DNA from: a virus
IMG/VR virus record: IMGVR_UViG_3300009176_000060
Location: 1 to 31,751 of that record
Length of the DNA stretch: 31,751 bases
Strand: one strand, 5' to 3'
A program made the translations under genes and the position numbers. How positions within the stretch are numbered: position 1 is the first letter of the stretch; each line of letters begins with the position of its first letter. The notes under the pieces are model-generated. The model had not been told where the DNA came from and did no database searches. It worked only from the letters and a program-made list of their open reading frames with translations. This document shows positions 1 to 31,751 of this stretch, in pieces.

Positions 1-630
1 CGCGCCTGGGACAGCCACCACACGGCTGTGCGGATGCGGGCGCAGGGTTTCTTATACCGACAGATCGGGGCGCGGCTCGGGCTCAGCGTGGAGCGCTCAC
101 GACAGCTCTGCTCCCCGTGGGCGTTCAGGCGCTACAACAAAGGCCCGTCGCCGATCGAGATTTGGCTGAGCGGCCCGGCCGGCCCGGCGATGGAGATCAT
201 CGACTACTGGCGCAAGCACGCCTCCAGGGAGATGCCGCGGATGACGATAAGGATATTGCCCATCCTGCTGTTAGCCCTCCCGCTCGCGGCGCACGCTGCC
301 GACATGAGCGACTGCCACGCCTACGCCAATCGCGGCAGCGCGGCGGCTCTCCAGGCGCTGCTCGCCTACCCGTTCATCGATGTCAGCGCCGGGCGATTCC
401 TCTACCGCAAGGCGTACACGTTCTGCCTCAACGCCGACGAGATCCCGCCTCTGGTCTTTACCCCGCAGGAGCAGCCGATCGTTGACGGGCTGCTCGAGCC
501 GAAGCCACCCCCCGCCTCGGTGCCGGCGACCGATGAAACCAAGCCCGTCGAGCCACAGGGCAAGGCGCTCTGCATCAAGCACGGTAAGCGCACGATCTAC
601 CGCGGCAAGCACTGGAGGTGCGTGAAGTGA
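1..630 (+). CDS. HTH-like segment in frame with an exported four-cysteine protein (5' partial)
   Basis: The frame is open from the first base of the window, so the true start lies outside it or is the GTG at 28. Residues 10-35 look like a helix-turn-helix of the kind seen in small phage DNA-binding proteins (Y-R-Q-I-G-A-R-L-G-L-S followed by basic residues). With no stop codon between, the frame continues into a typical Sec signal peptide encoded from 241 and a secreted domain with four cysteines. A cytosolic DNA-binding head joined to a signal peptide is biologically odd. Either two genes have lost the stop between them, or the second is translated from its own internal start. The ORF ends TGA at 628-630, overlapping the GTG start of the next gene. 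Function is unknown; the HTH call rests on pattern only. Confidence 0.45.
   Translation, partial: RAWDSHHTAVRMRAQGFLYRQIGARLGLSVERSRQLCSPWAFRRYNKGPSPIEIWLSGPAGPAMEIIDYWRKHASREMPRMTIRILPILLLALPLAAHAADMSDCHAYANRGSAAALQALLAYPFIDVSAGRFLYRKAYTFCLNADEIPPLVFTPQEQPIVDGLLEPKPPPASVPATDETKPVEPQGKALCIKHGKRTIYRGKHWRCVK
226..243 (+). promoter_or_regulatory. Ribosome binding site and internal start deciding the exported protein
   Basis: AGGGAG at 226-231 lies 9 bases before ATG 241, the first codon of a clean signal peptide. This spacing supports initiation inside the longer open frame. It does not exclude read-through from upstream. Confidence 0.45.
241..630 (+). CDS. Small exported protein with four cysteines (nested in-frame start)
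   Basis: Starting at ATG 241 gives 129 residues. Residues 1-18 form a signal peptide: basic n-region (M-T-I-R), hydrophobic core I-L-P-I-L-L-L-A-L-P-L, and cleavage after A-H-A. The mature part has four cysteines (S-D-C, T-F-C, A-L-C, W-R-C), a proline-rich linker near residues 90-105 and a basic C-terminus, K-H-G-K-R-T-I-Y-R-G-K-H-W-R-C. Likely periplasmic or secreted, with two possible disulfides. An AGGGAG ribosome site 9 bases upstream supports this start. No enzymatic family recognised. Alternative: this is the C-terminal domain of the longer frame starting upstream. Confidence 0.5.
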   Translation: MTIRILPILLLALPLAAHAADMSDCHAYANRGSAAALQALLAYPFIDVSAGRFLYRKAYTFCLNADEIPPLVFTPQEQPIVDGLLEPKPPPASVPATDETKPVEPQGKALCIKHGKRTIYRGKHWRCVK

Positions 631-827
631 CCGACCTCGACACCCTCATCAACCGCTACGACTGCGCCATCCAACGCAGGTCCGAGTCGCTTGCCATCGA
701 CGAGGACGCTCTGAGGCTCGCCATTGCGGCGCAGCTCGACGTGGCACCGTCTGCCGTCCCCGAGGACACAAGGCTCCTGGCGGGCATGCGCCGCGCGCTG
801 GAGGCCTATCTCGCGGCTACATCCTGA
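627..827 (+). CDS. Small hypothetical protein, 66 residues
   Basis: GTG at 627 overlaps the TGA of the upstream gene (GTGA) and has GGAGG at 613-617, 9 bases before it. A GTG at 618 would add three residues but has poorer spacing. The product is an acidic, probably helical protein with no cysteine and no membrane segment (V-T-D-L-D-T-L-I-N-R-Y at the N-terminus). It is probably co-transcribed with the preceding gene. Its stop lies 11 bases inside the 3' end of the convergent tail-fibre gene. No family recognised. Confidence 0.6.
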   Translation: MTDLDTLINRYDCAIQRRSESLAIDEDALRLAIAAQLDVAPSAVPEDTRLLAGMRRALEAYLAATS

Positions 828-2157
828 GCATGGTCATGAGCGTTGCGATGCCGGCAACGCCAGCGCCGGGGTCGCTGTCCAGGTCGTAGGTCACCGTTCC
901 GGCGGCCACGGCCTCGATCGCGAATATCTGGTGGAGCCCGAGCGCGCTGGCAAAGAGGTAGGTGGTCTGGAGAACGGCAAGCTGGGTCTGCGCCGCGACA
1001 GTATTGATCGACGCATGAACGTTGTCGGTGCAGCCGATCAGGTCCACGCCAATGCAGAACAGCCCCTGGGTGCCCAGGACCGGGCCGGTCTGCATCGATT
1101 GGCTATAGGTGATCAGGACGGCGTCTGAGATGTCACCCGACACATACTGGATCTGATTGTCGTTATCTGCCCTGGCAATTCTCGGAGTGGCCACGGCATA
1201 GGTATACGGAGCACCGTTGTCCTGGTTGTTGGCTTGGATGAGCACGCGATTGTACTCGTTGAACACGAATAGGATCGGCGCAGCTCCGCCAGAGGCTGGC
1301 GCGGGGTTCATGGTCATCGTGACCTGGGCCGCGACACCGATCGTCCGGATCGTGCCAACGTAGGTGCCCCGCCAAGGCGCGATCGAGATGAGATCGTTGA
1401 CGCCATTGCCGTAGCGGCAAGTGATCGTATTGACGTTGGCGAGATAGCCGTAGCTCGTGTAGCTGATCGCGGCCGCCGGGCCCCTGGGATCTGGCACCGC
1501 CCCGGTCTGCGTGTCGGCGACCCACGCCGGCCCGGTGCAAACCCGGAGCGTGGCCGGAGCCACCGTCGTGTCGGCGATGATGTAGACGTCGAAATTCTTG
1601 TTGGGCTGGTGGTACTGGACATGCCCGGCATTGCTGTCGAGCGTCAGTGAGATCTCCGCGAAGGTGTATGGGATCAGGACCGACCCGTTGAACACCTCGA
1701 TGTTGTTGCCATTGTACGGCGTATAGTAGATGACCGACTTGGCCACTTGCCCGAGGCCGGTCAGGATCGGTTGACCGCTCGCCAGCGTCAGGCGGCCACC
1801 AGGATTGAGGAACGCCGACACGCCGCCGGGGCCAAGGCCGCCGCCCGTGTCGGCCGTGAGCTGGTCCCAGACGAGATTGCCGAGCGAGTCCTTGACGATC
1901 TGCCGATAGACACCCTCGCCATAGATGACGGCGCAGCCAGCGGAATCGAGCACGACCGGGTTGGTATTGGCCGTGATCTGATTGGCGTCCTTCCAGGTGG
2001 TCTTTGGCGTCGTTGTTGACGGCACATAGAAGTTGACCGTGCCGCCCACGAGCGGGTTCCCGTTGGCGTCGTCGAGGCACATCTTGCCGGGTGGCAGGAG
2101 CGTCGTGGCGGCCTCGGCGGGGAAGGCTAGGAGGAGCAGGAGAAGGAAGAGGATCAT
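817..2157 (-). CDS. Tail fibre/tailspike-like protein with N-terminal signal peptide
   Basis: 446 residues. Residues 1-17 look like a Sec signal peptide (M-I-L-F, a run of leucines, cleavage after A-E-A). Residues 22-105 are the head-binding-type segment common at the N-terminus of podovirus fibres: D-x-N-G-N-P-L-V-G-G-T-V-N-F-Y, then T-T-W-K-D, N-P-V-V-L-D-S-A-G and Y-R-Q-I-V-K-D. The remainder is beta-rich and low in charge, as in fibre shafts. Six cysteines (M-C-L, A-G-C, V-C-T, T-C-R, F-C-I, G-C-T) are unusual for a fibre. The ATG overlaps the upstream stop as ATGA. It is the last gene of the operon, matching the position of the P22 tailspike gene after the ejection genes. The fibre assignment is good; the role of the signal peptide is unexplained. 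Confidence 0.72.
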   Translation of the reverse strand: MILFLLLLLLAFPAEAATTLLPPGKMCLDDANGNPLVGGTVNFYVPSTTTPKTTWKDANQITANTNPVVLDSAGCAVIYGEGVYRQIVKDSLGNLVWDQLTADTGGGLGPGGVSAFLNPGGRLTLASGQPILTGLGQVAKSVIYYTPYNGNNIEVFNGSVLIPYTFAEISLTLDSNAGHVQYHQPNKNFDVYIIADTTVAPATLRVCTGPAWVADTQTGAVPDPRGPAAAISYTSYGYLANVNTITCRYGNGVNDLISIAPWRGTYVGTIRTIGVAAQVTMTMNPAPASGGAAPILFVFNEYNRVLIQANNQDNGAPYTYAVATPRIARADNDNQIQYVSGDISDAVLITYSQSMQTGPVLGTQGLFCIGVDLIGCTDNVHASINTVAAQTQLAVLQTTYLFASALGLHQIFAIEAVAAGTVTYDLDSDPGAGVAGIATLMTMLRM

Positions 2158-3683
2158 TGCTGCGGCCTCGATGGGAAGTAGGCTTCCTCGGCTGCCACGC
2201 CCTGCTGGACGAGCGCTGGCACGATCGGCTTGGCGACCTCGACAGCCATCGGCGTCGATTGATTAACGAGGGCGTTGGTGACCCCAGGGCTACGCGAGGC
2301 AAGTGCGCTGAGCCCCTTGCCTGCAAGCTTGGCCGCGCCCACAGCTCCGGCAGCGATGCTGGCCGTCGTCAAAGTCGGCAGAGCACCGTGCGTCAGAAGC
2401 GCGTGCCCGCCTGCCCCGCCGCCTATCAAGGGCGCATTGTGCATGAGCCAGTGAATTATCGCATGCCGATCCCACTTCGGGCTCTCGGTCTTCTTGAGGA
2501 AAGCCGTCCCGATCTTGGCGAGATCGGCGACGGCACCGCCGCCGTCATAGGCAAACGTCTCGCCGCGGTTCCTGGCAATGGCATCGACGCCTGCCTGGAC
2601 GGCCTCGTGGAACTCCTCCGGCGTGAAGACGCCGTTGGGATGCTCCTTGAGTACCTTCTCCAGAACACGCACGGCCCTGGCCTGCTCGATCAGCTCGGGA
2701 TGCTGCCCGATGGTCGCGCCTGGGGGCAGGTTCCTGACAGCGGCGTCGATCCGCTTGTTGGCCTCGCCCAGAACCTTGCTGGTCAGCCTGGGGGCATCCG
2801 ACCCGATCGTCTTCGGGATCGCCCTGTACCAAGCGTCGAGCGCCTTGGCCCCGCTTTTGGTACTCAACATCTCGCCGGGCAATCTGGCGAGCAGCCGGTT
2901 GGCCGTGACTAAGCCGGCCGGCAGCGGGATGTCGTGGGCGGCTGCTTTCTTGGCCAGCTCCAGCAAGCCCGGCTTGACCCCCGCCTCGAACACACGGTTG
3001 AGCGCTCCGGTAAGGACGCCGCCGAGCGCACCGCCGGCAGCGGTCAAGCCCAACTCCTTGGGGTCTTGCTCGTGCAGCGGCTTGCCGGTTCGGACCCAGG
3101 TGTCGATCGACTTGACCAAGGAACTGGAGAGCCCCCCGAGAATCGCACCGCCGGTCTTCGTGGCCTCCCGTAGTCCGAAGAACTCCGGTGCCAGCGCGGC
3201 GAGGCCGGCGACCCCGCCGACCTCCCCGGTGATCTTGCCGGCCGTCGCGTATCCGGGATGCTCCTTGTAGGAGTGCTTCTTCAGCGCCTGGATTTCCGCC
3301 AGCGCTCCCTCTTTGGTCATGCCTGAATCGCGGGCCCGCATCTCCGCGGCACGCTCTTCGGCAGCCCTCTCGATCGGATCGCCGATGATCGGCAGGTGCT
3401 CGACGACGCTCGTCCAGAACGTCCTGGACACGCCAGCCACCGGGTCGCCGGGAGCCTGCCCGAGGTTCGGATGGGTTTCCTCTTCCGGCCGATCGCTAGG
3501 CACGGCCCCCGGCTGCGCGTTCGGTGCCAAGCCTGGAGTGACCATGAACTTCTGGTCGAAGGCAGAAGGCCTCTTCGGCTTGTCACCGACGCGCGATTCA
3601 TCCTTCAGCCCTGGCTCGGGCGCCTCCGCCACCGGGGCGTCGGCCATCGGGTCGTAGGTGAACTTGTCGTCGAAGGCGCCCAT
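2154..3683 (-). CDS. Putative internal virion / DNA-ejection protein with glycine-rich hydrophobic segments
   Basis: About 509 residues from ATG 3683 (a GTG at 3686 would add one residue). The stop of the preceding gene overlaps this start as TGATG. The N-terminal 60 residues are disordered and contain A-F-D-D-K-F and A-F-D-Q-K-F repeats. Glycine/alanine-rich hydrophobic stretches occur near residues 150-190, 213-230 and 430-480. They resemble the membrane-active segments of ejection proteins, although the helices are interrupted by glycines. Position between the DNA-transfer-type genes and the tail fibre matches gp20/gp16 of P22 in order. No enzyme motif seen. Role inferred from position and composition only. 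Confidence 0.55.
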   Translation of the reverse strand: MGAFDDKFTYDPMADAPVAEAPEPGLKDESRVGDKPKRPSAFDQKFMVTPGLAPNAQPGAVPSDRPEEETHPNLGQAPGDPVAGVSRTFWTSVVEHLPIIGDPIERAAEERAAEMRARDSGMTKEGALAEIQALKKHSYKEHPGYATAGKITGEVGGVAGLAALAPEFFGLREATKTGGAILGGLSSSLVKSIDTWVRTGKPLHEQDPKELGLTAAGGALGGVLTGALNRVFEAGVKPGLLELAKKAAAHDIPLPAGLVTANRLLARLPGEMLSTKSGAKALDAWYRAIPKTIGSDAPRLTSKVLGEANKRIDAAVRNLPPGATIGQHPELIEQARAVRVLEKVLKEHPNGVFTPEEFHEAVQAGVDAIARNRGETFAYDGGGAVADLAKIGTAFLKKTESPKWDRHAIIHWLMHNAPLIGGGAGGHALLTHGALPTLTTASIAAGAVGAAKLAGKGLSALASRSPGVTNALVNQSTPMAVEVAKPIVPALVQQGVAAEEAYFPSRPQQ

Positions 3684-5839
3684 CACGCCGCCATCCTGGG
3701 GCTGGCCTTACGCAGAGATTTGTCGCGGGCTCTGTAGACACCCCCACCAGCCGCCATTGCTTCCTCACGCGAGTTGTATGGGTTCTGCGGCGTACCCTGG
3801 CTCATCGGGACGTCCTGCTTGAAGTTGCCCTTGTAGTGCTGGATGTAGCGCTCCGCCTCGGCCTCGGGATCCTCGTCCTCATCGCGAAATCCCATGTCCC
3901 GGTACAGCTCGTAGATCTGCTTGATCTGGTCCTTGGTGTAGTAGCCGGAGGGGGGCTGCCCATAGCCCCTGATCCTCTCTTCCGAGATTGCCGAATCCAG
4001 GAGGCTTGACGGGGAGAACCAGTAATTGTCGTCCGTCTGCTTCTCGGCGGGCTTTATGGCGGAGGAGCCGGGCAATAATTCTTCTTCGCCGTCGGGCGGC
4101 TCCGTCTCCATCCCCATTGCCTGTTCCGCGATGGACAGGTCATCATCGGCACTGGCCACTTGACCGGCAGCCCTGGGATCCAGCTCGATGTCGGAGCGCT
4201 TGCCGCCCTCGCCCGCCTTGAGCCCGGCTGCGCCATGCACCAGTCCGTAGAAGTGCTCCTTGGCAGCCTGGACGCTGACGCCGTTCTCAATGGCCCACCG
4301 TTGGACGAGCTTCTTGGTGCCCTCCCCCGTCTTCTCGTACTCCTCGCTGGCAAGCGCCGACACGCGCGCGGCCTCGACCGACGGGTGAGCTACCTCCGTC
4401 CTCTTTTTCTCCGAGGCCGGAGCCTTAGCCTCTGGCGCAGGGCTCTTCTTGGCCGGCGCAGCGGTGGCGGGCTTCTCCCCCTCCGCCGGAGTGATGCCGA
4501 AGATCTTCTGCCAGCCCTTGACGATGGCGGCGCCGATACCGCCCAGGCCGCCGATCTCTTCCGTCACCGACAGGGGCTCGACTTCATCCGGCGGCGACAA
4601 GCTGACCTGACGATTCTTGAGCTTGGTGGGGATGTCGATCTTCGGCTCCGGAACGATGTAGCCCTCATCAGGCAATACTGGCGTGCTTACCGGATGCTGA
4701 AGAGGCTTTGCCCCTTGCGGCGTGCGCGTGGCCGGAGTGTTGATCGGCCGCCCAAGTGGGCCGGATTGCACCGCCGCCTCGACTAGGGCGTTCGGGGTGC
4801 TTATCGGATGGGGGAGGGGTGTCGCCCCTGTTTGCCCTCTCAGCTTCTCCTCCTCGGTGAGGTAGCCGCCCTCGAACGGCGTCAGGAGGTCGCTTCCCTT
4901 CTCGACCAGCTCCGACCCCTTCAGCCGTCGGAACTCCGGATGCGTCGAGAGGAACGTCACGTCGCCGGGCAGCGGCTTTGCCGGCTCCGGCACCGGCTCC
5001 AACGGGATCAGCTTCTCAGGCACGTCTGGCCCACTGATGTCGCCAGGGATATCGGGCTGCCGAACCAGTGCCGGGTCAAGGGGTGTGGCCGCCGATGTGT
5101 CCGGCCGTAGCCGCGGGAGCGGCACCCCTGGCGCCGGGATCAGCGGGGCCGTTGGGGGCTGCGGCGGTGCTTTGCCGGGCCCTGTGACGGCCGTCCTCAG
5201 CTCGTCATCGATAGTCGCAGCAGAGCCACCAAGGCCGAGCTTAGCCCTGATGGTCGCATTCGCCCGCTTTGTTTCCTTACCGAATTTGCCGTCCTCTTTA
5301 ATCGTCCTGTAGCCGTGTTCGCGTGCCCACTGATTGTACCCGACCTGGAAGTTCATGGTTTCAGGGTCGAAATCAGAGCGACTGTTGAGGCCGGCACCAA
5401 AGCTGACGTGCAACGGTCGAGCCTCCGGCAGCGGTATGGCCACCGTCGTGCCCGGCTCTATGGCTGTTGGAGCCTGACCTATAAGCGCAGGCGTTACACC
5501 ACTTCCGCTGACGATCTGACTCGAACTGCCTGATCCGAGCGTGACGGACCCTGGCTGTCCGGCCCGGCCACCTCCACCATAGCCAAGCGAGCCGGCCGGG
5601 CCGAGAGAGCCGCGAGAGAGAGATACGCTCCCGCCACTGGTGCCTGACCCCAGGCTGACGGTCCCTCCACCACCATAGCTCTGGAGCCCGCTGGCCGCGG
5701 CAGCCCCACCCGCAGGCGAAGATGAAGATGCCGGCACCGACGCCCTGGTCAGCGAGTTGCTGACCGACGTCGGGCTGATGGTCGGGCTCAGGTTGGCGAC
5801 ATATCCACCACCAACGTCATCGGCCTCGAAATTGGGCAT
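3683..5839 (-). CDS. Large virion-associated protein with PG-binding-like segment, low-complexity N-terminus
   Basis: 718 residues. Residues 45-110 are Gly/Ser-rich repeats (S-L-G-S-G-x-S and similar). Residues 165-203 resemble a peptidoglycan-binding type 1 domain: Q-W-A-R-E-H-G-Y, then D-G-K-F-G-K-E-T-K-R-A. A proline-rich middle contains the recurring units H-P-I-S-T-P, R-P-I-N-T-P and H-P-V-S-T-P (residues about 335-385). The C-terminal 100 residues are acidic and tyrosine-rich and end in a basic tail. TAGGAGGG sits 5 bases before ATG 5839. Lies among ejection-type genes, so a virion protein meeting the cell wall on entry is plausible. No lytic catalytic motif is evident. Function unproven. 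Confidence 0.55.
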   Translation of the reverse strand: MPNFEADDVGGGYVANLSPTISPTSVSNSLTRASVPASSSSPAGGAAAASGLQSYGGGGTVSLGSGTSGGSVSLSRGSLGPAGSLGYGGGGRAGQPGSVTLGSGSSSQIVSGSGVTPALIGQAPTAIEPGTTVAIPLPEARPLHVSFGAGLNSRSDFDPETMNFQVGYNQWAREHGYRTIKEDGKFGKETKRANATIRAKLGLGGSAATIDDELRTAVTGPGKAPPQPPTAPLIPAPGVPLPRLRPDTSAATPLDPALVRQPDIPGDISGPDVPEKLIPLEPVPEPAKPLPGDVTFLSTHPEFRRLKGSELVEKGSDLLTPFEGGYLTEEEKLRGQTGATPLPHPISTPNALVEAAVQSGPLGRPINTPATRTPQGAKPLQHPVSTPVLPDEGYIVPEPKIDIPTKLKNRQVSLSPPDEVEPLSVTEEIGGLGGIGAAIVKGWQKIFGITPAEGEKPATAAPAKKSPAPEAKAPASEKKRTEVAHPSVEAARVSALASEEYEKTGEGTKKLVQRWAIENGVSVQAAKEHFYGLVHGAAGLKAGEGGKRSDIELDPRAAGQVASADDDLSIAEQAMGMETEPPDGEEELLPGSSAIKPAEKQTDDNYWFSPSSLLDSAISEERIRGYGQPPSGYYTKDQIKQIYELYRDMGFRDEDEDPEAEAERYIQHYKGNFKQDVPMSQGTPQNPYNSREEAMAAGGGVYRARDKSLRKASPRMAA
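4678..4835 (-). repeat. Degenerate proline-rich coding repeat (x-P-I-S-T-P units)
   Basis: Inside the 718-residue protein three units read P-H-P-I-S-T-P, G-R-P-I-N-T-P and Q-H-P-V-S-T-P. The first and third also match at DNA level over about 35 bases, around 4678-4717 and 4796-4832, suggesting duplication and drift. Confidence 0.5.
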
Positions 5840-5848
5840 CGCGCCCTC

Positions 5849-6397
5849 CTATGCCGCCATCTGCTCTTCGGGCGGCGCCTGCTCTTCGGGTGGCGGCGCA
5901 CCCTCCTCCGGCGGTGCCTCTGCGCCCTGGTTAGGCGGAGGCTCCGCGGCGCCGTGCATGGCATAGACAGCCTGCGCCAGGGCCATGTGCGCCTCGTCCG
6001 AATGCTTCTGGACCCACTCGCGGATGTCGCCGGGATCCTCCGGGATGTCAGACAGGTACTGCGCCGCCGAGGTCGGGCTCATGCACTGCTCGGCCACTAT
6101 CTCGGTCACTGCCTTGATCACCATAGAGCGCGCTATCTTGGGGCCGGGACTGTCCTCCAGGATCTGGGCGAGCTTGGCATTGATCACGGCCACCTTGTGA
6201 ATCACGTCCTTGAGCTGATCCGGGTCTACGCCCTCGCTGGCCAGCGTCGGCGCATTCGGGTCGGGCGGGGGCCCCATGTCATCATCGTCAGGGGCCCCAT
6301 CAGCCTCGTCCGGTGCCGTATCCTCGGGAGGCGCTTCTTCCTCGGGTGCCGGAGGGGCCTCTACGGGCATGGCCTGATCGACGAGAGCGTTCGGCAT
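5849..6397 (-). CDS. Acidic proline-rich hypothetical virion-cluster protein
   Basis: 182 residues. Both ends are disordered and very rich in Glu/Pro/Asp (P-A-P-E-E-E-A-P-P-E and P-P-E-E-Q-A-P-P-E-E). A central helical core spans residues 58-150 and includes K-D-V-I-H-K-V-A-V-I-N-A-K-L-A. ATG 6397 lies two bases after the stop of the 505-residue gene, with AAGGGC upstream. The pattern of disordered acidic arms on a helical core suits a chaperone or an accessory of the adjacent ejection proteins, but that is inference. No family recognised. Confidence 0.55.
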   Translation of the reverse strand: MPNALVDQAMPVEAPPAPEEEAPPEDTAPDEADGAPDDDDMGPPPDPNAPTLASEGVDPDQLKDVIHKVAVINAKLAQILEDSPGPKIARSMVIKAVTEIVAEQCMSPTSAAQYLSDIPEDPGDIREWVQKHSDEAHMALAQAVYAMHGAAEPPPNQGAEAPPEEGAPPPEEQAPPEEQMAA

Positions 6398-6399
6398 GG

Positions 6400-7917
6400 T
6401 CAGAGCCCTTGCTTCAGGCTGGGCTCGATCTTCTGGAACCAGCCATGTTCATCGGCATAATCGTAGTCCTGCATGAAGTCGTCCAGGTACGCCTGTTGCC
6501 CCTCGGTCAGGGGCCTAGCGCCATAGACATCCTTGCCGGTCGTCGGATCGATGTGGAACGATTCCCAATGCACCTTCTTGTTGGTCTTGTTGGGTGCCAC
6601 CCGCGCGGCTCCGAGAAGCTCGTTTCTTGCCCGGTCGGTGCTCTGCATCTCGAACTGAAAGATCCGCGGCCCACCATGGAGCTGCCAGTTGTACTTGAAC
6701 TCGTTCAGCTTGCCCGGCGGGATGACGCCGTTGTTCTCCAGCATCATCTCCCGCTCAAGGAGGCTCTTCACCGTGATCGCAGCCTCGTTGCCGAGCACCT
6801 GGTGGGCGACGATCTCCAGCCCCAGAGCTGACATGTCGGCCCTCGGGCTTGCCCGCAGAGCCATCCCGCGGCCCATGTCGGTCGCCGCGGCCCCGAGCCC
6901 GGCAGCGGCTTGCTGCTGAGCCAGGAGGGCGGCATCCTTCTCCGCCGCCTCCATAGCGGCCACCATTTCGGGCGCAAACGGGGAGCCAGGAGTGAGCTGG
7001 TTAGCCGCCCCCAGGGCCTCCTCGATGATCGAGGTGAAGGGGCCGCCCTTGTACTGCGTGTGCTCGGCCATCAGGTTGCGTAGGCTGGTCACCCGGTTCG
7101 GAGAATCCTCCGCCGCTGCCAGATCACGATCCACCGAAGCATAATCGACCTTGCTGGCGGCCTCCGCCCCCGTCGTCTCTGCCGCCGAGATGCCCGTCGA
7201 GACGGCGCCGGGGACGTCAACACCAGTGTCGCTGGCCTCATGCTCGGCAAGCGCGTCGGCGGCCGGTTCGCCGCCTGCCTCCATTGCCTGCTTCTGGAGG
7301 AACGAGATGTACGGCACCGAAAACGGCTTCTTGTCCTTCCCGGTCAGGGTGACCTGACTGAACAGGCCCTGGGGGCTCTGGGCAATCGTGCGCGTGGTGT
7401 ACTCGATGAACTTCCGCCGACGGTCCAGGTCGGTCTTCGCCTGCATCATCTCTATGTGGAAGGCCGTTGCCGTCTGCGGGGTGATCGCCTTGTGCGCGTT
7501 CATGTCGGCAATGAAGTCGTTGGCCTCCTTCATGGTGAAGCCGCCGGGATGGCTGAAGAGCAGCCCTGCCGCCGAGGTGCCAAAGTAATCGACCTGCCCC
7601 TGCGCGAACTCTGCCCCCACCTTCTGCGTCGCGGTCGCCGACTGGGCGGCGGCGTCAACTACGGACTGCGCGCCAGCCCGCAGCTCCGGCGGAAGCGCGT
7701 TGATGAGCGAGAGGCCCTTTGGGTAGTCAATACCGCCGTTCTCGTCGGTTATCTGCCGGAGCACGTCACCACCGGCCTTCTGACTATCCAGTCCCCGCCG
7801 GTTCGTCTCCAGCACCTGCTGCTGCTGCTGGACTTCCTGGACCTTCCTGACCGCCCCCATCATGTCCGGCTGGGGCATGTTGATGAAGGGCTGCATGATG
7901 CCCTGAACGTCGGCCAT
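6400..7917 (-). CDS. Putative DNA-ejection / internal virion protein, 505 residues
   Basis: The true start is ATG 7917, with GGAGGG 10 bases upstream; the longer frame reaching 8268 is out of frame inside the preceding gene and is arginine/serine junk. The protein is mainly helical, with a glutamine tract at residues 30-34, alanine-rich helices (residues 85-130 and 320-360) and no cysteine. It has no membrane segment or catalytic motif that I recognise. It follows the DNA-transfer-type gene by four bases, the position of gp20 in P22. Called an ejection-type protein from order and composition; sequence similarity was not tested. Confidence 0.55.
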   Translation of the reverse strand: MADVQGIMQPFINMPQPDMMGAVRKVQEVQQQQQVLETNRRGLDSQKAGGDVLRQITDENGGIDYPKGLSLINALPPELRAGAQSVVDAAAQSATATQKVGAEFAQGQVDYFGTSAAGLLFSHPGGFTMKEANDFIADMNAHKAITPQTATAFHIEMMQAKTDLDRRRKFIEYTTRTIAQSPQGLFSQVTLTGKDKKPFSVPYISFLQKQAMEAGGEPAADALAEHEASDTGVDVPGAVSTGISAAETTGAEAASKVDYASVDRDLAAAEDSPNRVTSLRNLMAEHTQYKGGPFTSIIEEALGAANQLTPGSPFAPEMVAAMEAAEKDAALLAQQQAAAGLGAAATDMGRGMALRASPRADMSALGLEIVAHQVLGNEAAITVKSLLEREMMLENNGVIPPGKLNEFKYNWQLHGGPRIFQFEMQSTDRARNELLGAARVAPNKTNKKVHWESFHIDPTTGKDVYGARPLTEGQQAYLDDFMQDYDYADEHGWFQKIEPSLKQGL

Positions 7918-7921
7918 GTGC

Positions 7922-8797
7922 TTATTTCCCTCCGGTCGATGGGTTCTGGGTCGTCTGCGTGCTGTTCCGCTGGGTGGCGAGCTGTGCGGTCGCCAGCGCA
8001 TTCTCGGCGAGCTTGGAGATCGCCGCGCCGGTCGCAAGGTCGGCGCCGCCCTTCGCCCCACCGATGTTCTGGAGGTTCGCGCCGACAAGCTCGCCGGCCT
8101 TGAGCGCCGCAGCCGAGACGCCAGTCGCGGCGCTCTCGCCGAGGGCGGCGGTGCCATAAAGCGCCTCCCAGGCCTTCTGCTGGTTCGCCAGCTCGTTCTG
8201 GAACTGCTGCTGGTAGGTCTGGCTGGCGAGGCCCTGTCCGTATTCCATTGCGCCCTTGATCGCGGCACCGCTGCCGACGAGGCCCTTCGGCGTCATGGCG
8301 AAGCCGGTGCTCTTGAGGCCCTGGCCGAGCGCCCATTGGTAGCCGGGCGTCTTCTCCAGCGTCTCCTGATCCATCTCGATCGGCTTCATCAGCTTGCTCT
8401 GGAGATAGCCGGGCACCGCCGCCTTGGCAGCCACAGGCATCTTGCCCTGCTGCGTCACCTTCCAGCCCTGCTTCTTTAAGTTAGCGAGCTTCGTCGGGTT
8501 CATCTTTCCAGGAGCGACGTTGATCGTCTTGGTGCCGTAGGTGAGCTTCCAGACCTTGCCCGGCACCTTGGGCTTTGCCGGCACGCCCTCCAGGAGGCCG
8601 ACCGCCTTCGCGCCGCCCTCGGTATACGGTTTCAGGGTTGCCTGCGAGACGGCGTACATCCCCAGCTCGGCGGCAATCGCATCCTTCTGCCCACTGGTTA
8701 CTGCATCAGCGGCCTTGTTGGCCGTGAAGATGTTCGCGATCGCGGAGACGAGGGCCGAGCCGCCGGAAACCAGAGCCAGGATTGTTAGGGGATCCAT
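7922..8797 (-). CDS. DNA-transfer (p32-type) / injection protein
   Basis: 291 residues from ATG 8797, preceded by AGGAGGCG. The N-terminus is hydrophobic (L-T-I-L-A-L-V-S-G-G-S-A-L-V-S-A-I). The central segment, residues 150-215, has the arrangement of phage proteins annotated as DNA transfer or injection proteins: G-Y-Q-W-A-L-G-Q-G, G-L-V-G-S-G-A-A-I-K-G, Y-G-Q-G-L-A-S-Q-T-Y-Q-Q-Q-F, N-Q-Q-K-A-W-E-A-L. The C-terminus is alanine-rich. In relatives this protein sits in the virion and helps DNA enter the cell. Its position after the neck genes fits. Recognition is from memory of the family pattern; confidence is good but not absolute. Confidence 0.72.
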   Translation of the reverse strand: MDPLTILALVSGGSALVSAIANIFTANKAADAVTSGQKDAIAAELGMYAVSQATLKPYTEGGAKAVGLLEGVPAKPKVPGKVWKLTYGTKTINVAPGKMNPTKLANLKKQGWKVTQQGKMPVAAKAAVPGYLQSKLMKPIEMDQETLEKTPGYQWALGQGLKSTGFAMTPKGLVGSGAAIKGAMEYGQGLASQTYQQQFQNELANQQKAWEALYGTAALGESAATGVSAAALKAGELVGANLQNIGGAKGGADLATGAAISKLAENALATAQLATQRNSTQTTQNPSTGGK

Positions 8798-8805
8798 CTC
8801 GCCTC

Positions 8806-9159
8806 CTATGCCGGGTTGCCGTTGGGCACAAACCACAGCACCGGCAGCCCCGTGTACGTGATGATCAGTTGGTCGTCTTGGGACACTGGGAAGGGCCCCG
8901 CCACAAGACCCAGTGAGGGGATGATAACACGCCCGCGTTTCAGCCCGACGCTGCTGACGACACCGCCGACGACCACAGCGTGGCCGGCGTGGACTGCGGT
9001 GTAGGTGAAGGGTGAGGCTGTCACCGTGATCCGCAGGAGCGGTGACGGCGGCGCCACCAGATCGGAGAAGAAGCCCCACCAGCCTTCTGTGGCCCGCCCA
9101 CCCTCGTCAACCAGCGGCTGAAGCCGCGACGGCACGAAGATGGGAGGCTTCTGTGTCAT
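8806..9159 (-). CDS. Small conserved phage structural protein downstream of the tail hub
   Basis: 117 residues from ATG 9159, which follows the tail-hub stop as TGACATG; the 13-residue extension upstream overlaps that gene and is rejected. The N-terminus (P-P-I-F-V-P-S-R-L-Q-P-L-V) and the segments S-P-F-T-Y-T-A and V-V-G-G-V-V-S-S-V-G-L-K-R-G match a pattern I associate with small beta-rich proteins in podovirus tail regions. It occupies the slot of the P22 gp26 tail needle but is too short and not coiled coil, so it is not a needle homologue by sequence. Function unknown. Confidence 0.6.
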   Translation of the reverse strand: MTQKPPIFVPSRLQPLVDEGGRATEGWWGFFSDLVAPPSPLLRITVTASPFTYTAVHAGHAVVVGGVVSSVGLKRGRVIIPSLGLVAGPFPVSQDDQLIITYTGLPVLWFVPNGNPA

Positions 9160-9160
9160 G

Positions 9161-11512
9161 TCACGTCCCCGCCGGGGTGGCCTCGATGAAGACGCCATTC
9201 AAGGCGGTGTCGATCGGCGCCGACCAGGACAGCTCCATGACGATGTCGCGGCCCATGCCAAGGTTTGCCCACCAGGGGAACTCGCCGTATTCGCCCTCGT
9301 TGCCCATGCTGCCCGACAGGGCGTCCTGGAAGGTGGCGCCGCGATCGTAGCTGATGCGGAGGAAGATCTGCGGCGTCGCGAAGCGCGGGCTCGGCAGGAG
9401 GTTGTTGGCGGTGATGGCATCGTTGAACGCAACGAGCTGCGCCTGCGTCAGGGCAACGCCCTCCCAGATGACCATGAAAGCCATGCGCGAGCCGGCGGTC
9501 AGCAGCGTGACGCCATTGCCGGCCGTCGCGATCTGCATCGGGAAGCTCGCCGCCGCCGCGCTCGGCGCCGTGTAGGTCGCGTTGAATGGCGTGATGGTGC
9601 CGGCGTTAAGAAAGACCCCGGCGGCAGCTCCCTCGTCAATCGAGACGGCTTGCACGGACCACTGGTTAAGCGGCACCAAGGGGCCGTCAAAGGGCTGGAT
9701 TTGGGCGTCGTTCCCGTTGAACACGCGAACTCTCAGGGCCCCGATGGGGGCTGATGCCGACGCTATGCCGAAGTCGATCCCGGTGCTGTTGACTAGGCTG
9801 CCGCCACCGGAATCTCCCATGAAGCGGCTGGCAGCGCTCGCCGGCCCGAGGGGGAACACCAGCGCGGCGATCGTGAACTTCGCGTTATTTTTGTGAAGGT
9901 TCTCCATCCACGGCTCGTTGACCGAGTCGTAGGTGAAAAACTGGCTACCGGAGAATATCCAGTGCTCGCTCAGCGACATGCCGCCAGGGATGCCGGTAAA
10001 GACAGGGTCGAACGAGGCGACGGTCGCATCGACGCCGCGGAAGAAATCGTAGCCGCCGCCCGACTCGTCGAACCACTTCTGACCAGAGCCGGGCCATGAC
10101 GACAGCGAGCCTGCTTCCAGGAGCAGCTTCGGAGCCGGCAGCGCGAGGTCGGTGATGATCTGCTGGACAGATTTCGAGTAGGGCCCCGGCACCGTGCCAC
10201 CGAGCGTACCGCCCTGGGTGTCGGCGATCACCCGGTCTACCCGCATCCGCTTCCCGTCGTTTAAGACGTGCGGGATGGTTCTCAGCCGCGTGATTGGGCC
10301 GCCGTCGTCGGTGAGCGTGAACGGGTCGAGCTGATAGAGCGTGCCGTTTTCACGGTCGATCGTCAGCACCATGTCGTAGGCATGGCACCAGCCCTGCGAG
10401 CGGTGTCGCTCCTGGCCGTTAGGCGAAGTCCAAGTCAGCTCGTGCCACTGCTTGCCCTTCGTCTCGCAGGCGAAGGATCTGTTCTCGGCCGGGAAGGTGA
10501 GGATGTAATAATTGTGCCCGAGCAGTTGGTAGCAGCCGCCAATCGCGTCGTCGCACATCCTGAACTTGCCGAAGATCGCCTCGATGCCGGGCGAGCTGAT
10601 CGTCTCGATCTGGAAACCCGCGTCCCAGCGCAGCACAAGGCACTTGCCCTGGCGGCTCCGCGACAGGAAGTAGACGCTGGTATCCTCGGTGGCGATCGAG
10701 TAGGGCGCGACGCTGCCGCGCTCGCTAAAGACGCCGGGCACGATGCCGAACAGAAAGTCCGCCGCCCCCGTCTCGTACCACGCCTCGCCGGTCAGGGTGC
10801 CGAGCAGCCAGAGGTTCTTGTGCATGACGGCGAGGCCGACGATCGGATCGGCCGAGCCGGCCTTCAGGGCGAAGTCGAGCGGGTCGAAGGCGTGCCACGG
10901 ATCGGCCGGATTGGGGCTGTTGGGATAAGGGTCGAGCCCGACCAGATTCCGATACGAAACCTTCTCAAGGCTGATGAACCACCTGTTGGTGCCGAGCGTG
11001 TTGAAGACGAACAGCGTGTCAACCGAGCCCACGTGCGAGGTGCCGTTACTCAGCGTCCCCGTCTCCAGGACGAACTGGGCGTTGAAGTTGACGTCGTTGA
11101 TTGCCGCGCAAGCGTGGTACGCCGACGCCGTGAACACCTCAATGTTGATTGCGTAAGCCGTCCTGGTGCCGTCCACGAGCACGACGGCCCGGCCGTTGTC
11201 CGCCATGATCACGGGCGTTTCGAGCGAGGGGATCGTGGTGAGAAGCTGGTAGCCGAAGAGCTGATCGACAAAGTAGACGCGGCCCGCGACGACGACAAAG
11301 ACGTCTCCGTTCGTCGCGCGAAAGCAGCACCGCCCGATGCCGGGTGCGGGGGGCGTGCCCTTGCGCACCAGCCCCGGTGTCGGGAAGTGCGTCGTCGGGG
11401 CCGGGGCCTGCTCGTCCTCGTTGACCTCGGGGTAGAGGTTGAGACAGCGCTGGCTCGACGGGATGATGGCCCGCGACTGGTAGGCACCACCGAGGAGCGG
11501 GACGCGGGGCAT
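9161..11512 (-). CDS. P22 gp10-like tail hub / packaged-DNA stabilisation protein with lectin-like insertion
   Basis: 783 residues. Residues 1-440 follow the gp10 family: L-L-G-G-A-Y, R-C-L-N-L-Y-P-E, beta-propeller-like repeats such as G-R-V-Y-F-V-D and W-L-L-G-T-L-T-G-E-A-W-Y. The end, from about residue 714, has the family's conserved C-terminus: R-I-S-Y-D-R-G-A-T-F, G-E-Y-G-E-F-P-W-W, L-G-M-G-R-D. gp10 closes the portal channel with gp4 after packaging. P22 gp10 is about 470 residues; the excess here is an insertion of about 270 residues between these parts. ATG 11512 overlaps the upstream stop as TGATG; no strong ribosome site is seen, so coupling is likely. Confidence 0.82.
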   Translation of the reverse strand: MPRVPLLGGAYQSRAIIPSSQRCLNLYPEVNEDEQAPAPTTHFPTPGLVRKGTPPAPGIGRCCFRATNGDVFVVVAGRVYFVDQLFGYQLLTTIPSLETPVIMADNGRAVVLVDGTRTAYAINIEVFTASAYHACAAINDVNFNAQFVLETGTLSNGTSHVGSVDTLFVFNTLGTNRWFISLEKVSYRNLVGLDPYPNSPNPADPWHAFDPLDFALKAGSADPIVGLAVMHKNLWLLGTLTGEAWYETGAADFLFGIVPGVFSERGSVAPYSIATEDTSVYFLSRSRQGKCLVLRWDAGFQIETISSPGIEAIFGKFRMCDDAIGGCYQLLGHNYYILTFPAENRSFACETKGKQWHELTWTSPNGQERHRSQGWCHAYDMVLTIDRENGTLYQLDPFTLTDDGGPITRLRTIPHVLNDGKRMRVDRVIADTQGGTLGGTVPGPYSKSVQQIITDLALPAPKLLLEAGSLSSWPGSGQKWFDESGGGYDFFRGVDATVASFDPVFTGIPGGMSLSEHWIFSGSQFFTYDSVNEPWMENLHKNNAKFTIAALVFPLGPASAASRFMGDSGGGSLVNSTGIDFGIASASAPIGALRVRVFNGNDAQIQPFDGPLVPLNQWSVQAVSIDEGAAAGVFLNAGTITPFNATYTAPSAAAASFPMQIATAGNGVTLLTAGSRMAFMVIWEGVALTQAQLVAFNDAITANNLLPSPRFATPQIFLRISYDRGATFQDALSGSMGNEGEYGEFPWWANLGMGRDIVMELSWSAPIDTALNGVFIEATPAGT
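9376..10185 (-). other. Lectin-like (concanavalin/LamG-type) domain inserted in the tail hub
   Basis: Residues about 444-712 of the hub protein. The pattern fits a jelly-roll lectin fold: W-F-D-E-S-G-G-G-Y-D near the start, F-T-I-A-A-L-V-F-P in the first strands, N-Q-W-S-V-Q-A-V-S-I-D and G-V-F-L-N-A-G in the second half, and a closing helix V-A-L-T-Q-A-Q-L-V-A-F-N-D-A-I. The fold assignment is by pattern and was not modelled. The frame is intact across both joints. Confidence 0.6.
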
Positions 11513-12228
11513 CAGATCGTGTTGTCGGTGTAGACGTTATAGACGCCGTTCCGCACCAGCTCGGCCGGGAGCTTGAGCACGGGGATCTGTGCGTTGGCGT
11601 TGCGGATCACGTTGAGGGCGCCGGCCGCCCTGGCGGAGAGGAACTCGTCCGGCGGGAGCTTGTAGGCGCTGAGCAGCTCGTCCTGGAGGTTAAAGCGGAT
11701 CGCCCGATTGTACTCAGGCGGAAAGTCGAGCGTGTCACTGAGATTGTTGAGCGCCGTGAACTGCTGCTTGGTGATGATCCTGGCCGTGTAGAGGAAGGAC
11801 GGCAGCGGCCAGAAATAGAGCCGCCCCATCGGCCACGCCGCGTCATAGAAGACGTACCTCGGGAAGCTCCCCAGGTGCTGCATCCGGATGTTGTTGTAGG
11901 CCTCCATCGACTGGACGATGTCGAGGGGCCAGCCGACGTCGTTCGGGGGCCCCGGCGAGTTCTGGGTGATCCTGGCGGCCTCCAGGCGATCGGGGCGCGC
12001 GACGTTGAACTGTCCTCCCTCCCCGACCGTGTAGGAGGTCGCGCCGGTCATCGGCAGATCGGTGGGCACCAGATGCCAGATCAGCCAGCGCATGCGCTGC
12101 CACTGATCCAGCATGTCCTTGAGCCGGGTGAACGCCCTGTTGATGTCGTGGGCGCTCGGGGTCAGCCCTAGGCCGGTGACGCCCGCATCCTCCAGAGCAA
12201 TGGTGCAGACATCCCGAGCGGTGGGCAT
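11512..12228 (-). CDS. P22 gp4-like tail accessory / head-closure protein
   Basis: 238 residues. The N-terminus has the family pattern of gp4-type tail accessory factors: T-A-R-D-V-C-T-I-A-L-E-D-A-G-V, then helix F-T-R-L-K-D-M-L-D-Q-W, then S-Y-T-V-G-E-G-G-Q-F-N-V-A-R-P. A second half with P-L-P-S-F-L-Y-T-A-R-I and L-D-F-P-P-E-Y-N-R-A-I-R-F-N-L is typical of related phages, which are longer than the P22 protein (about 166 residues). It binds the portal after packaging and seats the hub. ATG 12228 follows the previous stop as TGACATG, with AGGTGA upstream. The adjacent gp10-like gene supports the call. Confidence 0.78.
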   Translation of the reverse strand: MPTARDVCTIALEDAGVTGLGLTPSAHDINRAFTRLKDMLDQWQRMRWLIWHLVPTDLPMTGATSYTVGEGGQFNVARPDRLEAARITQNSPGPPNDVGWPLDIVQSMEAYNNIRMQHLGSFPRYVFYDAAWPMGRLYFWPLPSFLYTARIITKQQFTALNNLSDTLDFPPEYNRAIRFNLQDELLSAYKLPPDEFLSARAAGALNVIRNANAQIPVLKLPAELVRNGVYNVYTDNTI

Positions 12229-12229
12229 G

Positions 12230-12937
12230 TCAGATCACCTGCTCGGCGATCTTCTCCTGAGCCGCCTCGACCAACGACCTGATCTTCGACGTCTTCATGC
12301 GCTCATCGACCCGGATGTCGAGGTTGGCCGCGAGCTTCATCAGCCGATCGCGCTCCAGCTCGTCGGCAGCCTTGACCGGAGCCCTGACGCCCCTCGCGGC
12401 GTCGATCGCCTGGGTCGGCGTCGGGAACCACCCCTGACCGAGCTTCTCCAGCTCCTTGGCGTTGCCCACGAGCACAGGGGCTTGGGTGGCGTGGAAAAAC
12501 CACGCGGGGTACAGGCGTACGGCATCCTCGCCATACTCCGCCCTCCAGGCTGCCTTGACCGCGTCCTCGTGCGCCTCGTCCTGCACGATGATCTGCGGCG
12601 GCGTCATGCGGACGGGGTACTCACGCCGGGCATAGTACTCGGCGATGAACTCCCTCTGCTCAGGGTCGTTCACGGCCCACGGCAGCGGCATCTTCCACTT
12701 GATCCTGAGAGCCTTCTCCTCCCTGTCCGAGGTGACCTCGATGTCGGGCGGCGTCAAGGCCTTGGGGTAGGGCCGGAATTCGTAGGTGTAGCTCTTGTTG
12801 ACGCCGCGCATCATCGACGCCGGCAGGACGCCGGAGGGTCGCTGATACTGGGCGGCGGCGGTCTGCGTGGCGAGGTACTGCAACGCCGCCATGATCGCCT
12901 GGGGCGACATGCCCTCGGGGAGATTCACCTGGGTCAT
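12230..12937 (-). CDS. Head-cluster hypothetical protein with C-terminal HeH/SAP-like helices
   Basis: 235 residues between coat and gp4-like genes, where many podoviruses have a small accessory protein. The N-terminal 45 residues are helical and glutamine/alanine-rich. The middle has R-L-Y-P-A-W-F-F-H and G-W-F-P-T-P-T-Q-A. Residues 195-230 (R-L-M-K-L-A-A-N-L-D-I-R-V-D, K-T-S-K-I-R-S-L-V-E-A) resemble the helix-extended-loop-helix of HeH/SAP-type modules that bind nucleic acid or act as assembly arms. AGGA lies 6 bases before ATG 12937, and the gene follows the coat terminator-like hairpins. Function not known. Confidence 0.6.
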   Translation of the reverse strand: MTQVNLPEGMSPQAIMAALQYLATQTAAAQYQRPSGVLPASMMRGVNKSYTYEFRPYPKALTPPDIEVTSDREEKALRIKWKMPLPWAVNDPEQREFIAEYYARREYPVRMTPPQIIVQDEAHEDAVKAAWRAEYGEDAVRLYPAWFFHATQAPVLVGNAKELEKLGQGWFPTPTQAIDAARGVRAPVKAADELERDRLMKLAANLDIRVDERMKTSKIRSLVEAAQEKIAEQVI

Positions 12938-12956
12938 CGGAAATCCTCATGGGAAA

Positions 12957-12980
12957 GGAGGCCCGGTGCCCCGAGCCTCC
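12957..12980 (-). terminator. Terminator-like hairpin after the coat gene
   Basis: On the minus strand a 10-bp GC-rich stem (one T-G wobble) with a 4-base loop GGCA is followed by TTTCCC. It sits in the 68-base gap between coat stop and next start. The T-run is short, so it may be a partial terminator or an mRNA-protecting structure rather than a full stop. Confidence 0.5.
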
Positions 12981-12994
12981 ATTACGCTCCATTA

Positions 12995-13016
12995 ACCGTC
13001 CGGCGCTACGGACGGT
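12995..13016 (-). terminator. Perfect 8-bp inverted repeat spanning the coat stop codon
   Basis: ACCGTCCG at 12995-13002 pairs with CGGACGGT at 13009-13016; the 6-base loop holds the TAG of the coat gene. There is no T-run. With the hairpin at 12957-12980 it forms a tandem 3' structure, likely protecting or attenuating the message. Confidence 0.45.
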
Positions 13017-14223
13017 CGGCGACTGCGACGGCCCACTCGCCGCGCGTCCCCAGGAACCCGAACAGAACGTCGAGCCTGTCGATCGCCTGATCGGTCTGCG
13101 GGTTGTACGCGAGAATCGAGCGCATGCTGATGCCGTCGAACACGGCCCGCGACCGCTCCCACACGCCCTCGGGGAGTTCGAGGTCGGCGGTTGCCATCGT
13201 GAACGCATCGGGCTGGTACGCGATGTTTTTGACGTAGACCTCGTTCGCGAGGTTGACTAGCGAGATCGCGGCGCCGGCTGCCGGCGAGGCGGTCACGGTC
13301 TGGTACTGCACCGGCTGTCCGCCCACCGGAGCCACGAGGGCCGGGTAGATCGGGATCGCCGTCGCGCCGCCGAGCACATTCGCCGTGACGACGAACTGCT
13401 TGAGGGTGCCGAGGGTCTGCCGGGTCAGTCGGTTGATGGCGAAGACGCCCGCGATCGTGATGAAGTCGCCGGCATTGAGCGTTCCGGAGATCGCGCCGGT
13501 CACCAAGGTCGCGACGCCAGTCTGGCCGGCACCGGCCACCGTGCCGGCAGTAAAACTCCCGGTCGTGTGCTGGATGACGGTCTGATCTTCAAACCACCTG
13601 AAGCCGAGCGCGTCGTACATGGTGCCTTCCATGTACTGCCGCGAGATCGCGGGGGCCGGGTTGAGCAAGCCGGACAGCGTGCTGACCATGCCGGCACCCG
13701 TGTTCGGCGCGAAGACCAACTTGCGCTGGCCAGGAGGTGCCGAGTTGTTCATCAGCGCAGCGCGAGCGCGGAGCACCGTGAACTGGGTCGGGGACATCAC
13801 CGCGCCGCTGCCGTCCACGTTCGAGACGTAGTTGGCGACGCTGCCCTCCAATCCGGCCATGATGGTGTAGGCCACGTCGGCGGTCAGGAAGGCGATCTTC
13901 GGGGCGAGGATCCGCTCCACGTAGTCGTCGAGCTGCATGGTGCGCTCGACCGAGGAGAAGCTGACATCGACACCGTCCTGGGTCGCCAATGTCATCACGA
14001 TCTGCTGCTCATTGGTATCCTGTGGCTGAGCCGCAGGGCCGTGACGAACAGTGTATTCGTTGGGGAGTCTGATGCGGAGCGAGGTGCCGATCTTGGCGCC
14101 GTCTCTCGCGAACTGATCATCGTACTGGGTGTTGATATTTTGGATGAAGAAGTTGGTGTTCTTCCAAATCCTAACCGCAGCGCGGGTGATCATGGAGATG
14201 GTGAGAATCTGATTGCCGGCCAT
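13006..14223 (-). CDS. Major capsid (coat) protein, P22 gp5 family
   Basis: 405 residues. Features of P22-type coat proteins: an N-terminal helix (L-T-I-S-M-I-T-R-A-A-V-R-I-W-K-N), F-A-R-D-G-A-K-I-G with L-R-I-R-L-P-N-E-Y-T-V-R and G-P-A-A as the N-arm/E-loop region, then D-V-S-F-S-S-V-E-R-T-M-Q-L-D-D-Y. Residues about 215-300 are a beta-rich threonine/glycine segment (T-V-A-G-A-G-Q-T-G-V-A) placed where family members carry an insertion domain. No cysteine. The scaffold gene is directly upstream and the neck genes follow, as in P22. The gene has its own long leader and terminator-like trailer, unlike others in the operon. A GGGGA ribosome site lies about 11 bases before ATG 14223. Confidence 0.85.
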   Translation of the reverse strand: MAGNQILTISMITRAAVRIWKNTNFFIQNINTQYDDQFARDGAKIGTSLRIRLPNEYTVRHGPAAQPQDTNEQQIVMTLATQDGVDVSFSSVERTMQLDDYVERILAPKIAFLTADVAYTIMAGLEGSVANYVSNVDGSGAVMSPTQFTVLRARAALMNNSAPPGQRKLVFAPNTGAGMVSTLSGLLNPAPAISRQYMEGTMYDALGFRWFEDQTVIQHTTGSFTAGTVAGAGQTGVATLVTGAISGTLNAGDFITIAGVFAINRLTRQTLGTLKQFVVTANVLGGATAIPIYPALVAPVGGQPVQYQTVTASPAAGAAISLVNLANEVYVKNIAYQPDAFTMATADLELPEGVWERSRAVFDGISMRSILAYNPQTDQAIDRLDVLFGFLGTRGEWAVAVADRP

Positions 14224-14397
14224 GCGGCTATGGTTCCCCGATCAGAGTGAGACGTGAGGGTTCACTCCGGTGCCCGAGGCCAGATGATTTGACGGGCTCC
14301 TCGGCAATCCTGCCGGCTGGCCCCGCTGCTCGACTGCGGGGGATCTACGAGCCTCTCGACGATGTCGCTCGTCGGTGGCGAAGGTGGGACACTACGC
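14224..14397 (-). promoter_or_regulatory. Structured 174-base leader of the coat gene
   Basis: No coding frame is credible here. It holds several inverted repeats: 14357-14362/14369-14374 (CGACGA/TCGTCG), 14321-14326/14336-14341 (CCCCGC/GCGGGG), 14302-14306/14311-14315 (CGGCA/TGCCG) and 14245-14250/14262-14267 (GAGTGA/TCACTC). No convincing sigma-70 boxes are seen. Likely a regulatory or stabilising leader; a phage-specific promoter cannot be excluded. Confidence 0.45.
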
Positions 14398-15246
14398 CTA
14401 GTGAGTCTTTTTGTTAAGCACCTGTTCGTCGAAACGCTTGACCCAGAGGTCCATAGGCACGTCGTCCCCCAGGCTCTCGCTGACGGCATTGGCGCCCTGG
14501 AGCGGACGGATCGGCTCCAGCTCCTCGTCCTCCTCGACCTCGATCTGACGCCTGCGCCGTGGGGCGGGCTCGTCGTCGTCGTCACCTCTCCTGGCCCTCG
14601 TCGTCGAGGCCATCCTGGCCAGTTGGGCAGCCTGCCTGATCGGTGAGAGACGGAGAAACGCCTCGATCTCGGGTGCGTCTCCCTGACCAAGCGTGGCGAT
14701 CGCCGTCGCGGCATCTTTAGGCGAGCCAGTCGCCTCGATCGCGATCGCTACGAGGTTGGTGGGACCGCCGATCAGCTTGGCGATCTTGTCGCAGGCTTGG
14801 TCGAAAGCCTGCTGGCCATACTTCTCGTTGCCGGCCGCGGTGAACGATTCGAGCTGGATCTCCAGGCGAGCCTGGGCGCGAGCCTCGGTCCTGATCTGGT
14901 CCTCGGTGCGAGCCGGCTTTGGCGGCGCTGGCGGAGGAGGGTTGAGCTTGCGCTCCAGTTCTTCCTTTTCCTTCTCCAGCATCCTGACCTTGACCGCGTA
15001 CTCATTGAGCCGCTCGGCCGGCACCATCCGCTCCTCGGGCGCCTTCTTGGCCCTCTTCGCGGGCTTGGCCGGCGGCTCCTCCTCGGCAACGGGCTCGGCC
15101 GCAGCCTCCTCGGCAGCGACACGCGCCTCCTCCTCGGCAAGCTTGGCCTCCTCGGTGGCCGTCTCGTCAGGCTGAGGCGCACCGGCCTCTTCGGCGGCGA
15201 TCTCGGCCTTGAGGTCGGCCAGCGGGTCAATCAGATCGTCAGGCAT
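14398..15246 (-). CDS. Scaffolding protein
   Basis: 282 residues, highly charged, no cysteine. Residues 10-70 are Glu/Ala-rich disordered repeats, 75-105 a coiled coil (L-N-E-Y-A-V-K-V-R-M-L-E-K-E-K-E-E-L), 110-215 helical with the pattern common in phage scaffolds (G-N-E-K-Y-G-Q, I-A-I-E-A-T-G-S-P-K-D-A-A, P-E-I-E-A-F-L-R-L-S). The basic C-terminal arm (R-R-R-R near residue 230) followed by a helical end could bind coat. Scaffolds guide coat assembly and then leave the procapsid. Position just upstream of coat, plus composition, makes the call. The start follows the preceding stop within a few bases. Confidence 0.8.
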   Translation of the reverse strand: MPDDLIDPLADLKAEIAAEEAGAPQPDETATEEAKLAEEEARVAAEEAAAEPVAEEEPPAKPAKRAKKAPEERMVPAERLNEYAVKVRMLEKEKEELERKLNPPPPAPPKPARTEDQIRTEARAQARLEIQLESFTAAGNEKYGQQAFDQACDKIAKLIGGPTNLVAIAIEATGSPKDAATAIATLGQGDAPEIEAFLRLSPIRQAAQLARMASTTRARRGDDDDEPAPRRRRQIEVEEDEELEPIRPLQGANAVSESLGDDVPMDLWVKRFDEQVLNKKTH

Positions 15247-15567
15247 TTATTTCTTGCTCCGCTTCACCGTGCCCGAGAGCACCTCGGTGATCGACTTCAT
15301 ATGGTCGGAGGCGTGGCTCAGCACGTCCCGCATCAGCTCTTTGTTTTTGGAGATGCGCTGGCTCTCCATGAGTGTCCGCAGGGCCGAGGCGGCCTTCTCG
15401 CCGCGCTCTTCGTCGAGGCCGTTGCCGGCTGCCTTGGCCTTCTTGACGTTCTCCGTCTCCTCCTGCCCCTTGCCCTTGGGGGCCGGCGGAGAGAGCTTGC
15501 CGCCCTTGCCGCCCGGCTTGGACGTCAACGAGCGCTTCAACTCGGCCTTGACCAGTGCATTGCCCAT
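15247..15567 (-). CDS. Small basic hypothetical protein
   Basis: 106 residues from ATG 15567, which overlaps the upstream stop as TGATG and has GGAGG 5 bases before it; the GTG codon one position earlier is less likely. Lysine/glycine-rich first half (K-P-G-G-K-G-G-K-L) and a helical second half (S-A-L-R-T-L-M-E-S-Q-R-I-S-K-N-K-E-L) ending in K-R-S-K-K. Its place between portal-side genes and scaffold suggests a head accessory role, but no family is recognised. Confidence 0.6.
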   Translation of the reverse strand: MGNALVKAELKRSLTSKPGGKGGKLSPPAPKGKGQEETENVKKAKAAGNGLDEERGEKAASALRTLMESQRISKNKELMRDVLSHASDHMKSITEVLSGTVKRSKK

Positions 15568-15908
15568 CACTTCCTCCAGAAAAGGTGCTGCTCCATCGTG
15601 CCTGGGCGATCGGGGCGCAGCATCATCGGCCCCCGGCCCACCTTCTCCGGCCGTCGATGCACGGCCTCTTTGGCGTTTTGTTCGAGCGCCTCAACGATCA
15701 TGTCCTTCATCGTCACCGGCACCTCACTCTCCTTCCGACGCAGCATATCGGTGAGGATCGTCATCGCCAGCTCGCCGAAGCTGGGCCAGTTGCGACCGAT
15801 GAACGTCTCGACACTCGGCCAAAACTTCCGGAAGCGCTCGGTGTGATTGTCCTCCCAGTAGGCTCCGGCCAGCTCCTTGGCCGTCTCGCGGATCAGCTTG
15901 GCGGTCAC
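15567..15908 (-). CDS. Small hypothetical protein, 113 residues
   Basis: GTG start at 15908, overlapping the upstream stop as GTGA, with GGAGG 7 bases before. Helical, aromatic-rich N-terminal half (A-Y-W-E-D-N-H-T-E-R-F-R-K-F-W-P), then L-A-M-T-I-L-T-D-M-L and a basic proline-containing tail. No cysteine or membrane segment. No family recognised; reality of the gene rests on the tight overlap and strong ribosome site. Confidence 0.6.
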   Translation of the reverse strand: MTAKLIRETAKELAGAYWEDNHTERFRKFWPSVETFIGRNWPSFGELAMTILTDMLRRKESEVPVTMKDMIVEALEQNAKEAVHRRPEKVGRGPMMLRPDRPGTMEQHLFWRK

Positions 15909-16096
15909 GATAAGGCCTCCACCAGGGCCCGGGCGGCGCGCAGGCGCGTCTCAGCGGCGTGCCGGTGCTTCCAGTAGGACTCGCCGAGATTGACCTTGGT
16001 GCGGACAGCGTCGTCGATTGCCGCCCGCTCCTTGCTCCGCTCGGCCTTGGCCTCCTCGGCGTACTTGGCGACCAGCTTGCGGGCGGCCTCGATCAC
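15905..16096 (-). CDS. Small helical protein, 63 residues
   Basis: GTG at 16096 overlaps the preceding TGA as GTGA, with GGGAGG 6 bases before. A longer frame reaching 16225 is rejected because it runs through the previous gene without a ribosome site. The product is a charged helix throughout (A-A-R-K-L-V-A-K-Y-A-E-E-A-K-A-E-R), perhaps coiled coil. No family recognised. Confidence 0.6.
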   Translation of the reverse strand: MIEAARKLVAKYAEEAKAERSKERAAIDDAVRTKVNLGESYWKHRHAAETRLRAARALVEALS

Positions 16097-16368
16097 GACG
16101 CGCCTCCCTGGTCGGGGTTCACCACTGCTCGCTGCATCGAGTGGAGCTGGAGCTGGAGGAGCATGCCGCTGATCGCTCCGACCAGGGCCGGCGTCGTCGA
16201 GGACGAGGACCACGAGTGGGAGCACGACATCCGGTCGGCGCGCACATAGGCAATCGCCACGCTCGACACCCGGCCCTCCTTGGCGATCTCCAGCATGCGC
16301 TCCAGGACGGTGATGACGTCCGTCTGCTCTTGCGTGTAGGCGGTCTTGAGCTGAACGACCTCGGTCAC
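16093..16368 (-). CDS. Small conserved hypothetical protein, 91 residues
   Basis: GTG start at 16368 in a GTGA overlap. The segment T-D-V-I-T-V-L-E-R-M-L-E-I-A-K-E-G-R-V-S-S-V-A-I is similar to small proteins I associate with phages and genomes of Rhizobiales (helix then a beta strand). Beyond it is a serine-rich patch (S-H-S-W-S-S-S-S) and a helical end. No known biochemical role. Confidence 0.6.
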   Translation of the reverse strand: MTEVVQLKTAYTQEQTDVITVLERMLEIAKEGRVSSVAIAYVRADRMSCSHSWSSSSTTPALVGAISGMLLQLQLHSMQRAVVNPDQGGAS

Positions 16369-16733
16369 TCGACGGTCACCTCGTTGGACGGCGGCGCCGC
16401 CGTCGAGCCCTTGGCGTTGGTCGCGGTCACCGTGCAGGCCCAGACACCAGCGGATGCCAGATGCTCGGCCCCGGTGCCGGCCGGCAGACCGTCACGGGTC
16501 CACTCGTAGGCGTAGCTCGTCGGCTCGTTCTCCCAGTTGCCCATCGTGCAGGTGAGCATGCCATCGGCATCCTCGGCGTAAGGCACATCGCGGACGACCG
16601 GCGGGCCCTTCGGCGCAGCCGCTATCTCGTCCGCCTTGATTTTCTCGCCGAGCGCGGTCAGCTCGTTGGACAGAGCGCCGCCGGCCATCGGCACCATGCG
16701 CTCCAGTTCGGCAATGATCTCGTCGTTCGTCAT
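16365..16733 (-). CDS. Small Ig-like-fold protein, possible capsid decoration
   Basis: 122 residues from ATG 16733, overlapping the preceding DUF3309-type gene as ATGA, with GGGAGG about 9 bases upstream; the 60-residue upstream extension is antisense-like noise and is rejected. The N-terminal 45 residues are helical (N-D-E-I-I-A-E-L-E-R-M). Residues 55-122 form a bacterial Ig-like domain: L-T-C-T-M-G-N-W, then Y-A-Y-E-W-T-R-D-G, then V-W-A-C-T-V-T-A-T-N-A-K-G-S, E-V-T-V-E. The two cysteines are placed like the disulfide of such folds. Ig domains decorate phage capsids and fibres by weak glycan binding. Decoration is inferred. Confidence 0.7.
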   Translation of the reverse strand: MTNDEIIAELERMVPMAGGALSNELTALGEKIKADEIAAAPKGPPVVRDVPYAEDADGMLTCTMGNWENEPTSYAYEWTRDGLPAGTGAEHLASAGVWACTVTATNAKGSTAAPPSNEVTVE

Positions 16734-16897
16734 AGTGACAGGCCTCCCAGCCGTCCGGTGAGTAGCAGGATCAGGAAAATGAGCAGGATCACTCCGATGA
16801 TCCCCGAGGGACCATAACCCCAATTGGCAGCGTAGCCCCACGTAGGAAAGGCTCCAACCAGGAGCAGGACGAGAATCACGATAAGGACGATCGTCAT
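16730..16897 (-). CDS. DUF3309-type small membrane protein
   Basis: 55 residues. ATG 16897 overlaps the stop of the 1100-residue gene (ATGA), GGGAG lies 7 bases upstream, and its TGA overlaps the next ATG (ATGA). Two hydrophobic helices (residues 2-16 and 34-47) flank a tryptophan/glycine centre: A-F-P-T-W-G-Y, N-W-G-Y-G-P-S-G, G-V-I-L-L-I-F-L-I-L-L-L-T-G-R-L. This is the layout of the DUF3309 family, small bacterial membrane proteins of unknown function. Placement near lysis genes makes an envelope-related or lysis-accessory role possible, but that is inference. Confidence 0.75.
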   Translation of the reverse strand: MTIVLIVILVLLLVGAFPTWGYAANWGYGPSGIIGVILLIFLILLLTGRLGGLSL

Positions 16898-19800
16898 TTC
16901 GGTTCTCCCGCAAACGGGTCGTGATCGACCGGCGTCAGCCTCACTCCCGGCGGGGCGACGACGGGGTCGCTTCGCCAGTCTCCCGCTCCTCCCGCAGGTC
17001 CGCCGGCCACTTGACCCTGCTCAGCCCCGCGAACAGCTCCTGCTCCAGGGCTAGCTGCTCCTCGGTCTGATCGGCTGGATGCGAGCCGGTCAAGGGCTTG
17101 GGGGTCGACTCCGGATTGTTCGTACCACGGGGCATTGCCTGACTCCGTTACCTTGAAACCCTTGGGGACGACCCTAGCCTTGCGCTTCTTGACGTCCGCG
17201 AGGAACTGACGCCACGCCGGCACGCTGAACTCATAGGTGTTCCCTGTCGGCACAGTATAGCTGAAATACGGGGCGCCATTCTCGTCGCGCGCATACCGGG
17301 CGCCGTAGGCGAAAGCGCCGTACTCGCCCTCCTTGGCTGACACCGTCGAGATGGCGGGAACGTTCCGCCGCCCCAGGGCGTCTTCCATGATCGCCCCCAA
17401 GGTGCCGTGCGAGGCCTCTTGCTGGCTGTGGGCAACCCAGCTCTCCCAGTGGAAGCGCCCGATGCTTGCGTCCTCGCGGCGCCGCCCGGCGGCCTCGTAG
17501 ATGTCACCGATCTTTGCCCCGAGGGTCCGCTCGATCGCCTCGTAGACCAGGAGGCCACGAGCGCCGTAGGTGAGGTTCGACAGGGCCGTGCCGGTGACGA
17601 CCTTCTTGTTGACCTTCTGGCCATCGTAGATGTTGCGATCGGCGAAGCGGCCGTCGTCCCAGAGCTGCCGGGTCTGCACCCGGTCGATCACCATGACATC
17701 CTTCTTGCCGGCCACGAGCAGCGTGAACGACACGACCTTGTTGTCGATGCCGACGCCCTCGCCGAACTTCATGAACTCGCGACGGATTTGCGGGCCGGTC
17801 ATCTCGGGGTCGGCGAGCATGTCGTGCAGCCGCTGGAGATTGGAAATGCCGTCCGCGCCCAGGCGGCCCATCTTCAGCAGGAAGTGGGTTCCGAAGGCGT
17901 TGAGATTGTGCAGGGCGCCGGAGCCCGGCAGTCCGGTATCCTTGGGCGCCACCGAGGCCGCCCACTCCTTGTAGGCCGGGATGTCGTCCTTGGTGAACTC
18001 GCCGCGCGCCGCCTTCCGGATCCACTCATTGGCCCCACTGAAGGCGTCGATGAAGAGCGATTCCTGCGTGTAGGGCGACACGCCCCGCGACAGGAACGAC
18101 CACATGAAGAGCTTGCCGGTGGTGACCGGGGAGAGCCGCCCCGCCTCGTAAGCCTGCCGCATCCTGGCCGCCTCGGCGAAGCCGTGATCGGCATCGGCGA
18201 TCTGCCCCGGCGACAGCGAGGCGATCTTCCGCGCCGCGCCGTCGCCGTTGATGTCGCGGATGAAGGCGTAGGGCGGGATGGGCACCTCATCGCTGGCGAA
18301 GGCATGCGCCATCATCTGCGACCAGTCCTTGGGGGTTTCAGTGGCCCTCGGGAAGCCGGCCATGAGCAGATCGATATTGTCGAGCTGGGCCTGGGCGTTC
18401 TTGTTGGTCGTGGCTTGGGTGATCAGTGGCTTGTCGGGCAGAACGCCAGGGTTCCGGACCCTGACCCGGAGGTCAGGCACAAAGCCGAGCCTGTTGCCCG
18501 GCTCGCGCGCAGACATCAGCCCGGCCGCGAGACGCCCGCCCCGGCCACCTGCGTAAAGCGTCCACTCCGGCATCAGCCCGATCTTCTGCGGCGCGTACTG
18601 CGTGTCGTCACCGGAGGCATGGCGATTCTTCTCGCCGTGCGGGCCGTAATTGACCCAGCTATTCTGGCCTCGCGTCTCCGATGCCAGTGCTCGCTGGGCA
18701 GGAGGTGTGAACATGTCCCGGTGGATCCGGAAGGCGTTGTGTTCACCCTCGGCGCGGAACCCGACGCCCTCTTTGTAGTGGCCAAAATAGTCGTGAACGA
18801 TCCTGAAAATATCGTTGGCGACGACCGGCTGGCCGCTGATCACCTCGCTGGTCGGTCGCAGCATCGGATTGTCGCGCATCGCCGCCGCGGCCTCGGCGCC
18901 CGTCCCGAACCCCTCGCTGGTCGGAAACACCCACAGGTGATTGTTCTCGCGAATGTCCTGCATCGCCATTCGCGGATTCGACTTGTAGGGATTGGTGCCG
19001 GGCGGGTTGAACTCGACCTTGAGGCCGGTGCGCTTGACGGCCTCCCACTGCGCCATCGTCTCGTCGATCAGGGCGCCGTAGGCGGACTGAACGGCCGGAT
19101 CGTCCGGCGCATGTGGCATGTCCTCAAAGGCCTGGGCGGTCTTGGCCGCCTTCTCCTTGTCAACCTTCTTGTACTTGTTGGTCGGATTGTAGGGGATCCC
19201 GGCCTCGGCCATGTAGTCGGCCGCCGCCTTGCGGGCGACGGCACTCGGGCCGGGAACATGGACGCTACCGTCGGCAAGCTCGATCGGTTTGCGCGGCAGG
19301 CCTTCTAGCGGGGGCTCACCGGCCGCCGCAAGATCGGCTTCCGCTGATGCCTGTCGAACGCGCGGCTCTCCGCCTCCCCCTCCGCCTTCGGATCCCAGTC
19401 CTCCTCCAGCGGGCCGTGGGAGCGCAGCTCGTTCTTCTCCGCCTCCGATAGCAGAGGTTTCTGCTGCTGCTGGTTTGGCACCGACTCGCTCCCGCTGTAT
19501 GAGCCAACTCTTCTGGTTGAGAGTTAGCTGCCGCGGATCATAGCCCATACCGACCAGGATGTCGTCCATCTGGGCCACGGTCATGGCCGCGCCGGAGTAA
19601 TCCGCAGGCAACGAGCCCTTGGCCAAGTCCGCAGCGGCGGCCCCTGTCGCCACCTTGGCAAAGGGGCGGTCGGCAGCCACCCTCGCCGCCTCGGGCAAGA
19701 CAGGCTCCCGGCCGACAGCCTTGCCGGCAACTACCAATCGGTTGGTCGTAACCGGAGTGCCCTTGCCGCCGAACATGCTCAGATTCGTGGCGGCCTCGAC

Positions 19801-20196
19801 AGCCCTCGTAGCCTCGTCTGGCACCGTCGCTAACCGCGCCTCGTACTCCGACTGCGTCTCATCAGGTAGCCGTATAGGAGGGCCGCCATGCCCAGAGATG
19901 TACTCTGCCGAACGCGCCAGCGACGCCGGGATCTCCGGGATGCTCGCAGCCATCCGCACCGGGAGGCCGGCAAGGTGCATCATTGCGTCGATCCTGGAAC
20001 CAGTGCCCTCCGCCAGCCGACGCCGCCGCGCCTCTTCCTCCAGCTCGCCACGTAGACCGATGCGGGTCATGTAGCGGCGGCTGCGCTCTGACCATACCGG
20101 CTCGTACCAGCGCGGATCGTTGTCGGCCCAGTCAGCCTCGCCGCTGCCCGAGGCCTCGCTGAAGTCGATGTTCTGGCGGGTGAGCGCGTTGGCCAC
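16894..20196 (-). CDS. 1100-residue multidomain phage protein (polyvalent/virion type)
   Basis: GTG 20196 directly follows the endolysin stop; GGAGG is 11 bases upstream. Residues 1-335: loosely folded, with a Gly/Glu-rich linker (about 260-285). Residues 336-545 are a domain recurring in large phage proteins: Y-N-P-T-N-K-Y, R-E-N-N-H-L-W-V-F-P-T-S-E-G-F-G, I-V-H-D-Y-F-G-H, E-T-R-G-Q-N-S-W-V-N-Y-G-P, Q-K-I-G-L-M-P-E-W. Residues 600-1020 form a second module: K-L-F-M-W-S-F-L-S-R-G, V-I-D-R-V-Q-T-R-Q-L-W, G-R-F-H-W-E-S-W. The C-terminal 70 residues are disordered and end with D-W-R-S-D-P-V-V and H-D-P-F-A-G. It may be a cargo protein delivered with DNA. Activity unknown. Confidence 0.65.
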   Translation of the reverse strand: MANALTRQNIDFSEASGSGEADWADNDPRWYEPVWSERSRRYMTRIGLRGELEEEARRRRLAEGTGSRIDAMMHLAGLPVRMAASIPEIPASLARSAEYISGHGGPPIRLPDETQSEYEARLATVPDEATRAVEAATNLSMFGGKGTPVTTNRLVVAGKAVGREPVLPEAARVAADRPFAKVATGAAAADLAKGSLPADYSGAAMTVAQMDDILVGMGYDPRQLTLNQKSWLIQRERVGAKPAAAETSAIGGGEERAALPRPAGGGLGSEGGGGGGEPRVRQASAEADLAAAGEPPLEGLPRKPIELADGSVHVPGPSAVARKAAADYMAEAGIPYNPTNKYKKVDKEKAAKTAQAFEDMPHAPDDPAVQSAYGALIDETMAQWEAVKRTGLKVEFNPPGTNPYKSNPRMAMQDIRENNHLWVFPTSEGFGTGAEAAAAMRDNPMLRPTSEVISGQPVVANDIFRIVHDYFGHYKEGVGFRAEGEHNAFRIHRDMFTPPAQRALASETRGQNSWVNYGPHGEKNRHASGDDTQYAPQKIGLMPEWTLYAGGRGGRLAAGLMSAREPGNRLGFVPDLRVRVRNPGVLPDKPLITQATTNKNAQAQLDNIDLLMAGFPRATETPKDWSQMMAHAFASDEVPIPPYAFIRDINGDGAARKIASLSPGQIADADHGFAEAARMRQAYEAGRLSPVTTGKLFMWSFLSRGVSPYTQESLFIDAFSGANEWIRKAARGEFTKDDIPAYKEWAASVAPKDTGLPGSGALHNLNAFGTHFLLKMGRLGADGISNLQRLHDMLADPEMTGPQIRREFMKFGEGVGIDNKVVSFTLLVAGKKDVMVIDRVQTRQLWDDGRFADRNIYDGQKVNKKVVTGTALSNLTYGARGLLVYEAIERTLGAKIGDIYEAAGRRREDASIGRFHWESWVAHSQQEASHGTLGAIMEDALGRRNVPAISTVSAKEGEYGAFAYGARYARDENGAPYFSYTVPTGNTYEFSVPAWRQFLADVKKRKARVVPKGFKVTESGNAPWYEQSGVDPQALDRLASSRSDRGAASPGAGAVRGAEQGQVAGGPAGGAGDWRSDPVVAPPGVRLTPVDHDPFAGEPK

Positions 20197-20892
20197 CTAC
20201 CGACGCGCCTCCAGGAGCCAGCTCACACGCTCGCGGAAGAGGTCGCCGGCATTGTCCTCGGGCCGCCAGGGCAGGATGTTTATGTCCCACTTTCCGTCCT
20301 GGGCGATACCCAACGAGTCTTGTACCTCACCGTGCTGCAACAACGTCTTGGCGGTGACCGCGATGCCATAGGCGACACAGAGGTCGGCCGCGACGGCAGC
20401 GAGCACCGCCCACTGGATCGGCTTCAGCGGATAGCCACCGGCCTGGAAGGGCGACTCCTGGGCCCCTGCCATCGCGCAAGCGCTGATGCCGATCGAGCCA
20501 CTGTTGCAGCTCTTTGTGTGGGCCGCATAACCGTCGTTGTCGCTGGTGCTGACGTTGGCCGTGATCGGCTTGTCGCCGCGCCAGAGGCGGCCCTCTCCGT
20601 CCACGACGATGTGGTAGTGCTCCAGGTCGGTCGAGGAGACGATGTAGCCACCCGCCGTCCAGTGGACGATGATGCGCTCCATCGCGCACTGCGGCATCCA
20701 GTCCGCCGGCACGACGCCCATGCCACCCGCCGGCACGTCGCCGGGGTCGGCGGCAAGGTCGGTGCCGACCTCGAACCACGCCTCGCAGGCGGCGGCGCTC
20801 TCAGCGCCCCAGTAACCGTCCGCACCGTATTTCGGCAGGCTGTAGCCGTGTGCCAGGAGAAGCTTTTGTAGCTCGATCGGTGTCAGGATCAT
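20197..20892 (-). CDS. Endolysin: N-acetylmuramoyl-L-alanine amidase with PG-binding domain
   Basis: 231 residues. Residues 5-45 form a small peptidoglycan-binding module (L-Q-K-L-L-L-A-H-G-Y, A-D-G-Y-W-G-A-E-S). Residues 70-230 are an amidase type 2 domain: I-I-V-H-W-T-A-G with H77 as first zinc ligand, E-H-Y-H-I-V-V-D-G, A-A-H-T-K-S-C-N-S-G-S-I-G-I-S, L-L-Q-H-G-E-V with H187, and G-K-W-D-I-N with D203 as third ligand. It cuts the bond between muramic acid and the stem peptide at lysis. No signal peptide, so it needs the upstream holin candidate. ATG overlaps the holin stop as ATGA. Confidence 0.85.
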   Translation of the reverse strand: MILTPIELQKLLLAHGYSLPKYGADGYWGAESAAACEAWFEVGTDLAADPGDVPAGGMGVVPADWMPQCAMERIIVHWTAGGYIVSSTDLEHYHIVVDGEGRLWRGDKPITANVSTSDNDGYAAHTKSCNSGSIGISACAMAGAQESPFQAGGYPLKPIQWAVLAAVAADLCVAYGIAVTAKTLLQHGEVQDSLGIAQDGKWDINILPWRPEDNAGDLFRERVSWLLEARR

Positions 20893-21095
20893 GGGTCCAC
20901 CTTTTTTCCCACAATGAATCCGGCCAGGGCCCCGACGATCGCGCCGCCTATGGCGATCATCGCCTGCCCGCCGACGTCACTCATCGCCCGGCCCCAGAAA
21001 CCGACGGCCGCCGCCCCGATAACCAGCGTGAGGCCGATGCAGGTGGCGAGGATCACCGCAGCAATGCCCCGGTAGTCCATCACATATCCAGCCAT
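20889..21095 (-). CDS. Putative holin (two membrane segments)
   Basis: 68 residues from ATG 21095, or 63 from ATG 21080, which overlaps the small upstream gene as TGATG; a GTG at 21104 is also in frame. Two hydrophobic helices: about residues 10-33 (G-I-A-A-V-I-L-A-T-C-I-G-L-T-L-V-I-G) and 43-63 (A-M-I-A-I-G-G-A-I-V-G-A-L-A-G-F-I-V), ending in K-K-V-D-P. Size, topology and position directly before the endolysin fit a class II holin. Two nearby starts could give holin and antiholin forms, as in lambda, but neither has a strong ribosome site. Family not recognised by sequence. Confidence 0.6.
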   Translation of the reverse strand: MAGYVMDYRGIAAVILATCIGLTLVIGAAAVGFWGRAMSDVGGQAMIAIGGAIVGALAGFIVGKKVDP

Positions 21096-21250
21096 AGGTT
21101 CCACGGGTGCCGGATGGCTGCGAGCTTGAAGTGGTCGCGGTTACGCCGCTGCGACGCATGACCGTAGCGCCACTTGTGGATCAGGCGGAGGCGGCGCTTG
21201 CGATCGAGCGCCAGGGCGATCGACTCACGCAAGGTCAGATACCTACTCAC
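21080..21250 (-). CDS. Small basic protein between portal and holin (56 residues)
   Basis: GTG 21250 overlaps the portal stop by 8 bases, with GAGGGTGGA just upstream, and its TGA overlaps the ATG at 21080. The product is strongly basic and aromatic (R-K-R-R-L-R-L-I-H-K-W-R-Y-G-H, then R-H-P-W-N-L-W-L-D-M). It neatly fills the only gap between portal and holin in an otherwise gapless operon, which supports its being real. No family recognised; it could be a lysis regulator or just spacer-derived. Confidence 0.5.
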   Translation of the reverse strand: MSRYLTLRESIALALDRKRRLRLIHKWRYGHASQRRNRDHFKLAAIRHPWNLWLDM

Positions 21251-23495
21251 TGTCCACCCTCAGAAACTTGCCCGGCCGCGCCTCATCGGGGAGGTAGTAC
21301 TGCCCGTCGGGAGCCTGCTCGGCACCCTCGACCGGCGGCACCACCGGGTCGTTCTGCCAGTCTTCGCCTTCCTCCTCGGTGGCGGCCTCCTCCTCGGTGG
21401 CGGCCTCTGCCTCAGCCTCCGGCTCCTCGCCGGTATCGCTCGGCTCCGCCCGCTGCTCCAAGCCCATGTCCTTGAGGAGCTTCTCGATGATCGGCCGCAG
21501 CGTCTCCTCGCTGAGATCGGACTGCGCGTTGCCGACCTCCTTGAGCCTGCGGGTGTCGGCGTCCTGCTGCTCGATCCGGCGCCGCTCGGCGTGATCTTTA
21601 ATTTGCAGCTCCTGCTTGGCGAGCTTGTCCATCGTCTCGGTGAGCAGGCTCTGGAGGCTCTGGTTCTGCGCCTGGGCAGCCTGGAGAGCTGCGTCGGGGC
21701 CCTCTCCGGTCGCCTCGGGCGGAACCATCCTCTTCAAGCGATCCGCGATTTCGTCGGCGCCGGGGAAGTCGGCGTTCCTGAACATCAGGTCGCCGATCAC
21801 CGTGACGAGCTGCTGGTTGGCGGTCGTGATCTGCACGAACGCATCCCACGCCTCCTGCCTCCTGGTCGCGTAGTTCGGGCCGATATCAGAATCGACCCAG
21901 TACCTGCCGACACGCGGGTTGAAGATCACCCACGTCTTGTCGTCGGGGCCCGTCTCCTCGGCATAGGCAACGTCTGAGGTGGGGTCGATCTGAATGAGCT
22001 GCTCGGTGCCGTCCTCGGCCAGGATCTGGCGGACCTGTTTCGACGAGTAGATGTGCGGAGCGATGTCCAGGATGATGTTGCCCACCTGCCGGATCGCCGT
22101 CGCGAGGCCGTCAATGTAGTGGTAGGTGGACTGGTCGCCCTTGCGCTGGCGCTCGTTGATTGCGATGCCACTGATCGCATTGGTCGGCTGCCCGAAATTC
22201 TCCTCGCGCTGGCCGCTGACCATCATCAGCTCCTCGCGCGCCACCATCATGCCCTGGATGTAGCCCTGCGCCATCTCCGGCGGGTCGATCGGCGTCGGCG
22301 GCGGCAATTGCCGGCCCTCGCTGTCGAAGGCGTTGATGGGGATGTAGGGGTAGTTGCTCGTGTTGATCGTCTTGAAGTAGGCGTCGAGGCTCTCGGTGCT
22401 GCCAACGGGGATAAACCATTTCGCCTTGGTCTGGAGAGCCACCTGCTCGACCGCATTGGATGTCCAGAAATTGTACATCCGCTGCGCGTCTTTCATGCCG
22501 CGCGTGTGTCCCTTCCTATCGAGCTGACCCTCGATCACCGCCTCCTCACCGACGACCGGGACCAGCGGCACGTAGCGGCCCGGCCACTTGCCGCGATCGA
22601 CGATGTCGTTGCCGGCTATTTTGACCCAGCGGATCTCCTCGTCCAGGAAATCGCGGCTGCGGACGATGTCGCCGGGATCGATCTGCTGGCGGATGGCGGC
22701 CGGGATCTTCGACCACTGAAATTGCTGCGGCTCGCCCCCTGCGTCGGAGTTCCGGACCAGGACCAGCCGGTCCTTTTTGAGCACCTTGTAAAAATACTCG
22801 GCTTGCCTGATGTGATCCTGGTCGATCCAACCCTGCGAGTTGCCGAGCGCGGCCTCGCTGACCTTGCCTTTCATGTGCGGGTATTCAGCGAGGAAGTCGC
22901 TGCGCGGCGTGTCGTCGAAGTAGAAGCCGAAGCGCGCGTCCGACCCGTCGACCTCGTTCTTGTCGGGGTCCAAAAACACATTCAGCGGGTTCCTTACCCG
23001 CCTGATGTAAATCTCCTTGTCGAACGTCCCCGGCACGTAGTCCCAGTCCACCCGGAGATAGCCGAGGCCGCTCTGCACCTGGAAATCAGAGGCCGTCGAG
23101 TAGGCGCTCGTCGCCTTGCTGATGCGCTCGATGTGGCGGACCAAACCCATCCAGATTTTGGCGGCCTCGAACGTCGCCTGCTCGCCCACCGGGCTCACCT
23201 TGATCGAGGGCTTGTTCTGCTTCGCGTCGTTGGTGATCTGGAGATTGTGTTGCCTGATTTTATTCACGGTCAGGCGCGGCTTGTACCCCGCCGGATCGTC
23301 ACGCTTCGTGCTCCACAGGTAGCCCGGCCACTGCCAGCCGTTATCGGGATCCGCCCAATGAAATTTCTGGTCCGCGAGCCAGCGTTGCTGGGCGGTGCCC
23401 TCGAAATCCTTGCAGCGCTGCCAGCGCGCCTTGGCGATCGCGATGATCTGCTCGTCGCCATGCATGACCTCGATGGCGGTTTCCTCTGGCGTCAT
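21243..23495 (-). CDS. Portal protein, P22 family
   Basis: 750 residues from ATG 23495, which overlaps the terminase stop (ATGA) and has AGGTGG 8 bases upstream; GTG 23507 would add four residues. Length matches P22 gp1 (725). Family features: W-A-D-P-D-N-G-W-Q-W-P near residue 50, R-L-T-V-N-K-I-R-Q-H, Y-L-R-V-D-W-D-Y, N-P-L-N-V-F-L-D-P, a long crown/barrel region with N-A-I-S-G-I-A-I-N-E-R-Q-R-K-G, and a helical barrel near residues 610-690 (Q-A-A-Q-A-Q-N-Q-S-L-Q-S). The acidic tail has a duplicated E-E-E-A-A-T and ends with D-W-Q-N-D-P-V-V. It forms the dodecameric DNA channel at the vertex. One cysteine only. Confidence 0.87.
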   Translation of the reverse strand: MTPEETAIEVMHGDEQIIAIAKARWQRCKDFEGTAQQRWLADQKFHWADPDNGWQWPGYLWSTKRDDPAGYKPRLTVNKIRQHNLQITNDAKQNKPSIKVSPVGEQATFEAAKIWMGLVRHIERISKATSAYSTASDFQVQSGLGYLRVDWDYVPGTFDKEIYIRRVRNPLNVFLDPDKNEVDGSDARFGFYFDDTPRSDFLAEYPHMKGKVSEAALGNSQGWIDQDHIRQAEYFYKVLKKDRLVLVRNSDAGGEPQQFQWSKIPAAIRQQIDPGDIVRSRDFLDEEIRWVKIAGNDIVDRGKWPGRYVPLVPVVGEEAVIEGQLDRKGHTRGMKDAQRMYNFWTSNAVEQVALQTKAKWFIPVGSTESLDAYFKTINTSNYPYIPINAFDSEGRQLPPPTPIDPPEMAQGYIQGMMVAREELMMVSGQREENFGQPTNAISGIAINERQRKGDQSTYHYIDGLATAIRQVGNIILDIAPHIYSSKQVRQILAEDGTEQLIQIDPTSDVAYAEETGPDDKTWVIFNPRVGRYWVDSDIGPNYATRRQEAWDAFVQITTANQQLVTVIGDLMFRNADFPGADEIADRLKRMVPPEATGEGPDAALQAAQAQNQSLQSLLTETMDKLAKQELQIKDHAERRRIEQQDADTRRLKEVGNAQSDLSEETLRPIIEKLLKDMGLEQRAEPSDTGEEPEAEAEAATEEEAATEEEGEDWQNDPVVPPVEGAEQAPDGQYYLPDEARPGKFLRVDSE
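21371..21406 (-). repeat. Perfect 18-bp tandem duplication in the portal C-terminus
   Basis: Two identical 18-base copies lie head to tail at 21371-21388 and 21389-21406. They encode a repeated six-residue acidic unit (E-E-E-A-A-T). Identity at DNA level suggests a recent slippage event in a disordered tail. Confidence 0.8.
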
Positions 23496-25072
23496 TGCAG
23501 CATCCACCTGTCATTTCGCCAGGGCGACTCGCCCTCGTACTGCGGCTGGTAGTCCTCGATCGGCGGTAGCCCTGGCACCAGGATCTGCTTCAGCCGCGCC
23601 GAGGCGCCCCGGCGATGCCACGCCATGACGACGGCGTCCGCCTCGTCGGTGGAGCCCCCAGTGCGCTTCCTGATGGCCTCCTTGTCCTCGATCTGGAGGT
23701 CGGTGCCACGCACCTCGTAGCGCGGCGTCGTCAACTGGGCGAGGAGCCTGGGGCTCGGCGGCAGCATGACGTCCAGGTCGCTGTCGGGCGAGAGCGCCTC
23801 TCGGAAGCGCCAGTACATCTCGGCGCGGAGGTTTCGGAAGCCGAGCTTGCCGTCCCTGGCCTTGAGGTTGGACTTGCGCGAAAACACGGTGCCGTGGACG
23901 TGGATGCCGTGCTGGTGTTTCAGGTTCGAGAGGATGCCGGTGCCCCAGCCGCCGGTCGCGTCAACCGAGATGTCGGCCTCGTCGCGCCGCGTCAGGATGA
24001 GCAGCGCCGCGTGCTGCACCGGGTCGGACATCATGACGCCCTGGCGGCTGATGATCGGCGCGAACCAGTTGTCCTCGTGCAGGGCCGCGATCGTGGTCAC
24101 GTCAGGGCCGCCCATCGCGACGTCCATCGCCAGCGCGATCATCGTCCGCGACTTCTCACCGGCCTTCCGCCATCGCTCCTGCGCGGCGCGCACCCAGTCG
24201 GTCGGGATGGTCTGCCACTCGTGGTCCTCGCGGCCGGCGAGGAAGTCGCCGTGCAGGAGCTGCGAGCGGAGCGGCTCTGGCAGGTTCTCGATTCTCGCCC
24301 GGTAGCCGGTGTCGCGGAGGAAGGGGTTGTCCTCCAGCAATGAGAGGATGAAGGTGTAGCTCTCGTGCGTGTACCGATGCCCGCCGATCTCGGTGACGCC
24401 GGGCCCGTGGACCCAGCGGAGCTTGCGGTCCACGACGATGGCCCAGCGCAGCTCGCCGTGCTCGGCCGGGTCGGGGAAGGTCGGGTCGAGCCAGGGCGCG
24501 AACCATTCCAAAAGCCACTCGCCATCACCGCCGGTCGGCGGGTTCGTCGCAATGATCACGCGCTTGCGGATGCCCACCGTGACGCTGCGGAGCCAGCCGG
24601 TGACGTAGAGCACCTTGTCGAGCGAGAGCTGGGCGCCCTCGTCGAAGCCGATGAAATCGTGCGGACGGCCCTGCCACGTCAGCTCGGAGTGTGGTTTCTC
24701 CAGGGCGCCAAATTCCAGGATCCCGCGCTGGTGCTTCAGCTTCATGTCGGTGGCGTTGTAGCCAGCTCTGCTGCTGAGGATCTCGATGAGCCTGTCCTCG
24801 GTGCCGCGGAGATCGACGCCCTGGCGGCGGAAGATCACCGAGTTCTCATGCTGGGTGAGTGCGGTCCCCAGGAGGAGGTCCGTCTTGCCGCCCCCGGCCG
24901 CGCCGCCGTAGAGGAGCCAGTCGGCCGGAGAGAGGTAGGCCAGCATCTGCCGGCCTGGATTAGGCAGCCAGATCTGCTTGGCCCGGCTGCGGGCCAGCTC
25001 GGTGAGCCCGGCGCGCTCGTCTGGGCCGAGCCCGGCGAGGAGGCCGGTGAGTTTGGTGAGGACGTCGCTCAC
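23492..25072 (-). CDS. terL: Terminase large subunit
   Basis: 526 residues from GTG 25072 (GTGA overlap). ATPase: Walker A G-A-A-G-G-G-K63-T64, Walker B F-I-G-F-D144-E145, and coupling motif I-I-A-T-N-P-P near residue 177. Nuclease (RNase H-like): M-D317-V-A-M, S-V-D371-A-T-G and D476-E-A-D479, the expected acidic triad. It drives DNA into the procapsid through the portal and cuts the concatemer. The P22-type portal follows directly. The weak ribosome site suggests coupling to the small gene upstream. No recognisable small subunit gene is adjacent. Confidence 0.93.
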   Translation of the reverse strand: MSDVLTKLTGLLAGLGPDERAGLTELARSRAKQIWLPNPGRQMLAYLSPADWLLYGGAAGGGKTDLLLGTALTQHENSVIFRRQGVDLRGTEDRLIEILSSRAGYNATDMKLKHQRGILEFGALEKPHSELTWQGRPHDFIGFDEGAQLSLDKVLYVTGWLRSVTVGIRKRVIIATNPPTGGDGEWLLEWFAPWLDPTFPDPAEHGELRWAIVVDRKLRWVHGPGVTEIGGHRYTHESYTFILSLLEDNPFLRDTGYRARIENLPEPLRSQLLHGDFLAGREDHEWQTIPTDWVRAAQERWRKAGEKSRTMIALAMDVAMGGPDVTTIAALHEDNWFAPIISRQGVMMSDPVQHAALLILTRRDEADISVDATGGWGTGILSNLKHQHGIHVHGTVFSRKSNLKARDGKLGFRNLRAEMYWRFREALSPDSDLDVMLPPSPRLLAQLTTPRYEVRGTDLQIEDKEAIRKRTGGSTDEADAVVMAWHRRGASARLKQILVPGLPPIEDYQPQYEGESPWRNDRWMLQ

Positions 25073-25269
25073 TTGTGCTTCTTGACTGGAGGCAGCGGGA
25101 CTTCTTTGACCCCGGCGTAGGGCGCGATGGTATTGCCGGCCTTAACCCAATCTTCCAGCTCGACCCGGTGCCGGTTGGCCATGTCGTCCGGCACCCACAG
25201 CACGGTGCCGTCATCCAGGGTAACCTTGATGGTCGTTCCGTCATCGGTCCAAATAGCGCTCTCGATCAT
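25069..25269 (-). CDS. Small conserved protein preceding the terminase, 66 residues
   Basis: ATG 25269 follows the previous stop as TGACAATG, with GGGA upstream; a TTG two codons earlier is in frame but less likely. Two short beta strands (T-I-K-V-T-L-D-D-G-T-V-L-W-V-P) followed by R-H-R-V-E-L-E-D-W-V-K-A-G-N-T-I-A-P-Y form a pattern I associate with small phage proteins of Rhizobiales. It has no helix-turn-helix, so it is not an evident small terminase subunit although it sits in that slot. Function unknown. Confidence 0.65.
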   Translation of the reverse strand: MIESAIWTDDGTTIKVTLDDGTVLWVPDDMANRHRVELEDWVKAGNTIAPYAGVKEVPLPPVKKHK

Positions 25270-25271
25270 TG

Positions 25272-26426
25272 TCAAATCCCAGCATCAGCAGAAAGATGTA
25301 ACGCCCACCTATCACCAACAAGTCCGCCAGCATTACCGGTTGCTGCTATATACGCCCCACTTTTACCAATTCCGGACACAGTAGTTCCTGTGCAATCAGT
25401 TGTATTCGCCTGATTTCTTACCTCAATTCCGGCTGCACCATAATTCCATGTCGTTATCACCGGATTTACACGCATGTTCACCGGAAACCTCCACTCTCCC
25501 ACAACAGCCTTTGCCGATGCCGCCGCAACAAACGTACCGCCATGCACGGCGCCGAGATCGCCGGCCGTAGACTGTGGGGCAACGTTGTAGTTAAACGTCT
25601 TGCAGAAATGCGTCTGGCACAGCAGAAGCTCTTCCTCGAATGTGTAGCGCTCGTACTCTGTCGCCTGCCCGAATGCGTCCGGCACGACCTCTAGCTTAAC
25701 GGTGTCAACCGTGAAGCTGTCGTCCGCTCCGGCGGTGCCCACCGGGGTCCAGATAAAATTAACCTCAGCCTGCCGTGTATTCACAGGAACAATAGAAAGT
25801 CCTGTAAAGGTAAAGCGCGTTGCCACGCCGCTGAGCGGCTGTGTCTTCATCAACTGACCGAAATTAGTATAACCTGCTGCCTGCTTTATTGGTGTTCCCG
25901 TCCCATAAGCCAGTCTAATCGCTAGATTACCCGACGCAGGAGAGAAGTTGGCCCCGGCCACGGCCGTGTAACTCATGCTGACCCACTGACCAAGCAAGGG
26001 GTACAACTCGTCAGTATCCAGCGGGAACCCGAATGTCATAGCAGCGACGCCGGTCTGCCCGGCGTTTCTCTGCACCTTGCACGCCCACTGCGACCCATCG
26101 ACCAGTCCAGCTACCTGGGTCACTGTGCTAGCCTGACTTGCTGGGACGTTCATATACCAGCCGTCAGCCGTATACACGTTACCAGCCGGTGCCGCGATAA
26201 CCGCCGCGCCGCCCGCCCCCCGCTGCCAGACCTCGAACCCGCCATTGCGGCGGAGGAGGTTGCGCCTGAACGGCGGCTGCTGCCCGCCGCTTGAGCTAAT
26301 GGTGACGGCGCGGGCCTGCCTGCGAGTGAGGAGCCCGCCGGCAGCGAGAGCGCCGAGCCCGGTGAGGAGGGCCCGGCGGCCGGGCAGCCAGAGCTTCTTC
26401 TCCTTCGGCCAGATGACGGGGCGCAT
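25272..26426 (-). CDS. Tail-fibre/adhesin-like protein with Tat-type leader
   Basis: 384 residues from ATG 26426 (TGATG overlap). Residues 16-40 look like a twin-arginine signal: P-G-R-R-A-L-L-T-G-L-G-A-L-A-A-G-G-L-L, cleavage after A-R-A. From residue 60 the mature part starts like phage fibre C-terminal domains (N-G-G-F-E-V-W-Q-R-G, then Y-T-A-D-G-W-Y) and continues as a beta-rich jelly-roll-like region with F-T-V-D-T-V-K-L-E-V. Four cysteines. Several stretches (about 25290-25460 and 25860-25930) are visibly less GC-rich than neighbours, suggesting exchange. Likely receptor or surface binding; the export signal is unexplained. Confidence 0.6.
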   Translation of the reverse strand: MRPVIWPKEKKLWLPGRRALLTGLGALAAGGLLTRRQARAVTISSSGGQQPPFRRNLLRRNGGFEVWQRGAGGAAVIAAPAGNVYTADGWYMNVPASQASTVTQVAGLVDGSQWACKVQRNAGQTGVAAMTFGFPLDTDELYPLLGQWVSMSYTAVAGANFSPASGNLAIRLAYGTGTPIKQAAGYTNFGQLMKTQPLSGVATRFTFTGLSIVPVNTRQAEVNFIWTPVGTAGADDSFTVDTVKLEVVPDAFGQATEYERYTFEEELLLCQTHFCKTFNYNVAPQSTAGDLGAVHGGTFVAAASAKAVVGEWRFPVNMRVNPVITTWNYGAAGIEVRNQANTTDCTGTTVSGIGKSGAYIAATGNAGGLVGDRWALHLSADAGI

Positions 26427-28000
26427 CACTGCATCTGCCCGCTGAAGGACACGGTCGTTGACGGCGTATAGGTGAACGGGGTCGTTGCGGTGGTGAACAC
26501 CACGACAGCCCCTGTACTGAGGAAGGCGGGCGGATTAAAGTTCAGCCCACACGTCCCGAAGGCCGGAACGTAGCAATGTGCCTCCGGAACCACAGCTCCC
26601 GCGCCCGGTACGGCTGTGGCGTTGAGCAGGAGCATATAGCCCGCCGCCCCTGTAGTCGTTACCTCGACGCCGTAGAGGTTACCTGCGGCCGCCTTGATGA
26701 TCAGCGCCGAATTGAGCGCCGCATTTCTGACCAGAACGATGCCGCTTGCAGCCGACGCGCTCGGCAAGGCCTCCACGAGCTGGGCATGGGTCGTGCAGTT
26801 GATGCGGGCGTTGCCGAAGCTGTTCTCGGTGATGGCCGTCGGACTAGTATCGTCGCACTGGCCAACCTGCTGCGCTGGCATCAATCCGCCGCCGGTCGAG
26901 TTGAGCCCGTTCGCAGTCTCCTTGACCAGATCAATGCCCACCCCACTGTAAACACCCATCTGGGCAAAGGTCCGCAGGATGTTGGATTGGGTCGATCCGT
27001 CGATGGCTGTGTCGTTGCCCCTCACGACCCAGGGCGGACTTCCCTGGCCAACGTTGCCGGTGATGGGGATCGCCTGACCGCCACTGACGCCCTGCACCGA
27101 CACGACGCCGCCGGCCGGAACACCGGCCCCGCCAGCACCACCAACGAGGAGGGTGTGATCCGCACAGCCTATGCGGATGTTGCCCCAGAAGTTCTCGCTG
27201 GTCGCCGGAACGCTAACATAAACACACTGACCGACTATCTGCGCGGGCGGAAGCCCCACCCCGTTGCTGTTCAGTGCGGTCGCCGCCTGCTTCACCTTGT
27301 TCATGGCGAAACCGTCGGTGACCGCCGTCATCGAGTAAGTCTTCTGGGCACCCCCGGTGAGGGGTTCACCATCGATCATGTCGGAGACGATGCCGGAAGC
27401 GGCGCTGCTGCCACCGCTACTGCCCATGACCGGCGTGCCCCTGCCCTGGACGATCGTGAGCGTGGACGTCCCCGTCGCAGTGATGGCCGCGACATGCGTC
27501 TGGCTTGCGCTGATCGAGACGGCGATCTGGGAGCCTGCCGGCAGGCTGTAGCTGGACGTCGAGGCGTTGATGGCCGCATTGCCCAGGGCGTAGAAAATCT
27601 GCTGCGGCCCGGCATTCTGCAAGATGACCGTCGGGTCGGTCGTCGGGAACGCCAGTCGCGAGCCCGGCGCCGACGACACTGCCAGCGTCCCAGATGCGAT
27701 CGGGACAAAGTTCTTGATGAGCACACGCTGATAGCCCGAGAGATCACCTGACAGGGGGTTGCCGGTCGATCCCTCGGCATAGGTCGGGTCGGCTGCCGTC
27801 GCCTTGAGGCCCGAGGCACCTCCTCCCCCGCCGCTCACCGACAGCGACCCGTCCGCCGCGATGGCCGCGCAGCGGGTCGGAAAGTCCGCCGAGCATAAAG
27901 CATTGTACTGGTTGATCACCCCAGGCGCGGCGGCGATCGCCACGGCTCCGGCGACGATCAGCCCGGTCAAGGCACTGGAGACGAGAGGGAGGAATCGCAT
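26426..28000 (-). CDS. Signal-peptide-bearing phage structural/adhesin protein with internal duplication
   Basis: 524 residues. Residues 1-25 form a signal peptide (M-R-F-L-P, hydrophobic core, A-I-A-A-A-P). Two copies of a 52-residue unit occur at 235-286 and 358-409, each containing G-L-x-P-A-Q-x-V-G-Q-C and ending x-x-I-x-C-x-x-H. A short strand motif S-V-Q-G-V-S-G-G lies between them. The C-terminal 100 residues (A-A-G-N-L-Y-G-V-E-V, A-A-G-Y-M-L-L-L-N, V-S-F-S-G-Q-M-Q) match a module I recognise at the end of phage structural proteins. Eight cysteines, an even number. Starts three bases after the upstream gene. Probably a surface or fibre component. Confidence 0.6.
   Translation of the reverse strand: MRFLPLVSSALTGLIVAGAVAIAAAPGVINQYNALCSADFPTRCAAIAADGSLSVSGGGGGASGLKATAADPTYAEGSTGNPLSGDLSGYQRVLIKNFVPIASGTLAVSSAPGSRLAFPTTDPTVILQNAGPQQIFYALGNAAINASTSSYSLPAGSQIAVSISASQTHVAAITATGTSTLTIVQGRGTPVMGSSGGSSAASGIVSDMIDGEPLTGGAQKTYSMTAVTDGFAMNKVKQAATALNSNGVGLPPAQIVGQCVYVSVPATSENFWGNIRIGCADHTLLVGGAGGAGVPAGGVVSVQGVSGGQAIPITGNVGQGSPPWVVRGNDTAIDGSTQSNILRTFAQMGVYSGVGIDLVKETANGLNSTGGGLMPAQQVGQCDDTSPTAITENSFGNARINCTTHAQLVEALPSASAASGIVLVRNAALNSALIIKAAAGNLYGVEVTTTGAAGYMLLLNATAVPGAGAVVPEAHCYVPAFGTCGLNFNPPAFLSTGAVVVFTTATTPFTYTPSTTVSFSGQMQ
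26774..26929 (-). repeat. Second copy of a 52-residue cysteine-containing repeat
   Basis: Encodes residues 358-409 of the 524-residue protein and matches the copy at 27143-27298 (G-L-x-P-A-Q-x-V-G-Q-C; E-N-x-x-G-N-x-R-I-x-C). The spacing between the two cysteines, 21 residues, is identical in both. Confidence 0.75.
27143..27298 (-). repeat. First copy of a 52-residue cysteine-containing repeat
   Basis: Encodes residues 235-286 of the same protein. Conserved residues include both cysteines, the A-Q-x-V-G-Q-C block and the G-N-x-R-I block, so this is an internal protein duplication. Confidence 0.75.
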
Positions 28001-28003
28001 GGC

Positions 28004-28828
28004 TTATGGCCCCGTGCTGAATTCGCCGCGCGTCACCGTCGAGCCGGCAACGCTGATGGCTGATTTCTGGTCTACCGTCACCCCGTCGTCGGCGTAGACG
28101 CTGAGGGTCGTGCCGTCGTTGACCAGCCGGTTACGCATGAACTTGTAGAGGTAGCCGACCTTGGCCGCGAGGCTGGCTGTGGCTGCCGGCGCGTTCTGCC
28201 CCGGCTCGGTGTAGGTGTCGGTCGTCAGGGCGGCGACCGTGCTCGCCTTGATCTCGGCAATAGCGTCGGCCGCCAGGGCAGATGCGTTCACCGTGTCAAC
28301 ATCAAGCGCATGAACCATCCCCACCGATCCGATCACACTGCCGCTCACATCGCCCGACACGAGGCCGACGACGCCGACGGTCGTTCCGCTCAGGTTGGCG
28401 AACGCGCTGGGAGTGCCGATGTTGTTCCAGTCGAGCCCGGCCTCGCCGCCCACGCTCACATCGAGCGTGCGGCCCGCCGTCGTTGGAGCCAGCCTGGACG
28501 ACACCGCGGCATCGAGGTTGGTCGCCCCGCCGGTCGTTGCGCTGACCACCATCATGACAATGTCCGCACTGTCGCAAGCCGTGGCCGTGCCCACCAGGAC
28601 GAGGTCGCCGAGCGTGCCGGTGTCGCCAGTGCCCAGGGCGAAGCTGTACCAGCCGTTGGCGATCTCCGTCGCGTTGGAGGCTCCCGCCGCAGGATTGCCG
28701 AAGGCCGCCCCCGCCTTGCTCAACGTGATCGCCACCGTCTTGCCGGTCGCGGGGCTGACGTGATCGGAGGCCAGGAAGACCTTGAAAACAACCGTGTATG
28801 CCGTGCTCTGGGGAAGGCGGCGGGTCAT
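28004..28828 (-). CDS. Phage structural (fibre/appendage-like) protein
   Basis: 274 residues. The N-terminal domain (residues 8-95) has the pattern of phage fibre-associated Ig-like modules: V-A-I-T-L-S-K-A-G-A-A-F, then E-I-A-N-G-W-Y-S-F-A-L-G, then D-T-G-T-L-G-D-L-V-L. A thin repetitive middle (S-G-D-V-S-G-S-V-I-G-S-V) follows, then a short helix A-D-A-I-A-E-I-K-A-S and a C-terminal segment with R-N-R-L-V-N-D-G-T-T. No signal peptide; a single cysteine. Starts after the upstream stop as TGACGATG. Probably part of the host-binding apparatus; exact role unknown. Confidence 0.6.
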   Translation of the reverse strand: MTRRLPQSTAYTVVFKVFLASDHVSPATGKTVAITLSKAGAAFGNPAAGASNATEIANGWYSFALGTGDTGTLGDLVLVGTATACDSADIVMMVVSATTGGATNLDAAVSSRLAPTTAGRTLDVSVGGEAGLDWNNIGTPSAFANLSGTTVGVVGLVSGDVSGSVIGSVGMVHALDVDTVNASALAADAIAEIKASTVAALTTDTYTEPGQNAPAATASLAAKVGYLYKFMRNRLVNDGTTLSVYADDGVTVDQKSAISVAGSTVTRGEFSTGP

Positions 28829-28830
28829 CG

Positions 28831-29988
28831 TCAGTGACCCAATTGCAATCGCGAGGCCGGAAGGCCGGCAACGCTACCGCCACCAGCGTCAAAGGCCCCA
28901 ATCAGCAGCCCAAGACCATAGCGATCCTTGCCTGAGTTCTGCTGCGTAAACGCCCCGCTGGAGCCCCGCGTGCAGGCATAGGCAGAGCCAGGAAAATCTG
29001 CGTTCTGATGCGCCGCAATGTTGAACGACTTGTACGTGACCGTGATGTTGGTGGTGGTCGTTGGCTTGGCCGCCACGACCAGCGGCTGGCTCGCCGTCGC
29101 ATCGTATGGCGTCGCAAACAACGCCGTCTCTGGCCCAACGACAGCACCAGCGAAGATGTGGGCGTTCATCGACGCCGTCTTCTCTGCCACTGGCGTAACC
29201 AGTGGATTTGAGTATAATATCAAATCAAAATTAGCTAATCCAGAATTTGGCCCAATATTACCAACAATCCCATACACCCTCACTGGAAACGGCAAAGCAA
29301 TATAGTTTCCATATTCTCTAATAACATCCGTATTGCTCCCACCTCCCGTCGTAAACACCGACTGAACATAGCCGCCATAAAAGTATCCCCGTACCCCATC
29401 CGAGAACGTAATCACAGCATTTGGTATGCGCGCGGCGTCGGCATACGACCCGCCAGTATATCCCGTCACCCCTGGCCTGATCAGTGCCGGCGACGGCGCC
29501 GTTCCCACCGCCACCTGAATACTGTCCGCCCCACCAAGCACGGTCATCTGCACACAGAAGGCAACAACTTCTCCATGCGCAATCGTCTTCGTCCCGGCGT
29601 CCGGCACATGCTCCTGCCACGCGCTCGCCGTTATTCCTCCACCGCCGCCAGCAAGCGTCTTACTCACATCAAAGGTGATCACATTGGCGACATGCACAGC
29701 CCTCGCTGGTGGGCCGGTCGATGTGTCCAACGCCGCCAAGCCCACCTTCACTCTCGTCGCGGCGTTGGCAAAGGTTGTTGGGCTGGTCCGCCACCCCAGG
29801 CTCGACGAGCCCGTGGTGTCTATCGTGTGTGTCCCCAAATCCTCGGTGAATATCTGGCCGAACATGATGGCGGCCTCATTAGCCGCATCAACCAGCACGA
29901 TGCCGGAACTGACCGCGCCAACAATTCCTGCTCGGTTAGCCGCACCAATCGCCACCAGCGGCGTGCCATCGAGGGCGACCAGGGTCAT
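28831..29988 (-). CDS. Hypothetical phage structural protein with AT-rich internal segment
   Basis: 385 residues, beta-rich, no signal peptide, two cysteines. ATG 29988 overlaps the upstream stop as ATGA. The N-terminal 40 residues are alanine/glycine-rich. The middle has V-F-T-T-G-G-G-S and I-A-L-P-F-P-V-R-V-Y-G-I-V-G, followed by L-A-N-F-D-L-I-L-Y-S-N-P, a strand arrangement seen in phage proteins that I cannot name. The stretch encoding residues about 220-265 is AT-rich with rare codons, while the frame stays open. Its place in the fibre module suggests an appendage role. Confidence 0.55.
   Translation of the reverse strand: MTLVALDGTPLVAIGAANRAGIVGAVSSGIVLVDAANEAAIMFGQIFTEDLGTHTIDTTGSSSLGWRTSPTTFANAATRVKVGLAALDTSTGPPARAVHVANVITFDVSKTLAGGGGGITASAWQEHVPDAGTKTIAHGEVVAFCVQMTVLGGADSIQVAVGTAPSPALIRPGVTGYTGGSYADAARIPNAVITFSDGVRGYFYGGYVQSVFTTGGGSNTDVIREYGNYIALPFPVRVYGIVGNIGPNSGLANFDLILYSNPLVTPVAEKTASMNAHIFAGAVVGPETALFATPYDATASQPLVVAAKPTTTTNITVTYKSFNIAAHQNADFPGSAYACTRGSSGAFTQQNSGKDRYGLGLLIGAFDAGGGSVAGLPASRLQLGH
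29205..29345 (-). other. Low-GC patch inside a structural gene
   Basis: Bases 29221-29340 contain 46 G or C in 120 (counted by eye), far below surrounding sequence, with codons such as TTA and ATA otherwise rare here. The frame is unbroken. Likely a recently exchanged segment. Confidence 0.6.
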
Positions 29989-30236
29989 ACCGTCACCGTC
30001 ACGCCGGCTTGCAGCTCGGTCTTCATCTCGGCGCGGGTCTTGCCGGCAAAGTGGATCTTCAGGAGCGTCAACGAGAACTGCGCCATCTCGTCGGGCGTGA
30101 GCGCGTTCAGCGGCTGACGTAGCTCGTCGGTCGTGTAGACAAACCGCTTCGCCGGGCCGGCGTTGAACGATCCGTCGATCTCGACGTGCCCGCCGCCGAC
30201 ACAGTTCGAGACGTACTGAAAGGTGAGCGTCGCCAT
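29985..30236 (-). CDS. Small hypothetical protein, 83 residues
   Basis: ATG 30236 overlaps the upstream stop as TAATG, and its own stop overlaps the next start as ATGA. The product starts with beta strands (L-T-F-Q-Y-V-S-N-C) and continues as a mixed helical region with K-R-F-V-Y-T-T-D-E-L and Q-F-S-L-T-L-L-K-I-H-F-A. No membrane segment. Probably a minor structural or assembly protein of the fibre module; no family recognised. Confidence 0.55.
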   Translation of the reverse strand: MATLTFQYVSNCVGGGHVEIDGSFNAGPAKRFVYTTDELRQPLNALTPDEMAQFSLTLLKIHFAGKTRAEMKTELQAGVTVTV

Positions 30237-30439
30237 TAGGGCGCCGCCATGTTGAGCCAGACCAAGGATCGATTCACGTCAACCGCCGCGGCCGTGAGCG
30301 GGACCGCCGGCTGGTAAGGCTGGATGATCATCAGCATGGAAAAGTTGAAAGCGCTGGCGTCAACCGGCGGCGGGCCACCTCCGTCGCCCCACAGGGCAAC
30401 GTTGGTGATCTGCCGGCGGCGGCGGATGTTCAGCGCCAT
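30236..30439 (-). CDS. Small hypothetical protein, 67 residues
   Basis: ATG 30439 overlaps the upstream stop as TGATG. Arginine-rich N-terminus (N-I-R-R-R-R-Q-I), proline-rich centre (G-G-P-P-P-V-D), then S-M-L-M-I-I-Q-P-Y-Q-P. It is bounded by single-base overlaps on both sides, supporting expression with its neighbours. No family recognised. Confidence 0.55.
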   Translation of the reverse strand: MALNIRRRRQITNVALWGDGGGPPPVDASAFNFSMLMIIQPYQPAVPLTAAAVDVNRSLVWLNMAAP

Positions 30440-30864
30440 CAGGTAAAACTACCCACGCCGATCACCGAGACGTCCGCCCCGGTAGTGACTTTCCAGGCGC
30501 CGTTCCGCGAGAACGCCCCGATCTGGATCCAGAACGGGATCAGGTTCGACACGCTCGACGCCCCGCCGACGAAGACGACCATGGCGGTCGCCCCGTCGGT
30601 GACGGTCACGGCCCCCGGCGTCATGGTCGCCGGGGTCACTGTGAGCCCGGCGAGGAAGTCGCCGATGCCGCCTGCGGCCCCGAGCGGCTGATCGACCGTC
30701 GAGGCCGGCACCTTCTCGTACTCGCCCTGGTCGGCGGCCGTCGAGCCGGGCATGGCAGTAACCGCAACCGGGATCGGCTGGTCGTTGCTGACCGGGACGT
30801 AGCCGCCATCCGGGTTCCTGGCATCAGGCGGCCGAGCCCGCCAAAGCAGGTTGACCGTGCTCAT
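30439..30864 (-). CDS. Beta-rich phage structural protein
   Basis: 141 residues. ATG 30864 overlaps the upstream stop as TGATG. The C-terminal half has the pattern T-V-T-D-G-A-T-A-M-V-V-F-V-G-G, L-I-P-F-W-I-Q-I-G, G-A-W-K-V-T-T-G-A-D-V-S-V-I-G-V-G-S-F, which I associate with small phage appendage proteins. A linker with N-D-Q-P-I-P-V-A-V precedes it. No cysteine, no signal. Likely a structural component; role unknown. Confidence 0.6.
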   Translation of the reverse strand: MSTVNLLWRARPPDARNPDGGYVPVSNDQPIPVAVTAMPGSTAADQGEYEKVPASTVDQPLGAAGGIGDFLAGLTVTPATMTPGAVTVTDGATAMVVFVGGASSVSNLIPFWIQIGAFSRNGAWKVTTGADVSVIGVGSFT

Positions 30865-31367
30865 CAGTTGACCACTCGGAAGCCGATCTTGACGCTGCCG
30901 CTGAGGGCGTTGGTGGCGTGCGTGTTCGAGATGTTGACGGTGATCGTCCCGGCGCCCGGCACGCAGGTGATCAGCTCGGGTATGCCAGCGGTGAACAGCG
31001 TGCCGCTATACCCCTGGTCGGTGCATTGGATCACCGAGGCCGCGGTGACGCTGGAGTTGTTGATCACGTAGGCAGCGTTGGTGACAGCAGCTGTGGTCAG
31101 CGTGCCGGTGGTCACCACGCCGGAGACGCCATTGCAGGTCTGCGGCGTCGCGCCGGTCACCGTGCATTTCGGCGAGAGCGCCGCCGTGCCGTCCATCTGG
31201 TCACGGAGCGTGTTGACCGCCCCGAGCATGACGTTGAGGTCGCTGCCGTCGACCAGCCGCGGGCCGGGCAGGAACTGCACCCCGGTCGAGAGGGTCAGGT
31301 CGGCAGCGCCATAGGCCAGGACGGCCGTCTGGACCGTCGCCAGGGCCGCCAGGAGAATTCTTTTCAT
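30864..31367 (-). CDS. Exported hypothetical protein with four cysteines
   Basis: 167 residues. Residues 1-20 form a signal peptide (M-K-R-I-L-L-A-A-L-A-T-V, cleavage near A-Y-G-A). The mature part is beta-rich with cysteines in P-K-C, Q-T-C, I-Q-C and I-T-C. An AAGGA ribosome site lies 7 bases before ATG 31367. It follows the 83-base spacer with a hairpin, so it may head a transcription unit. No family recognised; likely periplasmic or surface exposed. Confidence 0.6.
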   Translation of the reverse strand: MKRILLAALATVQTAVLAYGAADLTLSTGVQFLPGPRLVDGSDLNVMLGAVNTLRDQMDGTAALSPKCTVTGATPQTCNGVSGVVTTGTLTTAAVTNAAYVINNSSVTAASVIQCTDQGYSGTLFTAGIPELITCVPGAGTITVNISNTHATNALSGSVKIGFRVVN

Positions 31368-31390
31368 CGGACAATCCTTGATTTGAGGGA

Positions 31391-31419
31391 GGGGGGCCGG
31401 AATGCGGAGCCGACCCCCC
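31391..31419 (-). terminator. GC-rich hairpin in the spacer before the exported protein gene
   Basis: On the minus strand, 10 pairs (one T-G wobble) enclose a 9-base loop, followed by TCCCTC. It resembles the coat trailer hairpin, including the position of the wobble. No long T-run follows, so it may be a partial terminator. Confidence 0.45.
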
Positions 31420-31447
31420 AGTCACCAAGCGCGGGGAGGAGAGAGCG

Positions 31448-31751
31448 CGCTCAGTTCACGAAGCAGATGGGCCCGACATTGGCCACGAACGCCGTCGGCG
31501 GCGTGATCGCGGGCAGCGTGCCGAACGCGCCCGTGTAGGAGGCCGTGAGGTCGCCCGCGCCGTTTGCGGTGATCGTCCGGAACCGCGTCGTGGTGCCGTT
31601 GGTCTGGTAGGCGACGTAGTAGAGCCCGGCCGCCGCGACGTAGGGCGAGGTCAGCGGGATCACCGCCTGGAAGGCGTTGGTGCCGGACGCCACAACGCCA
31701 GCCAGCGCGGTGTTGGCGACGAGCGCGCCGGAGGCGTTGTAGAGGCCGTAG
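31448..31751 (-). CDS. Fibre-like structural protein, C-terminal fragment (5' end outside window)
   Basis: The minus-strand frame runs off the window edge; about 100 residues remain before the stop at 31451-31453. Residues near the edge (Y-G-L-Y-N-A-S-G-A-L-V) and further on (A-G-L-Y-Y-V-A-Y-Q-T-N-G-T-T) follow a pattern common at the end of phage fibres. One cysteine, in I-C-F-V-N, just before the stop. The start is unseen, so length and leader cannot be judged. Confidence 0.55.

Follow-up and report, generated by a model that had tools for sequence, protein, structure and literature searches.

In the tail hub gp12 of phage T7 and the nozzle of SU10, a platform that touches the adaptor is built jointly from the N- and C-terminal segments of the polypeptide, with a propeller in between and distal tip domains inserted at blades 2-3 (PMC6702177, PMC9509320). 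Among siphophages, the Dit hub of the 936 phages contains carbohydrate-binding modules as internal insertions, and these are reported to promote host binding (PMC6669499). The solved hubs P22 gp10 (8eap), Sf6 gp8 (7sg7), Pan3 (9vyg) and Pam1 (7eeq) comprise 442-472 residues and contain only a short loop (about 400-406 in P22 gp10) at a location where the hub described here has ~270 residues more. None of the open-licence papers searched was found to describe a gp10-type hub with a LamG/ConA-type insert.

The hub in question is encoded in a 31,751-nucleotide stretch of viral DNA, referred to here as the window, and its features are collected in Table 1. Judged from its gene content, the window record is that of a P22-type podovirus. 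A P22-type portal and coat, a probable adaptor and a terminase are encoded in the window, an ejection-type gene is found downstream of the hub, and the gene order portal - capsid - adaptor - hub - ejection genes, typical of gp10 hubs, is present. The phrog_12985 family matched by the probable adaptor is annotated there as of unknown function, while the weak second match is to the head-tail adaptor Ad3 (phrog_637, E=4e-4); in phage PAE2, the gene at the adaptor position is annotated as a P22 tail accessory factor. Between an endolysin-like gene and the capsid region, the window also encodes a 1,100-aa protein (16894-20196, minus strand) that is unusually large for this position and matches phrog_3170, of unknown function, over part of its length only.

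Table 1. Positions within the window of the hub, its parts and neighbouring genes.
Feature	Position	Strand	Basis
gp10/Hc3-type tail hub, 783 aa, with inserted lectin-like domain	9161..11512	-	phrog_578 and Foldseek
N-terminal conserved hub part, residues 1-435	10208..11512	-	phrog_578, 71-hub alignment, model
Whole insert, residues 436-713	9374..10207	-	71-hub alignment; clade SH-aLRT 100
N-terminal insert linker, residues 438-445, low confidence	10178..10201	-	pLDDT <50
LamG/concanavalin-type jelly-roll (predicted), residues 446-704	9401..10177	-	AlphaFold2, Foldseek against PDB and BFVD, sub-threshold PF13385
Conserved half of domain, residues 463-544	9881..10126	-	mean identity
Variable half of domain, residues 545-691	9440..9880	-	mean identity
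C-terminal insert linker, residues 705-711, low confidence	9380..9400	-	pLDDT <50
C-terminal conserved hub part, residues 714-783	9164..9373	-	residues 710-773 against 7eeq 365-430
Probable adaptor (gp4-like), next upstream of hub	11512..12228	-	phrog_12985, E=3e-30; weak phrog_637
P22-type major capsid protein	13006..14223	-	PF11651, E=1e-29
P22-type portal	21243..23507	-	PF16510, E=4e-139
Separate tailspike, variable C-terminus	817..2157	-	Pam1/Pan3-type head-binding domain, residues 29-98

The hub gene is a single uninterrupted reading frame. Residues 3-435 of its product match the 'head closure Hc3' family (phrog_578, E=1e-62; PHROGs) and residues 710-773 align with 365-430 of the solved Pam1 hub, bearing out the first-pass annotation, which held that both conserved parts of gp10 are kept. 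A profile of the hub family recovers the Pan3 stabilization protein 9vyg (5e-47) and 7eeq (4e-43), and P22/Sf6 gp10/gp8 in the 1e-14 range. The best structural match of the full AlphaFold model is the Pan3 hub 9vyg_M (E=4e-24, TM 0.85 by target), with P22 gp10 (8eap_D) at TM 0.83, and the flanks on both sides of the insert adopt the fold of the solved P22, Sf6, Pan3 and Pam1 hubs (9vyg_M, 8eap_D, 8u10 and 7eeq matched at TM 0.82-0.85 by target; Foldseek).

An alignment of 71 hubs, mostly from IMG/VR, delineates the extra segment, whose length was counted between anchor residues 435, the end of an 'ADTQGG' motif, and 715. This length is 269-281 residues in nine of the 71 hubs, the window included, 33-49 in seven and only 3-12, a simple hairpin, in the remaining 55. 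The nine insert-bearing hubs, all of them metagenomic, form a single clade (SH-aLRT 100), within which the C-terminal part of the hub is 70-96% identical between different members, and this clade is nested in a larger group whose other members are devoid of the module (e.g. L024, 48% identical). Searches of whole records likewise located the module in 9/9 insert-type records (window included) and in 0/11 insert-free hub records. Restricted to one clade and missing from the insert-free records, the insert is thus a derived gain, for which one event suffices, and not a component of the hub core; that it belongs to the core of all gp10 proteins is rejected, as the comparison with gp10 relatives proposed in the first-pass annotation found no counterpart in 62/71 hubs. 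The ~270 extra residues placed there at 9376-10185 (~443-712) agree with the extent given in Table 1. Distinct versions of the insert occur on contigs from about a dozen independent metagenomes, so that it is not an assembly artefact. Other hubs have inserts of 33-49 residues at the same hairpin, which can thus accommodate extra sequence and is probably exposed.

Modelled alone from an alignment of 23 homologues, the insert reached a pLDDT of 89.0 and a pTM of 0.90 (AlphaFold2) and folds as a mostly-β structure with short helices and one C-terminal helix. Foldseek against the PDB gave 141 matches at E<=0.001, at the head of which stand proteins containing domains of the ConA/LamG type. The best matches are lectin-like or carbohydrate-binding proteins, among them trypanosomal sialidases, botulinum binding domains and NTNH, domain 4 of AbnA, CBM40 and the phage tailspikes of CBA120 and Pan3 (9vyh_p; TM 0.58/0.59, E=3e-7), and the viral matches of the insert in BFVD are mostly named concanavalin/LamG-like. 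The matches to sialidases and toxins presumably run through the lectin-like LamG/ConA-type domains of these proteins, and the resemblance to toxins implies no toxin activity. At the level of sequence, the Pfam family Laminin_G_3 (PF13385) matches residues 542-692 with E=5.4e-4, under the curated cut-off (20.6-22.7 bits against 27.6), but it matches 10/23 members of the module family, with a best E of 8.7e-15, and the homologue L127 scores 71.9 bits. Searched against the sequences in the PDB, a module profile gave only weak matches (E 0.34 or worse), so that the fold search was needed. The model thus allows the insert to be assigned with confidence to the LamG/concanavalin A-like jelly-rolls, as had been anticipated from the strand pattern, and the checks by AlphaFold and Foldseek that had been suggested for it turned up no unrelated fold. 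Many folds of the LamG/ConA type bind no sugar. A glycosidase, such as the GH16-type glucanases that belong to this superfamily, was also considered and rejected, no match to the patterns of a GH16-type ExDxxE-type catalytic motif having been found in the hub protein.

Where this domain would sit on the tail is suggested by its place in the chain. By analogy with T7 gp12, residues 1-435 would comprise the start of the platform, the β-propeller and most of a long strand (423-437) belonging to the C-terminal part. In the hub model, the insert comes after the β-propeller, between this strand and that of residues 715-721, and because it follows the propeller, the arrangement in T7 and SU10 would place it on the platform, at the adaptor side. 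Six copies per tail are probably present, if the hub is hexameric like its solved relatives, and as six copies would be too large for the lumen, the insert should project sideways. A lateral, adaptor-side position is therefore more likely by this analogy, which draws on nozzles with little sequence similarity to the hub. The linkers that flank the jelly-roll are predicted to be probably flexible. A different insert of 90-177 residues, composed of repeats of the GGAGYTNGTY..GGTGTGATADITVSGG type, occurs in hubs devoid of the lectin (L047:6001-7731, L054:3107-5065, L055:1947-3911; found in L047 and L054-L056) and represents a second insertion site of the same hub family; by the same logic, it would lie at the blade-3 loop, where T7 gp12 has a tip domain.

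Homologues of the module, 29-42% identical, occur in other phages, mostly as small or free-standing proteins. One of these follows fibre-like genes (L014) and another lies between a portal-like gene and genes of the capsid region (L106). In phages L104 and L107, two tandem copies are located inside central tail fibre J proteins of ~1,800 residues (phrog_31, E=8e-75 and 4e-92), which also bear a GpJ FNIII domain. Copies 1 and 2 of these proteins (L104:248-5680, L107:1837-7197) fall on separate branches, each common to both phages, and the duplication hence predates the split of L104 and L107. Three tandem modules occur in a single open reading frame that reaches the contig end in a Hyphomicrobiales metagenome-assembled genome (L127:2580-4760). 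In the module tree, the modules of hubs and J proteins form one group (support 100/99) apart from the free ones, with the J modules sister to the hub inserts. The module is a phage-specific family of its own. Conservation is uneven along the domain: the conserved half has a mean identity of 0.66 within hubs, 0.59 between hubs and J proteins and 0.50 between hubs and free modules, with the residues W480..D482..SGxGYDFF..F526xYD..NExWM..H540 kept in all contexts, compared to only 0.36 within hubs for the variable half. With the insert as tblastn query, 50,697 phage records gave no match at E<=1. A hub search covering 397 genomes from the order to which the Mesorhizobium relative belongs turned up no insert-bearing hub, and strong matches to the module are present in 3/397 of these genomes.

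The lectin-like domain is exchanged between hubs as a cassette. The hub cores of L002 and L010 are 95% identical in protein before the insert and 96% after it, with a synonymous difference of ~0.2, whereas their inserts are 36-67% identical with a synonymous difference of 0.54-0.62, and differ at 33% of residues in the N-terminal half and 64% in the C-terminal half. The DNA identity between the two collapses from ~0.92 to ~0.36 from about residue 470 and is back to 0.96 by 707. The trees conflict in a corresponding manner: that of the core has L002 and L010 as sisters, whereas that of the insert places L002 with the window and L010 with L023. By the AU test, a {window,L002} group is rejected for the core (p-AU 0.0008), as is {L002,L010} for the insert (p-AU 7e-5), p-values that are somewhat weakened by the groups having been picked after the trees were seen. 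Such an exchange of a surface module on an almost unchanged backbone is characteristic of specificity modules, but is no proof of one. Swap and divergence would also fit relaxed constraint without receptor binding. That the insert is recent foreign DNA is not backed by composition, which gives no clear foreign signal (GC 64.2% in the insert versus 65.2% in the core, GC3 83.5 versus 89.0). Two further pairs of hubs differ in other ways. The inserts of L008:2015-4261 and L009:2385-4631 have the same DNA sequence, yet synonymous differences occur in parts of the N-terminal core, a pattern opposite to that of L002 and L010 and pointing to recombination near the insert. L005:565-2862 and L006:3861-6158 have an N-terminus identical in DNA and drop to 0.88-0.94 at ~708-750, just past the insert, possibly through another crossover.

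A separate tailspike is encoded by the last gene of the window. The N-terminus of this protein contains a domain with a weak yet consistent match to the head-binding domains of the tailspikes of Pam1 (E=0.0018) and Pan3 (E=0.02), and was found in 18/22 other records searched, those with insert-free hubs included, ahead of variable C-termini. Counted over records with hubs, window included, it is present in 19/20 of those searched, with or without a hub lectin, which makes the lectin an addition to the tailspike and not its replacement. As a separate tailspike is encoded, the hub lectin is probably accessory and not the sole receptor binder. The tailspike reading frame starts with a signal-peptide-like stretch (MILFLLLLLLAFPAEA) ahead of the head-binding domain, and this may reflect a wrong start or an unusual feature.

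On balance, the inserted domain is probably an accessory adhesin for host surface glycans, a putative podoviral counterpart of the siphophage 'evolved Dit'. Participation in host or receptor binding is plausible because the module is found in J tips and is swapped between near-identical hubs, with its C-terminal half the most divergent. The hub clade has gained a phage-specific LamG/concanavalin jelly-roll once, in the C-terminal (platform) hairpin, with two short flexible linkers holding it on the hub. If the hub is hexameric, six jelly-rolls would protrude laterally from the tail near the adaptor and bind host surface glycans, and the added avidity would bring the tailspikes and the tail channel to the envelope, the main receptor-binding protein remaining the separate tailspike. 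Identity, insertion, fold, homologues and exchange are computed results, and it is the outward position, the glycan binding and the accessory role that we infer.

Exchange and the company that the module keeps also bear on readings in which it recognizes no receptor. General decoration, conferring a weak and non-specific stickiness to exopolysaccharide or environmental particles, would accord with the free-standing relatives found elsewhere, such as that of L106 at a place expected of a head decoration, and with the commonness of LamG-like folds across phages; it is rather unlikely, as exchange between nearly identical hubs is more usual for specificity modules and relatives are inserted in J-type tips. 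A structural role, in which the jelly-roll would strengthen the joint between hub and adaptor or offer the tailspikes an additional docking site, is unlikely, although in T7 gp12 a jelly-roll that docks the fibres lies on the outside, close to the corresponding chain segment and between propeller and platform (PMC6702177), and although phages with the insert also have the tailspike anchor. The same type of anchor is present in relatives devoid of the insert, so that docking does not depend on it. Relatives of the domain occur as free-standing proteins or within J tips, and the top 50 fold matches of the insert do not include T7 gp12. A dock would be expected to be conserved, whereas this domain is swapped and divergent. 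Membership of a T7-type fibre dock was rejected on homology and position.

The first-pass annotation had placed receptor recognition next to the DNA exit, which, taken further, would make the lectin a primary receptor-recognition domain with binding directly coupled to channel opening. The domain does belong to a hub protein that is channel-closing in relatives, but this placement is not supported, as the insert maps to the post-propeller C-terminal segment, which in T7 and SU10 lies in the adaptor-side platform and not at the distal tip; with the flexible linkers speaking against direct mechanical coupling and a separate tailspike encoded, such a role is very unlikely. A further, very improbable reading makes the six hub lectins an opening sensor, in which glycan binding at the platform, and not engagement of the tailspike, would unlock the channel; if true, a single protein would both recognize the host and gate the DNA.

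The proposed accessory adhesin can be set against several known systems. The nearest precedent is the 'evolved Dit' of lactococcal 936 siphophages. Like the window hub, whose insert is of predicted lectin-type fold and probably present in six copies, it is a tail hub protein with an internally inserted module, there of carbohydrate-binding type, presented in several copies beside the receptor-binding protein (PMC6669499). The evolved Dit is, however, a Dit hub with a BppA-type CBM from siphophages of Gram-positives, compared to a gp10 hub with a predicted LamG/ConA-type domain here, and host binding has been reported for the former (PMC6669499) while the latter presents a predicted lectin-type fold. 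The window hub is no homologue of Dit, the protein being gp10/Hc3; it is not an evolved Dit by descent, but may work like one. In Pan3, the phage with the solved hub closest to that of the window, a fold similar to the insert resides on a separate tailspike chain (9vyh_p) and not on the hub. T7 gp12 and the SU10 nozzle likewise have extra domains inserted in a hexameric β-propeller hub, but these are located at blades 2-3, at the distal tip (PMC6702177, PMC9509320), whereas the window insert is in the C-terminal platform part and of another family. The lambda J-type fibres of L104 and L107 contain a homologous module (39-42% identity), sister to the hub inserts, but other phages are concerned, and the module is present as a tandem pair in their tail-tip protein (phrog_31). 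The concept of an 'evolved hub', familiar from siphophage Dit, is hereby extended to a podoviral gp10 hub, and the same lectin-type module is seen in both gp10 and J, tail hubs that are unrelated to each other, along with a clear case of cassette exchange. Residues 446-704, together with the natural variants L002 and L010, provide concrete material for testing whether lectins borne on a hub set host specificity.
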